Below are positions 1 to 64,000 of a DNA stretch of 64,000 nt, piece after piece. A program made the translations under genes and the position numbers. Position 1 is the first letter of the stretch, and each line of letters begins with the position of its first letter. The DNA is taken from contig WBOU01000009.1 in assembly GCA_009268125.1 (NCBI GenBank), positions 62,001-126,000 on the forward strand. The letters are read 5' to 3'. Source of the stretch: Chloroflexia bacterium SDU3-3. GTDB taxonomy: Bacteria > Chloroflexota > Chloroflexia > Chloroflexales > Roseiflexaceae. Under the pieces are notes generated by a model that saw only the letters and a list, made by a program, of their open reading frames with translations, did no database searches and was not told the DNA's origin.

Positions 1-272
1 GCGGGGCCGACCGATCCTACGGCATTCATGTGGCCGAGCTGGCGGGCATCCCCCGCGCGGTCACCAAGCGCGCCAAGGAGCTGCTGGCCGACCTTGAGCA
101 GTCGACGGCGCAGCCCGCCCCCGCGCCCCAGGCTGAGGGTGCCGCGCCCGAGGCCGCGCCCGAGGGGCTGCACCCGGCGGTGGAGTTCATTCGGCGGCTC
201 CAGGTGAACGAGCTGACGCCGATCGAGGCGCTCACCAAGCTCTACGAGCTGCAGCAGCTGGCGAGGCAGTAG
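1..272 (+). CDS. mutS: DNA mismatch repair protein MutS, C-terminal end (5' truncated by window)
   Basis: The reading frame is open from base 3 to the TAG at 270-272 and gives about 89 residues. It starts with [18 protein letters not shown], the conserved helical segment that follows the MutS ATPase domain. An Ala/Pro-rich linker comes next, then a short C-terminal helical segment ([18 protein letters not shown]) of the kind used for MutS tetramer contacts. MutS recognises base mismatches and insertion/deletion loops and starts repair. The lever, clamp and Walker regions lie outside the window. Confidence 0.9.
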
Positions 273-800
273 TTTTTCTTCACCACGAAGACGCGAAGGC
301 GCGAAGGTTTTTTACCACCAAGGCTCCAAGGCTCCAAGTTTGCAGACTTGGGGCCTTGCGCCTTCTTCGAGCATTCACCTGCCTTCGTCGAGCGTTCACC
401 CGCCTTCATCGAGCATTCACCTGCCTCATTCGAGCGCTCACCTGCCTCATTCGAGCGCTCACCTGCCTCATTCGAGCGTTTCCCAGCCTCATTCAAGCCG
501 CCGCAATGAATCGCGCCGTATGCATCGCGTGCATCGTGTGCATCGTGCGATGGTTCGATGTGGCGATGCACGCGGCGCGGGCGGACACGAGATCCGCCCC
601 TACATCGATGTGTGACACTGTGCGCATCGGGCGGGGCGGCAATAAGGGCAAGGCGGGCATTCTCGCACTCCTCAAGCATCTTTTCCCAGCACATCCAAAA
701 TCTTGGCGCCTTGGTGGCAAAAAATCCACGCCGAGCACATCCAAAATCTCCGAATCTTGGAGTCTTAGAGTCTTGGTGGTAAAAAATCCTCGTGGTGAAT
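273..800. repeat. Interspersed repeat island 1
   Basis: There is no convincing gene between mutS and the promoter at 808. The left side carries CACCACGAAGACGCGAAGG-type (281-308) and TTTACCACCAAGGCTCCAAG-type (311-338) motifs. The right side carries reverse complements of the same motifs (about 703-728 and 752-798), so the island is bounded by inverted copies. Inside are a 21-bp tandem array (362-498) and a module around 575-612 (GCGGACACGAGATCCGCCCC) that recurs at 43345-43380. The ORFs predicted here are low-complexity repeat translations. Confidence 0.75.
362..498. repeat. 21-bp tandem repeat (minisatellite), about 6.5 units
   Basis: Six consecutive 21-bp units start at 362, 383, 404, 425, 446 and 467, followed by a partial unit. 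The unit core is TCGAGCRYTCACCYGCCT. Two units of the same sequence recur at 38293-38331, far away and in another island. There are no unique spacers, so this is not a CRISPR array. Confidence 0.85.
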
Positions 801-807
801 CTGGGTG

Positions 808-837
808 TTGCCTTGGGGCGAGGCGGCGTGCTATACT
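808..837 (+). promoter_or_regulatory. Sigma-70-type promoter for the small-ORF locus
   Basis: TTGCCT (808-813) and TATACT (832-837) are separated by 18 bp. Initiation would be near 844, only about 15 nt before the ATG at 860, so the ribosome-binding site would lie at the very 5' end of the transcript. Confidence 0.65.
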
Positions 838-859
838 GCGGGCAAGAAGAGGAACCCCT

Positions 860-961
860 ATGGATATGACAGCGGCACAGCCCAGCGTCAACGCTATCGC
901 CCTTCACGACTACGGAGGCCTGGGCTGCTGCGTGCCATGGCTGTGGGGGCGCAGGGCCTAG
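860..961 (+). CDS. 33-residue small protein or leader peptide, unknown function
   Basis: ATG at 860 is preceded by an AGAGGA ribosome-binding site (849-854). The 33-codon frame ends at TAG 959-961. The C-terminal half is distinctive: HDYGGLGCCVPWLWGRRA, with a Cys pair, two Trp and a terminal RR. It has its own promoter (808-837), and an intrinsic terminator follows 31 nt after the stop. The stop codon lies in the 5' arm of a 6-bp hairpin (956-961 with 971-976). CCTCTTC at 981-987 is perfectly complementary to the ribosome-binding region GAAGAGG (846-852). It may be a leader peptide controlling read-through into the next small gene, or a small peptide gene in its own right. The family is not recognised. 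Confidence 0.5.
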   Translation: MDMTAAQPSVNAIALHDYGGLGCCVPWLWGRRA

Positions 962-992
962 TGTACCTTGCTAGGCAGAACCTCTTCCACAG

Positions 993-1022
993 CCTTCCCG
1001 AGCGGGAAGGTCTTTTTATTTT
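993..1022 (+). terminator. Intrinsic terminator after the 33-aa ORF
   Basis: Perfect 7-bp stem CCTTCCC (993-999) / GGGAAGG (1004-1010) with a GAGC loop, followed by TCTTTTTATTTT. Confidence 0.9.
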
Positions 1023-1147
1023 CCTGCTCTGATCGCGCGATGTCCGTGGCGGCGAGGCGTACCCGCGCCCGCTCGACGGCGAGCCAGCGGCCCCCATGCG
1101 GCTGCGCGCCCCACAGATGCGACAGAGCCAAGCAGAGAGGACTCTGT

Positions 1148-1303
1148 ATGAGTACCATCAAACCGTTCGCGATCAAGACCCACGCCCCGCGCATGCCGTC
1201 GATCCTCAAGCTGTTCCAGCGGATCGCCAAGGCCCACCCGATGATCATCGCCGTCTCGCCCCCCGACCAGCACACGCGCCCCGAGCGCACCACCCGCTAC
1301 TAG
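1148..1303 (+). CDS. 51-residue small basic protein, unknown function
   Basis: ATG at 1148 follows a good ribosome-binding site (AGAGAGGA, 1135-1142). The frame encodes 51 residues ending at TAG 1301-1303. The sequence is basic (SILKLFQRIAKAHPMIIAV core, Arg/Thr-rich tail) and has no Cys or recognisable domain. It lies between the terminator at 993-1022 and a very strong terminator at 1429-1467, which suggests a discrete transcription unit or a gene reached by attenuated read-through from the promoter at 808. No family is recognised. Confidence 0.45.
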   Translation: MSTIKPFAIKTHAPRMPSILKLFQRIAKAHPMIIAVSPPDQHTRPERTTRY

Positions 1304-1428
1304 CCCTACCGCGCCGTAGGCGCTGCCACCACCCCTCCGCCCCGCTATGGCCAGGGCAGGGGGCGAACACAGCCATACGCCGCGTAGGTGTGAGGAACAC
1401 CGAAACGAATGACCGCACGACCAAGCAA

Positions 1429-1467
1429 ACAGGGCATCAGGCGCAACCTGATGCCCTGTCTTTTTTT
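1429..1467 (+). terminator. Strong intrinsic terminator
   Basis: Perfect 13-bp stem ACAGGGCATCAGG (1429-1441) / CCTGATGCCCTGT (1447-1459), 5-nt loop, then C and seven T. It ends the small-gene locus. Confidence 0.95.
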
Positions 1468-1488
1468 GTGCCAAGCCCCGCTACGGCG

Positions 1489-2130
1489 CTAGATCGCCTT
1501 CTGGTTCTCGCGCGCGGTCTCTAGGCGGCCCAGGTGGCTGGCCTCGCTCAGCGAGACCAGGTAGGGCATGCCCTCGCCGTACTCGATCACGCTGATGCTG
1601 GCGTTGGTGACCCAGATGCGGTTGATGCGGTCCATGTCCATGCCCAGCGCATCGGCCACCAGGATCTTGACCACCACATCGTGGGTGGAGAGCAGCACGT
1701 TGCGGTCGGCGAACTCGCTGTACAGCCGCTCTTTAAAATCGAGCACGCGCTTGAGGATGTTGCTGAAGCTCTCGCCGCCGGGCATCTGCGAGCGGGTGGG
1801 GTGCATGCGCCACTCGACCAGGCCCGCGCCGTAGCGCGCGACCACCTCATCCAGCATCAGGCCCTGCCAGTCGCCGTGGTCGATCTCCAGCAGGGAAGGC
1901 TCGACGGTGAAGGGCACCGCCGGGTGGTGGGCGGCGATGGCCTCCGCCGTGCGGCGGGCGCGCTGTAGCGGGCTGGCGAAGATCGCATCGATCGGCTCGC
2001 CCTTGAGGCGCTCAGCCAGGGCGGCGGCCTGGCGCACGCCAAGCTCGGACAGCGGCGCGTCGGCCTGCCCCTGGTAGCGCCCGATTCGGTTCCACTCGCT
2101 CTCGCCGTGGCGAATAATGATGAGACGCAT
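1489..2130 (-). CDS. Histidine phosphatase family protein (phosphoglycerate mutase-like)
   Basis: 213 residues. The N-terminus MRLIIIRHGESEWN contains the RHG catalytic motif of the histidine phosphatase superfamily, in which the His is phosphorylated. ASPLQRARRTAEAI supplies the second Arg motif, EIDHGDW the acid/base region, and LSTHDVVVKIL the second catalytic His. The family includes cofactor-dependent phosphoglycerate mutases, alpha-ribazole phosphatases and broad-range phosphatases, and the substrate cannot be told from sequence. The start at 2130 is chosen because GAGGG lies 7 nt upstream and conservation begins there. A TATAAT-like box (2239-2234) precedes it. Confidence 0.85.
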   Translation of the reverse strand: MRLIIIRHGESEWNRIGRYQGQADAPLSELGVRQAAALAERLKGEPIDAIFASPLQRARRTAEAIAAHHPAVPFTVEPSLLEIDHGDWQGLMLDEVVARYGAGLVEWRMHPTRSQMPGGESFSNILKRVLDFKERLYSEFADRNVLLSTHDVVVKILVADALGMDMDRINRIWVTNASISVIEYGEGMPYLVSLSEASHLGRLETARENQKAI

Positions 2131-2357
2131 AGTTACCCTCTGCTCAAATGACTGCCTGGCAGATGCCAAGGGACCACGCTGAACCAGAGACACTGCCGGC
2201 TACCGCAAAACCGCAACCTGTTTACCGCGCGCCATTATAGCGGAAACTCGCCGCGCCGATGTGGTACCATGCGGCCACGAAGAAGCGCGATACAGGCCGC
2301 CCCACGCGCCAGAGAGGCTTGCGCAGGCTCTGGCCGCGCGCGGCAAGCGAGGAAAAT

Positions 2358-3095
2358 ATGGCCGAGACCCAAACCTGGCAGATCCTGCCCACCGCCGACG
2401 ACGTGGCCGCCGAGGCCGCGCGGCGCTTCGTGGCGCTGGCCCAGCAGGCCGTGGCCCAGCGCGGCGTGTTCACCGTGGCGCTGGCGGGCGGCACCACGCC
2501 CAAGCGCATGTACGAGCTGCTGGCCCAGGCCCCGCTGGTCGACCAGGTGCCCTGGCCGCAGGTGAAGTTCTTCTGGAGCGACGAGCGTTTCGTGCCGCTG
2601 GACCACCCCGACAGCAACTACCTTGCCGCCCGCCTGGCGCTGCTCGACCACATCGCCATCCCAGCCAACACGGTGTTCCCCGCGCCGGTGGCCAGCGACA
2701 CCCCCGAGCATGTCGCCGCATCCTACGCCGCCACCATCGCCCAGGAGCTTGGCGAGGGCGGGGTGTTCGACCTGGTGCTGCTAGGCATCGGGCCGGATGG
2801 CCACACCGCCTCGCTCTTCCCCGGCCGCCCCGAGGTGGACGCGCCCAGCGCGCCCGATGTGATCGCCATCCGCGAGTCGCCCAAGCCGCCGCCCAGCCGC
2901 ATCACCTTCGCACTGCCGCTGATCAACGCCGCCGCCCACGTGATCGTGCTGGCCCCTGGGGCCGAGAAGGCCGACGCCGTGCGGCGCTGCCTGCGCCCGG
3001 CTGCGGGCGAGCTGCCGCCGCCCGCCGGGCGGGTGCGCCCCGGCGCGGGCCGGCTCACCTGGCTGATCGACGAAGCCTCGGCCAGCCAGCTCTAG
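2358..3095 (+). CDS. pgl: 6-phosphogluconolactonase
   Basis: 245 residues with NagB/6PGL family motifs: ALAGGTTPKRMYELLA near residue 40, FFWSDERFVPLDHPDSNY (substrate-binding signature), DLVLLGIGPDGHTASLFPG (catalytic His in GxDGHTASLFP) and VLAPGAEKADAVRR near the end. It hydrolyses 6-phosphogluconolactone to 6-phosphogluconate in the oxidative pentose phosphate pathway, in the cytosol. The start at 2358 has AGGA 5 nt upstream; upstream codons in frame lack family similarity. The next gene follows after 17 nt, so the two may be co-transcribed. Confidence 0.93.
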   Translation: MAETQTWQILPTADDVAAEAARRFVALAQQAVAQRGVFTVALAGGTTPKRMYELLAQAPLVDQVPWPQVKFFWSDERFVPLDHPDSNYLAARLALLDHIAIPANTVFPAPVASDTPEHVAASYAATIAQELGEGGVFDLVLLGIGPDGHTASLFPGRPEVDAPSAPDVIAIRESPKPPPSRITFALPLINAAAHVIVLAPGAEKADAVRRCLRPAAGELPPPAGRVRPGAGRLTWLIDEASASQL

Positions 3096-3112
3096 CGGGA
3101 GAGGCAGCACCG

Positions 3113-4009
3113 ATGATAGCCGAGCAATCTACCTTCGCCCAGATCCGCGCCCTGCTCGACCGCGCCGAGCGCGACACCGTGGCGGTGCGTCAAGATGCGG
3201 CCCGCGCCGCCGAGCTGCTGCGCGGCATCGAGCAGGCCGAGGCGCTGCTGGATGTGCAGCGCGGCCAGGGCATCGACAGCCGCGCCGAGGAGGGCCGCGC
3301 CAGCTCGCTGCGCGGCTTCGCCCTGCGCGAGGCCCGCATGATCGTGCGGCAGGCCCAGGCCGCTGGCCAGGCCCAGCAGCTGGCGGACAGCCCGCTGTGG
3401 GCCGAGCTGCTGGCCAGCGAGGCCGCGCGCACGGCCCGCCAGCGCCGCAGCCTGCTGCTGTGGCTGGGCGGCATCGCCGCGCTGGCCGTGCTGCTGGTGG
3501 TGGTGGTGCCCCGCGTCTTCCCATCCGCGCCGGTGGCCAGCACGCTAGAGGTGAGCGCGCATGTGGAGCAGGGCGACCTGCAGGGCGCGCTGGCCCTGGC
3601 GCTGGCCGAGCAGGCCAGGGTGCCCGAGGATGAGCAGATCGGCATGTGGGTGGCGGCGCTCCAGCAGCAGCTGGGCCAGGCCAGCGCGGCCAGGGCCTCG
3701 TGGGATGCGGCCAGGGCGCGCTACCCCAGCGAGGCCAGCTACCTGAACGATCAGGTGGGCGTGCTGGTGGCCGTGGGCGACACCGCCCAGGCCGAGCAGG
3801 CGGCCACCCGCCTGCAGCAGCTGCCCGGTGGCGCGGCCTTCGGCACCTACCAGCTGGGGGCCGTGCGCGAGGCCCAGCTGCGCTACAGCGAGGCCATCCA
3901 GCTCTACGACCAGGCCAGCCAGCTGGCCGACAAGGAGGATCGCCCGCAGCTGGTGGTGGTGGCCAGGGCGCGCATGGCCGCGCTCATGCAGCTGCCGCAG
4001 CAGCCCTAG
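3113..4009 (+). CDS. Single-pass membrane protein with TPR-like C-terminal domain
   Basis: 298 residues. Residues 1-115 are charged and helical and likely cytoplasmic. A transmembrane segment (SLLLWLGGIAALAVLLVVVV) lies near residues 120-140. The rest is Ala/Gln-rich helical repeats of TPR character (QGDLQGALALALAEQARVPEDEQ, YSEAIQLYDQASQLADKED). The ATG at 3113 has GGGAGAGG 8 nt upstream and follows pgl by 17 nt. A scaffold or protein-interaction role is typical for such proteins; no specific function can be assigned. It ends at a bidirectional terminator. Confidence 0.75.
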   Translation: MIAEQSTFAQIRALLDRAERDTVAVRQDAARAAELLRGIEQAEALLDVQRGQGIDSRAEEGRASSLRGFALREARMIVRQAQAAGQAQQLADSPLWAELLASEAARTARQRRSLLLWLGGIAALAVLLVVVVPRVFPSAPVASTLEVSAHVEQGDLQGALALALAEQARVPEDEQIGMWVAALQQQLGQASAARASWDAARARYPSEASYLNDQVGVLVAVGDTAQAEQAATRLQQLPGGAAFGTYQLGAVREAQLRYSEAIQLYDQASQLADKEDRPQLVVVARARMAALMQLPQQP

Positions 4010-4026
4010 CGGGCGCGGCGGGTCGC

Positions 4027-4069
4027 AAAAAACGGCGCGGGCGGCATCACAACCGCCCGCGCCGTTTTG
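4027..4069. terminator. Bidirectional intrinsic terminator between convergent genes
   Basis: A long perfect GC hairpin (AACGGCGCGGGCGG / CCGCCCGCGCCGTT) is flanked by A-run and T-run, so it can stop transcription from the TPR gene (+) and the HerA gene (-). Confidence 0.9.
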
Positions 4070-4085
4070 CCATGATCTCGCCCGG

Positions 4086-5705
4086 CTAGAACAGCTCGTC
4101 CATGTCGTTCTGGGCGCGGCGGGCGCGCACCTCCAGCGGCTCGGCCTCGCGCGCGCCCATGGCCCTGTAGAAGTGTTCGTCGTAGGCGCGGGTGCGCACC
4201 ACCACCGGCATAGGCACGGCGTGGCCCAGCACCATGGCCTGCTGGCGCGAGTCCAGCGTGGCCAGCACCGACTTCAGCGCGCTGCCGCCGCTGACGCCGG
4301 TGAACACCGCGTCGATGTCCTTGTCGTCGTTGAGCAGCGCGGTGATGCGCGTGCCCAGCTGGCTCATCACCTCGTTGCTGATCGACGAGGGCCGCTGGTC
4401 CACGATCAGCAGCGTCACGCTGTACTTGCGCAGCTCGCGGGCGATGGTGCCAAAGATCGTCGCGCCCGAGGCCGAGGCGCTGAGGAACTTGTGGGCCTCC
4501 TCGATCGTGATCATCAGCGGGTGGGGCTTGTCGGCCTTGTTCTTCGAGCGCAGGTAGCTGTCCGTCATCTCGACCCAGCGGCGGTGGATGCGGCGGGTGA
4601 TGATGTTGGCGGTGAGCATGTACGAGAGCGTGTCGGTGTGGCGGCCAAACTCCAGCACCACGTGCTTACCGTGGCTCAGCGCGTCGATCATGCGGTCGAT
4701 CGTGGCGCTGGGCGCGGTCTCGCGCACGAACTCCTTGCGGGCCACCTGCTCCAGCTTGCGCTTCAGCGCGCTGATCGCCCCGGCGTGGCCGCCCGCCTCC
4801 TCGGCGAACTCCTTCAGCTCATCGGCGCTCATGGCCAGCAGCGCCTTCAGCCACTTGTCGCGGTAGCGGTCCACCAGCAGGTAGGCCGACTCGGTGGCGG
4901 TGGGGTTGAGGTTCAGCTCGTCGCGCAGCAGCTCGATGTCGCCCACCTCGATCTGGTCGAGGCCGATCACCACCTCCTCATCCGGGGCCACGCCACGGTT
5001 GCGCGAGGATGCGGGGTCGAGCGAGTAGACCAGCACCTGCGAGCCGCCGAACAGCTGGCGCAGGCCCTTGACGAAGGTGCCGCTCTCGCTGGTGGCGTCG
5101 TGGCCGTACTCGCTGTGCATGTCGAAGATCAGGTTGGATGCCGACTTGGCCTTGATCGTGCCGCAGAGGATCAGGCGGGTCAGGAAGCTCTTGCCGGTGC
5201 CGCTCTTGCCGAACACGCCGTTGGAGCGCTCGACCAGCCGCTCCAGGTCGAGGCAGATCGGCACGTCCATGTCCAGCGGACGCCCGATCTCGAAGTGGGT
5301 GCGGTCTTCGGTGCCGAACACGCGGGTGAAGTCGCTCTCGTTGGCGTCGAACACGGCGGCGAAGTGGCGCGGCACCGTCTTCACCGGGCGCGGCCCCTCG
5401 TTCAGGTCGTGCGGCACCATCAGGTTGGGCTTGAGGTTGATCGAGCCGTAGGTGGATGTGCCCGCCAGCACCTCGTAGAAGAACGGGTCGCTGCCGGGCG
5501 GGTCGGCCAGGATCTTCTGGTTGGTGGCCTCCAGCGACACGTCCGTCACCATCGAGAAAAACTGGTGCTTCTCGCCCTCCACCACCACAAATTTGCCCAC
5601 CCGCATATCTTCGACACTGGCGTCCGCGTCGAGCCGGGCGCTCAGCCCCTCGATCAGCGAGCCGCTGGTGATGACGCCCAGCTTCGCGCGCGTGAACATG
5701 GACAT
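4086..5705 (-). CDS. HerA-type DUF87 ATPase / DNA translocase
   Basis: 539 residues. The N-terminal ~110 residues fit the beta-barrel (HAS-barrel) domain that precedes HerA-like ATPases. Walker A is GVFGKSGTGKSFL near residue 190, followed by LIFDMHSEYGH; Walker B is LMITIEEAHKF. LLIVDQRPSSISNEVMSQLG is the sensor-like segment seen in HerA/FtsK relatives. These hexameric ATPases move on DNA; archaeal HerA works with NurA nuclease in end resection. No NurA-like gene is visible nearby, so the partner is unknown. The start at 5705 has AGGAG about 9 nt upstream and a consensus promoter at 5749-5776. Confidence 0.85.
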   Translation of the reverse strand: MSMFTRAKLGVITSGSLIEGLSARLDADASVEDMRVGKFVVVEGEKHQFFSMVTDVSLEATNQKILADPPGSDPFFYEVLAGTSTYGSINLKPNLMVPHDLNEGPRPVKTVPRHFAAVFDANESDFTRVFGTEDRTHFEIGRPLDMDVPICLDLERLVERSNGVFGKSGTGKSFLTRLILCGTIKAKSASNLIFDMHSEYGHDATSESGTFVKGLRQLFGGSQVLVYSLDPASSRNRGVAPDEEVVIGLDQIEVGDIELLRDELNLNPTATESAYLLVDRYRDKWLKALLAMSADELKEFAEEAGGHAGAISALKRKLEQVARKEFVRETAPSATIDRMIDALSHGKHVVLEFGRHTDTLSYMLTANIITRRIHRRWVEMTDSYLRSKNKADKPHPLMITIEEAHKFLSASASGATIFGTIARELRKYSVTLLIVDQRPSSISNEVMSQLGTRITALLNDDKDIDAVFTGVSGGSALKSVLATLDSRQQAMVLGHAVPMPVVVRTRAYDEHFYRAMGAREAEPLEVRARRAQNDMDELF

Positions 5706-5748
5706 ACGCGTGATCTCCTGCCTCGGTCTTTGGTACATCTGTGCGACA

Positions 5749-5776
5749 ACTATAGCATTATTGGGGGGGCTGTCAA
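5749..5776 (-). promoter_or_regulatory. Promoter of the HerA-like gene
   Basis: Minus-strand TTGACA (5776-5771) and TATAGT (5754-5749) with a 16-bp spacer. Confidence 0.75.
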
Positions 5777-5796
5777 GCGCAGCGAGGTAGGCTGTT

Positions 5797-6757
5797 TACC
5801 ACGAAGACGCGAGGGTTTTTAACCACGAAGACGCGAAGACGCGAAGGGGATGGGGAACCATTTACCACCAAGACTCCAAGAGGGCGAAGGGGATGAATAC
5901 CACGAAGACGCGAAGAGGATGGGGAGCCGTTTACCACCAAGACTCCAAGACTCCAAGAGCGCAAAAAGATCGAGAAACGGCAAGGAGCCAGCCCTACCCA
6001 CCTGGCCCATGCGGCGAAGGTGCCGCTCATGTTTTGATGGCCATATGCGCGAACATCAGCAGCCAGGGAACGGCACAGGAACGCCCAAAATTGGGGGTTC
6101 GAAGGGGGCGATGCCCCCTCGCGGGGTCGCTAGGGGCAGGCCCCTAGCCGCCGCCCGCGCAGGGCACACACCAAACAGAAAAGAGGAACCTACATCATCG
6201 AAGCCGCAGCCGGTCGCCCCAACCGCGCAATGCTCCAAACATTGCCTACGGTCGGGCCGACCCAGAACCGCCGCCAAACAGGCAAGCAGCCCTTCATCCA
6301 CCCCCAGCAGCCCTTCATCCACTCCCAGCAACCCTTCATCCACTCCCAGCAACCCTTCATCCACCCCCAGCAACCCTTCATCCACCCCCAGCAGCCCTTC
6401 ATCCACCCCCAGCAGCCCTTCATCCACCCCCAGCAGCCCTTCATCCACCCCCAGCAGCCCTTCATCCACCCCCAGCAACCCTTCATCCACCCCCAGCAAC
6501 CCTTCATCCACCCCCAGCAACCCTTCATCCACCCCCAGCAACCCTTCATCCACCCCCAGCAGCCCTTCATCCACCCCCAGCAACCCTTCATCCACTCCCA
6601 GCAACCCTTCATCCACTCCCAGCAACCCTTCATCCACTCCCAGCAACCCTTCATCCACCCCCAGCAACCCTTCACCCCAATCTTGGCGTCTTGGAGTCTT
6701 GGTGGTTACGAATCTTCGTGCCTTCGCGTCTTCGTGGTAAAGAATCCCGTGGTAAAG
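5797..6757. repeat. Interspersed composite repeat island 2
   Basis: This ~960-bp stretch has no believable gene. The left side (5797-5965) repeats ACCACGAAGACGCGAAG and TTTACCACCAAGACTCCAAG motifs. The right side (6684-6757) holds their reverse complements, so the island is bounded by inverted copies. Between them are a module at 6004-6082 (CCCATGCGGCGAAGGTGCCG), a module at 6105-6172 (GGGGGCGATGCCCCCTCGCG) and an 18-unit 21-bp array (6290-6667). The same modules recur around 36.7, 38.2 and 43.4 kb. Confidence 0.8.
6290..6667. repeat. 21-bp tandem repeat, 18 units
   Basis: Exactly 18 units of 21 bp, each beginning CCCTTCATCCAC and ending CAGCAR, with only two variable positions (CACCCC/CACTCC and CAA/CAG). 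Because 21 is a multiple of 3, several frames stay open on both strands, which produces long spurious ORFs. There are no spacers, so this is not CRISPR. Confidence 0.95.
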
Positions 6758-6799
6758 AAAAAAGCCCCGGCCCAGACAGCGCGTGTCCGGGCCGGGGCT
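6757..6799 (-). terminator. Terminator of ftsZ and the dcw cluster
   Basis: AGCCCCGGCCC (6763-6773) pairs with GGGCCGGGGCT (6789-6799); on the minus strand the stem is followed by a T-run. It lies 12 nt after the ftsZ stop. Confidence 0.92.
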
Positions 6800-6811
6800 A
6801 GTGGGAAGGGC

Positions 6812-7999
6812 CTACTTGCGGCGGTTGCGCAGGAACGGCGGGATGTCCAGGTCATCCGTGTTCGTGAACGACGGGGCCGGGCGCTGCGGCTGCTGCGGCT
6901 GCTGCGGCTGCTGCGGCTGCTGCGGCTGGGCAGGCGCGGGGCGGATGGGCTGCTGCTGCGGGCGGGCCTGCTGCGGGGGCTGCTGCGGCACGCCTGCGGC
7001 GGGGAAGCTGCTGCGCTGGCGCTGCTGCTGGTTGTTCTTGTTCACGTCGAAGCCGGTGGCGATCAGCGTCACCTTCACCGCGCCGGGGGGCATGGTCGGG
7101 TCGAACACCGCGCCCCAGATGATCTGGGCCTCGGGGTCCACGGCCTTGGCCACGATATCGGCGGCCTCGTTCACCTCCAGGATGCCCAGATCCTCGCCGC
7201 CGGTCACATTGAAGAGCACGCCCTTCGCGCCGTCGATCGAGACCTCCAGCAGCGGCGAGGCGATCGCCATGTTCACCGCATCCACCATGCGGTTGTCGCC
7301 CGTGCCGTGGCCGATGGCCATGAGCGCCGAACCTTGCTGGGCCATGATCGTCTTGACGTCGGCGAAGTCGACGTTGATCAGGCCGCGCTGGGTGATCAGG
7401 TCGGAGATACCCTGGATGCCCTGGCGCAGCACATCGTCGGCCATGCGGAAGGCCTGGAGCATGGACGTGTTCTTGGATGCGGTCTGGAGCAGGCGGTCGT
7501 TCGGGATGGTGATCAGGGTGTCCACCATCGGCTTCAGCTGCTCGATGCCCTGCTCGGCGGTCTTGCCACGGTGGCGACCCTCGAAGGTGAAGGGGCGGGT
7601 GACGACGCCCACCGTGAGCATGCCCAGATCCTGCGCGATGCTGGCGATGATCGGCGAGGAGCCAGTGCCGGTACCGCCGCCCATGCCAGCGGTGATGAAG
7701 CACATGTCCGCGCCCTTGAGTGCGTCGTAGATCTCCTCAGTCGTCTCCTCGGCAGCCTTCTGGCCGATCACCGGGTTACCGCCTGAGCCAAGGCCCTTGG
7801 TCAGCTTGTCGCCGATGCGGATGCGCACATCGGCGCGCGAGTGCATCAGCGCCTGGGCATCGGTGTTCACGGTGATGAACTCGACGCCCTGGACCCCGTC
7901 CTCCACCATCCGGTCGACAGCATTGGAGCCGCCGCCGCCTGCACCGATCACCTTGATTACCGCGTGTGGCTCGGGCATGTAGCTCGAAAAATCGGTCAT
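6812..7999 (-). CDS. ftsZ: Cell division protein FtsZ
   Basis: 395 residues. It has the tubulin-like GTPase core with [14 protein letters not shown] near the N-terminus, the tubulin signature [12 protein letters not shown], and T7-loop region [16 protein letters not shown] Gln/Pro-rich disordered linker (repeated CAG/CCG codons, 6885-6935) precedes the conserved C-terminal peptide [13 protein letters not shown] that docks FtsA and other partners. FtsZ forms the cytokinetic ring. The start at 7999 is set by a near-perfect AGGAGGT site. It is last in the dcw cluster, 79 nt after ftsA. Confidence 0.98.
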
Positions 8000-8078
8000 G
8001 GAAACCTCCTGTGAGAGCACCCCGCATGGCGAATCGCGGCGCGACTGGCATCACGCCACGCCATCCAGAGCGCGTGCA

Positions 8079-9329
8079 TCACGGCAGAAACTCGCGAAGC
8101 CAGTTTTTAAAACGCTCGTAGGTATTCGTCCAGCCCTCGTGGCCCTCATCGGGCGAGGACGAGAAGCTCTGGTCGGGCAGGCCGTGGCGCGCGCCCCAGC
8201 GCACCAGGCCCACGGCGGTGGCGTAGGGCGGGCTGTCGAGCGCGTCGGCCAGGCCGCCCAGGTCGCTGGGCACGCCGATCCGCACCGGCACGCCCAGCAT
8301 CTCGCGCATCAGCTCGTCGAAGCGCGGCAGCAGCGAGGTGCCGCCGGTGAGCACGATGCCTGCGGGCAGCATGCCCTCGTAGCCGCTGCGGCGGATCTCG
8401 TTGTAGATCAGCTCCACCACCTCCTCGGCACGGGCCTGGATGACCTGGTTGAGCGTCTGGCGGCTCACCTGCTGGCGCTCACCCACGGCGAAGGCCTCGA
8501 CGTCGATCAGATCCTCGGTGGTGTCCTGCGGCTCGTCGGCGATCGCCGAGCCGTACTTGAGCTTGAGGTACTCGGCGGTGTGGTAGGGCGTCTGCAGCAC
8601 CAGGGCGATGTCGTTGGTGAAGTGGTTGCCGCCCACCGCCACCACGCTGGTGTGCCAGATGCCGCCCTGCACAAACACGGCGATGTCGGTGGTGCCGCCG
8701 CCGATATCCACCAGCACCACGCCGCGATCCTTATCATCCTCGGTCAGCACGGCCTCGCCAGATGCGAGCGGCTGGAGCACCAGGTCGTCGATCTCGACCC
8801 CGCCGCGCTGCACGCTCTTGATCAGGTTCTGGATGGCCATCACCTCGCCGGTGACGATGTGGGTCTCGACCTCCAGCCGGAAGCCGCTCATGCCCACAGG
8901 GTCGCGGATGCCCGAGTTGCCATCCACGATATAGGCGCGCGGGATGACGTGGATGACCTCGCGCTGGGTGGGGATGGCAATCGCCTGGGCGTTCTCGACC
9001 GCGCGCGAGACATCCTGGCGGGTGATCTCGTGATCGTTGCGGGCCACGGCCACCACGCCGTTCGAGTTGAGCGAGGCGATGTGCCGCCCGGCCACGCCCA
9101 CATAGGCCGCGCCGATGCGGTAGCCCGAGACGCGCTCGGCCTTCTCGATGCTGGTGGCGATCGCATTCACCGCGTCGTCGATATTGACCACCACGCCTTT
9201 ATCGAGGCCCTTCGAGGGCGTCAGACCGACCCCAAGCACATTGAGCCGACCATTTGGCTGCACCTGCGCCACAATCGCGCAGACTTTTGTGGTTCCAACA
9301 TCAATGCCGACGATGGTTCGTTGAGCCAT
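8079..9329 (-). CDS. ftsA: Cell division protein FtsA
   Basis: 416 residues. Actin-fold ATPase: phosphate 1 motif IVGIDVGTTKVCAIV at the N-terminus, phosphate 2 motif VLVDIGGGTTDIAVF mid-protein and adenosine motif IVLTGGTSLLPRF near residue 330. The C-terminus FERFKNW-like segment (YERFKNWLREFLP) is an amphipathic membrane-targeting helix. It tethers FtsZ to the membrane. It lies between ftsQ and ftsZ; the ATG at 9329 has TAGGA 8 nt upstream. Confidence 0.97.
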   Translation of the reverse strand: MAQRTIVGIDVGTTKVCAIVAQVQPNGRLNVLGVGLTPSKGLDKGVVVNIDDAVNAIATSIEKAERVSGYRIGAAYVGVAGRHIASLNSNGVVAVARNDHEITRQDVSRAVENAQAIAIPTQREVIHVIPRAYIVDGNSGIRDPVGMSGFRLEVETHIVTGEVMAIQNLIKSVQRGGVEIDDLVLQPLASGEAVLTEDDKDRGVVLVDIGGGTTDIAVFVQGGIWHTSVVAVGGNHFTNDIALVLQTPYHTAEYLKLKYGSAIADEPQDTTEDLIDVEAFAVGERQQVSRQTLNQVIQARAEEVVELIYNEIRRSGYEGMLPAGIVLTGGTSLLPRFDELMREMLGVPVRIGVPSDLGGLADALDSPPYATAVGLVRWGARHGLPDQSFSSSPDEGHEGWTNTYERFKNWLREFLP

Positions 9330-9376
9330 AGCAACATCCTACGGATGACTGGAGAAGGGCAGCGGCCTCGCGGCGC

Positions 9377-10588
9377 TCAGCCTTCATTACGGTAATACGG
9401 TGTCTGTGGCCGTAGATCGAGTAGTGTAAATACCGATCCGTCTTTTAGCAAACGATCCAGCACGACCAATTTCTCATCGAGCCGTTCGCTCGTTCCAAAG
9501 ATGATCGTCTTGTTGTCGGGGGCCAGCACGTAGACCCCCTTATCATCCGACCAGTTGATACTGATCGGCTGCACCCCAGTCTCGGGCGTGAGCCGCAGGG
9601 CCAGCGCGTTGGCGAGGCTCAGGGCGTCGCTGTCGACGTAGTCGTTGGGCTTGAGCGCCTGGGCGCTGTGGTCCTCGATCACCAGCGTGTCGCTCACGGC
9701 GGCGGTCGGGTCGGCGTCGCCCAGCACGCGCCCCGAGGCATCCACAAAGAACAGGCTGCCGCCGTTCTTCCAGCGGATCTGGGGCCGCCGCTCGACCACA
9801 TCCACCAGCAGGGTGTCGGGCAGGGCCACGCTGGCGCTGGCGTCGGCGATGTAGGCGCTGGCCTTGAGCCGACGCACCACCTCGGCGGTGTCCACATACC
9901 AGATCGACTGCTCGAAGGCATCGGCCTGCTTGATCACATCGGCTGGCTTCATCACCTCTGCGCCATCCACCTGCACGTTCTGCACCGTGAAGCGGTTGTT
10001 GGTGAAGATGTAGACGATGCTGAAAAGCGAGACCACCAGCAGCGCAGCGCTAGCCACGTGGCCGCTGGCCACCCACTCGGCCAGGGTGTGGCGCGGCCCC
10101 GGCGTGGCGGCCTCGGCGGCGGCGGGCCTGCGGCGCGGCCCTGGCCTGGCCCCCAGGGGCTGCGAGCGCAGCTTGGGTGTGGCGGCCTCGGCGGCCTTGC
10201 GCGGCCTCGCGGGCTTGGGCGCGGCCCCAGCGGCGGGGGTCGCGTGGTCGCCGCCCCTGGGCGGGGCGCTGACCGCCACCGCGTGGTCGCCGCCCTTGCG
10301 CGTGCGGGGCGCGGCGGGCTTGGTGCTCTCGGCTACCGCCTTGGTGCTCTCATCCGCCGCCTTGGGGGCGCGCGCCCTGGTGGGGCGGGGCGCGTCGCCT
10401 GGCGCGGCGGGCGGGGCCGCGCGCGGGCGTGGCGGGCGGGGGCGGGCGGGCTTGGCGCTCTCGGCTGCCGCCTCCTTCTCGCGCCGCCGCGCCTCCACGC
10501 GGTCGCGGGCCGTCAGCGGGCTGTGCTCGGGGTGCACCGCGCCATCGGCGGGCTGCTCGCTCTGTGGTTTTTTGCGCCTCTGCTCCAT
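9377..10588 (-). CDS. ftsQ: Cell division protein FtsQ/DivIB
   Basis: 403 residues. An unusually long N-terminal cytoplasmic region (~175 residues) is rich in Pro, Ala, Arg and Lys and looks disordered. One transmembrane segment follows (VASAALLVVSLFSIVYIF), then a POTRA domain starting FTVQNVQVDGAEVMKPADVIKQA and the FtsQ beta domain (DTLLVDVVERRPQIRWKNGGSLFFVDASGRVL). It is a bitopic divisome protein that links FtsA/FtsZ to septal wall synthesis. It starts 8 nt after the ddl stop, so translation may be coupled. Confidence 0.93.
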   Translation of the reverse strand: MEQRRKKPQSEQPADGAVHPEHSPLTARDRVEARRREKEAAAESAKPARPRPPRPRAAPPAAPGDAPRPTRARAPKAADESTKAVAESTKPAAPRTRKGGDHAVAVSAPPRGGDHATPAAGAAPKPARPRKAAEAATPKLRSQPLGARPGPRRRPAAAEAATPGPRHTLAEWVASGHVASAALLVVSLFSIVYIFTNNRFTVQNVQVDGAEVMKPADVIKQADAFEQSIWYVDTAEVVRRLKASAYIADASASVALPDTLLVDVVERRPQIRWKNGGSLFFVDASGRVLGDADPTAAVSDTLVIEDHSAQALKPNDYVDSDALSLANALALRLTPETGVQPISINWSDDKGVYVLAPDNKTIIFGTSERLDEKLVVLDRLLKDGSVFTLLDLRPQTPYYRNEG

Positions 10589-10596
10589 GTGCTGCG

Positions 10597-11691
10597 CTAG
10601 GCCTTGGGGTGGCGCTCAAGCGCCAGCTCGATCAGCCGATCCAGCAGGGCGCTGTAGCTCAGGCCGCTGGCCTCCCACATCTTGGCGTACATGCTCAGCG
10701 GGGTGAAGCCCGGCATGGTGTTGACCTCGTTGATGTAGAGCGCGCCAGTGTCCTTGTCCATCAGGAAGTCAACGCGGGCCAGCCCAGCGCCGTCGATCGC
10801 CTTGAAGGCCAGCACCGCCAGCGACTTAATCTCCTCCATCTGCGCGGGCGTGATCGGCGCGGGGATGAGGATCTGCGACTCGCCAGCCAGGTATTTGGCC
10901 TCGTAGTCGTACCACTCCTTCGACGAGACCACCTCGCCGGGCACGCTGGCCTCGGGGGTGTCGTTGCCCAGCACGCTGATCTCCAGCTCGCGCACGTTCA
11001 GGCCCTGCTCCACCACGATCCGGCGGTCGTAGCTGGCGGCCAGGCGCAGGCCCTCGGCAAGCTCCTCGCGGGTTTTGGCCTTGGAGATGCCCACGCTGCT
11101 GCCCATGTTGGCGGGCTTGACGAACATCGGGTAGCGCAGCTGCGACTCAAGGGTATCGAGCGTGGCCTCGGGGGCGGCCTGCCAGTCGACGCGGCGGACA
11201 AAGGCCCAGGGCACCTGCGCCAGCCCGGCGGCGGCAAAGGCGGCCTTCATCATGGCCTTGTCCATGCCCACCGAGGATGCCAGCACGCCGCAGCCCACAT
11301 AGGGGATGCCCGCCAGCTCGAAGAGGCCCTGCACGGTGCCATCCTCGCCGCGCGGCCCGTGGAGCACAGGGAAGACCACATCCAGCGGGGCCTGCGAGGA
11401 TTCGAGCAGGAAGCCCAGGCTGCTAGTGGAGGCGGCCAGCGCACTGGTGGGGGCGGCGCTGGGCGCGGCCTGGGGGCCGCCGGGCAGCAGCGCGGCGTCG
11501 GCCAGCGACTCGATCTGGGCGGGGGCCTGCTCGCCAGCGATCCAGCGGCCATCCTTGGTGATGCCGATCGGCAGCACCTCATATTTCTCACGGTCGAGCG
11601 CGCCGAGCACCGCCCGCGCCGACACAATCGAGACCTCGTGCTCACCCGACTGGCCGCCAAACAGAACGCCAACCCGTATTTTCTCGGACAT
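10597..11691 (-). CDS. ddl: D-alanine--D-alanine ligase
   Basis: 364 residues with ATP-grasp features: [19 protein letters not shown] at the N-terminus, [53 protein letters not shown] (ATP-binding loop), [10 protein letters not shown] (omega loop with the Tyr typical of D-Ala-D-Ala rather than D-Lac ligases) and [12 protein letters not shown] (metal-binding Glu/Asn). It makes the D-Ala-D-Ala dipeptide used by MurF. An Ala/Ser/Pro insert lies around residues 75-90. The start has AAGGG 9 nt upstream. Confidence 0.96.
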
Positions 11692-11810
11692 GAGACAAAC
11701 CCTTCGTATCAGAGCATACAGAAGCGCCAGGCCCCTGTGGATGAGAAAGCGATCTCAAAACGATCCGCTCACTGAGAAGGCTACCACACAAGGGCATATT
11801 CTGCACGCCG

Positions 11811-12695
11811 CTAGCGCATGATCTGCACCTCTAGCTCCAGATCCAGGCCAAACTCGGCCCGCACGCGCTCGCGGGCCATGTCGATCAGGGCCAGCACATC
11901 GGCGCTGGTGGCCCCGCCCATGTTGATGATGTAGTTGGCGTGGCGCTCGGCGATCTGGGCGTTGCCCACGCGCGCACCCTTCAGGCCCGCCGCCTCGATC
12001 AGGCGGCCCGCGCTGTCGCCGGGCGGGTTCTTGAACACGCTGCCGCACGACTGGCCGTGGGGCGTCTTGGCGCGGCGCTGGACCGAGGTCTCGGCCATGG
12101 TGCGGGCCAGCTCCTGCGGGTCGGCGCGGCGCATGGCGAACTCGGCGGCCAGGATGATCGGGCGCTGGCTGGCCGAGGCCGCGCTGCGCTTGAGCGCGCT
12201 GGTGCGGTAGCCATAGCCCAGCTGCTCGACCGGCCACTCCTCGATCTGGCCGCCCGACCACAGCCAGGCGCGGCGCAGCACGGCGGCCACGCTGCCGCCG
12301 TAGCAGCCCGCGTTGCCGTAGATAGCCCCGCCGATGGTGCCCGGCAGGCCCTCGGCCCACTCTAGCCCGGCGTAGCCCTGGTGGGCCAGCTTGCGGGCGG
12401 TGCCCGCCATGGGCGCGCCGGCATCCACCCGCGCCAGCACGGTGTCGCCCTGCTCGTCGATCTGGGTGGCGCTGGCGCGGTAGCGCAGCACCAGGCCCGG
12501 GAAGCCCTCATCTAGGGCCAGCAAGTTGGAGCCACCGCCCAGCAGGAACACCGGCAGATCGCGCTGGGCAGCCCAGCCGAGCAGAGATGCAAGCTCGGCT
12601 GGGCTGCTGGCGTCGGCGCGGTAGCGGGCGGGGCCGCCGATCTTCCACGATGTGTAGCGCGATAGCGCTTCTTGTTCCGAAATAATCAGTTCCAT
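11811..12695 (-). CDS. murB: UDP-N-acetylmuramate dehydrogenase (UDP-N-acetylenolpyruvoylglucosamine reductase)
   Basis: 294 residues. The N-terminal SRYTSWKIGGPARY and LGGGSNLLALDEGF are FAD-binding motifs of MurB; GLEWAEGLPGTIGGAIYGNAGCYGG carries the conserved GxPGTxGGAxxxNAG signature. GQSCGSVFKNPPGDSAGRLIEAAGLKG holds the catalytic Ser region of type II MurB. It reduces enolpyruvyl-UDP-GlcNAc with NADPH to UDP-MurNAc. It lies between a TPR gene and ddl. Confidence 0.96.
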   Translation of the reverse strand: MELIISEQEALSRYTSWKIGGPARYRADASSPAELASLLGWAAQRDLPVFLLGGGSNLLALDEGFPGLVLRYRASATQIDEQGDTVLARVDAGAPMAGTARKLAHQGYAGLEWAEGLPGTIGGAIYGNAGCYGGSVAAVLRRAWLWSGGQIEEWPVEQLGYGYRTSALKRSAASASQRPIILAAEFAMRRADPQELARTMAETSVQRRAKTPHGQSCGSVFKNPPGDSAGRLIEAAGLKGARVGNAQIAERHANYIINMGGATSADVLALIDMARERVRAEFGLDLELEVQIMR

Positions 12696-12754
12696 ATCTA
12701 TCCGAAGTCACTCGCGCTGGCAATAGGCAAAAAGTCCGGCATCGGCCCCAAAAC

Positions 12755-14032
12755 CTAGCGATCCACACTATCCATGGCCATATAGCCCAGCCGCCTGCGC
12801 AGCGCCGCCGCCTCCTCGGCGTGGCCGAGGCCCTGGCGGATGCGCAGGGCCTCGGCCCAGGCCCGCTCGGCGGCATCCTGCGACTCGGATGCCTGCAGCA
12901 GGTCGCCCTGGTGCTCCAGGGTGCGGGCCAGGGCCACCTGGTCGCCGGTGTGCTGGGCCAGGGCCAGGGCGCGGCGGTAGTAGCCGCCCGCCTCGGCGTA
13001 GCGCCGCAGGGCCACGTAGGCGTCGCCCAGGTGCAGCAGCGACACGTGCTGGCCGCGCACGTTCTGGGTCTGCTCCTCAAGGGCGCGGGCGCGCTCGTAG
13101 TGCTCGATGGCGCGGTCGGTGTGGCCCAGGCGCTGCGCCACCATGCCCAGCAGGCTGTTCGAGCGGGCCAGGCCCACGGTGTCGCCGATCTGCTCGCGGA
13201 TGAGCAGGCCCTCCCGCCCAACCAGCTCGGCCTCATCCATGCGGCCCTCGGCCAGCAGGGCCAGCGCGATCTTATCCTTCAGCATGGCCTGCCCCAGCGG
13301 GCTGGCGCGGCCCTGCTCTAGGCCCAGTGCCTTCTGGTAGAACACCAGCGCCTCGCGCGAGGCCGCCAGGGCGCGGTAGACATCACCCATGCCGGTGAGC
13401 ACACGGGCCAGCTTGATGCGGTCGTCGGCCTGCACGTGCTCTTCTTGGGCGGCCTGAAGGCCCTCTAGGGCTTCCATATGCCTGCCCTGGAGCTGGTAGA
13501 CCTTGGCCAGGTGGAAGTGCACCTCGGCCTCGACCGCTCCGGCGTCCTCGGTCTCGGCCAGGGCCAGGGCCTCGGCCAGCGTCATCTCGGCCTGGGGCAG
13601 CTGGTTCAGCTCGCGCTGCATGCGGCCCAGCGCCACCAGCGCGTGGGCCTGGGCCTGCCTGCCGCCGTGCTGGCGGGCGGCGCGCACCATGCGCTCGGCG
13701 TAGCCCAGCGCCTCGCGGTACTGCCCGCCGAACTCGAGCACGGCCAGCGCCGCGCTGTAGGCCCGCAGCTCGTAGGCGCGGCGCTTCTGCAGCTTCTCCA
13801 TATATTCTAGGGCGCGCTCGACCCAGCGCCGCGCAGAGGCGAAGTCGAGCTGGGCGATCATGGCCTCGGCCACAGCGATCGCGCCATCCACCGCCGCCCC
13901 GAACTCGCCAGCCTGCACCCAGTGCCAGACCAGAGTCTCGCGCCAGCCTGCGGGCGCGTGTGCATCCACCGCGTAGCGCGCCATCATCTCGCGGGCGACT
14001 TTGCGGTGGAATACTGCTCCGTCATCGCTCAT
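12755..14032 (-). CDS. Tetratricopeptide repeat protein
   Basis: 425 residues made almost entirely of TPR-type helical pairs (ASREALVFYQKALGLEQGR, GHTDRAIEHYERARALEEQ, RYAEAGGYYRRALALAQHTGD). There is no signal peptide or transmembrane segment. The N-terminal ~60 residues (HAPAGWRETLVWHWVQAGEFGAA) resemble the start of the TPR arrays in bacterial MalT/LuxR-like or AfsR-like regulators, but no DNA-binding domain is present. It is an uncommon insertion in a dcw cluster, between murC and murB, with its own AAAGG site 8 nt before the ATG. The function is unknown. Confidence 0.8.
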   Translation of the reverse strand: MSDDGAVFHRKVAREMMARYAVDAHAPAGWRETLVWHWVQAGEFGAAVDGAIAVAEAMIAQLDFASARRWVERALEYMEKLQKRRAYELRAYSAALAVLEFGGQYREALGYAERMVRAARQHGGRQAQAHALVALGRMQRELNQLPQAEMTLAEALALAETEDAGAVEAEVHFHLAKVYQLQGRHMEALEGLQAAQEEHVQADDRIKLARVLTGMGDVYRALAASREALVFYQKALGLEQGRASPLGQAMLKDKIALALLAEGRMDEAELVGREGLLIREQIGDTVGLARSNSLLGMVAQRLGHTDRAIEHYERARALEEQTQNVRGQHVSLLHLGDAYVALRRYAEAGGYYRRALALAQHTGDQVALARTLEHQGDLLQASESQDAAERAWAEALRIRQGLGHAEEAAALRRRLGYMAMDSVDR

Positions 14033-14139
14033 GCGTACTGCCTTTACTTGGGCATCTCTACCATATCCGGGTGAAATCTGCTCTCATCCATGATATGACT
14101 TTGGCCCATGACAGGGCAGTGGGCAAGATGACCGTTGTA

Positions 14140-15549
14140 TTACAGCTGCCCAGCGCGTCGCGCCAGAATGAGCGATCCGACCGCGTGGCCATCGCCAGCG
14201 CCCAGCGTCAGCAGCACATCGCCGGGGCGCAGCAGCGCCGCGATCGCCTCGGCGGCCTGGGCCACGCTGCCCGCCGCCGCCACATCCGGGTGGTGGATGC
14301 GGGCCACCAGCTGCTCGCTGCTGACGCCCAGGGTGTTCTGCTCGCGGGCGGCGTAGATATCGCCCACGCGCAGCACATCGGCGTCGCCAAACGCGTCGGC
14401 CCAGTCATCCAGCAGCGCCGCTGTGCGCGAGTAGGTGTGGGGCTGCAGGTAGACCACCAGCCGACGGCCAGGGAAGCGGCTGCGGGCCGCCTGGAGCGTG
14501 GCGCGCACCTCGCTGGGGTGGTGGGCGTAGTCATCCACCACATCCACGCCGCCCGCCGCACCCTTGTGCTCGAAGCGGCGGTCTGCGCCGTGGTAGGCGG
14601 CCAGGCCCTCGGCGATGGCCTGCGGGCCGACGCCCAGCGCCACAGCGGCGGCCAGCGCGCCCATGGCGTTGCGCACGTTGTGCTGGCCATACAGCCCCAG
14701 CAGGAAACGGCCCAGGCTGCGGGTGGCGAATGTGCGCTGGTCGTAGCGCCACACATCGAAGGATGTGCCCTCGGCGTCAGCGCGCACGGCGGTGGCGCTC
14801 CAGTCGAGCAGGGCACGCCTGCACGAGACCGGGTCGCTGCCCAGCGCCTCGTCGATGCCGTAGAGCGTGGTGCCCTCGCCGCCCACGGCCCGCAGCGCGC
14901 CCTCGTCGTCGCCGCAGGCGATCACGCGGCGGCGGTCGGGCACGGCGCTGGCGAAGGTGCGGAACGCCTCGTCGTACTCGGCCTGGGTGGGGTAGATGTC
15001 CACATGGTCCCACTCGACATTCGTCACCACGGCCAGCGCGGGCGTGAGCGCCAGGAAGGTGCGGTCGTACTCATCGGCCTCCAGCACCAGCGGCGCGGCG
15101 GGGTCGCCCCAGCGGGCGTTGGTGCCCAGCGCGGGCACATCCGCGCCCACCACAAAGCCGGGGTCGCGGCCATCCTTCAGCAGGATGAGGCTGAGCAGCG
15201 CGGTGGTGGTGGTCTTGCCGTGGGTGCCCGCCACCGCGATCACATCGCGCTGGGCCGACCACTCGCGCCAGAGGTCGGCGCGCTTCTGCACGGGGATGCC
15301 CGCCGCCCGCGCCGCCGCCAGCTCCACGTGGTCGGGCCGCGCGGCGGATGTGGTGAGCACCACATCGGCCCCGCGCACAAACGCGGGGTCGTGCCCCTGG
15401 TGCACGGTAGCGCCCCGCGCGGCCAGGGCGGCGGTCAGCGCGTTCTGCTGCGGGTCGGAGCCGCTGACCGCGTGCCCCTGGTCGAGCAGCACATTGGCGA
15501 TGGCGCTCATGCCCGCCCCGGCGATGCCGATGATATGATAGTGAGCCAC
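14140..15549 (-). CDS. murC: UDP-N-acetylmuramate--L-alanine ligase
   Basis: 469 residues. N-terminal HIIGIAGAGMSAIANVLLDQG is the MurC Rossmann signature, GTHGKTTTTALL the ATP P-loop, EADEYDRTFL the catalytic acid motif, VTNVEWDHVDIY the carbamylated-Lys/His region, and DDYAHHPSEVRATLQAA the C-terminal domain signature. It adds L-Ala to UDP-MurNAc. The start is GTG (15549), with AGGA 11 nt upstream; it follows the membrane-protein gene by 12 nt. Confidence 0.96.
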   Translation of the reverse strand: MAHYHIIGIAGAGMSAIANVLLDQGHAVSGSDPQQNALTAALAARGATVHQGHDPAFVRGADVVLTTSAARPDHVELAAARAAGIPVQKRADLWREWSAQRDVIAVAGTHGKTTTTALLSLILLKDGRDPGFVVGADVPALGTNARWGDPAAPLVLEADEYDRTFLALTPALAVVTNVEWDHVDIYPTQAEYDEAFRTFASAVPDRRRVIACGDDEGALRAVGGEGTTLYGIDEALGSDPVSCRRALLDWSATAVRADAEGTSFDVWRYDQRTFATRSLGRFLLGLYGQHNVRNAMGALAAAVALGVGPQAIAEGLAAYHGADRRFEHKGAAGGVDVVDDYAHHPSEVRATLQAARSRFPGRRLVVYLQPHTYSRTAALLDDWADAFGDADVLRVGDIYAAREQNTLGVSSEQLVARIHHPDVAAAGSVAQAAEAIAALLRPGDVLLTLGAGDGHAVGSLILARRAGQL

Positions 15550-15561
15550 GTTGGTTTTGTC

Positions 15562-16197
15562 CTAGCCCTTCCAGATGTTCGGCAGCCGCAGCACCGCCAG
15601 CACGCCCAGCACCAGCAGAATGACCACCAGCATGGTCGGCACCAGGCCCAGCAGCACCTCGGGGTTCTGGAAGGTCGGCACCGAGATCGTCAGGCCCTCG
15701 GGCGGGATGGTGGGGTCGTCGCGCAGCAGCCGAAAGGAGTCGAGAAAATTATTCAGCGCGAGGAACCAGAAGAACAGCGTCGATCCGCCGAAGGCCACGC
15801 CCATCAGGCGGCCCGCCGTGGTCTTCACGCCGCGCGCCTTGCCGCCCTCGTAGGCCCAGCCGTAGCGCGTGTTGTAGACCAGGAAGGTGAGCAGCGCGAA
15901 CAGCGCCATCCGCGTCAGCAGAAAGCGCCCGCTGTCGGGCGTGCCGAACAGATCGGTGGATGTGGGCAGCGAGAAATCCCCGCCGACCATGACGCGAAAG
16001 ATTCTGGGGATCAGGACAATCAGCTGGCTGACCAGATCCATAAACTGCTCGGGGAAGATCACCGTAGCCAGCAGAACCAGCGCCATGCCCAGGGTGTAGC
16101 CAACCTCGATCCAGAAGCCGCGCTTCCAGCCGATGTACGCGCCGAATGCTACCAACGGTAGTAAAAGCGACTGATAGCTCTCGAATGTAAAACTCAT
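15562..16197 (-). CDS. Polytopic membrane protein of unknown function
   Basis: 211 residues with about four hydrophobic segments: LLLPLVAFGAYIGWKRGFW, VGYTLGMALVLLATVIFP, LFALLTFLVYNTRYGW and TMLVVILLVLGVLAVLRL. The opening resembles the layout of CvpA-like membrane proteins but no diagnostic motif is seen. Its ATG overlaps the murG stop (ATGA), so it is translationally coupled to murG, and murC follows 12 nt later. The position suggests a role in envelope assembly, which is inference only. Confidence 0.7.
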   Translation of the reverse strand: MSFTFESYQSLLLPLVAFGAYIGWKRGFWIEVGYTLGMALVLLATVIFPEQFMDLVSQLIVLIPRIFRVMVGGDFSLPTSTDLFGTPDSGRFLLTRMALFALLTFLVYNTRYGWAYEGGKARGVKTTAGRLMGVAFGGSTLFFWFLALNNFLDSFRLLRDDPTIPPEGLTISVPTFQNPEVLLGLVPTMLVVILLVLGVLAVLRLPNIWKG

Positions 16198-17543
16198 CGC
16201 TCCGTCCTCGTGCTTGTCGCCAGAGCGTGCAGCAGCGTCGCGAGGCGGCGGGCCGCATCCGGGCGGGCCAGCGCGCGGCTACAATCTGACATGCGTGAAC
16301 GTTCCTCCGGGGCCAGAAGCAGGTGCCGAACCTCTCGAAAGAGAGGGCCATCCTCCGGGCGGCCCGATCCGAGCATCGCGGCATCCTGAACCTTCACCGC
16401 CGCGCCACGCGAGACCAGGTAGTCAGCATTCTCATCCTGATGCACGAACGGGTACGGCACAAGCACCGCCGGCAGCGCGGCGGCTGGCAGCTCGGCCATG
16501 GTGGAAGCGCCGCTGCGACAGACCGCTAGGTCGGCAGCGCCAAACGCGTCAAGCATCCTGGGCGTGTTTGAATCCTCCCCCTTGCCGCTATGCAGGTACT
16601 CGTAGAGCCGGTAGCGGGCCTGCAGCTCGGCGGGCATAGCCCCGGCAGCCTCGCGCAGGAACTGGTCGTCGCCCTCGCGCCCGCACACGTGGATGATCTG
16701 GCAGATCGGCAGCAGGTGGGGCAGCAGCGCCGCGATCGCCTGGTTCACGCTGCGCGCGCCCCGGCTGCCGCCATACACAAACAGGATCGGCAGGTCGCCG
16801 CTCAGGCCGAACGCCGCGCGGCAGGCCGCGCGCTGCCGGGCCAGGCCGAACAGATCCTGCCGCACCGGGTAGCCCGTGACCACCACCTTGCGATGGATAC
16901 TCTCGATCGCGCGGTTGTCATTAATATACTCGTCCAGGCGCAGATCATCCACAGGCATCTGGAAATATCGCCCAGAATCCTCGACATTGCAGGCCACCAC
17001 GGTGGCGATCTTGGCCAGCGAGCGCACCGCCAGGCCGGGCACCACATCCGGCAGGTAGATCACCGTGGGGATGCCCACCGTGCGCGCGGCCACAAACAGC
17101 GGCACGCACACATAGCCGCCCGTGCCTAGGATGGCGCTAGGCCGCAGCTCGCGCAGCAGCCTGCGGGCCTCGATGGTGCCCTGCGACAGCAGCAGACTGT
17201 TGCGAGCCAGCACCAGCGGGTTGCGCCCGCGCACCGCCGCCGCCGTGATCGCGCGGAACGGCAGGTCGCTCTCGCGCGCCACCAGGCCCGACTCCATGCC
17301 ATCGGCGCTGCCCACGTAGACCACGCGCGGCGGCTCGGCCCACAGCGCGCTAGGGGGTACGATCTCGCCTGCTGGGCTGGGCCGCCCGCTGGGCGACGCG
17401 GGGGCGCGCTGCGGGGCGGGCGCTTGCTCGCGCAGGGCCTCGGCGACCGCCAGGGCTGGGTAGACGTGCCCCCCGGTCCCGCCACCACACAGCAACAGTG
17501 TTCGCGAGGCTTTCTGACGTTCTGCGGACGATTGGGATGCCAT
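16194..17543 (-). CDS. murG: UDP-N-acetylglucosamine--N-acetylmuramyl-(pentapeptide) pyrophosphoryl-undecaprenol GlcNAc transferase
   Basis: 449 residues. The G-loop LLCGGGTGGHVYPALAVAEAL opens the N-domain; ILGTGGYVCVPLFVAAR is the second G-loop; FVYGGSRGARSVNQAIAAL begins the C-domain; CRSGASTMAEL and PYPFVHQDENADYL form the UDP-GlcNAc site. It converts lipid I to lipid II at the inner membrane face. A Pro/Ala-rich insert of about 35 residues follows the first helix. The start at 17543 is chosen for AGGAGA 8 nt upstream. The first 194 nt overlap the 3' end of ftsW in another frame. Confidence 0.94.
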   Translation of the reverse strand: MASQSSAERQKASRTLLLCGGGTGGHVYPALAVAEALREQAPAPQRAPASPSGRPSPAGEIVPPSALWAEPPRVVYVGSADGMESGLVARESDLPFRAITAAAVRGRNPLVLARNSLLLSQGTIEARRLLRELRPSAILGTGGYVCVPLFVAARTVGIPTVIYLPDVVPGLAVRSLAKIATVVACNVEDSGRYFQMPVDDLRLDEYINDNRAIESIHRKVVVTGYPVRQDLFGLARQRAACRAAFGLSGDLPILFVYGGSRGARSVNQAIAALLPHLLPICQIIHVCGREGDDQFLREAAGAMPAELQARYRLYEYLHSGKGEDSNTPRMLDAFGAADLAVCRSGASTMAELPAAALPAVLVPYPFVHQDENADYLVSRGAAVKVQDAAMLGSGRPEDGPLFREVRHLLLAPEERSRMSDCSRALARPDAARRLATLLHALATSTRTER

Positions 17544-18672
17544 CGAGTTCGTCTCCTGCACTGCGAGAAACCATATGTCGAGAGATATTCAGCAGGATGC
17601 CCGCAGCGACCATACTCATAACCAGCGATGAGCTACCGTAGCTCACGAATGGCAGCGTCAGACCCGTGAACGGGATCAGGGTTGTCACCACCGCGATGTT
17701 GATAAAGGCCTGAAACACCAGCCAGGATGTGAGGCCCACGGCCAGCAGCGCGGCGAACGGGTCGGGCGCGCGCCCGGCCACGCGGAAGCCGCGATAGGCC
17801 AGCAGCACAAAGCAGCCGATCACAAACAGCGTGCCCACCAGCCCCAGCTCCTCGCCGACCACCGCGAAAATCGCATCGGTGTGCGACTGCGGCAGCCACA
17901 GAAACTTCTGGCGGCCCTGGCCCAGGCCCACGCCGAAGAAGCCGCCGCTGCCCAGCGCGTAGAGCGCGTGGGCGGGCTGGTAGCCAGCGCCCCAGTAGTA
18001 GTCCCACGGGCCATTCAGCCACACCGCGATGCGCTCTTGGCGGAACGCGGCCACCTGCACCATGCCCAGGAAGGCCAGCCCAGCCACCGCGCCCGCGCCC
18101 ACCAGATGCAGCAGGTTGGCACCGGCGGCGAAGAACACCGCCACACCGATCACCGCCAGCACGATCGTGGTGCCCAGGTCGTGCTCCAGCATCACCAGGC
18201 CGCACACCACGCCCATCACGATAGCGAAGGGGATGAGGCCGTAGGTCACATTGCCAATCTTCGCGCCGCGCCGCGAGAGCCAGTCGGCGAAGTAGACGAT
18301 CATGGCCAGCTTGGCGATCTCCGAGGGCTGGACGCTCAGCGGGCCGACCCGGATCCAGCTGATCGAGCCATTCACGGTGGTCATCGACCTGGGCAGCACT
18401 AGCACCAGCACCAGCAGGCCCAAGGCCCCGGCCATCAGGTGCACCGAGTACTTGCGCCAGAAGCGGTAGTCGATGCGCTGCGCCACCAGCATGGCCACGC
18501 CGCCGATCACCGCCCCGGTGATCTGGCGCAGGATGTAGTACATCTGGTAGCCCTTGGTCTGCATGGCATCCATGAAGGAGGCTGAGTAGACCATCACCAG
18601 GCCCAGCGGGATGAGCATGCCCACCGCGACCAGAATCAGGTAGTCGGGCTTGCGCCGCGTCGTGTCAAGCAT
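17350..18672 (-). CDS. ftsW: Lipid II polymerase FtsW (SEDS family)
   Basis: 440 residues, ten predicted transmembrane helices. SEDS hallmarks include VGPLSVQPSEIAKLAMIVY, LEHDLGTTIV, QSHTDAIFAVVGEELGLVG and GLTLPFVSYGSSSL. FtsW polymerises lipid II with its partner class b PBP (ftsI here). The predicted start is ATG 18672 (or the adjacent ATG 18675); the ribosome-binding site is weak. After the last helix (GILLNISRHMVSR) the frame continues for ~65 Arg/Pro/Ala-rich residues that overlap murG by 194 nt, an unusually long overlap. Confidence 0.93.
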   Translation of the reverse strand: MLDTTRRKPDYLILVAVGMLIPLGLVMVYSASFMDAMQTKGYQMYYILRQITGAVIGGVAMLVAQRIDYRFWRKYSVHLMAGALGLLVLVLVLPRSMTTVNGSISWIRVGPLSVQPSEIAKLAMIVYFADWLSRRGAKIGNVTYGLIPFAIVMGVVCGLVMLEHDLGTTIVLAVIGVAVFFAAGANLLHLVGAGAVAGLAFLGMVQVAAFRQERIAVWLNGPWDYYWGAGYQPAHALYALGSGGFFGVGLGQGRQKFLWLPQSHTDAIFAVVGEELGLVGTLFVIGCFVLLAYRGFRVAGRAPDPFAALLAVGLTSWLVFQAFINIAVVTTLIPFTGLTLPFVSYGSSSLVMSMVAAGILLNISRHMVSRSAGDELDGIPIVRRTSESLANTVAVWWRDRGARLPSPGGRRGPARASARPAARPRVAQRAAQPSRRDRTP

Positions 18673-18716
18673 CATAGGCGTCCACCACCAGCAGAGAAAA
18701 GGCCGACCCCGCGCCG

Positions 18717-19538
18717 CTAGGGCACGGCCAGGATCGGCGGGTTGATAGCAAAGCCGACCAGCGCGGCCAGCAGCAGAGCCACGGCCAGCGCCCCCGGCCA
18801 GCCGAAGGGCAGAAAGCGCCGGACCACAGCCGGCGGGTAGGTTCGCTCGTCGATCGCGTAGCGCGGGGCCAGCAGCACGCCCAGCACGCCGCCGCACACC
18901 AGGCCGCCCACGTGGGCGTAGTTATCGATCCCGCCGCCGCTCAGCCCGATGAACAGGTTGAGCATGATCACCGTAACGAGGCTGCCCAGCTGCTGCTTGG
19001 CCATCTCGCCCAGCGTCTCGCGCGAGACGTAGAAAAAGCCCGCCAGCGCGCCCACCAGGCCGAAGATCGCGCCCGACGCGCCTACCGAGAGGTTAGGCGA
19101 GAAGGCGTAGGACGCCACGCTGCCCGCAAGGCCGGTGATGAAATAGATGGCCAGAAAGCGCGCGGTGCCAAAGAAGCGCTCGACCGCTGGGCCGACGGCA
19201 AACAGCGAGTAGCCGTTGAACATGATGTGCAGCAGACTGGCGTGCAAAAACATCGCCGAGATCAGCCGCCAGTACTCGCCGCTGGAGATCGCGGGGTTCC
19301 ATTTCGCGCCCAGATAGTACACGGTGAGGTTATCTGGCGTAAGATTCTTTGCCACAACAACCTCAAGCACATACATCGCGATGATCAGGCCCAGCAGCAC
19401 CTTCCAGGCCCACGCGCCGAACAGCGGCAGGCTCAGGCGCACCATCTGGGGCTGGCCCGGCAGCGGCTGGGCCTCGCCGATTAGCGCGTCGTCGGGCGTA
19501 TCGGGGCGCTCGCGCCACTGGTTTGGTTCGTTGCTCAT
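18717..19538 (-). CDS. Rhomboid family intramembrane serine protease
   Basis: 273 residues. Rhomboid motifs are clear: MFLHASLLHIMFNGYSLFAVG (HxxxN region), VGASGAIFGLVGALAG with the catalytic Ser of GxSG, and NYAHVGGLVCGGVLG with the catalytic His. Six to seven hydrophobic segments fit a GlpG-like fold. It cleaves transmembrane substrates; targets are unknown. It sits inside the dcw cluster between murD and ftsW, which is not a standard dcw position. The start at 19538 uses GGAG 7 nt upstream. Confidence 0.92.
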   Translation of the reverse strand: MSNEPNQWRERPDTPDDALIGEAQPLPGQPQMVRLSLPLFGAWAWKVLLGLIIAMYVLEVVVAKNLTPDNLTVYYLGAKWNPAISSGEYWRLISAMFLHASLLHIMFNGYSLFAVGPAVERFFGTARFLAIYFITGLAGSVASYAFSPNLSVGASGAIFGLVGALAGFFYVSRETLGEMAKQQLGSLVTVIMLNLFIGLSGGGIDNYAHVGGLVCGGVLGVLLAPRYAIDERTYPPAVVRRFLPFGWPGALAVALLLAALVGFAINPPILAVP

Positions 19539-19572
19539 CGTCATTCTCCAGGGCCGAGCGCCGCGCCCCGAC

Positions 19573-20994
19573 CTACAGCTCGTGCACCAGCCGCCGGAAC
19601 TCCTCGCCACGGTGGAACTCGTTGCGGAACATGCCGAAGCTGGCGCAGCCGGGCGAGAGCAGCACCACATCGCCGGGAGCCGCGAGGGCATGCGCCGCCG
19701 CCACCGCCTCGGCGAAGCTGGCGTGCGGCCCGCTCACCAGGTCGGCCAGGGGACGGCCAGGGTGGGCCTGCTGCCACTCGGCCTCGATTGCGGCCAGCAG
19801 CTTGGGCGTCGCGGTGCCCTCCAGCAGCACCACCGCCTTGGCCCGCGCCACGATCTCGCGGGCCAGCCCGCCCAGGTCGAGCCGCTTGTCCGACCCGCCG
19901 CAGATCTGCACGATCGGCTGGGCGAAGCTGCGCAGCGCCGCCACCGCCGCCTCGGGCACGGTGGCAGCCGTATCGTTGATGTAGCGCACCCCGCCCAGGT
20001 CGCGCACGTGCTCCAGCCGGTGCTCCACGCCAGTGAAGCTGGCCAGCACCGCGCGGATGTGCTCGGGGCGCACCCCAAAGGCCAGAGCCAGCGCGCTGGC
20101 GGCGGCGGCGTTGGCCAGGTTGTGCGCGCCGATGATGGCCACCTCATCCAGCGGGCAGATCTGCAGGGGCGCGGCATCTGCCGCGTGCCACCACAGGCCG
20201 CTGGGGCCATAGGCCATGTGCGGCAGCGCCGCGCCCGCGCCCTCGGGCGCGAACCAGACCACCGCGCCGGGCGCATCGGCGGCCCAGGCCGCCACCACCG
20301 GGTCGGCGGCGTTCAGCACCACTGTACCCGCCGCGCCCTGGTGCAGAAACACCTGGCGCTTGGCCTCGCCATACGACTCCATCGTCGCGTAGCGATCCAG
20401 GTGGTCGGGCGAGAGGTTGGTGACGCAGGCCAGCTGCGGGCTTAGCCCGGCCTCGCCCAGGTTCTCCAGCGCGAACGAGGACAGCTCCAGCACCACCGGC
20501 GTGCCCGGCCCGATCTTGGGCAGCTGCTCCAGCGCCGAGATGCGCAGGTTGCCCGCCACCACAGTCTCGGGGATCTGCGCGCGCAGCATGGCCGCGACCA
20601 GGCTCGTGGTGGTGGTCTTGCCCTTGGTACCGGTGATGCCCAGGATCGGCCCCTGGCACAGCCGGAAGAACAGCGTCATCTCGGTCTCGATCTGCGCGCC
20701 GTGCTCGCGCCCGATCTGCAGGAAGCGCGAGCTGGCGGGCACGCCGGGGTTCTTGATGATCAGCTGGGCGCTGGCGAAATCTTCCTCGCGGTGCTCGCCC
20801 AGCACATAGCGCACGGGCAGGCCAGCCATCGCATCCAGCGAGCTGCGCAGCGCCTCGGCGTCGCGCAGGTCGGTCACGGTCACGTCCGCACCCTGAGCAA
20901 CAAGGAAGCGGGCTACCCCCAGCCCGCCGCCGTGGACTCCCAGGCCCATCACCAGGGCGCGGGTGCCGTGTAGATGTATTCGCGTATCTGTCAT
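19573..20994 (-). CDS. murD: UDP-N-acetylmuramoyl-L-alanine--D-glutamate ligase
   Basis: 473 residues. [22 protein letters not shown] is the N-terminal nucleotide motif, [17 protein letters not shown] the P-loop, [12 protein letters not shown] and [13 protein letters not shown] the catalytic region, and [14 protein letters not shown] plus [12 protein letters not shown] the C-domain signatures. It adds D-Glu to UDP-MurNAc-L-Ala. The start is ATG 20994 with GAGGA 4-5 nt upstream. It follows mraY by 29 nt. Confidence 0.96.
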
Positions 20995-21023
20995 ATTCCT
21001 CGCGCAGCGCGCTACGCTGCGGC

Positions 21024-22136
21024 CTATGGGCCAGAGACCACCGCAGGCACCGCCTCGGATGCCCGCTCGGCGGGATTCGGGGAGATCGTCGCATCGGCGC
21101 TGATCGCCAGCGACATGCCGATCAGCGCGGCCACCATGCCCACCAGCACAAACCGCTGCATCACCTGGGTCTCGCTCCAGCCCAGCAGCTCGAAGTGGTT
21201 GTGCAGCGGCGACATCTTGAACACGCGCCGACCCTCGCCATACTTGTGCTTGGTGTACTTGAAATAGCCGACCTGGATCATCACCGAGAGCGCCTCGGCC
21301 ACAAATACCGCGCCCACCACCGGCAGCAGCAGCCACTGCTGCGACTGGAGCGCGATCACCGCCAGCACCGCGCCCAGCGAGAGCGAGCCAAGATCGCCCA
21401 TAAACACCTGGGCCGGGTAGGCGTTGTACCAGAGGAACGCGGCGCACGCGCCCACCAGCGTGAAGCTGAAGGCCATCAGGTTGGTGAACTCGCCGTTCAG
21501 CAGCGTGATCACGCCGTAGGCCGCGAACGCGATCGTCAGATTCCAGCCCGCCAGGCTGTCCAGGCCGTCGGTCAGGTTCACCGCATTGCTAAAGAACACG
21601 ATGATCAGGGTGGAAAACGGAATAAACCACAGCCCGATGTCGATCGGCGCGGCGATGAAGGGGATGCGCACAAAGCCGTAGTTCGCCAGGCCGTAGGGCT
21701 TGGGCAGGTACAGCACCAGGCTGGCCCCGAGCGCGATCAGCAGCATCAGCGCCATCTTGGTGCGCGGCGTGAAGCCGTAGGTCTTCGACTTGGTGCCCAC
21801 CAGCGACAGATAGTCGTCGATCGCACCGAGCGCGGCGAAGGCCACCAGCACGCCCAGCGGCAGCAGCACCGACCAGCGGTCGACCAAGTTGAAGATCAGC
21901 GTCAGGACAACCACCGGCGAGATGATGATGATCCCACCCATGGTGAGGGTGCCGGTCTTCACCATATGGCTCTGCGGGCCTTCCAGCCGGATCTGCTTGC
22001 CGATCCGCTTGGCGCGCAGCAGCCGCAGCCAGTACACGCCGCCCACCAGCGTCAGCACAAACGAGGCTGCCGCTAGCAGCAGCGCTCGCGAGACATCGGG
22101 CACTTGGATGGCCACCCAGTAATTTTCAAATGGCAC
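21024..22136 (-). CDS. mraY: Phospho-N-acetylmuramoyl-pentapeptide-transferase MraY
   Basis: 370 residues, ten predicted helices. [24 protein letters not shown] (Asp-rich motif), [14 protein letters not shown] (catalytic Asp motif), [14 protein letters not shown] and [18 protein letters not shown] (HxH motif) are diagnostic. It makes lipid I on undecaprenyl phosphate. The start is a GTG at 22136 preceded by GAGGAG, with no in-frame ATG nearby. The C-terminal ~20 residues after the last helix are an extra Ala/Pro tail. Confidence 0.96.
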
Positions 22137-22204
22137 GCGGGGTTCTCCTCAGAACGAGCACAGGTTGGTGCGGCGCACGCCGTGGTGCGTGGCCTCGGGC
22201 CAGC

Positions 22205-23668
22205 CTACGCGCTAGGGCGGGCTGGCACCTGAAGCGCCGCGACCACCTGCTCCATTTCTACGCTACGCGAAGCTTTGATCAGCACATAGTCGCCAGCCTG
22301 CAGGAGCGTCCGCAGCAGCTCGGTCGCCTCGGCGTTCGAGCCAAGAGTCCAGACCCGATCGTTGGGCATGCCATAGGCCAGCGCCTCCTCGGCGATCCAG
22401 CGCGCGCGCTGGCCCACCGCGATCAGCAGCTGCGCCACATCGGCCGCCCGCCGCCCCACCACCCGGTGCGACTCCTCCTCCACCGGGCCAAGCTCCATCA
22501 TGTCGCCCAGCACCGCGATCCGCCGCCCTTCCAGATCGGCCAGCAGGTTGAGCGCGGCCAGCGACGAGACCGGCGAGGCGTTGTAGGTATCATCGATCAG
22601 GGTCGAGCCGTTGACGCCGGGCACGGCCAGCAGCCGCAGCTGGGCGCTCTGATCGCGCAGGCCATCGATGATCGCGTCCCAGCCCAGGCCCAGCAGGATG
22701 CCAGCGGCGGCGGCGGCCAGCGCGGTGTGCACGCTGTGGCGACCCAGCAGCGGCAGCTTTAGCGTCACCGCCTCGCCCGCGTGGTGGGCGCGGAAGCTGA
22801 TGCCCTCAAGCCCTCGGCTCACCACCTCGTCGGCCCAGATATCGGCGGCGGGGTCCAGCCCGTAGGTGAACACCCGCGCCGTGGTGAGCGCGGCCATGGC
22901 GCGCACCCGCTCGTCGTCGTAGTTCAGGATGGCGATGCCATCGGGCGGCAGCGCCTGCACCAGCTCGCTCTTGGCCTGGGCCACCACGTCGATGTTCTGC
23001 ATGCGCCCCATGTGCGAGGGGCCGACATTGGTGACGATGCCGATCTTGGGCCTGGCGATCACGGCGAGGTGCGTCAGGTCGCCCGGGCCGTAGATGCCCA
23101 TCTCAAGCACGGCCACCTCGTGGCTGGCGTCGAGCTGCATCAGCACCAACGGCATGGTGGCCTCGCTATTATAGCTTCTCGGGTTTTTTAATGTGCGGTA
23201 TTTGCGCTGCAGAACTGCGGCCACCACCTCTTTGGTGGATGTCTTGCCGACGCTCCCAGTGATGCCGATTAGCGTGGGGGTAAACAAGCTGCGGTGGTAG
23301 GATGCCAGCCGCTGCAGCGCGGCCAGCGGGTCATCCACCGCCACCAGCAGCGGCTCGCCCGGCTGGGCGGCATCCAGGCCCTGGCCATCGGGCGTGATCA
23401 CGGCGTGGGGGAAGCTGAGGCCGAGCGCCGCCACCTTCTGCCGATCCACCAGCGCGGCCAACGCGCCGCTGCGGATGGCCTGCCCGACAAACTGATGGCC
23501 ATCGACCCGCTCGCCCGCCAGGGCCACAAACAGCGCGCCCTGGCCCGCCAGCCGCGAGTCGATGGCGATATCGCCAAATTGCACCTGCTGAAGCGCGGGC
23601 GGGATGCTCGGCGTCACCCGCTGGTCCGCATCCTGTATCCCGGTCAGCAATTCCGAAAGATCAAACAC
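22205..23668 (-). CDS. murF: UDP-N-acetylmuramoyl-tripeptide--D-alanyl-D-alanine ligase
   Basis: 487 residues. IGITGSVGKTSTKEVVAAVL is the P-loop, YNSEATMPLVLMQL and VLEMGIYGPGDLTHLAVIARP the MurF-specific region, VTNVGPSHMGRM the catalytic His region, and LIDDTYNASPVSSLAALNLL the C-domain signature. It joins D-Ala-D-Ala to the UDP-MurNAc tripeptide. The start is a GTG at 23668 with GGAGGG 6 nt upstream. murE, which usually lies immediately upstream in dcw clusters, is missing. Confidence 0.95.
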   Translation of the reverse strand: MFDLSELLTGIQDADQRVTPSIPPALQQVQFGDIAIDSRLAGQGALFVALAGERVDGHQFVGQAIRSGALAALVDRQKVAALGLSFPHAVITPDGQGLDAAQPGEPLLVAVDDPLAALQRLASYHRSLFTPTLIGITGSVGKTSTKEVVAAVLQRKYRTLKNPRSYNSEATMPLVLMQLDASHEVAVLEMGIYGPGDLTHLAVIARPKIGIVTNVGPSHMGRMQNIDVVAQAKSELVQALPPDGIAILNYDDERVRAMAALTTARVFTYGLDPAADIWADEVVSRGLEGISFRAHHAGEAVTLKLPLLGRHSVHTALAAAAAGILLGLGWDAIIDGLRDQSAQLRLLAVPGVNGSTLIDDTYNASPVSSLAALNLLADLEGRRIAVLGDMMELGPVEEESHRVVGRRAADVAQLLIAVGQRARWIAEEALAYGMPNDRVWTLGSNAEATELLRTLLQAGDYVLIKASRSVEMEQVVAALQVPARPSA

Positions 23669-23739
23669 CGCAGCCCTCCATCATGCATTCCCAAGAGATG
23701 CGGCGGCATTGTAGCATATGTTCCAGGGCCATATGGTAG

Positions 23740-25581
23740 CTAGGGCTGCGCGCTGGCGCTCACCTGGGTGACATACGGCTCCTGCCCAGGGCTGACCAGC
23801 GCCATGTCGGGGGCCAGCCGGTCGTAGCGCATCAGCTGCTCGACCACACGCTGGTACACCGGGATGGAGGACTGCAGGCCCCACTGGTCTTTCTGGGGCC
23901 GGTCGATCTTCACCAGGATGGCGTAGCGCGCATCCTCGGCGGGCGCGAAGCCCAGCACCGAGCCGATCACGTATGGCTCGTAGCTACCGTTGCCGTCGGG
24001 GATGGACGCGGTGCCAGTCTTGGCCCCCACCTGGAAGCCCGGCACCAGCCACTGATCGGAGTAGTCGCCCGTGCGCGGCCCCCACACCACCTTGGCGTAG
24101 GAGTTGGCGTTGTTCACCAGCATGCGCCGCACCGTCCAGGCCACGTCGGCGGCGATCGGCTGGCCTACCACCTGGGGCTTGGTGGACTCGCACACCTCGC
24201 CCTTGCACTTCTTCTCGATCAGGTAGGGCTTCATCATCGTGCCGCCGTTGGCGATCGCGCCAGCCATGCGCACCATCTGGATGGGCGTGACCGCGATGCC
24301 CTGGCCGTAGGCGTTGGTGTCCAGCTGGATGGGCGACCACGACTCGCTGGTGTAGTCGGGCACGATCCCCGCGCTCTCGCCCGCGATCTCGATCCCGGTG
24401 GGCTGGCCGAAGCCATACGCGTGCACAAATTTGTAGAAGGTCTCCGGCCCCTCTAGCTCGGCAAACTGCAGCGCGGCCACGTTGCTGGAGTAGTAGAGCA
24501 TCTGGCCCACATTGATCGGGCCGTGGCCGCCGCCGTTGTAGTTCGAAAGCGTGGTGCCGTAGCGCCCGATCACGCCGGGGTCATCGACTAGCGTGTCGGC
24601 GGTGAAAGCCTTGCTCTGCAGGCCCGACGAGGCTGTAACCATCTTGAAGGTCGAGCCTGGCTCGTAGGTGTCGGTTACGGCGGGGCTGCGCGAGTAGAGC
24701 TGCTCGTCGAAGTCGCTATACCTGTTGGGGTCGTAGCTGGGGTAGGTGGCCAGGCCGCGGATGGCCCCGGTCTTGGGGTCCATCACGATCACGGTGCCGC
24801 CGGTGGCGCTCTGCTCATCCACCGCCTTCTTGATCTCATCCTCGATCACATGCTGCACCAGCGGGTCGATCGTCAGCTGCAGGTCGAAGCCGTCGCTGGC
24901 CGGGTTGGTCTCAGGCGGGTTCAGCCAGATCGGGTTGTTGCCCGCATCCCACTCGGCCTTGAGCGTGCCGGTGATGCCCTTCAGCTCGGTGTCGAAGTAG
25001 GCCTCCACCCCGCTGATGCCCACGCCCTCGTAGTTGACCGCGCCGATCACCTGGGCGGCGTACTGGCCCTGCGGGTAGACGCGCTTCGGCTCGGGCTGCA
25101 GCACCAGCGCCGACTCCCAGCCGTTGTCCTCGATCAGCTTCTGCACGGTCTTGGCGGCCTCGGGGGTGAGCCAGCGCGCCAGCCGATGGTAGCGGTCTTT
25201 GTCGCCCAGCAGGCTCTGCAGCTTGTCGGCGGGCTGGCCGATCGCCGCCGAGAGCAGCAGGGCCATGGGGGCCACATCATCCTGCGCGATCTGGCGGGTG
25301 TCGGCGTAGAGGCTCTCGCGGTCCACATCCATCGCCAGGGTGTTGCCCTTGCTGTCGCGGATGATGCCGCGCTGGGGCTGGAGCGTGATCGTGCGGTCGA
25401 TCTCGCTGCGGGCGGCCTGGGCCAGCTCGGCGTGCTGCAGCAGCTGCACGTCGGCCAGGCGCACGCCAGTGCGCAGCGTGAGCAGCAGCACCACCAGCAA
25501 AATGGCATTGATGCGCCAGCGGCTGATGGTGATGGGGCGGGCGGGCGAGGTGGTTGGGTTCTTTGTGGTGTTTGTGGCCAT
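23740..25581 (-). CDS. ftsI: Class b penicillin-binding protein (FtsI/PBP2-type transpeptidase)
   Basis: 613 residues. One N-terminal transmembrane segment (INAILLVVLLLTLRTGVRL), a dimerisation domain beginning RGIIRDSKGNTLAMD, then a transpeptidase domain with EPGSTFKMV (SxxK, active Ser), YYSSNVAALQ (SxN) and VGAKTGTASIP (KTG). It cross-links septal peptidoglycan with FtsW. The position between ftsL and murF supports FtsI rather than an elongation PBP. The ribosome-binding site is weak. Confidence 0.94.
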   Translation of the reverse strand: MATNTTKNPTTSPARPITISRWRINAILLVVLLLTLRTGVRLADVQLLQHAELAQAARSEIDRTITLQPQRGIIRDSKGNTLAMDVDRESLYADTRQIAQDDVAPMALLLSAAIGQPADKLQSLLGDKDRYHRLARWLTPEAAKTVQKLIEDNGWESALVLQPEPKRVYPQGQYAAQVIGAVNYEGVGISGVEAYFDTELKGITGTLKAEWDAGNNPIWLNPPETNPASDGFDLQLTIDPLVQHVIEDEIKKAVDEQSATGGTVIVMDPKTGAIRGLATYPSYDPNRYSDFDEQLYSRSPAVTDTYEPGSTFKMVTASSGLQSKAFTADTLVDDPGVIGRYGTTLSNYNGGGHGPINVGQMLYYSSNVAALQFAELEGPETFYKFVHAYGFGQPTGIEIAGESAGIVPDYTSESWSPIQLDTNAYGQGIAVTPIQMVRMAGAIANGGTMMKPYLIEKKCKGEVCESTKPQVVGQPIAADVAWTVRRMLVNNANSYAKVVWGPRTGDYSDQWLVPGFQVGAKTGTASIPDGNGSYEPYVIGSVLGFAPAEDARYAILVKIDRPQKDQWGLQSSIPVYQRVVEQLMRYDRLAPDMALVSPGQEPYVTQVSASAQP

Positions 25582-25620
25582 AGATACCAGCGCGCGGCAG
25601 CCGGGGCTACCGCGCAGATG

Positions 25621-26040
25621 TTATGGTGTCGGCGTCGGGGTTGGCTCGGTGCTGCTGGGGGCGGGGGTGGCAGCGGCGGGCAGCGCGGTCGGCGTCAGCG
25701 CGATGGTCATGTAGCGCACCTGGTCGGGGGTCATCGGGCGCAGCTTCAGGGCGTCGGCGCGCTGCTGCACGTTGGAGAGCGACTGGGCCTCGGCCAGCTG
25801 CAGCTCCAGCTGGCTCTGCTCGCGCAGCAGCTCGGTCTTGCGCGCGTCCAGACGCCCAAGCTCGTAGCCGCGCGTGGCCAGGGTGCCAGTCTGCGCCAAG
25901 AACAGCAGGCTCATCAGGGCGAGGATTACCGCCGCGAGGATGAGGTAGCGACCGCCATCAAGCTGCAGGTAGCGCGGCAGCTGCAGGCGGGTCGCCCGTG
26001 CCTCGGCTAGCGGGAAAGGTTTTCGCCAATTTATCGCCAT
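25621..26040 (-). CDS. ftsL: FtsL-like bitopic cell division protein
   Basis: 139 residues. A short cytoplasmic N-terminus, one transmembrane segment (YLILAAVILALMSLLFLAQ), then a coiled-coil stretch (ARKTELLREQSQLELQLAEAQSL) and a Pro/Thr-rich tail. This layout and the position between rsmH and ftsI match FtsL, which with DivIC/FtsQ activates FtsWI. Sequence conservation in FtsL is low, so the call rests on topology and context. The start at 26040 uses GGAGA 6 nt upstream. Confidence 0.8.
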   Translation of the reverse strand: MAINWRKPFPLAEARATRLQLPRYLQLDGGRYLILAAVILALMSLLFLAQTGTLATRGYELGRLDARKTELLREQSQLELQLAEAQSLSNVQQRADALKLRPMTPDQVRYMTIALTPTALPAAATPAPSSTEPTPTPTP

Positions 26041-26098
26041 AGGCGTCTCCGATGCGTGTTGTAGTATGGTGGGCGCTCGGCTGCCGCCCTGCGCCAGG

Positions 26099-27073
26099 CT
26101 AGATGCGCTCCACGATCCGGAGCTTTGCACTGCGGCTGCGCGCGTTGGAGCGCTGCTCGTCGTCGCTCGGAATGATCGGCTTAGTCTGCACCAGCCGCAG
26201 CAGCGGCTCGCGCTCCTCGTACCCGGCCTCGCGCTGGCCGATGGTGGGCCTGCCGCTCTCGGCGCGGAAGTACAGCTTCACGATCCGGTCTTCCAGCGAG
26301 TGGAAGGAGATGATCGCCAGCCGCCCGCCGGGCCGCAGCAGCGACACGGCCTGGGGCAGCGCGCGCTCCAGCTGCTCTAGCTCGCGGTTGACCGCGATCC
26401 GCAGCCCCTGGAAGGTCTTGGTGGCCGGGTGGATCTTGCCCTTGCGCCCGCCCAAGGCCCGCTCGACCAGCGACGCCAGGGCCAGCGTGGTCGCGATCGG
26501 CCCCGCGCGCCGCGCCTCCACCACCGCCCGCGCGATCCGCCGCGAGCCCGGCTCCTCGCCGTAGCGGTAGATCGTGTCGGCCAGCTCGGTCTCGGGCAGC
26601 TCGTTCACCAGATCCGCCGCCGTCGGCCCCTGGGTCGGGTCGAGCCGCATGTCCAGCGGCGCGTCGTGCATGAACGAGAAGCCGCGCTCGGGCGTGTCCA
26701 GCTGGTGCGACGAGACGCCCAGATCCAGCACGATCCCGTCCACATCGGTGAAGCCGTTGGCGCTGGCCAGCTCGGCCATCTGGCCGAAGTTGCCGTGCAC
26801 CAGCGTGGCCCGCTGGCTGTAGGGCCGCAGCCGCTGGGCCGCAGCCGCCAGCGCCGCCGGGTCGGCGTCAATGCCCATCAGCTGGCCATCCGGCGAGCTG
26901 GCAGCCAGCACCGCCAGGGCGTGCCCGCCGCCGCCCAGCGTGCCGTCGATGTACCGCCCGCCCGGGTGCGGCGCGATGCCTGCTATCACCTCGGACAGCA
27001 GCACGCTCATATGTCGAAACGGCGCTGGGGCTGCGCTCGCGGCCCCGCCAGACACCTGCTCGTTATCGCTCAT
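26099..27073 (-). CDS. rsmH: 16S rRNA (cytosine(1402)-N(4))-methyltransferase
   Basis: 324 residues. [19 protein letters not shown] opening, SAM motif [56 protein letters not shown] and [15 protein letters not shown] are all RsmH (MraW) signatures. It N4-methylates C1402 of 16S rRNA. It is second in the dcw cluster after mraZ, with AGGCGA about 7 nt before the ATG. Confidence 0.97.
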
Positions 27074-27160
27074 TCAGATCGCCTGCCGCTCTATTATGCC
27101 CCAGAGATTGCCGCTGGAATATTGCACATGCGTTACAATCTTTGTGGCCCGTACTATCGG

Positions 27161-27598
27161 CTACATCCCTAGCTCGGCCAGCTTGCCTGCGATCGCGCCG
27201 CCGTTGACATCCAGGCCATCCAGCACCTGCTGCCAGCGCTCGGCAGACCAGATCTCGAAGTGGGTGTGCATGCCTGCGATCACCGCCGTGTCCTTATCCT
27301 TCAGGCCAGCGTACTCGCGCAGGTTGGCCGGGATGTTGATCCGGCCCTGCTTGTCCAGCGGCATGTCGGAGGCGCCCGAGAACAGCAGGCGGCGCATGTC
27401 GCGCGCCTCGGCGCTGCCCAGCGACAGCCCGCTGACCTGGGCGGCCAGCCGCTCGAAGTAGGCGATCGGGAACGCCATCAGACAGTGCTCGAAGCCGCGC
27501 GTGACCACCAGGCCCTCGCCAAGCTGCTCGCGGAAGCGCGCCGGCACGGCCAGCCGCCCTTTGTCATCGATGGTGTGTGCGTATTCGCCAAGAAACAT
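27161..27598 (-). CDS. mraZ: Transcriptional regulator MraZ
   Basis: 145 residues comprising two AbrB-like SpoVT repeats: MFLGEYAHTIDDKGRLAVPARFRE at the start and FSGASDMPLDKQGRINIPANLREYA in the second half. MraZ oligomers bind direct TGGGN repeats and repress their own dcw operon. Such repeats lie at 27653-27683, immediately downstream of the promoter. It is the first gene of the cluster. Confidence 0.97.
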   Translation of the reverse strand: MFLGEYAHTIDDKGRLAVPARFREQLGEGLVVTRGFEHCLMAFPIAYFERLAAQVSGLSLGSAEARDMRRLLFSGASDMPLDKQGRINIPANLREYAGLKDKDTAVIAGMHTHFEIWSAERWQQVLDGLDVNGGAIAGKLAELGM

Positions 27599-27652
27599 CG
27601 CTTGACCGCCTCGAACATTCGTTCGCCACTGTTAAAGCGTTTTGCGGGAAAA

Positions 27653-27683
27653 TTCCCCACTTTGCCCCACTTTGCCCCACTTC
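27653..27683 (-). promoter_or_regulatory. MraZ-box operator (three TGGGG repeats)
   Basis: On the minus strand three TGGGG units are separated by 5-nt CAAAG spacers (10-bp period). This matches the known MraZ box layout TGGGN-N5-TGGGN-N5-TGGGN. They start about 8 nt downstream of the -10, overlapping the expected start site, so binding should repress the dcw operon. Confidence 0.85.
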
Positions 27684-27690
27684 GCGGCTC

Positions 27691-27719
27691 ATTATATACT
27701 AGCGGGGGCGACTTTTCAA
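27691..27719 (-). promoter_or_regulatory. dcw cluster promoter
   Basis: TTGAAA (27719-27714) and TATAAT (27696-27691) with a 17-bp spacer, about 95 bp upstream of the mraZ ATG. Confidence 0.85.
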
Positions 27720-27892
27720 CGAATTCTGATACCATCTTGGTCCTATATTAGCCGTTGCCTCGCTGGCTACGATGCATGGTCGGTGGCAATTCTCGGCTTC
27801 CCAATCACATATGCGCTCTTTTCTCGCCCACATGTTCCGAATAAAGATTTTGTGAAGCGCTGTCATCATTTTCACCCCACAGGAGGCCCACA

Positions 27893-28372
27893 ATGGCTGA
27901 TCTGACCCACCTAGATGCCGAGGGCCACGCCCACATGGTCGATGTGGGCGCAAAGGATGTCACCCAGCGCGAGGCGGTGGCACGCGGCGCGGTGCGCATG
28001 CTGCCCGCCACGCTCCAGCGCATCGTCGCAGGCGACATGCCCAAGGGCGATGTGCTGGCCGTGGCGCGGGTGGCCGGGATCATGGCCGCCAAGCGCGCCT
28101 GGGAGATCATCCCGCTCTGCCACCCGCTGCTGCTCACCCACGTGGCCGTGGATCTCGCGCCCGGCCCCGATGGCGACGCGCTGCTGATCGAGGCCACCGT
28201 GCGCACTTCCGGCAAGACCGGCGTGGAGATGGAGGCGCTCTCCGCCGTGAGCGCGGCGGCGCTGACGATCTACGACATGTGCAAGGCGGTCGACCGCGGC
28301 ATGCAGATCACCGACATCCGCCTGGCCCAGAAGCGCGGCGGGCGCAGCGGCGAGATCGTGCTGGAGGAGTGA
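27893..28372 (+). CDS. moaC: Cyclic pyranopterin monophosphate synthase MoaC
   Basis: 159 residues. [29 protein letters not shown] opening, [15 protein letters not shown] (conserved His/Leu stretch) and [28 protein letters not shown] are diagnostic of MoaC, which makes cPMP in molybdenum cofactor synthesis. The ATG at 27893 has an AGGAGG site 8 nt upstream. It is divergent from the dcw cluster and stands alone in this window. Confidence 0.96.
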
Positions 28373-28392
28373 GCGCCGCGCGGCATGCAAAA

Positions 28393-28420
28393 GCGGCGGG
28401 GTAGCCCCCGCCGCCTTTCG
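28393..28420. terminator. Bidirectional terminator between moaC and the lipoprotein gene
   Basis: GCGGCGGGG (28393-28401) pairs with CCCCGCCGC (28406-28414); flanking A and T runs serve both strands. Confidence 0.85.
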
Positions 28421-28441
28421 CACTGCAATGGGCGAGCGCGC

Positions 28442-29788
28442 CTAGCTGCCCCAGGAGAACCCGCTCAGATCCTCGGCCTTGCCCAGCTCTACCGGCTGGC
28501 CATCCACCGGCAGCCATGTGAACTTGGCCTGCGCCTCGCGGGTGTTGTACCAGATCGCCGCGCCGCTGCCATCCGGTGCCCACGCGATCTTGGTGGGGCT
28601 GAAGAACGACTCCTCGCGCAGCACCTTCCAGCTGCCTTTGGCCAGATCCAGCTCGGCGAGCTGGAACGAGGGCAGATTCTGCACATCCTCCTCGAACATG
28701 CTCGGCAGCTTGGGGCTTTCGCCCACGAAGGCCAGCACGCGGCCATCCGCTGTCTCGAACGGGAAGATCACAATCGGCACCTTGCCGCCCACCTCGCTGG
28801 GGATGACCTGCTCGCTGGTGCCGCTGGATGCGCTGGTGCGCCACAGGCCTGCCCCGTAGATATAGCGGTCGTCGCCGGGCGTGAAGGTGGTGTACAGGCT
28901 GGCGCTGTCGCGGCTCCATGCGGTGGAGATGCCGCCGAAGTGCAGATCGCTGCTGGGCTGGGCGAAGCTGACCGCAGGGCCGCCCTCGGCGGGGATCACC
29001 ACTTGGTCGGACTGCTCGACCTGAAGCGAGTAGCGCACCAGCAGCAGCTTCTTGCCGTCGGGCGAAAAGGTCTGCGGGGTGTACCCATACTTGTCGGGCA
29101 GCACCTCGGACGCGGTCGTGGCGGTCTGGGTCAGCACGTCGTTGGCCTGGATGAGGCTCGGCTCGCCGCCCGCCGCCGGGATGCGGTACACGCCGCCGGT
29201 CATCGCCCCGCTGGCCGCATCCGTCTGCGAGATCGCGGTGATGAGAGCGCTACCATCGGGCGACCACACCAGGCTGGTGATGCTGCTCGCATCTTTATCA
29301 AACAGCACGGTGCGATTCTTGCCCTCACCATCGGTGGTGACCAGCGCCACGCCGCCGCCCTGCTTCTGCACCACATAGGCCAGCTGGTTGCCGCCTGGCG
29401 CGGCGGCCAGCTCGGTCACGGCCATAGCGCCATCGTCGCTCGGCTCGCTGGTGATCGTCGCGCGCGTCGTGCCGTCGCGCTCGATCCGCTCGATCTGGCC
29501 GTTGACGCCAACGTACAGCGGCGCGGGCAGCACGCCGCCCTCGGCGGCAGGCGCGGTGGCCTCGGCGGTGGCGGCGGTCGCAGGTGTGACCTCGATGATG
29601 GCGGGCGCAGTGGCGGCCTCGGTGGCGGCAGGGGCGGCGGTGGCAGCAGGGGCGCTGGTGGCAACAGGCGCGGCGGTGGCGGGCGCGCTGGTAGCAGCGG
29701 CCTGGGGGGCGGCGGGCGCACCGGCGCACGCGGCCAGCGCGCAGATCGCCGCAGCGCCAAGCGCCACGCGGGGGAGCAGACGAGCCAT
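28442..29788 (-). CDS. Secreted lipoprotein with WD40-like beta-propeller
   Basis: 448 residues. Signal peptide with lipobox LAAC (lipidated Cys at residue 21), then an Ala/Thr/Pro-rich linker of ~60 residues, then TolB/WD40-like blades (SLVWSPDGSALITAIS, QTFSPDGKKLLLVRY, IAWAPDGSGAAIWYN). Such proteins sit on the outer face of the membrane; ligands are unknown. AAGGAG lies 8 nt before the ATG at 29788. Confidence 0.85.
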   Translation of the reverse strand: MARLLPRVALGAAAICALAACAGAPAAPQAAATSAPATAAPVATSAPAATAAPAATEAATAPAIIEVTPATAATAEATAPAAEGGVLPAPLYVGVNGQIERIERDGTTRATITSEPSDDGAMAVTELAAAPGGNQLAYVVQKQGGGVALVTTDGEGKNRTVLFDKDASSITSLVWSPDGSALITAISQTDAASGAMTGGVYRIPAAGGEPSLIQANDVLTQTATTASEVLPDKYGYTPQTFSPDGKKLLLVRYSLQVEQSDQVVIPAEGGPAVSFAQPSSDLHFGGISTAWSRDSASLYTTFTPGDDRYIYGAGLWRTSASSGTSEQVIPSEVGGKVPIVIFPFETADGRVLAFVGESPKLPSMFEEDVQNLPSFQLAELDLAKGSWKVLREESFFSPTKIAWAPDGSGAAIWYNTREAQAKFTWLPVDGQPVELGKAEDLSGFSWGS

Positions 29789-29836
29789 GGGGCATCTCCT
29801 TCGCTTCAGGGCATTCGAGAATCCACCCAATACAAC

Positions 29837-29870
29837 GAGCGGCGGCGGGCAATTTGGCCCGCCGCCGCTC
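29837..29870. terminator. Terminator hairpin after nrdJ
   Basis: Perfect 14-bp stem GAGCGGCGGCGGGC (29837-29850) / GCCCGCCGCCGCTC (29857-29870), 6-nt loop. The T-run is weak. Confidence 0.7.
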
Positions 29871-29900
29871 ATATATCACATGGTGTGCCGCCAGAGCGCG

Positions 29901-30820
29901 CTAGATCAGGTCGATCTCGCACGAGCCGGAGGAGCAGGCCAGCTCCATCGCCGCCGTGGTCAGATCCTCTTCCTCGTAGCGCCAGACCTTCGAGAAGTCG
30001 ACCTCGGGGAAGGCGGCGGCTAGGCGCTCGTACTCTTCCTTCTCGATCTCCACATACGGCATCTGGGCGTAGTTGGCATCGAACGACGGCAGGAACGACA
30101 GGCCGCCGATCTGCTCGCGGTGCTCGTACACCCACTTCATCAGGTCGATCACCTCATCCGGCTGGTACGTGATCGTGCAGCTCGGGTTGTGGTCGGTCCA
30201 CTGCAGCTTGTTCTGCAGCCAGAACTCGCACTGCTCGATGGCCGAGCGACCGTTGCGCGTGATCGCGGTCTCGGGTGCCTTAACCGGGAAATGGATAACC
30301 CAGGTGTTGGCGTTCTCGGGCGTCTGGCCGTTCTCGGGGTCCATCGGCACGCCAGCGTCGCGCAGCACCTTGAACAGCGGCGAGTGGACGGCCACGCGCA
30401 CGTTGCGCACGTAGTAGGGTGCCCAGCGGGCGTGCAGGCCCGACGAGCAGTTCAGCAGCTGCGACGAGTTGCCCGAGGGCTTCACGCAGGTGATCGAGGC
30501 CGACTGGTTGATGCCCAGCGCCTGCGCGGTCTCCAGGTTCACCTGGGTTGCGATCTCGCGCAGCTGCGCCTTGATGCTGCCATCCTGCGCGGCGGGGCTG
30601 TCCATCTGGCCGGTGATGTCCACGCCCAGCAGCCGCTCCTCCTCGCAGTTCTGCTGCCACATGGGGCGCAGGCCGGGGAAGTGCGTGGCCATCGACTGGA
30701 TGGAGCCGATGATCGTCGCGACCTCCACCTTGTCGCGCAGGCTCTCGAAGTCGTCGTCGGCGCGGGCCACCGCCGCCGTCAGGTTGCAGAACTGCCAGGG
30801 GCGCAGGTTGATCTCACCAC
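29901..30820 (-). CDS. nrdJ: Class II ribonucleotide reductase, exon 2 (C-terminal part)
   Basis: After removal of the intron at 30821-31057, exon 2 completes the Cys codon and reads (C)GEINLRPWQFCNLTAAVARADD. The conserved FCNL Cys follows 11 residues after the thiyl Cys. TCVKPSGNSSQLLNCSSG and the C-terminal ACSSGSCEIDLI (redox-active Cys pair) are typical of adenosylcobalamin-dependent reductases. Exon 2 gives 306 residues. Read as an independent ORF it would start at an internal GTG (30770) and lack the active-site motif. The spliced product is 767 residues. The enzyme makes deoxyribonucleotides from ribonucleotides. Confidence 0.93.
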
Positions 30821-31057
30821 CACATCTGTTAGCCTACCGCTGCTGCGGTAGCCTGCGGTCATTTCTGCCGCAGTCTGCACCTTCTTCCCGTGCGTTATAG
30901 GTGCAGGTCAGAGCGCATCACCATCTCGATTGAGATGCCCTTTGTCGCTCGTTCGCGCCTTCCCTTTCGGGCTGTGCGACGGAGTTATCCACGCCTGGAC
31001 TTCCTCCGTTATTCAGGGTTTTCATAGGGGGTCGCCCGCCCTATGCCGCTAGGTTTA
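30821..31057 (-). ncRNA. Group I self-splicing intron (237 nt, ORF-less) in nrdJ
   Basis: The 5' exon ends CCCG-U and the intron ends in G (complement of 30821), the group I rule. Joining restores NPCGEINL exactly. P1: exon CCCGU pairs with intron GCGGG (31039-31035), leaving the U.G wobble at the splice site. P2: CATAGGG/CCCTATG (31045-31023). P3: CCCU (31018-31015) with AGGG (30941-30938). P4-P5: ACGGAG (31009-31004) / CTCCGT (30984-30979) enclosing TCCA-GGCG-TGGA, with J5/4 = UAA. P6 includes CCC-GAAA-GGG. P7: GAGCG (30950-30946) / CGCTC (30915-30911). P8: CATCTC/GAGATG (30937-30922). P9: CTGCACC/GGTGCAG. Two further perfect hairpins (P9.1, P9.2) precede the 3' end. No protein is encoded, so mobility would need help in trans. 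Confidence 0.92.
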
Positions 31058-32441
31058 ACGGGTTGGTGCCAAACTCGGCTTCTGTACGCCGCGCGGGCTT
31101 AAGGCGGTTGGCCGCCTCGCGGTTGAAGATGCCCGGCTCGCCGCGACCGGAGTCCACCATCTCCATGAACTGCTTGATAAACTCGTGCTGGCCCAGGCCG
31201 CCGTTTGGCCACACCACCGAGTTGTTGGCGTTCCAGCGCTGGCTGTTGTCGCGCTCGAAGTCGCCCGACTTGGCAAGCCGCATCTCCTCGTCGTCGTAGT
31301 CGAACAGCGAGATCATGGCCGTGCGGCGCACGCCGCCGCTCACCGCCGCGTTGCCCACCGCGCACATGATGTCGTGGGCGTCCAGCGGGCGCAGGAAGCT
31401 GCCCTGGCGGGCCAGCACGCGCGAGCGGGCGAAGTTGAGCATCTGGCGCAGCGGCTCGGGGCCGGATGCGCGCCCGCCCTTGGTGCGCAGGGCCACGCCA
31501 GCGGCGCGCAGCTGCGAGAGGTCGAAGGTCACGTCGCCGCCATCGAACCAGCGCTCCATGCCGAAACGCAGCGCGTCGGCCCAGCCCTCGGCGGAGTCAT
31601 CCACCACCATGTGCGCGGGCGCGAGGCCGCTCTGGCGCTTGATGCGCGGGAAGCTCTCGACGTACTTGCTCTCGACCGAGAAGCCCACGCCGCAGCCCGC
31701 CATCGAGATGATCAGGGCCTCGACGAACGAGTCGATCGACTCGACCGGCTGGTACGAGCAGTTGTAGATCGCGATGTTGTTGCGCCGCGCCGCCGGGCCG
31801 GCCATGGCCAGCAGGCGCATCGAGGGCATCGAGCGCATCTCCAGGATGCTGCGGCGGATGCGCTCGTAGGTCTCGCGGGGCAGTCGCGACCCGGCTAGCT
31901 CGTAGAGGTAGTCGACGGCGCGGTCCACCGTCTCGATCCAGGTCTCGCGGCGGCCCAGGTCGTAGTTGAAGCGGGCGTACTTGTCGAAGTACTGGAACTG
32001 CTGCAGCGTGGTGGGGAAGTACTGCTTCGACTCCTCGAAGGCCTGGCGCACCTTGGTGGGCACCGGGCGCTCCTTGCGCTGCTGGGCGTGCTCGGCGCGG
32101 TAGAGGATGTAGCGCTTGGCTGCCTCGAACTCGCCCGCCGCCTGCAGCACCGTCTCGACGATGTCCTGCACCTCTTCGACCGAGGGGGTCTTGTCCGCCG
32201 ATTTGGCGGCGAGGATGTTCACCACACGGCGCACCAGGTCATCGGCAGGAGTGGCCGGGGTGCGGCCAAAGCTGGCGAAGCAGCGCGCGATCGCCCGCTC
32301 GATCCGGTCGGAGTCAAAGCGAACCACGCGCCCATCGCGCTTGGTGATGGTGGTGGGGACCACAAGCCCGGCGTCCTTGGCATCCAGCGGCGGGGTCTGG
32401 CTCTCGTTAAGCTCCTCAGCTAGGATCGTCTCAATTGACAT
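31058..32441 (-). CDS. nrdJ: Class II ribonucleotide reductase, exon 1 (N-terminal part)
   Basis: Exon 1 encodes 461 residues plus the first base of codon 462 (the thiyl-radical Cys). It opens with an ATP-cone-like allosteric domain (ITKRDGRVVRFDSDRIERAIARCFASFG), then the catalytic barrel: IAIYNCSYQPVES carries the first redox Cys, MAGCGVGFSVE and VGNAAVSGGVRRTAMISL the substrate-site region. It ends at EAEFGTNP. Unspliced, translation stops after NPLNLAA at 31041-31043. The start at 32441 is chosen for the AAGGTGA site 6 nt upstream, not the longer frame. Class II assignment fits the ACSSGSCEID tail; a search would settle the subclass. Confidence 0.92.
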
Positions 32442-32637
32442 AGATCTCACCTTAAAAACAATACAGAGCATGAAAGAAGTCCATCTAGCTCAAAGATCTG
32501 CGTTTAGAGACAGAAATGAGAGCCAAATGGCACGAAAATGACAATTGCTACAGAGAGTAATGATCAGCTATATGCGGGGCAGATAATCTAGATACAGTAC
32601 ACATAATAAATATACACACTATATCTAGAACATTCGG

Positions 32638-32666
32638 AGTGTACCATAGCATATTTAGATTGTCAA
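32638..32666 (-). promoter_or_regulatory. nrdJ promoter with possible NrdR half-site downstream
   Basis: TTGACA (32666-32661) and TACACT (32643-32638), 17-bp spacer. The AT-rich leader is about 190 nt. ACACTATAT at 32616-32624 resembles one arm of an NrdR box just downstream of the -10, but the second arm is poor. No cobalamin riboswitch core was recognised in the leader. Confidence 0.7.
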
Positions 32667-32756
32667 CCGTAGAACATCAATAAACAAATGCAGATATTTA
32701 TTTTATGCAAAGTAAGAATAACACAAGAGCGTAGTAAATACGTTTCTCTAACATAA

Positions 32757-32793
32757 ATCAAAAAAGCAGAATATTTTTACAATACTCTGCTTT
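32757..32793 (-). terminator. Intrinsic terminator of the candidate ncRNA
   Basis: AAAGCAGA / TCTGCTTT stem (32763-32770 with 32786-32793) extended by A-U pairs, followed on the minus strand by a T-run. Confidence 0.8.
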
Positions 32794-33102
32794 GAGCGCT
32801 CTTCTTTTCCTAACTTCAACCCACTTATTGAAAGCGACGCCCGCAAACCATCCCCATCATACCGCCTTAACATGAGGATCAGCGCGTCTCGCCCCAAACA
32901 GTAAACCCAAAGGCGATAAAAAACCGCGCTGTCTTGGATCAAACAGCTCGGCGGCAGAGAGTGCTCTTTTGTAAATGATATTGTGTTACGTCAAGCCACA
33001 CACATCGTTGTGCAGTTGACCGCGCAACCCATTCTATGGCGAGCAAACTTGCCATAAAATCACAACATCTTGTGTCAGGTATCGGTAGATGCCCTACATC
33101 TA
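32757..33102 (-). ncRNA. Candidate ~345-nt structured non-coding RNA
   Basis: A consensus promoter (33137-33109) lies ahead and a clean intrinsic terminator (32793-32757) closes the unit. In between there is no ORF with a ribosome-binding site; the best frame (64 codons from a TTG at 32942) has none. Local hairpins include GATG-TAGGG-CATC, CACAA-GATG-TTGTG, TATGGC...GCCATA and ATCCTCAT...ATGGGGAT. It does not match what I know of tmRNA, RNase P, SRP or 6S RNA. The region is AT-rich relative to its neighbours. Confidence 0.5.
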
Positions 33103-33108
33103 GGTGCG

Positions 33109-33137
33109 ACTATAGCATAGCCAACCGCCGATGTCAA
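33109..33137 (-). promoter_or_regulatory. Promoter of the candidate ncRNA
   Basis: TTGACA (33137-33132) and TATAGT (33114-33109) with a 17-bp spacer; transcription would run away from the membrane-protein gene and towards the terminator at 32757. Confidence 0.75.
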
Positions 33138-33305
33138 GCGCCCACCCACACAAAACTCTTTACACTCACCAGACTACTACCCACCATACATGAACACTCG
33201 CCATGCCCGCAAAAAGCCCATTGCTGCACCCACTTCTGCTTTACAAGTGCGGCCCTATGCGCCATAAAGCGGCGGCTCAACCCACCGCCCCAGTGTAAAA
33301 ATCTC

Positions 33306-35237
33306 TTAATCGTTATCTCTGAAAATGCCACGCAGCCGGGCAGCACCCCAGCCACACAGCCCAAGCGCGGCGGCCAGCCACGCGGCGGCAAGGGCCGCAT
33401 TGGGTAGCGCCGGGTAGCGCGTGTGCGCCATGTACCACCACCAGAAGTCCCAGTGGGCGTAGCGGTGATCGGTCATCCAGTAGCGCGCCGCCGTCACGTC
33501 ATTGGGCATGGGCGGTATGGCGAAGGGGTCGCCCCGCAGCGCCAGCGGCTGCCCGCCCGCCGTGGCCTGCACAGCCAGCACCTGCACGCCCAGGTGCTCG
33601 TCGCGCTTCCCCCCGAAATCCACTGGATCCCAAGTGGTGGATGCGATCTCCAGCGTGCTAGCGCGGTCGGGCAGGCTCAGGCGGTAGGCGCGGGCCGGGC
33701 AGGGCGCGTGCTCGCCCACCACCTCGCGGCCATCCAGCAGCAGCCGCACGCGCACCTCCTGCGGGGCGGCGCAGCTGCTCAGGCGCAGCAGCAGCGCCAC
33801 CGGCCCGCCCGTGGGGCGCACGGCCAGCTCGGCGCGCTCCAGCGTCCAGCGCGGCAGCTGGGGCCGCTGCTCGTCGTTCGTGCCCCAGCGCGAGCCGGGG
33901 ACGGGCGTCGGCTCGCCCTCGCTGTAGGAGAAGCCCGAGCGGAGGGCCACGCTCGCGGGCGCGAGGAAGCGGTCGTAGAGCCGCCCGGCGCGGTCGGCGA
34001 TCAAGCCCCAGTGGATGAGGATGGCCGAGTCGCCCACGTTCGCGGCGCTCACTTTGTCGCTATGGGTCAGGCTGAAATAGTTGTTGAGGTTGACCAGCAC
34101 CCCGGCGGCCTGCACCGGCAGCGCCACGGCCACAGTCAGCGCCAGGGCCAGCCTGCGCCAGCGGCGCGCGCCCAGCTCGGCCAGAAACGCGGCCAGCGGC
34201 AGCGCGGCGAAGGGCAGCGCCACGTTCAGGAAGCGTGGCCCCCAGGCCCCGGCCCCCTCCCAGGCCCACCACGCGGCGTAGAACAGCACCTGGGCCATGA
34301 ACATCGCGCCGCACAGCAGGGCCACATCGGCGTGCCGCCGCCGCATGAGCCACATGCCCAGCGGGGCCAGCGCCAGCGGCGGCGCGTACCACAGGATACC
34401 CCGCCCTGGGCTCCACAGCTGGCCGCTGAAGCCGCGCCAGAACGGCGTGGTGAAGCCCCCGCCGATGTCGCCGTAGCCGCTGCGCAGCGGGCTGCCGAAC
34501 AGGGCGTACTGGTACCAGCCCAGCAGGCCCAGCGCCACCAGCGCGCCCGCGCCCCAGGCCGCGCAGCGCAGCGCGCCCGCGTGCCAGCGCCGCGCCCGCA
34601 CAGCATCGGCCAACACCAGCAGCCCGATCAGCGGCAGACCCATGCCAGCCTGGATCTTGATGGCGGCGGCCAGCCCGCCCAGCAGCCCCGAGGCGGCCAG
34701 CAGCGCCAGCGCGCGCGGGCCGCGCCGCGCCGCCAGTGCCAGCGTGAGCGAGCCGAACAGCACCAGCGCGGTCAGCGGCTCGGCGAAGAAGGTCTTGCTG
34801 TGCGGCCAGGCCATAGTGCCCAGGCCGTAGAGCAGCGCGGCCCCCACGGCGGCGCGGCGGCTGTAGCCCAGCTCGCAGGCGGCCAGCACCACCAGCGCGG
34901 CCACCGCCGCCGTCACGCACGGGTTGAACCAGCTGATCGCTAGGCGGATGAGCCACGGCCCGGCCTCGGCGGGCCAGAGCGCGCCCAGCGCGTGGCCCGC
35001 CGCGTAGAACGGCAGCGCCGCGATCGACTGGGCCGGGCCGTAGGTGCTGTAGACGGGGGGCGACCCGGTGTTGAGCGCGAAGCTGTGGCGTAGCGCCATG
35101 CTCTCGGTCAGGCTCAGCATCATTTCCTCATCCACGGCGTAGGGGTGGCCGCCCGTGGTCAGCAGGTAGATGCCCAGCAGCAGGGCGAAGACCGCGATGG
35201 CGGCGCGGCCAGCGCGGGCGGGGGCGGGGTGGTGCAT
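33306..35237 (-). CDS. Polytopic membrane protein, possible GT-C-type glycosyltransferase
   Basis: 643 residues. About ten to twelve hydrophobic segments fill residues 10-420, then a soluble domain of ~180 residues and a final transmembrane segment (AALAAAWLAAALGLCGWGAARL). An acidic motif (AVDEEMMLSLTESMA) lies in the first extracellular loop, as in GT-C glycosyltransferases of the dolichyl-phosphate-mannose type; later loops contain KTFFAEPLTALVL and WEGAGAWGPRFLN. The family call is tentative. The ATG at 35237 lies 13 nt after the sbcD stop, so the two are probably co-transcribed. Confidence 0.7.
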   Translation of the reverse strand: MHHPAPARAGRAAIAVFALLLGIYLLTTGGHPYAVDEEMMLSLTESMALRHSFALNTGSPPVYSTYGPAQSIAALPFYAAGHALGALWPAEAGPWLIRLAISWFNPCVTAAVAALVVLAACELGYSRRAAVGAALLYGLGTMAWPHSKTFFAEPLTALVLFGSLTLALAARRGPRALALLAASGLLGGLAAAIKIQAGMGLPLIGLLVLADAVRARRWHAGALRCAAWGAGALVALGLLGWYQYALFGSPLRSGYGDIGGGFTTPFWRGFSGQLWSPGRGILWYAPPLALAPLGMWLMRRRHADVALLCGAMFMAQVLFYAAWWAWEGAGAWGPRFLNVALPFAALPLAAFLAELGARRWRRLALALTVAVALPVQAAGVLVNLNNYFSLTHSDKVSAANVGDSAILIHWGLIADRAGRLYDRFLAPASVALRSGFSYSEGEPTPVPGSRWGTNDEQRPQLPRWTLERAELAVRPTGGPVALLLRLSSCAAPQEVRVRLLLDGREVVGEHAPCPARAYRLSLPDRASTLEIASTTWDPVDFGGKRDEHLGVQVLAVQATAGGQPLALRGDPFAIPPMPNDVTAARYWMTDHRYAHWDFWWWYMAHTRYPALPNAALAAAWLAAALGLCGWGAARLRGIFRDND

Positions 35238-35250
35238 GGCGTTTCTCTGG

Positions 35251-36489
35251 CTACCCGGCGATGCCCTGCTCGGCGAACAGGTCGTCGGCGGCGGCCAGCA
35301 GCTCGGCGATCCGGGCCTCGTCGGTGTTCTTCGAGCGCAGGTACAGCTCAAGCGCGCGGCGCGGCGTCAGGCCATCCAGCAGCTCCTGCGCGCCCGCTCC
35401 TAGGCGGCTGCGGCTGGCCCGCTCGACCTCAACCTTGATCGTGGCCACCACCGACGCGCCCGCCGCCTCCAGCTGCTGGTGGATCTCGGATGCGCGCAGC
35501 AGGTTGGCCTGCTCTGCCGTGGCCTGCACCAGCACCCGCACCACGGCCCCATCCACGCTGCGCTTGGCGATGGCGTCGGCCACGCGCTGCTGCGGGGCGG
35601 ATGAGGCCCGCACATCCACGCTGATGGTGACGAAGGGCCGCGCGGCCAGCTTGTGGAAGGCCCAGGTGGTGCGGCCCTTCTCCAGCTCCACCAGCACGCA
35701 GCCCTTGTCCTCGTGCTCCTCGCCAAAGTCGATCCGCTCGATGCTGCCGCTGTAGACCACCGGCGGCTGGTTGACCAGCAGCTGGTGCTTGTGCACGTGG
35801 CCCAGCGCCACATAGTCGATGTTGGGCAGCGACACGAAGCTCTTGGGCAGCATCATGTCGCGCCCCAGCATGATCTGGCGCTCGATGCCTACGGTCGCGC
35901 CGTCGATGGTGCCGTGCAGCGTCAGCACCGCCGGGATGCGCGGGTCAAGCTCCTCGGCCTTGGTGCGCAGAAACTGCTCGACCCGCGAGAGCAGCAGCAT
36001 CTCCACATCCACCATGGATGCGCGGGTCAGCTCCTCCTTAGTCAGCAGGTTATGTCGCGTCACCCACGGCATAGCCATGATCTGCACCGGCCCCGACTTG
36101 GTCTCGATCACATCCACCCTGGCGCGGTCGGCGATGGTCACGCCCTCCAGCGCCAGCGTGTCGAAGATCTCGATCGCGTGGGCGCGCCCAGCGGCGGGCG
36201 AGATGTCGTGGTTGCCCACCAGGATGTAGACCGGCAGCCCCGCGCTGCGCAGCTGGTTGATGCGGCGGGCGAACTCGCGCTGGTGCGTGGGGTTGGGCGT
36301 GCGGTTCTTGTACACGTCCCCGGCGATCAGCACCAAGTCCACATCGCTCTCCAGCCCGAACGCGATGGCCTCATCCAGCCGGTCGAGGTAGTCGCGCAGC
36401 CGCGAGTGCAGGCCGGTGGCGGGGTCAACCCGCCCATAGTTCTCCATGCCGATATGAAGGTCGGCAAGGTGCAGCATCTTTATCGTCAT
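35251..36489 (-). CDS. sbcD: SbcD-type DNA repair exonuclease (Mre11 family)
   Basis: 412 residues. Metallophosphoesterase motifs: LHLADLHIG (DxH), LVLIAGDVYKNRTPN (GDxxD-like), YILVGNHDISP (GNHD), LTLHGTIDG and YVALGHVHKHQ (GHxH). The C-terminal ~150 residues form the capping and partner-binding region. SbcD works with SbcC ATPase on hairpins and blocked DNA ends; no sbcC is present in the window. The gene has a consensus promoter (36576-36548) followed at once by a terminator-like hairpin. The start at 36489 is preceded by AAGGCGA. Confidence 0.88.
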   Translation of the reverse strand: MTIKMLHLADLHIGMENYGRVDPATGLHSRLRDYLDRLDEAIAFGLESDVDLVLIAGDVYKNRTPNPTHQREFARRINQLRSAGLPVYILVGNHDISPAAGRAHAIEIFDTLALEGVTIADRARVDVIETKSGPVQIMAMPWVTRHNLLTKEELTRASMVDVEMLLLSRVEQFLRTKAEELDPRIPAVLTLHGTIDGATVGIERQIMLGRDMMLPKSFVSLPNIDYVALGHVHKHQLLVNQPPVVYSGSIERIDFGEEHEDKGCVLVELEKGRTTWAFHKLAARPFVTISVDVRASSAPQQRVADAIAKRSVDGAVVRVLVQATAEQANLLRASEIHQQLEAAGASVVATIKVEVERASRSRLGAGAQELLDGLTPRRALELYLRSKNTDEARIAELLAAADDLFAEQGIAG

Positions 36490-36519
36490 AGCGGTGTCGC
36501 CTTGTGTGCTCCGGGGGCG

Positions 36520-36544
36520 AAAAAAAGCGCCTGCGTCAGGCGCT
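36520..36544 (-). terminator. Terminator-like hairpin at the 5' end of the sbcD transcript
   Basis: AGCGCCTG (36526-36533) / CAGGCGCT (36537-36544), 3-nt loop, then seven T on the minus strand. It starts within a few nt of the predicted transcription start and ends about 30 nt before the ATG. Confidence 0.75.
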
Positions 36545-36547
36545 GCT

Positions 36548-36576
36548 ATTGTACGTTCCTGTCGGCGGCGCGTCAA
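36548..36576 (-). promoter_or_regulatory. sbcD promoter
   Basis: TTGACG (36576-36571) and TACAAT (36553-36548) separated by 17 bp. Confidence 0.8.
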
Positions 36577-36590
36577 TCTGCTGGGGACGA

Positions 36591-36965
36591 ATACCACGAA
36601 GGCGCGAAGGCGCGAAGGGAACAAAAAACCGTTACCTCCAAGACTCCAAGGCTCCAAGAGAACAAAGGTGAGTGGGAAGAGGGATCAGGGAAGAGACAGC
36701 TCTTCATCCACCCGGCCCATGCGGCGAAGGCGCTACTCGTGCAAGCTGGCCATATGCACGCACATCAGCCGCCGGATTTCGGCATAGGAAGGCTACACAT
36801 TGGGGATTCCAAGGGGGCGATGCCCCCTGGCGGGGTTCCGAGGGGCTGGCCCCTCGGCGCCACCCGCGCAGGGCACCCACCCACCAAACACCAGCAACCT
36901 GCTCATCACGAAGGCCCGAGGTTCTTTTACCACCAAGGCTCCAAGGGGGTCATAAAGGCTCCAAA
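36591..36965. repeat. Interspersed repeat island 3
   Basis: No gene is seen between sbcD and gatD (36577-37229). Motifs ACCACGAAGGCGCGAAGG and CTCCAAGACTCCAAGGC lie at 36593-36660, the CCCATGCGGCGAAGG module at 36715-36790, the GGGGGCGATGCCCCC module at 36812-36875 and another ACCACCAAGGCTCCAAG motif at 36926-36965. Confidence 0.75.
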
Positions 36966-37016
36966 ATACGCAGGCATGGCGCACGCGAATCGCTTTACGC
37001 CGCCGAGCGGAAAGGC

Positions 37017-37045
37017 TTTACGAAAATTAGAACAAGTGTTCTAAT
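37017..37045 (+). promoter_or_regulatory. Promoter with LexA-like palindrome upstream of gatD
   Basis: TTTACG (37017-37022) and TCTAAT (37040-37045), 17-bp spacer. The spacer and -10 are overlapped by the perfect palindrome TTAGAACAAGTGTTCTAA (37027-37044), whose core GAAC-N4-GTTC equals the Gram-positive LexA (DinR) core. Confidence 0.6.
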
Positions 37046-37060
37046 CTCACCGCATCCCTG

Positions 37061-37108
37061 TGGGAAACCATGTGGGATTCTGTGGGATAAGTTGGGATAA
37101 CTTTGGGA
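37061..37108 (+). promoter_or_regulatory. Array of five TGGGA repeats (MraZ-box-like) upstream of gatD
   Basis: TGGGA occurs at 37061, 37073, 37083, 37093 and 37104; three successive units keep the exact 10-bp period (5-nt spacers) of MraZ boxes. The array begins 16 nt downstream of the -10 at 37040-37045, the same layout as at mraZ. A further TATAAT (37167-37172) lies closer to the gene. Confidence 0.55.
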
Positions 37109-37229
37109 TATCGGGTGTACAGCCGTTTCTCACATCGCTATCAGATGGATCTGGCCCCGATCCCCGTATAATAGGCCTATTCCGCACAGCAAAAACGGCA
37201 GCAATCTCACGGCATCAGGAGGCACACAC

Positions 37230-37964
37230 ATGCAGCTGCGCATCGGGCATCTCTACCCCGACCAGATGAACATCTACGGCGACCGCGGCAATATCCTCAC
37301 GCTCAGCCAGCGCTGCAGGTGGCGCGGCATCGAGCCGCAGGTGGTGCCCATCGGCGTGGGCGACGCGGTGGACTGGTCCAGCCTCGACATCTTGTTCTTC
37401 GGCGGCGGGCAGGACAGCGGCCAGGCCCTGATCGCGCACGACCTCGTGCGGCGGCTGGGCGCGTCGCTCAAGGCCGCCATCGAGGATGGCGCGGTGATGC
37501 TGACGATCTGTGGCGGCTACCAGCTGCTGGGCGACCACTTCCTCACCCACACTGGCGAGAAGCTGCCGGGCATCGGCGCGCTCGACCTGCGCACTGTGGG
37601 CGGCCACAAGCGCCTGATCGGCAATATCGTGGTGGAGGCCAGCCTGGCCGAGGGCCAGCCGCCCGTACGGCTGGTGGGCTTCGAGAACCACTCGGGGCAG
37701 ACCTTCCTGGGCCAGGGCGTGCGCCCGCTGGGCCGGGTGCTGGCCGGGTTCGGCAACAACGGCGAGGACGGCACCGAGGGCGCGGTCTACAAGAACACTA
37801 TCGGCTGCTATATGCACGGCTCGCTGCTGCCCAAGAACCCGCAGCTGGCCGACGACCTGATCCGCCGCGCGCTGCTGCGCCGCTATGGCCGCGACGACCT
37901 GGAGCCGATCGACGACACGCTGGAGCTGCGCGCCCAGCGCACGATGATCGAGCGGGTGGTGTAG
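37230..37964 (+). CDS. gatD: Lipid II isoglutaminyl synthase, glutaminase subunit GatD
   Basis: 244 residues. A class I glutamine amidotransferase-like domain of the CobB/CobQ type: MQLRIGHLYPDQMNIYGDRGNIL opening is typical of GatD; MLTICGGYQLLG carries the catalytic Cys, and the conserved His lies in CYMHGSLLPKNP. GatD supplies ammonia to MurT to amidate D-Glu in lipid II. murT normally adjoins gatD, but neither neighbour is murT here. AGGAGG is 8-9 nt upstream of the ATG. The upstream region has a LexA-like site and a TGGGA array. Confidence 0.9.
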   Translation: MQLRIGHLYPDQMNIYGDRGNILTLSQRCRWRGIEPQVVPIGVGDAVDWSSLDILFFGGGQDSGQALIAHDLVRRLGASLKAAIEDGAVMLTICGGYQLLGDHFLTHTGEKLPGIGALDLRTVGGHKRLIGNIVVEASLAEGQPPVRLVGFENHSGQTFLGQGVRPLGRVLAGFGNNGEDGTEGAVYKNTIGCYMHGSLLPKNPQLADDLIRRALLRRYGRDDLEPIDDTLELRAQRTMIERVV

Positions 37965-38029
37965 GCGTTTTCTGCCATGGCCGCCCGTGCAGGGCTGAGC
38001 GGGAGGGCGGCCTCAATGTTGATGGTTCC

Positions 38030-38420
38030 TCTTTTGCACTGGGTGTGTGCCCTGCACGGGCGGCGGCTAGGGCTATATCATTCACGATAGGGTTTTTCGT
38101 GATTGGGTGGTGACTGCCCTGTGCGGGCGGCACCAAGGGCTCCGCGCCCTTGGAACCCCGCCAGGGGCGATGCCCCTTGGAACCCCAATTTGTAGCATTC
38201 CTATGCCGAAATCAAGCAGCTGGTGTTCGTGCATATGGCCATCAAGACCCTAGCGGCACCTTCGCCGTATGGGATGGGTGGGTAAGGTTTGCCTTCGTCG
38301 AGCGTTCACCCGCCTTCGTCGAGCGTTCACCACCAAAACTCCAAAACTTGGTGTCTTGGAGTCTTGGTGGTGAACTGTTCCCTTTCCCCTTCGCGCCTTC
38401 GCGTCTTCGTGGTTAACGGC
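38030..38420. repeat. Interspersed repeat island 4
   Basis: Between gatD and the oxidoreductase gene lie inverted copies of the CCCGCGCAGGGCACAC and GGGGCGATGCCCC modules (38030-38190), an inverted CCCATGCGGCGAAGG module (38200-38280), two 21-bp units identical in type to the array at 362 (38293-38331), and CTTGGAGTCTTGGTGGTGAA plus CCTTCGCGTCTTCGTGG motifs (38340-38416). The last motif overlaps the 3' end of the oxidoreductase gene. Confidence 0.75.
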
Positions 38421-40071
38421 TCCCCTTCGCGGCCATGCGCCCAGCCAGCGCCAGGCCCGCCGCGCCTGCGGCCAGCCCGCCCAGCCAGAGCTTGGCGCGC
38501 TCGCGGGCGCGGTCGGCCAGCACCGTGCGGGCGGCGTTGTAGCCCGCCGCCGCGAACACCCCGCCGCCGGGGTGCATCGAGGCCCCGGTCATATACAGGC
38601 CCTTAATCGGCATGCGGTACGAGGCCAGCTCGGGCAGCGGGCGGAACATAAACATCTGGTCGAGCGACATCTCCACGTGCATCACGTTGCCGCGCAGCAG
38701 CGCCAGCCGCCGCTCTAGGTCGAGCGGGGTCTGGATGAAGCGGTCGATGATCTTGCCGCGCATGTTAGGCGCGTAGCGGTAGAGCACCTCCAGCACATTG
38801 TCGGCCACGCCCTCGCGGATGTCGTCCCACTGCCTGCCGCCCGCCAGCTCGTAGGGGAAATACTGCGACCACAGGAACACCGTGTGCTTGCCGGGCGGCG
38901 CAACATCCGGGTCGATGGCGCTGAAGGTCATGGCGATCACCGCCGGGTCGCGCGATGGCTCGCCGCGCAGGTAGTCGGCGTAGGCATCACGCACGTACTG
39001 CATGGATGGGGCCAGCAGCTGCAGGCCGTGGTGGCTCTCGTGCGGCCTGCCGCCGGATGGGTCGGATGTATAGTCGGGCAGCTCCTCGGCGGCGCAGCGC
39101 ACCGTCATGCCAAAGCCGTTGCCGATGCGGATGGAGCGGATGCGCTCGGCCAGGCGCGGCTCTAGGTGGGCCTCGCCCACCAGCCCCAGCAGCGTCGTCA
39201 CCACGTGCGCGTTCGAGACCACCAGCGGCGCGCTGACCGCATCGCCGTCCTCCAGCACCACGCCCGCCACCCTGCCGCCGCGCACCACGATCTGGCGCAC
39301 CGGCGCATCCAGCCGCACCACGCCGCCCGCCGCCTCCAGCGAGCGCGCCATGGCCTGGGTCAGCATGCCCGAGCCGCCGCGCGGGTGCATCGCGCCGCTC
39401 TGGTGGATCATGGTGTGCCAGCCGAAGAAGTCGCCCGCGCCCAGCTCATCCGGCGGCGGGCCAGACTGCGCGGCCAGCCAGGTCATGGCCGCGCGCATCG
39501 GCTCGCTGCGGAAGGTCTCGGCGATCAGCTGGCCGTAGGATGAGAACAGCCGCCGCGTCGTCTCAATCGAGCGCGCGATCTGGCCCGATTTGATCTGGCC
39601 CTTGGCCACGCCGCCCACCAGCGCGCCCATGCTGGGCGGGCGCATGAAGGCCTCGAATACGCCCTCGTTGATGGGCCGCCAGAACTCCACAAACTCGCGG
39701 TAGGCCTCGGCATCCTGCGGCGAGATCTTCTCGATCGAGGCGTAGGTGCGGTTGAAGTCGCGGTAGAAGGCCAGCGCGCCCGGCCTGCCCAGCAGCGGGT
39801 GGTAGCCCCACGGGTCCATGTCGATATACTCCAGCCCGTAGCGCTCCAGCTCCAGCTCGCGCACCACCGGGGTCATGTGAATCATGATGTGGGCCGAGGA
39901 GCCGACGTCGATCTTGTAGCCGGGGATGACCTCCTCGGTGCAGACCGCGCCGCCCACGATCGGCCTGCGCTCGCAGACCAGCACGCGCATCCCAGCCCGC
40001 GCCAGGTAGCCCGCGCAGGTCAGTCCGTTGTGGCCGCCCCCCACGATGATCGCGTCGTAGTCGTATGCCAT
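38413..40071 (-). CDS. FAD-dependent oxidoreductase, phytoene desaturase (CrtI)-like
   Basis: 552 residues. The N-terminus YDAIIVGGGHNGLTCAGYLARAG is a dinucleotide-binding motif, followed by VLVCERRPIVGGAV. GMLTQAMARSLEAAGGVVRLDAPV and the C-terminal GLYMTGASMHPGGGVFAAAGYNAARTVL match the CrtI/PDS-like flavoprotein family. A C-terminal Ala/Gly-rich segment could be a membrane anchor. There are no carotenoid genes nearby, so the substrate is unknown; relatives include desaturases, oxidases and retinol saturase-like enzymes. The start at 40071 has AAGGA 8 nt upstream. The 3' end runs into repeat sequence. Confidence 0.82.
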   Translation of the reverse strand: MAYDYDAIIVGGGHNGLTCAGYLARAGMRVLVCERRPIVGGAVCTEEVIPGYKIDVGSSAHIMIHMTPVVRELELERYGLEYIDMDPWGYHPLLGRPGALAFYRDFNRTYASIEKISPQDAEAYREFVEFWRPINEGVFEAFMRPPSMGALVGGVAKGQIKSGQIARSIETTRRLFSSYGQLIAETFRSEPMRAAMTWLAAQSGPPPDELGAGDFFGWHTMIHQSGAMHPRGGSGMLTQAMARSLEAAGGVVRLDAPVRQIVVRGGRVAGVVLEDGDAVSAPLVVSNAHVVTTLLGLVGEAHLEPRLAERIRSIRIGNGFGMTVRCAAEELPDYTSDPSGGRPHESHHGLQLLAPSMQYVRDAYADYLRGEPSRDPAVIAMTFSAIDPDVAPPGKHTVFLWSQYFPYELAGGRQWDDIREGVADNVLEVLYRYAPNMRGKIIDRFIQTPLDLERRLALLRGNVMHVEMSLDQMFMFRPLPELASYRMPIKGLYMTGASMHPGGGVFAAAGYNAARTVLADRARERAKLWLGGLAAGAAGLALAGRMAAKGSR

Positions 40072-40192
40072 GCGTCTATCCTTTTTCAAAAAGAACAACC
40101 GCCGATATCGGCCATATTGCCGATCTGTTTTGGGGCAGGGAAAACAAACAGGTGTGCTATGATGCAAAAAAAGCCGAGGAGAAGAGAGACCC

Positions 40193-41059
40193 ATGCACCA
40201 CCAGATCACCCCGCTCAGCTTCCGCCCCGCCCGCGAGGGCGACCGCGAGGCCGTGTTCGCCATGGTCGCCACCGTCTGGGGCGGCACCGACTACATCCCC
40301 TCGATCTGGGACGCATGGCTGCACGCCGAGGATGGCCCCATGCTTGTGGGCACGCTGGGCGACGAACGCCCGGTGGCGCTGTGCAAGCTCACCGGCCTGA
40401 CGCCCGCCGAGGACTGGCTGGAGGGCGTGCGGGTCGACCCGGCGTTTCGCGGCCAGGGCTTCGCCCGCGCCATGATCCGCCACGCCATCGCGGCGGCGCG
40501 CGAGCGCGGCAAGCGCACCCTGCGCTACCAGACCGACGAGAGCAACACCACCATGCACCGCCTGGCCGAGGAGCTGGGCTTCACGCTCTCCAACCGGCCC
40601 CGCTGGTGGGTGGGCGCGCCGGTGCTGGGCGAGCCAGCCTTCCGCCCGCTCGGCCCCGAGCGCCTGCCCCAGCTGCTGGCCGAGATCGCGGCCTCGCCGC
40701 TGCTGCGCCAGACCAGCGGGCTGTTCTCGGTGAGCTGGACGGCCTACGAGCTGACCGAGCAGCAGCTGCGCCAGCGGCTGGCGGCGGGGCAGGTGGTGGG
40801 CATCCCTGGCGACGAGGCCTGGGCCATCGTCACCACCTCGCGGGTGGGCGGGTGCTGGGTGGGCTACGCGGCGGGGCCGCACGCCCAGCTCGTGCGGCTG
40901 CTGGCCGAGGTGCGCCGCAGCCCCAACCCCGACGAGCCGGAGATGTACGTGCGCGCCCATTTCCCCGCTGGCGCTGCCGTGCTCGACGCCCTGGCCGAGG
41001 CCGGGTTCCAGCCCGGCGAGCACAACGCGCGGGTCTACACCTACCAGCTGGGCGAGTAG
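40193..41059 (+). CDS. GNAT family N-acetyltransferase
   Basis: 288 residues. FRPAREGDREAVFAMVATVW is a GNAT opening; GVRVDPAFRGQGFARAMIRHAIAAARERGKRTLRY is motif A with the acetyl-CoA pyrophosphate-binding RGQGFA; MHRLAEELGF is motif B. The C-terminal ~130 residues are a second, weaker GNAT-like half. The acceptor is unknown. It is divergent from the CrtI-like gene; the ATG at 40193 follows GAGGAG. Confidence 0.85.
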   Translation: MHHQITPLSFRPAREGDREAVFAMVATVWGGTDYIPSIWDAWLHAEDGPMLVGTLGDERPVALCKLTGLTPAEDWLEGVRVDPAFRGQGFARAMIRHAIAAARERGKRTLRYQTDESNTTMHRLAEELGFTLSNRPRWWVGAPVLGEPAFRPLGPERLPQLLAEIAASPLLRQTSGLFSVSWTAYELTEQQLRQRLAAGQVVGIPGDEAWAIVTTSRVGGCWVGYAAGPHAQLVRLLAEVRRSPNPDEPEMYVRAHFPAGAAVLDALAEAGFQPGEHNARVYTYQLGE

Positions 41060-41150
41060 CCCCAGCCGCGCCGCATCCAGAGAAAACAGGCCGCTCCACC
41101 GCCCAAAAATGGAAAGCGTGCCTGATCGAACGCCTGCGGCAGCAACGCCC

Positions 41151-41195
41151 CTCATGTGTGTGATACGGCGAGCTGCGCCATATCACACACATGAG
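41151..41195. terminator. Long hairpin between convergent genes
   Basis: Perfect 15-bp arms CTCATGTGTGTGATA (41151-41165) / TATCACACACATGAG (41181-41195), continued by GGCG/CGCC inside. It lies between GNAT (+) and AraC (-). T-runs are absent, so a terminator role is likely but unproven. The rest of 41060-41310 shows nothing else. Confidence 0.6.
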
Positions 41196-41310
41196 AGATC
41201 ACCAATTCCACTCTGCCGAAGGCATTTTCAGCACCCTACCGCCGCACACGCTCAACCATAGAGCATACCGCCTAGAGTACGCGCCCGCCTAGCGGCAGGA
41301 TCTTGCGCCG

Positions 41311-42210
41311 CTAGGCACCGCCGCGCAGCCGCGCCACATCCTGCCGAGGCGGTGCGCCAAACATCCGCCGGTACTCGCGGCTGAACTGCGAGGGGCTCTC
41401 GTAGCCCACCTGGAAGCTGGCGCTGGCCGCATCCACATCCTGCGTCAGCATCAGCCGCCGCGCCTCCTGCAGCCGCACGTGCTTCTGGTACTGCAGCGGG
41501 CTCATGGCCGTCACCGCCTTGAAGTGGTGGTGCAGCCCCGACACGCTCATGCCCACCTCGCGGGCCAGGTCGGCCATGCGCAGCGGCTCGGCGTAGTGGC
41601 GGCGCAGCACCCCGATGGCGCTGGCGATCCGCTGGGTCGGCCCGCTGGCCGCCGCCATGGCCCGTAGGCGCGGCCCCTCGGCCCCCACCAGCAGCAGGTA
41701 GATGATCTCGCGCTGGATGAGCGGGGCCAGCGCGGCGATATGGGCGGGCTGCTCCACCAGCCGCGCCAGCCGCAGCAGCGCATCCAGCAGCAGCGCATCC
41801 AGCTCGCCCACCGAGATGCCCAGCGGCGCATCGCGCCCCGCCTGCGCTGCGGGGTGCTCCACCGCCAGCGCGGCCACCGTGGCCGGGTCAAGGTTGATGT
41901 GCAGCCCCAGGTGCGGCCTCTCCGGCGTGGCCTCCAGGATACGCGCCCCGATCGGCAGGCTCACCGACACCAGCAGGAAGTGCGCAGGGTCATAGCAGCG
42001 CTCCTCGTCGCCCAGCGCCGCCACCTTGCGCCCCTGCGCCACCAGGCACAGCGACGGCTCGTAGAACGAGTGTGTCCAGTCGGTCGGCTCCACCGCCTGA
42101 AAGAAGTAGAGCGCGGGCACCGCCGTGGGCTGCGCGCCCGCGCCGGTGGCGTGGCGCGCGATCAGGCCCGCCAGCTCGGCCCGCCCCGTCTCCAGCCAGT
42201 CTGTCTCCAT
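41311..42210 (-). CDS. AraC family transcriptional regulator
   Basis: 299 residues. The N-terminal part (YEPSLCLVAQGRKVAALGDEERCYDPAHFLLVSVSLPIGARI) matches the AraC_N domain found in AraC regulators next to oxidoreductases. The C-terminal HTH_18 domain contains MADLAREVGMSVSGLHHHFKAVTAMSPLQYQKHVRLQEARRLM and VGYESPSQFSREYRRMFG. It is divergent from the SDR gene, the usual target in this subfamily. The start at 42210 has GGAGGGG directly upstream. Confidence 0.92.
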   Translation of the reverse strand: METDWLETGRAELAGLIARHATGAGAQPTAVPALYFFQAVEPTDWTHSFYEPSLCLVAQGRKVAALGDEERCYDPAHFLLVSVSLPIGARILEATPERPHLGLHINLDPATVAALAVEHPAAQAGRDAPLGISVGELDALLLDALLRLARLVEQPAHIAALAPLIQREIIYLLLVGAEGPRLRAMAAASGPTQRIASAIGVLRRHYAEPLRMADLAREVGMSVSGLHHHFKAVTAMSPLQYQKHVRLQEARRLMLTQDVDAASASFQVGYESPSQFSREYRRMFGAPPRQDVARLRGGA

Positions 42211-42326
42211 CTCCCCTCCGCGCTTTTGCAGGATCAGGCAATCCTTCGCCACGATCAGTCTACCACATGGCAGCCCCGCTCGGGCATACTGAAGCCACAC
42301 CGTCAGCACAGCCAGGAGCATTGATT

Positions 42327-43064
42327 ATGAGCGAGAACACACAGCGGGTCGCGATCGTCACCGGCGGGTCGCGGGGGATCGGGCGGGCCGTGGCCGAGCG
42401 GCTGGCCGCCGACGGTATGGCCGTGGCCATCGGCTACGCCAGCAACCAGGCCGAGGCCAGCGCCACGGTGGCGGGCATTGTCGAGAAGGGCGGGCACGCC
42501 ATCGCCGTGCAGGCCGATGTGGGCGACGAGCAGGCGGTCGCGGCGCTGTTCGACGCGGCGGAAAGCGCGTTCGGCGGGGTGGATGTGGTGGCCAACGCGG
42601 CGGGGATCATGGCGCTCTCCAGCGTGGCCGATCTGGAGCTGGCCACGCTCGACCGGATCTACCACACCAACATCCGGGGCACCTTCGCGGTGAGCCAGCA
42701 GGCGGCGCGGCGGCTGCGCGCGGGCGGGGCGATCATCAACTTCTCCACCAGCGTCACCAAGATGGCGCTGCCCGGCTACGCCGCCTACGCCGCCAGCAAG
42801 GGCGCGGTCGACACCGTCAGCCTCATCCTAGCCCGCGAGCTACGCGGTCGCGACATCACCGTCAACGCCGTGGCCCCTGGCCCCACCGCCACCGAGCTGT
42901 TCTTTGAGGGCAAGGACGAGGCCACCATCGAGCGGATGGCCAAGGCCAACCCGATCGAGCGCCTGGGCACCCCCGCCGACATCGCCGAGGTGGTGGCGCT
43001 GCTGGCCGGGCCGGGGCGCTGGATCAACGGCCAGATCATCTACGTCAACGGCGGGATGATCTAG
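42327..43064 (+). CDS. Short-chain dehydrogenase/reductase (SDR)
   Basis: 245 residues. Classical SDR: VAIVTGGSRGIGRAVAE (NAD(P)-binding TGxxxGIG), VVANAAGIM (NAG), FSTSVTKMALPGYAAYAASKGAV with the catalytic Ser-Tyr-Lys triad (YxxxK), and WINGQIIYVNGG at the end. It is probably controlled by the divergent AraC regulator. The substrate is unknown; the sequence is close to 3-oxoacyl-ACP reductase-like SDRs. The start at 42327 has AGGAGC 9 nt upstream. Confidence 0.93.
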   Translation: MSENTQRVAIVTGGSRGIGRAVAERLAADGMAVAIGYASNQAEASATVAGIVEKGGHAIAVQADVGDEQAVAALFDAAESAFGGVDVVANAAGIMALSSVADLELATLDRIYHTNIRGTFAVSQQAARRLRAGGAIINFSTSVTKMALPGYAAYAASKGAVDTVSLILARELRGRDITVNAVAPGPTATELFFEGKDEATIERMAKANPIERLGTPADIAEVVALLAGPGRWINGQIIYVNGGMI

Positions 43065-43159
43065 GGGCGGGCTTAGGGGTCGGGGATCGGGGATGCGGGA
43101 TCAGGCAAACCACCGCCGCAGCATGCAGGAAAAATCGCGCCGCCTCGTGCGCCGCCACC

Positions 43160-43785
43160 TCGTCGCTACGGGTGGGATTATGGCCAGAAGCACCTATCGC
43201 ACACCTTCGCCGGATGGGCGAGGCCGCGCTGTTGCACGGTTCGGCACCATCTCACCCACCCCATGCGGCGATATTGGGGTTCGATGCACCCGCAACGCAT
43301 TCATCGCGTGCTCCGACGTTGCGGGCGATGAATGCGTTGCGGGCGGACACAAGATCCGCCCCTACACCAATGTTCCCATGGCTGGCGCGGCGCACCACCG
43401 CCCCCCATCCCATGCGGCGAAGGTGCCGCTAATGTTTTGATGGCCCTATGCACGCACATCAGCCGCCAGGAAACGGCATCGGAATGCCTCACACTGAGAG
43501 TTTGAAGGGGGTGTACCCCCTCGCGGGGTGCCGAGGGGCTGGCCCCTCGCCGCCCGCGCAGGGCATCCACCACCATCCAAGAGCGCCCGCTATTCCACGA
43601 AGGCGCACCCTGGCCGACCCAACAGCACCGCGCCATTTCACCAAAAACGCCTCCCCAATACGCCGAAGGATCTATGCGTTCTCCAAAAGCATGCGATAGG
43701 GGCAAACCAACCCATGAAGCCGTGCCTTCGTGAGGAAATTGGTTCTTTCGCCCCTTGGTGCCTTGGAGTCTTGGTGGTAAACGAT
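43160..43785. repeat. Interspersed repeat island 5
   Basis: There is no gene between 43065 and 43901. Modules seen: GCGGGCGGACACAAGATCCG (43343-43362, like 575-600), CCCATGCGGCGAAGGTGCCG (from about 43408), a GGGGTGTACCCCCTCGCGGG module (from about 43508) and CTTGGAGTCTTGGTGGTAAA (43762-43781). The direct/inverted pair CGCAACGCATTCATCGC and GCGATGAATGCGTTGCG (43290-43342) forms a further hairpin. Confidence 0.7.
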
Positions 43786-43901
43786 CTCCCGCGTGCCGAA
43801 AACGCAAGGCCGCACCTACCATCCCACATCGCAGCAAGATGCGGTACAATGCACCTAGCGAGGGTACCCACGCCCCAAGCGCCGCCACAGCAGGAGAAAC
43901 T

Positions 43902-44435
43902 ATGTCCGACGATATTGCAGCTTGGCTCTATGATGGTGCGGTCGCCGTCACCGAAGGGCGCTACGAGGACGCCCAGGCGCTGCTGATGCGCGTGATCGAG
44001 CAGGACGAGCAGAACGAGCTGGCCTGGCTCTGGCTCAGCGGCGCGGTCACCGACGCGGGCGACCAGCAGATCGCCCTGGAGAACGTGCTAGCCATCAACC
44101 CCCATAACGCTGCTGCGCAGACCGGGCTGGCCCACCTGCGCAACCAGCAGGCCTTCACCCCCGGCAATGTCACCTTCACCAGCGCCCCCAGCGGCGGCGA
44201 GTGGCAGCCCCCAGCGCCGCTGGACGAGGACGACGTGCGCGAGCTGACCTGCTGGCAGTGCAGCGCCTCGCTCTACAGCGTGGCCCAGTTCTGCTGGCAG
44301 TGCCACGCCGCCGTCCACTGCTGCAACAACTGCGAGTTCCGCACCGTGCAGCGCTGCAAAGAGCTGCAGGATCTGACGGCCACCATGGCCCAGGCCGCGC
44401 AGAACCGCTGCGAGTGGTGGCGCCCGTCGGCCTAG
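43902..44435 (+). CDS. TPR protein with C-terminal zinc-ribbon-like cysteine cluster
   Basis: 177 residues. Residues 1-75 are TPR-like (AVTEGRYEDAQALLMRVIEQDEQNELAWLWLSGAV). The C-terminal half has four CxxC-type pairs and extra Cys/His (TCWQCSASLYSVAQFCWQCHAAVHCCNNCEF), suggesting one or two zinc sites. It is cytosolic, with no signal or membrane segment. The function is unknown. AGGAG precedes the ATG at 43902. It ends at a bidirectional terminator. Confidence 0.8.
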   Translation: MSDDIAAWLYDGAVAVTEGRYEDAQALLMRVIEQDEQNELAWLWLSGAVTDAGDQQIALENVLAINPHNAAAQTGLAHLRNQQAFTPGNVTFTSAPSGGEWQPPAPLDEDDVRELTCWQCSASLYSVAQFCWQCHAAVHCCNNCEFRTVQRCKELQDLTATMAQAAQNRCEWWRPSA

Positions 44436-44447
44436 CGGCACAGCAAA

Positions 44448-44473
44448 GCCCCGCCCACATGTGTGGGCGGGGC
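44448..44473. terminator. Bidirectional terminator between convergent genes
   Basis: GCCCCGCCCACA (44448-44459) / TGTGGGCGGGGC (44462-44473), 12-bp perfect stem. Confidence 0.85.
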
Positions 44474-44483
44474 CGCGCGGGCG

Positions 44484-44738
44484 CTAGGCCGCAGCCGCAG
44501 CCTTGCCAGCGCCCATCGGCACCGCGCGCGCCGCATCCTCCCAGCCGACCCAGAAGTTATGCCGACGGATGAAGCTCTCGGCGCGCACCACCATCCCCGC
44601 GATCTCGGCCACATCGGCCTCGTTCACCAGCACCACGTTCGGGCGCTTGCCAAAGCGGCGCACATAGGCATCGATCGCATCCTGAATCTTCAGCTCGACC
44701 GCCAGCTTGGGGTTGTCATCAAACCAACCGTAGTACAT
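44484..44738 (-). CDS. Small conserved-looking protein in putative damage-inducible operon
   Basis: 84 residues: MYYGWFDDNPKLAVELKIQ, then DAIDAYVRRFGKRPNVVLVNEAD and IRRHNFWVGWED, with a low-complexity Ala tail. The layout suggests a compact alpha/beta fold. The ATG at 44738 has GGGGGA 6 nt upstream and lies 9 nt after the stop of the preceding gene, so it is the second gene of a two-gene operon driven by the promoter at 45148-45176. No function can be assigned. Confidence 0.7.
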   Translation of the reverse strand: MYYGWFDDNPKLAVELKIQDAIDAYVRRFGKRPNVVLVNEADVAEIAGMVVRAESFIRRHNFWVGWEDAARAVPMGAGKAAAAA

Positions 44739-44747
44739 CGCTTCCCC

Positions 44748-45044
44748 CTACGCGCTCAGATACCACATGCCCTGCCGCAGCTCCTGAAAGAGCATCCGCT
44801 CGCCGCCATCGTCGCACAGCACATGAAAGTAGCGGCGCGGCGGTAGAATCGCGGTCGCCGCCACATCCCAGCTGCGCCGGATCGCGCGGACGCTCCACAG
44901 GCAGCCTGCGCTACGAAACCGACGCGGCAGGAAGTTATAGCGCTGCTCGACCACCTCGATCGGCTGTGGGCGCGCAAATACTCGCCCGACCCATTCCGCA
45001 AGCTGGCCTTGCCGCCTCACCCCATGCTGGCCATATCGAATCAT
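44748..45044 (-). CDS. DUF6504-like small protein, putative SOS-regulated
   Basis: 98 residues. The central pattern PIEVVEQ...LPRRFRSAGCLWSVRAIRRSWDV...RRYFHVLCDDGGERMLFQELRQGMWYLSA resembles DUF6504, a small domain found with translesion-synthesis cassettes (ImuA'/ImuB/DnaE2) in other phyla. The resemblance is from memory and needs a profile search. The ATG at 45044 has AGAGAGG 7 nt upstream. The promoter 100 nt upstream carries a GAAC-N4-GTTC palindrome between -35 and -10, which supports damage-inducible control. Confidence 0.6.
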   Translation of the reverse strand: MIRYGQHGVRRQGQLAEWVGRVFARPQPIEVVEQRYNFLPRRFRSAGCLWSVRAIRRSWDVAATAILPPRRYFHVLCDDGGERMLFQELRQGMWYLSA

Positions 45045-45147
45045 CTGCAGCCTCTCTTCCCGCTACTGGTGCTGACGCAGAAGCAAGGAAGTCTGCTTGG
45101 ATGAATGCCCGCGTGAGCTTTCGTAGTCTCTCGTATTTATAGATCTC

Positions 45148-45176
45148 ATTATATAAGAACACACGTTCTAAGTCAA
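45148..45176 (-). promoter_or_regulatory. Promoter with LexA-like operator in its spacer
   Basis: TTGACT (45176-45171) and TATAAT (45153-45148), 17-bp spacer. The spacer contains the palindrome AGAACACACGTTCT (45156-45169; core GAAC-N4-GTTC). A bound repressor would block RNA polymerase. Confidence 0.75.
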
Positions 45177-45547
45177 GCGACATTTCCCATTCTAAAGCCC
45201 TAGATCATTTGGTGCAAACACAGTGCCGCTTGAGCCAGAGTCACTACCTGCTCAAGGCAGGGAGTTTCTACCAGCAAGACTCCAAGACAGCAGGGGTAAT
45301 GCGAGGGGGCTGCCAGCGCCGCAACAAAGCGGCAGCCTGCCATAGCGTGACAGGCTGCCGCACAGATGCCTCGGGAGTAAGCGCGCAGGCGCTGGATAGC
45401 TGCCGCAGCACAGGCGGCCTCGCCTATCCCGCGCGAGGGGCCGCATGGTGCCGCTGGCCATGATCCCGCCCAGCGCGGGATGGCTGGGGCGGCTGCCGCC
45501 GCGCCGCTTTTCCCCAGCCCTCTGCGCCCGAGCCATGTAGGCTGCCG
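45177..45547. other. Intergenic region with repeat fragments
   Basis: No gene is recognised. A short CTACCAGCAAGACTCCAAGA motif (about 45269-45288) belongs to the dispersed repeat family. Several GGCTGCCGC-type inverted copies (45309-45364, 45525-45547) could form hairpins near the end of the cardiolipin synthase gene. Confidence 0.5.
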
Positions 45548-46993
45548 CTAGAGCAGCGGGCTCATCAGCCGCAGGGTGTTCTCTACCATCTGCTGGCGCA
45601 CCGGCCTGCGCCGCCACTCCTCGGCGCGCAGGCGCTGCGACGAGGCAAAGTAGCGCTCCTCCACCGCCCGCAGTGCCCCGGCCACATACGGCCCGTAGAA
45701 CACCACCGAGATCTCCAGATCGAGCCGAAACGAGCGAATGTCCACATTGCTTGACCCGATCACCGCCATATCATCGTCGATGCTCAGGTGCTTGGCGTGC
45801 AGCAGGTTCGGCGGGTCGTAGAGATGGATGGTCACGCCCGCCTCAAGCAGCTCGTCGTAGTACGAGCGCTGGGCGCGGGAGACCGCGAACTGATCGGCGG
45901 CCTTCGACACCACCAAGTGCACATCCACCCCACGGTACGCCGCCGACTCGATAGCGCCCAGCAGCGCCTCGTCGGGGATGAAGTAGGGCGTCACCAGCAC
46001 GGCGCGCTCGCGGGCGGCGTGCAGCAGGGCGCTAAACAGCAGCGGCACGTTGTCCGAGTCGTAGGCGGGGCCGCTGGGCAGCACCTGCGCCACCACGCTG
46101 CCCTGGGAGGCGACCTCCTGCGGCAGCACGGGCACATCATCCAGCCGCAGCTCGGTCTCCGAGTACCAGTCGATCATGAAGGTGGCCTGCAGCTGGGCGA
46201 CGATCGGGCCGGTCAGGCGCACCATCAGCTCCTTGTACACGATCCCGGGCTTGAAATCGGCGCAGACCATGTTCTGCGAGCCGGTGTAGCCCACCTCGCC
46301 ATCCACCACCACGATCTTGCGGTGGTTGCGCAGGTCGATGCGCGAGTAGTCGCGCAGCGAGATCGGCAGGGCCACGCAGGCATCCACCCCGCCCTCGCGC
46401 AGCAGGCCCAGCACCCGCCGCAGCCCCAGGCTGCGCGAGCCCATGGCGTCGATCAGCACGCGCACCTTCACGCCGCGCCCCGCCGCGCGGATGAGCGCGT
46501 TGGCCAGGCCCATGCCCACGGTGTCGTCGGCAAAGATATAGAACAGCACGTGCACCTCGCGCTGGGCCCGATCCACATCCGCGATGATCCGCCCGACCGC
46601 TAGGTCGTAGTCGGGCAGCAGCACTGCGTTGCTGCAGCCCACCGGCGGCATGCCGCCCAGCCGTTGGGTCAGCGCGGCGATCTGGCGGTGGCGCTCGCTG
46701 AGCTGCACATCAAACAGCGGGGCCAGCTCGGGGTCGGCCTCGGCGCGCGCCACGATCTGCTTGAGCATGCGGTCGACCGTGCGCTGGCGCGCGCGGCGGT
46801 GGGCGGGCAGCTTGGGGCTGCCGATCAGAAAATACAGGATGATACCGAGCCAGGGCAGGAACAGAATCAACATCAGCCAGGCCTGCGCTGCGCCGGTGCT
46901 GCGCCGACGCGGCACCACCAGCAGCATCGCCACACGCACCAGCAGCTCGGCGGCCACATACGCCACCGCCAACACATTTCCCCACGACGACAT
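45548..46993 (-). CDS. cls: Cardiolipin synthase (phospholipase D family)
   Basis: 481 residues. Two N-terminal transmembrane segments (LAVAYVAAELLVRVAMLLVV; WLMLILFLPWLGIILYFLIG), then two phospholipase D HKD motifs: NHRKIVVVDGEVGYTGSQN and HAKHLSIDDDMAVIGSSNVD. It condenses phosphatidylglycerol to cardiolipin at the membrane. The length is normal for Cls. The ATG at 46993 has GGGGAG 5 nt upstream. It lies downstream of rpoC, separated by that gene's terminator. Confidence 0.93.
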   Translation of the reverse strand: MSSWGNVLAVAYVAAELLVRVAMLLVVPRRRSTGAAQAWLMLILFLPWLGIILYFLIGSPKLPAHRRARQRTVDRMLKQIVARAEADPELAPLFDVQLSERHRQIAALTQRLGGMPPVGCSNAVLLPDYDLAVGRIIADVDRAQREVHVLFYIFADDTVGMGLANALIRAAGRGVKVRVLIDAMGSRSLGLRRVLGLLREGGVDACVALPISLRDYSRIDLRNHRKIVVVDGEVGYTGSQNMVCADFKPGIVYKELMVRLTGPIVAQLQATFMIDWYSETELRLDDVPVLPQEVASQGSVVAQVLPSGPAYDSDNVPLLFSALLHAARERAVLVTPYFIPDEALLGAIESAAYRGVDVHLVVSKAADQFAVSRAQRSYYDELLEAGVTIHLYDPPNLLHAKHLSIDDDMAVIGSSNVDIRSFRLDLEISVVFYGPYVAGALRAVEERYFASSQRLRAEEWRRRPVRQQMVENTLRLMSPLL

Positions 46994-47084
46994 AGCGCTC
47001 CCCTACCCCTCAGCAACCAGCCGCAGCCCACTGGTAGCCGCAATGCACGCCATATGCCAAGAACTTGCCAGCGCCCTGGTGGCG

Positions 47085-47119
47085 CAAAAAAGGGCAGGCC
47101 GGGTCTCCCCAGCCTGCCC
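47085..47119 (-). terminator. rpoC terminator
   Basis: GGGCAGGC / GCCTGCCC stem (47092-47099 with 47112-47119) followed by six T on the minus strand. Confidence 0.92.
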
Positions 47120-47138
47120 AGCGCCACAGCGCCTATGC

Positions 47139-51836
<4,698 letters not shown>

Positions 51837-51853
51837 TTAATGCTCCTATCACC

Positions 51854-52552
51854 CTATTTTGGTAGATAGTCTGGAAAATTACGACGCATTTCGTCGGTAA
51901 TTGTCCCCTGTTCAGGCCGTTTCTTCGGATGCCACTGTAAAAAGGCGTCTGCGATAGTAGCTTTACGCTCCAGCGCTATGCCTCTATGCTGCTCATAAAG
52001 CCATGCCGCAAGGCATTTCGCCCGAGTAGTGCTCCATTTGATGTAATGATTATTTCGATTCGGTGTTAGATTTGGCGAAGGAATGCCAGTTAACTTTTCT
52101 ACTGCTATTCCCAACTGCTCTAAAAAAACAGAAGAAGCTGAGTAGATGTAGATAACAGGCCGATCACCATTCCATACAAGCGAACCATCACCATCAATCA
52201 CACCACGGACAAAATGCGAAAGGAACTCATCAGGAAGCTCAGGAAAACCTATAGTTCTTGATTTCCGAGGCGTTCCCCCATGGGCAAGGATATCCTGGTA
52301 CATCTCCTTACTGCAAAACGAGATTACATACGTATTTGATGTAATCGCTACTTTGCGCAGGTGATAGTTTCCGCCGATTGCTTCTGCTAATAGTTCAAGA
52401 TGATCACGATCATTACTCGCGATCTCTATCATATGCGCACCTGTATCGCTCTTAATGCGCATACAGCCATCGGTCCACCAGTATCCCAGCACATACGCCA
52501 TCGCTGGCGTCCACACGCGGAAGAAATCCGCGCTTCTCGCAGGGCGACCCAT
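51854..52552 (-). CDS. Free-standing LAGLIDADG homing endonuclease between rpoB and rpoC
   Basis: 232 residues. Two LAGLIDADG-type motifs are visible: AYVLGYWWTDG (residues 19-29) and HFVRGVIDGDG (113-123), each ending in the acidic residue expected to bind the catalytic metal. The spacing (~94 residues) fits a single-chain two-motif enzyme. Composition is AT-rich and codon use differs from the GC-rich neighbours, indicating transfer. It is not in an intron or intein: rpoB ends before it and rpoC begins after it. It has its own GGGAG site and a promoter at 52589-52617. Such enzymes cut a specific site to spread their own gene. Confidence 0.88.
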   Translation of the reverse strand: MGRPARSADFFRVWTPAMAYVLGYWWTDGCMRIKSDTGAHMIEIASNDRDHLELLAEAIGGNYHLRKVAITSNTYVISFCSKEMYQDILAHGGTPRKSRTIGFPELPDEFLSHFVRGVIDGDGSLVWNGDRPVIYIYSASSVFLEQLGIAVEKLTGIPSPNLTPNRNNHYIKWSTTRAKCLAAWLYEQHRGIALERKATIADAFLQWHPKKRPEQGTITDEMRRNFPDYLPK

Positions 52553-52588
52553 ACCACGCTCCCGACCTACATACGAATATCTGTTCGT

Positions 52589-52617
52589 AGTATATCCGGT
52601 TTCGTGTTACGGGTAAA
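52589..52617 (-). promoter_or_regulatory. Promoter for the homing endonuclease gene and rpoC
   Basis: TTTACC (52617-52612) and TATACT (52594-52589), 17-bp spacer, immediately after the rpoB terminator hairpin. Confidence 0.7.
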
Positions 52618-52659
52618 ACAGCCGTGTGGGCGGGGAAGCTCGCGCCGCCCCACCCACAC
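52615..52659 (-). terminator. Terminator-like hairpin after rpoB
   Basis: GTGTGGGCGGGG (52624-52635) pairs with CCCCACCCACAC (52648-52659), one mismatch in 12 bp, followed on the minus strand by TTTT. It separates rpoB from the homing endonuclease gene and rpoC. Confidence 0.75.
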
Positions 52660-52670
52660 GCCGCCACTAT

Positions 52671-55600
52671 CTAGAACTCGCCGCGCTCCATGCCGCTCAG
52701 GTTGATACCATCGAGCGCCGCCATGTCGCTATCGACATCGTCGGAAAGCTCAACTGGCGTCTCATCCGAGTTCAGCACCTCAACCGAGAGGCCGAGCGAC
52801 TGAAGCTCCTTGATCAGCACCTTGAACGACTCCGGCACACCGGCCTCAAGGATCGGCTCGCCCTTCACAATGGCCTCGTAGGTCTTTACGCGGCCAACAA
52901 CGTCGTCCGATTTCACCGTGAGCATCTCCTGAAGCGTATAGGCTGCGCCGTACGCCTCAAGCGCCCACACCTCCATCTCACCAAAGCGCTGGCCGCCGAA
53001 CTGCGCCTTACCACCCAGCGGCTGCTGGGTCACTAGGCTGTAGGGGCCAGTCGAGCGGGCGTGGATCTTGTCCTCGACCAGGTGGGCCAGCTTCAGCATG
53101 TAGGTGTAGCCGACCGTCACCGGGTTATCGAAGGACAGGCCCGTGCGTCCGTCGAACAGCGTGATCTTGCCGTCGTAGGGCAGATCGGTGGTCTGTAGCA
53201 TCGAGTGGATCTGCTCCTCGCTCGCGCCGTCGAACACCGGGGTGGCCACGCGGAACCCGAGGCGGGCAGCAGCCCAGCCCAGGTGCGTCTCCAGGATCTG
53301 GCCCAGGTTCATGCGGCTCGGCACGCCGATCGGATTGAGCACGATGTCCACCGGCGTGCCGTCCGGCAGGAACGGCATGTCGGCCAGCGGCAGCACGCGG
53401 CTAACCACACCCTTGTTGCCGTGGCGGCCTGCCATCTTGTCGCCAGCGCTGATCTTGCGCTTCTGGCAGAGCATCACGCGCACAGTCTGGTTCACGCCCA
53501 CGGGCAGCTCTGCGCCATCCTCGCGGCTGAACACCTTGACATCGATCACCTTGCCGCGCACGCCGTTTGGCACGCGCAGCGAGCTATCCTTCACCTCGCG
53601 GGCCTTCTCGCCGAAGATCGCGCGCAGCAGCCGCTCCTCGGCGGTCAGGTCGGTCTCGCCCTTCGGCGTGATCTTGCCCACCAGGATGTCGTTTGGCTGC
53701 ACCTCGGCGCCCACATAGATGATGCCGCGGTCGTCCAGGTTGCGCAGGCTGTCCTGGCCCACGTTCGGGATGTCGCGGGTAATCTCCTCCGGCCCCAGCT
53801 TGGTATCGCGCGCCTCGACCTCGTACTTCTCGATGTGGATCGAGGTGAAGATGTCCTCGCGCACCAGCCGCTCCGAGACCAGGATGGCGTCCTCGAAGTT
53901 GCCGCCCTCGAAGGGCAGGTAGGCCACCAGCACGTTCTGGCCAAGCGCCAGCTCGCCGTTGTCGGTCGAGCTGCTGTCGGCGATGATCCGGCCCTTCTTC
54001 ACCCGCTCGCCACGGTAGACGATCGGGCGCTGGTTGATGCAGGTGTCCTGGTTGGAGCGCATGAACTTGCGCATGCGGTACTCGCGCTCGTTGCCGTCAT
54101 CCTCCAGCACCAGGATCTTGTCGCCTGTGGCCGAAAGCACGATGCCATCGCGCTTGGCGACGACCACCTGCCCGCTATCGCGGGCCGCCAGGTACTCCAT
54201 GCCGGTGCCCACGATCGGCGCGTCAGGGCGCAGCAGCGGCACTGCCTGGCGCTGCATGTTCGAGCCCATCAGCGCGCGGTTGGCGTCGTCGTGCTCAAGG
54301 AAGGGGATGAGCGCGGTCGAGACCGAGACCACCTGCTTGGGCGACACGTCCATGTAGTCCACGCGGTCGATCGGCTGGTCCTCGAAGTCGCCGCGGAAGC
54401 GGGTCGAGACGGTGCCCTCTAGGAAGCGGCCGTGCTCATCCAGCGGAGCATTGGCCTGCACCACCACGAACTGCTCCTCCTCATCGGCGGAGAGATAGTC
54501 GACCTCGCGGGAGACCACGGGGCGGATCTTGATCATCTTCAGCGGCGTCTCGACGACCTTCTCGGCGATCTGCCGCGTGACCTCGGTGCCCGCCTCGGCG
54601 ATCACCTCGTCGGTCTTCGGGTCGATGATGTCCTCGCGCAGGAACTGGCCGCGCAGCATGTTGATCGTCATGCGGCGGGCCGACTCCTTATCCACGCGGG
54701 TGTTGCGCGCGGCGATCAGCTCGCCGGTGCGCAGGTCGCGCACATCGCGGATGAGGATGGCCTGGCGCTCCCACTCGTGGGCGTTCGGGATCTCGCGGTA
54801 CACCTTGCGGTAGGGCGTCTCCAGGAAGCCCATCTCGTTCACGCGCGAGAAGGTCGACATGGTGCCGATCAGACCGATGTTCGGGCCTTCGGGCGTCTCC
54901 ACCGGGCAGATGCGGCCATAGTGCGAGTGGTGAACGTCGCGGACCTCGAAGCCCGCGCGGTCGCGGCTGAGGCCGCCGGGGCCAAGGGCCGAGAGGCGGC
55001 GCTTGTTGGTCAGCTCGGCCAGCGGGTTGGTCTGGTCCATAAACTGCGAGAGCTGCGAGCCGCCGAAGAACTCGCGCATCGCCGCCACGACCGGGCGGAT
55101 GTTGACCAGCGCGTTCGGGGTGGCCGTGTCCGGATCCTGCAGCGACATGCGCTCCTTGACCACGCGCTCCATGCGCAGCAGGCCCACGCGGAACTGCTGC
55201 TGGATCAGCTCGCCCACGGTGCGCACGCGGCGGTTGCCCAGGTGGTCAATATCATCGGCGTGGAAGCCCGGCACACCATCGTTCAGCTGGATGGTGCGCT
55301 CGACGATCTTGAAGATATCGTCGGGGCGCAGCACGCGCACCGCGATGGTTGGGGCCTGGGCGCGGGACTCGGGCCGCGAGTCGCGCTCCCAGAGGTTCTT
55401 GTTCAGCTTGTAGCGGCCCACCTTGGCCAGATCGTAGCGGCGCGGGTTGAACAGCAGCGACTCGAGCAGGCCGCGCGCGTTCTCCAGCGTGGGCGGGTCG
55501 CCGGGGCGCAGGCGCTTGTACAGCTCCATCAGCGCCTCTTTCGAGTTGCGCGAGGGATCCTTGTCCAGCGTCGCCTTGATATAGTGGTGATCGGACTGGC

Positions 55601-56366
55601 CATCCAGGTGCTGGTAGAGCGCCAGCACGTCGTCATCGTGGCCATACTTGTCCAGCTCATTGTCGGCAGGCCAGTGGCCCTCGCCGTTGGGCTGATACTG
55701 CCAGGCCAGCACGGCGCGCAGCAGGATGGTGACCGGGATCTTGCGCTTGCGGTCGACCTTCACCGAGATCACATCGCGCTTGTTGCTCTCGAACTCCAGC
55801 CATGCGCCGCGGTTCGGGATCAGCTTGGCCGAGTGGAGCGGGCGGCCCGTCGAGGGGTCGCGCTCCTCTTTAAAGTACACGCCCGGCGAGCGGATCAGCT
55901 GCGAGACCACCACGCGCTCTGCGCCGTTGATCACGAAGGTGCCGTTCTCGGTCATCAGCGGGAAGTCGCCGAGGAAGATCTCGCTCTCCTTCAGCTCGCC
56001 GGTGGCCAGGATGCGCAGCTGCACGTTGGCGCGCAGCGGCGCGGCATAGGTCATGTCGCGCTCGCGGCACTCATATTCATCGTAGCGCGGCTCCCCAAAG
56101 ACATAGTCGAGGAACCGCAGCTCCATATTTTTGCCAGTAAAGTCAGTAATTGGCGAAATTTCATCAAAGAGCTCGCGCAGCCCCTCCAGGCGAAACCAAT
56201 CAAAGCTTTTTGTTTGCGTCTCAATCAGTGTTGGCACCTCGATGGCGTCGTGGATGCGCGCAAACGAGCGGCGCTCCAGCGACATGTCGCGGTGCAACGG
56301 GTCAAGTCCCAGATCTTGTGGCGTAATCAGCGGCTGAAGCACAACATTTGTGGTCAGGGGGGGCAT
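52671..56366 (-). CDS. rpoB: DNA-directed RNA polymerase subunit beta
   Basis: 1231 residues. Recognisable parts: [19 protein letters not shown] near the N-terminus, the rifampicin-region sequence [68 protein letters not shown] with the conserved Lys/His, and the C-terminal [25 protein letters not shown]. The rifampicin pocket looks like wild type (D in FMDQ, H replaced by K in NKRRLS). The start at 56366 is chosen because AGAGAGG lies 6 nt upstream; the upstream GTG is too close to that site. Confidence 0.98.
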
Positions 56367-56549
56367 GGACACCTCTCTGGTTAGAATCTAGCACGCAGGC
56401 CCGGGCAGTCAGCGAACCCCAGCGCGCTGGGCTGTCGTACCACACATGCTACATTCCTCACTGCTACATGCCAAAAACACGAACATACCCTTCCTTGGCA
56501 TCATCCGTCATTGGGTGAGTGGCCGCTGGACTGGCGTTCGTGGTGTATC

Positions 56550-56579
56550 ATCTAATTCCCGTCGGTGCGCGGTTGACAA
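56550..56579 (-). promoter_or_regulatory. Possible rpoB promoter
   Basis: TTGTCA (56579-56574) and TTAGAT (56555-56550), 18-bp spacer, about 185 bp upstream of rpoB. Its -35 shares bases with the -35 of the divergent promoter at 56573-56601. Confidence 0.45.
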
Positions 56580-56601
56580 TGAACGAGCGTTCGGGTACGA
56601 T
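56573..56601 (+). promoter_or_regulatory. Divergent promoter with LexA-like palindrome
   Basis: TTGACA (56573-56578) and TACGAT (56596-56601), 17-bp spacer containing GAACGAGCGTTC (56581-56592). Downstream there is only a 15-codon ORF (56669-56716) before the tRNA promoter, so the product is unclear. Confidence 0.6.
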
Positions 56602-56743
56602 AGAACCACTTCTACGCACCTCCTACACACAGACGAGTAACACTTAAATTGCGAAAGGGAATGATACCATGCGGGTAGCCGCTTGTCAAATACATAATGT
56701 CATTTTTTATTGCTGAGACCCCATTGGCTCAGCAGGGAAACAC

Positions 56744-56772
56744 TTGACAGCCCTGGAAAAAGCAGCTACCAT
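56744..56772 (+). promoter_or_regulatory. tRNA-Arg promoter
   Basis: TTGACA (56744-56749) and TACCAT (56767-56772), 17-bp spacer, ending 14 bp before the tRNA. Confidence 0.85.
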
Positions 56773-56786
56773 CGTTACCTGGATAG

Positions 56787-56862
56787 GGAGCCGTAGCTCA
56801 ATGGACAGAGCATCCGCCTTCTAAGCGGGTGGTTGTGGGTTCGAATCCCGCCGGCTCCGCCA
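56787..56862 (+). tRNA. tRNA-Arg (anticodon UCU)
   Basis: 76 nt. Acceptor GGAGCCG / CGGCTCC, D arm GCTCAATGGACAGAGC, anticodon arm with loop CTTCTAA (anticodon 56820-56822), T loop GGTTCGAATCC, discriminator G and an encoded CCA end. It reads AGA/AGG Arg codons, which are rare in this GC-rich genome. It is convergent with apt, whose stop lies 8 nt beyond the CCA. Confidence 0.97.
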
Positions 56863-56870
56863 GCCTTCCC

Positions 56871-57410
56871 CTAGTACTTCAGCAGCGAGAACACCGAATA
56901 CTTCGACAGCTTCTCGCGCCCGCCCAGGAAGCCCAGCTCGATAATAAACGCGGCCTCATCGACCACGCCCCCGGCCATCTCTACCAGCTCGCATGCGGCG
57001 TGCACGGTGCCGCCGGTGGCCAGCAGATCATCTACCACCACCACGCGGCTCCCTGCAGGCAGCGCGTCGCGGTGGATCTCCAGCACATTCGAGCCATACT
57101 CAAGCTGGTACTCAAGCTGGTAGGTTGCGGCGGGCAGCTTGCCGGGCTTGCGCACCGGCACCAGCCCCACGCCCAGCTTGTAGGCCAGCGGCGCGCTAAA
57201 GATAAACCCGCGCGACTCGATCCCCACCACCGCGTCGATCTGGCGGCTGGCGTAGCGCTCGAACAGCAGGTCGATCACCTTCGCCAGAGCCGCGCCATCG
57301 CGCAGCAGGGTGGTGATATCTTTAAATTGTACCCCAGGAATGGGAAAATCGGGAATATTCCGAATATACTTATCAAGCTCTGGATGTTCTTGCTCCATAG
57401 CCAATGCCAT
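56871..57410 (-). CDS. apt: Adenine phosphoribosyltransferase
   Basis: 179 residues. IRNIPDFPIPGVQFKDITTLLRD opening, AVVGIESRGFIFSAPLAYKLG, RKPGKLP and the PRPP-binding motif VVVVDDLLATGGTVHAA are Apt signatures. It salvages adenine to AMP. A small in-frame duplication is visible (YQLEYQLEYGS). The start is taken at 57410, with ATG 57398 as an alternative. It follows the CorA-like gene by 40 nt and may share its transcript. Confidence 0.95.
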   Translation of the reverse strand: MALAMEQEHPELDKYIRNIPDFPIPGVQFKDITTLLRDGAALAKVIDLLFERYASRQIDAVVGIESRGFIFSAPLAYKLGVGLVPVRKPGKLPAATYQLEYQLEYGSNVLEIHRDALPAGSRVVVVDDLLATGGTVHAACELVEMAGGVVDEAAFIIELGFLGGREKLSKYSVFSLLKY

Positions 57411-57450
57411 CTTTCCCAACGAGGCCGCATAGGCGGCCAAACGTGAACAT

Positions 57451-58419
57451 CTAGAACCACTTTTGTCGGCGGGCGACCCCATACACCCCGCCAACCAGCA
57501 GCAGCAGCACCGCCACCGCCGCGCCGAAGGGGATGGGCAGCGACAGCGGCGGCAGCGCCACCGCCAGGGCCGCCAGCGCAGCCACCAGGGCCAGCGGCAC
57601 CAGCAGCACCAGAGCCAGCGCCATGGTGCGCTGCGCCAGCCCCTGCTGCTGCACGCTGCGCGCCAGCACCACCCGGCCCGCCGCAGCGACACGCTCGTGC
57701 TGCTCGTCGGCCAGCGCCGAGAGCTTGTGCGCGCCATCGCCGATATCGCCAAAGAAGCGCTCGGCGTCGATCTTCAGGAAGGGCAGATCGAGGTGCCGCA
57801 GGGCGTCGCACATGCTCCGATTCGGGCTGAGCATGTGGCGCAGCGCCAGCGAGTCGCGCTCGAGCTGGGCCTGGGCGGGCAGCAACTTCTCGGGGTCGGA
57901 TGTGAACAGCCGCTGCTCGAACTGGCCGAGCTGCTCATCCAGGTGGTAGATCACCGGGAAGCTCTGTTTGATCAGCGTGTCGAGCACGCGGTAGAGCAGG
58001 TAGCCGCTGCCACGGCCCAGCACCTGCTTACGGGCAGCCTCGTCGCCTGCTGCTGCGGCAAACAGCCGCCGCAGCGGCTTGACGTTGCTATCGTGGATAG
58101 TCACCACAAAATCACGGCCCGCGAAGATATCGATCTCGCTCACCGCCGGGCGCTGGTCGCGGTCGAAGACCGGCACCTGCACCACCACAAAGAGGTACTC
58201 GTGCGTTTCGTGCACATCCAGCTTGGGCAGCTGGATGGTTGAGAGCACATCATCAAGCGCGAGTGGGTCGAGCCGCAGCCGCTCGCGCAGATAGGCGATA
58301 TCGGTGTTGACCGGCTGCGGCAGGTCGATCCAGGTAAGGCCATCAAGCTCGACTTCGCGCCGCCGTGTGGTTGGCCGAGCAATGCTGGTGGTAGGAATAG
58401 GACGAGTACGACTTTCCAT
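57451..58419 (-). CDS. CorA-like protein without the GMN motif
   Basis: 322 residues. The N-terminal soluble domain (TWIDLPQPVNTDIAYLRERLRLDPLALDDVLST, YLFVVVQVPVF, FVVTIHDSNVKPLRRLF) and the long helix (DTLIKQSFPVIYHLDEQLGQFEQRLF) match CorA/ZntB ion transporters. Two C-terminal transmembrane helices follow, but the loop between them reads LPPLSLPIPFG; the GMN signature that forms the CorA selectivity filter is missing, as is ZntB's GIN. The polar RKQKWF-like tail is shortened. It may be a divergent transporter or a non-conducting relative. Confidence 0.78.
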   Translation of the reverse strand: MESRTRPIPTTSIARPTTRRREVELDGLTWIDLPQPVNTDIAYLRERLRLDPLALDDVLSTIQLPKLDVHETHEYLFVVVQVPVFDRDQRPAVSEIDIFAGRDFVVTIHDSNVKPLRRLFAAAAGDEAARKQVLGRGSGYLLYRVLDTLIKQSFPVIYHLDEQLGQFEQRLFTSDPEKLLPAQAQLERDSLALRHMLSPNRSMCDALRHLDLPFLKIDAERFFGDIGDGAHKLSALADEQHERVAAAGRVVLARSVQQQGLAQRTMALALVLLVPLALVAALAALAVALPPLSLPIPFGAAVAVLLLLVGGVYGVARRQKWF

Positions 58420-58432
58420 GCATCCCCGCACA

Positions 58433-58463
58433 CAAAAAGGCCAGATGGCAAACCATCCGGCCT
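58433..58463 (-). terminator. Terminator after the roadblock gene
   Basis: AGGCCAGATGG (58438-58448) pairs with CCATCCGGCCT (58453-58463, one G-T type mismatch), then a T-run on the minus strand. It separates this gene from the CorA-like gene. Confidence 0.85.
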
Positions 58464-58490
58464 ATGCGAAGCAGCCCAGAGGATACGGCA

Positions 58491-58859
58491 CTAGACTAGC
58501 CGCACGAGCTCGTTGGCAGTGCGCTTCATGTCAAGGAATACAAGTCCGAGCTTTGCTTTGGAATGAGCAAGCGCCGTGAGCACTGCCTCTTCACCGATCG
58601 AGGTGAGAAGCACGAAACCGTTCTCGCCACGAACGAATACCTGATCGAGCTGGCCGCGACGAAGCTCTGTGGCAATTCGCTCACCGAGCGAAAGCATAGC
58701 AGCGCTCATCGCAGACACCCGGTCCTCTTCGACATCGGCTGGCAGCGCGGAGGCCATGATCAAGCCGTCGACACTTACGACAGCCGAAGCCTCGATATCG
58801 GGGGTATTCATCTGCATCGTCTTCAGATGCCGCACCATCTCTTCGGTTCTGCTAGCCAT
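58491..58859 (-). CDS. Roadblock/LC7 domain protein (MglB-like)
   Basis: 122 residues covering one roadblock/LC7 fold: DIEASAVVSVDGLIMASALPADVEEDRVSAMSAAMLSLGERIATELRRGQ, then VFVRGENGFVLLTSIGEEAVLTALAHSKAKLG. In bacteria such proteins act as GTPase-activating partners of MglA-like small GTPases, but no MglA-like gene is adjacent. An excellent AGGAGG site precedes the ATG at 58859, and a consensus promoter lies at 58978-59006. Confidence 0.9.
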   Translation of the reverse strand: MASRTEEMVRHLKTMQMNTPDIEASAVVSVDGLIMASALPADVEEDRVSAMSAAMLSLGERIATELRRGQLDQVFVRGENGFVLLTSIGEEAVLTALAHSKAKLGLVFLDMKRTANELVRLV

Positions 58860-58977
58860 TCAGATCCTCCTGTAAGGCCGTCCGCGAATGTTGGACGTAG
58901 CTGCGCCGTGTGTGTGCAGATATAAGGAAAGCGACAACCCAACTTGGGCGTGCCGTCTCAGACAGCCGCTTTCGCCC

Positions 58978-59006
58978 ATTCTACAACACTTTCCGGTTCA
59001 GGGCAA
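58978..59006 (-). promoter_or_regulatory. Promoter of the roadblock gene
   Basis: TTGCCC (59006-59001) and TAGAAT (58983-58978) with a 17-bp spacer. The remaining AT-rich stretch up to 59183 shows no gene. Confidence 0.7.
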
Positions 59007-59183
59007 CTATAATTCGCAGAGATCCGGCACACAAAAAAACACAAAATGTGATCAAAATACCATAGATTCACAGCAATCGATGCTATCCCAAGACCATGAT
59101 ACCATCAAAGTAGATCTTTGTTGGCACAAAATCAGCATGGTGCTTCATCTGGCGTCTTTCTTGAGATCCACCGACATCATTGC

Positions 59184-59942
59184 CTAGAGAAAATATTCGC
59201 CAAACTCGCGCCCGATCTCGGCCTCGCCAACAAACCCGCCGATACGCACCTCTTCGATCGCCTGCGCGGCGCTCATAGTCCAGCGGGGGCTGAAGTGGAC
59301 GAGAGCCAGGCGGCCCACGCCAGCCTCGGCGGCGATCTTGCCAGCTTGGCGGGGGGTGGTGTGGCCAGGGAACGGCTCGGGCACGGTGGCCTCGTGGATG
59401 AGCACCGATGCGCCTTTGGCGAAGCTCACGCTGGCCTCGTGCGGCTCGGTGTCGCCCGCGTAGACCAGCGCCTTGCCGGTGGTGCATTCTTCGAAGCGCA
59501 GCCCCAGGCAGGGCGCGCTATGCACCGTGGCCTGGGTAAGCACGCGCACCTGCGGGTCGCCCAGCGGCACCTCTTGGCCCGACACCACCGTCACCCACTC
59601 GACGGGCGCTTGGTGCTCGCCCAGCTCGAAGGCGGCCACCACCCGCTGCATCAGCGCCAGCGTCGGCTCGTTGCCATAGATCCGCAGCATGCCCTGGTAG
59701 CCTGCCAGCGACAGCTGAAACAGCAGCGCCGCGAGGCCATTGATGTGATCGGCGTGGGCATGGGTGAGGAAGACGCCGCGCAGGCTCAGCGGGTCGAGCT
59801 TGGCGCGTAGCAGGCGCTGGTAGGTGCTACCCCCTGCATCGACCAGCAACAGGCCCGATGGCGATTCCCAGACCATATGCGTGTTCTCGCGATCTGGGTC
59901 GGGGACAGCCGTGCCAACACCGAGGAGAATCATGCGGAGCAT
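59184..59942 (-). CDS. MBL-fold metallo-hydrolase (RNase Z-like)
   Basis: 252 residues. MILLGVGTAVPDPDRENTHMVWE opening, metal-binding FLTHAHADHINGLAALLFQ (HxHxDH), LVYAGDTEPHEA and LIHEATVPEP, and the late VHFSPRW His. This arrangement is the RNase Z/ElaC type, but the substrate could also be a small ester or phosphodiester. The start at 59942 has AAGGTGA 5 nt upstream. Confidence 0.85.
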   Translation of the reverse strand: MLRMILLGVGTAVPDPDRENTHMVWESPSGLLLVDAGGSTYQRLLRAKLDPLSLRGVFLTHAHADHINGLAALLFQLSLAGYQGMLRIYGNEPTLALMQRVVAAFELGEHQAPVEWVTVVSGQEVPLGDPQVRVLTQATVHSAPCLGLRFEECTTGKALVYAGDTEPHEASVSFAKGASVLIHEATVPEPFPGHTTPRQAGKIAAEAGVGRLALVHFSPRWTMSAAQAIEEVRIGGFVGEAEIGREFGEYFL

Positions 59943-60026
59943 GCCATCACCTTGTCAACTTTCATTGCTACTCATGTGATCTTCGGATGAATTCGCGAAG
60001 ATGTCAAGCGGCAGAGCAGAACGTTT

Positions 60027-60165
60027 TTACCACCAAGACGCCAAGGGACAAGGAGAAACAAATACCACGAAGGCGCGAAGACTCGAAGGGAAGAAAACCA
60101 ATTCACGACTAGTTGGAATCCACATAGAACAGCGAGCTAAGGGGCGCGAAGACCCGAAGGGACGA
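60027..60165. repeat. Interspersed repeat island 6
   Basis: Motifs TTTTACCACCAAGACGCCAA and ATACCACGAAGGCGCGAAG, with a degenerate GCGCGAAGACCCGAAGGGAC copy. The rest of 59943-60353 contains no gene apart from a TATACT-like box (60308-60313) before larC. Confidence 0.7.
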
Positions 60166-60353
60166 GGCCCAGTTCACCCCCCAAGCTACTATTATACGAA
60201 GCACCAGCCGAGAGGACGCAGAGGCCCTGAGGGGCAGGGCTGCATGGGCTTACAAGGCTGCAGCAGCGCCGCCAAACGTTCCCCCACGCCACAGCAAGGG
60301 CGAGATGGTATACTCCCAATACCTAAAATTTCTAGCACAGATAGGGCCTCGCT

Positions 60354-61604
60354 ATGCCAAAAGCATTATACTTTGACTGTTTTTCGGGGATCAGCGGCGA
60401 CATGGCCCTGGGGGCGCTGCTGGATACGGGTCTCGCGCTTGAGGCGCTGCGCGAGGCGCTCGCCAGCCTGCCCGTCGCAGGCTGGGCGATCGACGCCGAG
60501 CGCGGCATGCGTGGCTACCTGAGCGGCACCCGCGCCCTAGTGACCGCACCCGAGCAGCACGTGCACCGGCACCTAGCCGATGTGCGGGCGATCATCGAGG
60601 GCAGCCAGCTATCGCAGGCGGTGAAGGAGCGCAGCGTGGCGATCTTCACCCTGCTGGCCGAGGCCGAGGGTGCGATCCACGGCATCGCGCCGACCGAGGT
60701 GCACTTCCACGAGGTGGGCGCGCTGGATGCGATCGTCGACATCGTGGGCGTAGTCACCGGCCTGCATCTGCTGGGCATCGAGGCGGTCTACGCATCGCCG
60801 GTGCCGCTGGGCACAGGCTGGGGCCGCGCCGCCCACGGGGCGCTGCCCATCCCCGCCCCGGCCACGCTCAGCCTGCTGGCGGCGGCCAAGGCCCCCACTA
60901 CCGCCGACACCACGCCGTTCGAGTTGGTGACGCCCACCGGCGCGGCGCTGCTGGCTGGGCTGGCCCGCTTTGAGCGCCCGGCGATGCGGTTGGAGCGCGT
61001 AGGCTATGGGCTGGGGAAGCGTGACCTGGAGCGTCCCAACGCGCTACGGGTATGGGTGGGCGAGATCGATGCGCCGAGCGACCACGAGCACCACGACCAC
61101 GAGCACCACGACCACGAGCACCACGACCACGAACATCGCGAAAGCCGAGAAGAGGAAGCTAGGACGGTGCTGCTTGAGACCAATGTTGACAACCAGAACC
61201 CCGAGCAGCTGGCCTACCTCGGCAGCCTGCTCCTCGATCTCGGCGCGCTTGACGTGTGGCAGACCGCGATCCACATGAAAAAAGGGCGGCTCGCCACCAT
61301 GGTGAGCGCGCTGGTGCCCGCCGCGTGCGAGGAGCAGGCGGTCGATGCGCTGATGCGCGAGAGCACGACGCTGGGCGTGCGCCGACGCGCGGTCGAGCGC
61401 CACACCTGCGAGCGGCGTGTGGAGCATGTCGACACGCCATTTGGCGCGGTGCGGGTCAAGCGCAAGCTCTGGCAGGGGCGCGATCTGGGGGCGGCCCCCG
61501 AGTTCGAGGACTGCGCGCGGATCGCCAGGGAGCAGGGCATCGCGCTACGCGATGTCTACGCCCTAGCGGCCCAGCTGGTGGGGCAGGCGTCCCCGGCCAG
61601 CTAG
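60354..61604 (+). CDS. larC: LarC, nickel-pincer cofactor nickel insertase, single-chain form
   Basis: 416 residues. [22 protein letters not shown] and [18 protein letters not shown] are LarC1 signatures; a His/Glu/Asp-rich linker ([15 protein letters not shown]) lies near residue 250; the C-terminal LarC2 part has [31 protein letters not shown] and [16 protein letters not shown]. LarC inserts nickel into the pincer cofactor of lactate racemase and relatives. In Lactobacillus it is made by frameshifting between two ORFs; here the ORF is continuous. Other lar genes are not in the window. The stop overlaps the convergent marR-like stop. Confidence 0.93.
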
Positions 61605-62047
61605 GCCAGCGTCTCGCTCAGCGTGCGCACGTTGGTGCGGATCTGGGCGAGGCAGCGCTCCATCACATCCAGATCCTCGCGGGAGATGTTGTGCATCACC
61701 TCCGACTCGAAGTGGTTGCGCCGCTCGATCAGGTTGGCGACCAGCTCGCGCCCGCTCTCGGTCAGCACCACCAGGATGCTGCGGTTATCCTGCGGGTTCG
61801 ACCAGCGCCGAATCAGGCCCTCTTCCTCTAGCTGCTTGGCCTGCCGCGTGATCGCGGCGGGATCAACCTGCAGATGCTGCTGAAGCTCCGACTGGCTCAT
61901 CTGGCCGTGGTTGTAGAGGCTGATCAGCACGCGCCAGCGGGCCACGCTGATACCGACCACCTGCTCGAACAGCGGCGTGATGATGTGGTAGAGACGGATC
62001 AGCTGCTGGAACGGAGTGCCGGCCTGTGGAGGGGCGATCGGCGTCAT
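61601..62047 (-). CDS. MarR family transcriptional regulator
   Basis: 148 residues. The winged-helix core is clear: [67 protein letters not shown], including the DxRS/NRS wing. It lies 73 nt downstream of the MFS pump gene on the same strand and probably represses that operon through the twin palindromes at 63857-63883. The start at 62047 has CGAGGT about 7 nt upstream. Confidence 0.93.
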
Positions 62048-62120
62048 GGAAAAACCTCGCTTGCCTTATGTCATATCGCGATCATGCCGGGCGAAAAATG
62101 TCGGGCATCGTGACCGTATC

Positions 62121-63767
62121 CTACAATGCGTGCGCACCGCTGTCGAGAGGCAGATCTGCCGCCGACATCGGCTCCTGGCGCTGCACGGCGCGCTCGTCGA
62201 TCATCAGCACCAAAATGAGGATCAGCACCGCCGAGGCCAGCGACACCATAAAGCCGGTGCGGATACCCACGGCCAGCGCGTCTTGGGCCTGCGCGATCAG
62301 CTGGGCCAGCTGGGTGGGGCCATCGGGGCCGAGCTGCTGGGCCACGGCGCTCAGCTCGGCGCGGGTCTGCTCGCTCACCAGGGCCTGCGGGTCGTGAAAG
62401 GCCGACAGCAGCCGCGCATCGGTGCCCGCCGGGGCGCTAGCGGCCAGCGTGGCCACAAACACCCCCGAGACCAGCGCGCCCACCACGGCGGTGCTGAGCG
62501 TGCTGCCCATCAGCCGCAAAAACTGCACCATGGCCGTGCTGACGCCCAGCCGCGAGCGCGGCACGCTCGACTGGACGATCACAGTGAGCATGGGCAGCTG
62601 CAGGCCCACGCCGATGCCGCACAGCGCCAGCTCGGCCCCGAGCAGCAGCGTGTTCACCTGGGTGCTCACCTGGGTGATCAGGAAGGTGCCCACCAGCAGC
62701 AGCCCAGCGCCCACCAGCATCAGGGTGCGGAAACGGCCCACGCGGGCGAAGATCTGGCCGCTGGTGAGGCTGCCCACCGCCATAAACGCCACCAGCGGCG
62801 TCAGCAGCGCGCCCGCCGAGCTGGCGCTCATGGCCAGCGCGCCCTGGGCGAACAGCGGGATGTAGAAGGTGAGCGCAAACAGCGCGAAGCCCAGCAGCAG
62901 CGAGATGGCGCTGCACAGCGCGATAATGCGGTTGCCGAACAGGTCGAGCGGCATCAGCGGCTCGGGCACGCGCCTTTCGATGATGAAGAAGCCCGCGAAG
63001 GCCAGCAGCGCCACCGCCAGCAGCCCGATGATCTGCGGCGAGGCCCATGCGTAGGCGCTGCCGCCCCACTCCACCGCTAGCAGCAGCGCGCTGATCGCCG
63101 CCACAATGGTGGCGGTGCCGCCCCAGTCGATGCGGGCCTGCGCGGCGCGCGGCGAGAGGTTGGCGGGCAGCGTCATCCAGATCATCACGATGGCCAGGAT
63201 GCCGATCGGCAGGTTGACGTAGAACACCGAGCGCCAACCTAGGTGGTCGGTCATCACGCCGCCCAGGCTGGGGCCGAACACGCTGGCCAGGCCGAAGGTG
63301 CCGGTGGTGACGCCCTGCCAGCGGGCGCGCCGCTCGGGCTGGGGGAACATGTCGCCCACGCTGGCGAAGGCGGTGGCCTGCAGCATGCCCGCGCCGATGC
63401 CCTGGATGGCGCGCGAGATGATCAGGAACAGCATGCTGGTGGATGCGCCCGCCATGGCCGACGCGCCCACAAAGATCACGATTGCGGCCATCAGAAACGG
63501 CTTGCGCCCGTAGAGATCGCCCAGCTTGCCCATCACCGGCACCATTACGGTGGAGGTGAGCAGGTAGGATGTGGCCACCCAGGCGTAGAGCTCGAAGCCC
63601 TGCAGCTCGGCGATCACGCTGGGCAGCGCGGTGGCCACAATGGTCTGGTCAAGCGCCGAGAGCAGGATGACCAGGGCGATGCCGATCATGGGGATCAGGG
63701 CGTCGCGCCCGCTGAGCCCAAGCCCGGTGGGGGCCGCCTGCGCTTGCGGTAGTTCTCGTGTTGCCAT
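62121..63767 (-). CDS. MFS drug efflux transporter (EmrB/QacA type, 14 helices)
   Basis: 548 residues. VILLSALDQTIVATALPSVIAEL is motif D1 of the DHA2 family; GKLGDLYGRKPFLMAAI is motif A; ISRAIQGIGAGMLQATAFASVGDMFP is motif B; GPSLGGVMTDHLGWRSVFYVNLPIG is motif C, typical of drug:H+ antiporters. Fourteen helices and an extracytoplasmic loop before the last helix fit EmrB. It is likely controlled by the downstream MarR. The start at 63767 follows GAGGAGGG. Confidence 0.94.
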   Translation of the reverse strand: MATRELPQAQAAPTGLGLSGRDALIPMIGIALVILLSALDQTIVATALPSVIAELQGFELYAWVATSYLLTSTVMVPVMGKLGDLYGRKPFLMAAIVIFVGASAMAGASTSMLFLIISRAIQGIGAGMLQATAFASVGDMFPQPERRARWQGVTTGTFGLASVFGPSLGGVMTDHLGWRSVFYVNLPIGILAIVMIWMTLPANLSPRAAQARIDWGGTATIVAAISALLLAVEWGGSAYAWASPQIIGLLAVALLAFAGFFIIERRVPEPLMPLDLFGNRIIALCSAISLLLGFALFALTFYIPLFAQGALAMSASSAGALLTPLVAFMAVGSLTSGQIFARVGRFRTLMLVGAGLLLVGTFLITQVSTQVNTLLLGAELALCGIGVGLQLPMLTVIVQSSVPRSRLGVSTAMVQFLRLMGSTLSTAVVGALVSGVFVATLAASAPAGTDARLLSAFHDPQALVSEQTRAELSAVAQQLGPDGPTQLAQLIAQAQDALAVGIRTGFMVSLASAVLILILVLMIDERAVQRQEPMSAADLPLDSGAHAL

Positions 63768-63814
63768 GCTCTCTTTCCCTCCTCTGCTCCCATGCGACGC
63801 ACCCTGCGCCGCGA

Positions 63815-63854
63815 ATGAGAACAGCGCTGCTTGGCTGCGCAGCGCTGTTCTCAT
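63815..63854. promoter_or_regulatory. 16-bp perfect hairpin in the MFS leader
   Basis: ATGAGAACAGCGCTGC (63815-63830) / GCAGCGCTGTTCTCAT (63839-63854), 8-nt loop, between operator and start codon. There is no T-run, so it is not a standard terminator. Confidence 0.75.
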
Positions 63855-63856
63855 CA

Positions 63857-63891
63857 TTGATAAATCAACTTTTGATATATCAAGTAATATA
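63857..63891 (-). promoter_or_regulatory. MarR-type operator pair and -10 box of the MFS-marR operon
   Basis: Two 12-bp palindromes, TTGATAAATCAA (63857-63868) and TTGATATATCAA (63872-63883), are spaced by 15 bp start to start and lie directly downstream of TATATT (63891-63886, minus strand). This is the expected place for repression by a MarR dimer. Confidence 0.75.
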
Positions 63892-64000
63892 CCACAAAAT
63901 CGCCGCGCTGGCTCGTTCTACAGAAGGATCTCAAAGCCTATTGGCTTGCGCAAACGGGCAACGCTGGAAGCAGCACCGACGTTTGCCCAAGCGCGGTATG
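63892..64000. other. Window edge, no feature recognised
   Basis: About 110 bp upstream of the MFS promoter. No ORF, RNA or repeat is seen. Confidence 0.5.

Follow-up and report, generated by a model that had tools for sequence, protein, structure and literature searches.

The nrdJ gene of Chloroflexia bacterium SDU3-3, which encodes a class II ribonucleotide reductase (RNR), is very probably interrupted by a small group I intron that contains no ORF, lies directly after the first base of the radical-cysteine codon and would be spliced at T|GT. The gene was found in a 64 000 nt stretch of contig WBOU01000009.1, referred to here as the window, and nine further introns at the identical position were recovered from other genomes and a phage.

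Under the explanation that we favour, an adenosylcobalamin-dependent class II RNR of the monomeric type would be interrupted by an autocatalytic RNA. Ribosomes on unspliced mRNA would reach a conserved in-frame stop within the first few codons of the intron, after which the RNA would fold, exogenous guanosine would attack after U(-1), and the exons would be ligated at T|GT, yielding an intact enzyme. The intron, without an endonuclease of its own, would most likely have spread by homing with help in trans, and it may persist because only exact removal would restore an essential enzyme.

The interrupted nrdJ gene

The gene lies on the minus strand, and all exon and intron coordinates refer to that strand. 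Exon 1 (32441-31058), defined by an ORF and its translation, comprises codons 1-461 and the first base of the Cys462 codon, and encodes an ATP-cone (PF03477, 9e-22) followed by the RNR alpha/insertion region (TIGR02505, 1.7e-39). The intron (31057-30821, 237 nt, ORF-less) was assigned from its sequence, nine homologues at the identical nucleotide, covariation and the quality of its fold. Exon 2 (30820-29901), defined by its translation and a second TIGR02505 match (1.6e-32), extends from the last two bases of the Cys462 codon to the stop. TIGR02505 thus matches each exon separately, in both cases below its full-length cut-off.

Exon 1 ends with ...GGC ACC AAC CCG T and exon 2 begins with GT GGT GAG, while the intron has the termini TAAACC and ...GATGTG. 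Only one cut, T|GT, is possible, and the flanking bases permit no alternative that gives TGT GGT GAG. When joined, the exons form a frame of 768 codons including the stop (767 aa) that has no internal stops, with the cysteine as residue 462. ORF calling splits the gene into two ORFs with stops between them. The original prediction had described nrdJ in this way, and had stated that removing 30821-31057 joins the exons exactly within the Cys462 codon; both its coordinates and its join are exact.

Unspliced mRNA is predicted to yield an N-terminal chain ending in ...NPLNLAA, and an in-frame TAG is present at 31043-31041, inside P2. An early in-frame stop occurs within about ten codons of the intron start in all ten introns, and has also been described for other bacterial group I introns (PMC3984707). 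The predicted chain would be compatible with a two-chain enzyme, in which the two ORFs are translated separately and the products assemble, and the split NrdA of phage Aeh1 provides an RNR precedent (PMC3653736). However, neither chain would carry the catalytic cysteine because its codon is split, and the first listed start of the second ORF, GTG at 30770, is well past the beginning of exon 2. We consider a two-chain enzyme to be highly improbable.

Intron structure and covariation

The window insert folds much better than shuffled sequences (z = -5.6; 0 of 200 shuffles). For covariation, the named group I structure was applied to an alignment of ten introns, namely that of the window and its nine relatives. 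In this structure, which includes P1 to P9.1, the P3/P7 pseudoknot and P10, 98.8 % of cells are paired across the ten sequences, and 27 of the 60 pairs are altered on both sides. The covariation score of the given structure was 0.416; slid versions reached 0.049-0.073 and shuffles averaged 0.154. The group I core order P1-P2-P3-P4-P5-P6-P7-P3'-P8-P7'-P9, with the P3/P7 pseudoknot, is found in all ten, and P3, P4, P5, P6, P7, P8, P9 and P9.1 are each backed by compensatory change. The aligned sequences thus support both helices of the class-defining pseudoknot, P3 and P7.

In P1 (31061-31046, minus strand, as are all elements below), exon CCGU and the first intron U pair with AGCGG, and the U.G pair marks the 5' splice site; the five pairs of P1 are invariant across the ten sequences. 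The U(-1).G pair and the terminal G, both of them forecast by the original prediction, are present in 10 of 10. The P2 hairpin (31045-31023) is capped by a GNRA tetraloop (GCGA), whose G-N-G-A is invariant, and seven of its pairs are changed on both sides. The 5' strand of P3 (CCCU, 31018-31015) has its partner AGGG at 30941-30938, forming the pseudoknot with P7; every cell is paired and three of the four pairs show compensatory change. In P4 (ACGGAG/CUCCGU) and P5 (GUCCA/UGGAU), which together occupy 31009-30979, three and two pairs, respectively, are changed on both sides. P6 (CGC/GCG) and P6a (CCC GAAA GGG) occupy 30978-30956, with two of the three P6 pairs changed on both sides and P6a invariant wherever it is present.

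P7 (GAGCG/CGCUC, 30950-30911) encloses the P3 3' strand (30941-30938) and P8 (30937-30922). All of its cells are paired, and one of the five pairs is compensatory (C-G to U-A in three sequences); P8 includes a U-A to A-U change in four sequences. At the guanosine site, where a G-C pair flanked by a bulged base is usual, the P7 GAG...CUC is invariant and can be drawn either without the bulge or as G.U, a bulged A, then G-C; the two drawings are not separable because these bases do not vary. P9 (30906-30875) is paired in every cell and has one pair changed on both sides. P9.1 (30873-30853) combines an invariant loop, CAGAAAUG, with a stem in which six of six pairs change on both sides. P9.2 (30852-30832), found by folding in all of the introns, is variable in length and was left out of the covariation count. 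P10 is formed by the exon 2 GGT (the Gly463 codon, 30818-30816) and ACC at intron positions 4-6 (31054-31052). In this NCC/GGN pairing, intron position 4 covaries with the third, silent position of the glycine codon; the variable position is paired in 9 of 10 sequences, with OHK40 the mismatch, and four pair types (A-T, G-C, G-T and T-A) are found.

The original prediction had drawn P1 through P9.2, including the U.G wobble and P7 GAGCG/CGCUC, and all of these are present. Its J5/4 needs amendment: the junction exists, but it is AA or CA across the relatives and not UAA, because the U belongs to P5. It had also described the intron as close to the minimal size; the length of 237 nt is correct, but this is the longest of the ten, with the others at 210-230 nt.

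A group I fold does not of itself imply autonomous splicing. If splicing needed help from a host protein, or took place only in certain states of growth, the intron could act as a switch on dNTP supply, and the compactness of the intron, with few peripheral elements, is consistent with this. T4 introns reportedly splice in a manner that depends on translation and growth state (Sandegren and Sjoberg 2007). However, the conserved P2 GNRA loop, P9.1 and P9.2 suggest a fold that would be self-sufficient, and we think non-autonomous splicing unlikely.

Detection with covariance models

The original prediction had looked to the Rfam group I model for confirmation, and here it failed. RF00028 gave zero matches to the window, the element or the genome, even with relaxed filters and E<=10, and did not detect the close homologues of the window intron. 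At gathering threshold, a tRNA gene (56787-56859, plus strand) is all that Rfam matches in the window. RF00028 does call two other introns in RNR genes, one in Oscillochloris RM1_1_4 (locus L032) and the other in a phage reductase, and for this reason the negative result is best read as a gap in the RF00028 model, not as absence of an intron. We note that a match to RF00028 is a database criterion and not a defining property of the group I class.

A covariance model, R1, was built from five homologues. R1 matches the upstream intron of L032, which scores 55.2 bits with RF00028, from end to end (E 3.2e-5). Since an intron called by RF00028 is matched in this way, the model comparison indicates that the window family is kin to accepted group I introns and is beyond the reach of RF00028.

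The host enzyme and dependence on the interrupted gene

The host protein is a class II RNR, matching the RTPR structure 1L1L with an E value of 1.2e-40. Cys462 aligns with Cys408 of 1L1L (position hand-counted on the printed alignment), which is the thiyl-radical residue of this solved adenosylcobalamin-dependent reductase. Searches of the genome for further reductases, using PF02867, PF13597/NRDD and a second NrdJ of the RTPR type, found none, and genome completeness is rated at 100 %. As no other reductase was found, splicing of the split nrdJ is very probably required for life.

The nrdJ exons are under purifying selection. Between the window exons and an intron-minus family member dN/dS is 0.16, between intron-plus and intron-minus Herpetosiphon exons it is 0.016, and for intron-plus pairs it is 0.024-0.026. 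Values involving L064 were excluded, as its ORF call looked unreliable. The spliced reading frame is also open in the five other RTPR-type genes examined.

These findings bear on whether the insert is instead a degenerate intron, or some other RNA element, in a pseudogene, with another reductase doing the work. The two ORFs with stops between them and the lack of an Rfam match would both fit a pseudogene. However, the genome rated as complete contains no other reductase, the exons are intact and under selection, and the insert has been kept with compensatory changes in ten sequences. The pseudogene reading is strongly disfavoured, with very little chance of being correct, and an intact second nrdJ accompanied by decay of this copy, which the original prediction had named as the case against itself, is excluded by the single RNR locus and its intact exons.

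Distribution of the intron family

Searched with R1, the intron is present in 9 of 82 Chloroflexales genomes, including that of the window, and no additional carriers were found in a sample of 400 Chloroflexota. No further copies were detected in the source genome. When 84 980 species were scanned with a pattern, supported matches were confined to Chloroflexales, with the carriers being Herpetosiphon llansteffanensis, 'Ca. Oscillochloris fontis', Oscillochloris RM1_1_4, Chloroflexales MAG.66, Chloroflexi OHK40 and 'Ca. Viridilinea halotolerans'. Pattern matches in Planctomycetes, Proteobacteria and other groups look like chance, as only the Chloroflexales matches (of 17) have covariance support. 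Among viruses, neither the GenBank phages, queried with the intron DNA, nor the first two viral pattern scans yielded a copy. A looser gapped pattern in viral sequences identified a single IMG/VR contig, L040, that carries the intron in an RTPR-like phage reductase gene, and R1 recognises this copy too. All ten introns (210-237 nt) follow the T of the identical cysteine codon (T|GT).

The introns occur in two types of reductase. The first, RTPR-like, includes those of the window, Herpetosiphon, Viridilinea and phage L040, and the second (...NPCGEQPLL.YD.CNLGS.NLG) includes those of O. fontis, OHK40, RM1_1_4 and genome G074. Between the two types the introns are 67-87 % identical and the host proteins are only distantly related, and these identities indicate that the intron has moved between reductase gene families at least once. 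The tree of the ten introns (AU p 0.46) does not fix the number or direction of the crossings between reductase types.

Intron-minus alleles and mobility

At least 29 intron-minus alleles were found, bearing out the expectation in the original prediction of a sister allele with matching flanks. One of them is in Herpetosiphon, beside intron-plus congeners. It is a near base-for-base match around the join, and the only difference adjacent to the site is the silent CCA/CCG base that P1 needs. Every intron-plus allele has CCG TGT, whereas CCG is found in only 6 of 29 intron-minus alleles. For independent sequences, which these are not, the CCG excess alone would have a probability of about 1e-5 (hand calculation). 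The Herpetosiphon introns differ at 4-5 of 228 bases and their flanking exons at several per 100; exon divergence was examined for a drop next to the Herpetosiphon intron that would signal co-conversion, and no clear one was seen.

Patchy presence at one allelic site, together with intron-minus alleles, is a property of homing introns that this family shares. Encoding an endonuclease is a property that it does not, as the window copy is ORF-less, with relatives of 210-230 nt. Genes neighbouring the window nrdJ encode a beta-propeller-repeat protein and one with no match in Pfam, and no endonuclease adjoins this copy. In L040, a gene for a free-standing GIY-YIG endonuclease (L040 5515-6393) is located directly downstream of the intron-bearing phage nrdJ, in a nucleotide-metabolism cluster with thyX and dUTPase. 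Free-standing endonucleases are known to act in collaborative homing (cited in PMC2814812), and we therefore infer that a phage-borne GIY-YIG enzyme of this kind is the best candidate for the spread of the ORF-less intron. The phage route would rest on one contig, as one of the ten family members is viral.

The mobility step could instead have involved reverse splicing into RNA encoding NPCGE, followed by recombination, in place of endonuclease-driven DNA homing. The target of the intron is short (CCGU | GUGG) and falls within the NPCG codons of both class II types, and the lack of an endonuclease beside the window copy also fits. Set against this are the GIY-YIG gene directly downstream of nrdJ in L040 and the GIY-YIG, LAGLIDADG or HNH domains carried by other elements at the cysteine site. 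We therefore view reverse splicing as somewhat unlikely.

Other insertions at the catalytic codon

In many sister Chloroflexales reductases, 354-467 residues are inserted in frame immediately ahead of the catalytic cysteine. Three of these inserts were tested and proved to be inteins, each combining Intein_splicing with a LAGLIDADG or HNH domain. Inteins were recorded at this position in sister Chloroflexales loci L092, L093, L094, L095, L097, L099, L100 and L101, and at least three kinds are represented (two LAGLIDADG and one HNH). In L096 (genome G064) and L098 (G078), nrdJ is also split at the cysteine site, and a simple intein search resolved neither insert. Phage reductases L072, L087, L090 and L091 have in-frame inserts ending in ...N^C at the catalytic cysteine. 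Like the intron, these NP^C inteins of sister Chloroflexales and phages occupy the catalytic cysteine, which would be the intein +1 residue; unlike it, they depend on protein splicing and not RNA, and their site is one base upstream.

Two phage nrdJ genes contain intron-like inserts after the same base of the cysteine codon. In Roseobacter phage CRP-118 (OR420741.1) the insert (L104 2465-2636) is 172 nt long and ORF-less, and in L083 (5204-5977) it is 774 nt long, includes a GIY-YIG ORF and looks related to that of CRP-118. Like the window intron, both follow the T of the cysteine codon and end in G. However, both are outside model R1, with the CRP-118 insert giving no match to RF00028 or R1 and the L083 insert none to R1, and L083 has its own endonuclease. 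From motif alone these inserts would be group I-like. The CRP-118 record annotates two reductase genes, which is the misannotation that the original prediction had anticipated.

Elements were also seen elsewhere in these genes. In phage loci L088 (3406-3645) and L089, nrdJ has an interruption at PYQFC|NL, some 11 codons farther along the gene, and the L088 element is an RF00028 group I intron (88.8 bits). One reductase gene in Oscillochloris RM1_1_4 (L032, about 1-4657, minus strand) apparently contains four splicing elements: an intein, an RF00028 intron at GGTR|RGANM, a window-family intron at NPC|GE and an intein at YDVC^NLG.

The sister-genome inteins and the L083 and CRP-118 inserts indicate that a single catalytic codon accommodates inteins, the window intron family and an intron of another kind. 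That conserved sites are generally favoured by both inteins and group I introns has been described before (PMC2814812). We tentatively suggest that the radical-cysteine codon may be a landing pad in class II reductases, where a single family of ORF-less introns moves between phage and host, and between two distantly related families of reductase, via a GIY-YIG enzyme acting in trans, in competition with at least three inteins and another intron family; this broader scheme is possible but the balance of probability does not favour it.

Relationship to known introns and implications

Group I introns in reductase genes are an already known kind. They have been described in Twort nrdE, SPbeta nrdE/nrdF, Bacillus nrdE and cyanobacterial nrdE (PMC3984707, PMC3653736), and more than 100 such introns are curated in the RNR entries of RNRdb (PMC2795772). 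Compared through reviews, the window family resembles these in having a ribozyme near a functionally important residue, an early in-frame stop and a patchy distribution. It differs in that the known introns sit in class I genes and this family in the class II NrdJ of Chloroflexota, and in being ORF-less, invisible to RF00028 and located such that it splits the radical-cysteine codon. The upstream intron of L032 (2482-2820) shares with the family the R1 match, the GGCAGAAAUGACC P9.1 motif and GUAACA near the 3' end, but differs in its site (GGTR|RGANM), larger size, canonical GAGACUA/AGUC P7 and detection by Rfam. A literature search found no paper describing the window family, though key subscription papers were outside its scope. 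What is new here is an Rfam-invisible intron family of class II reductases in Chloroflexales at the radical-cysteine codon, and the accumulation of both RNA introns and inteins at that codon.

Because annotation pipelines and Rfam miss this intron family, an essential gene appears broken. The site also offers a natural comparison, at one catalytic codon, of RNA-splicing elements, the protein-splicing elements of sister genomes and empty alleles. It would allow tests of why splicing elements gather at catalytic residues, of how ORF-less introns move, and of whether intron removal regulates dNTP supply.
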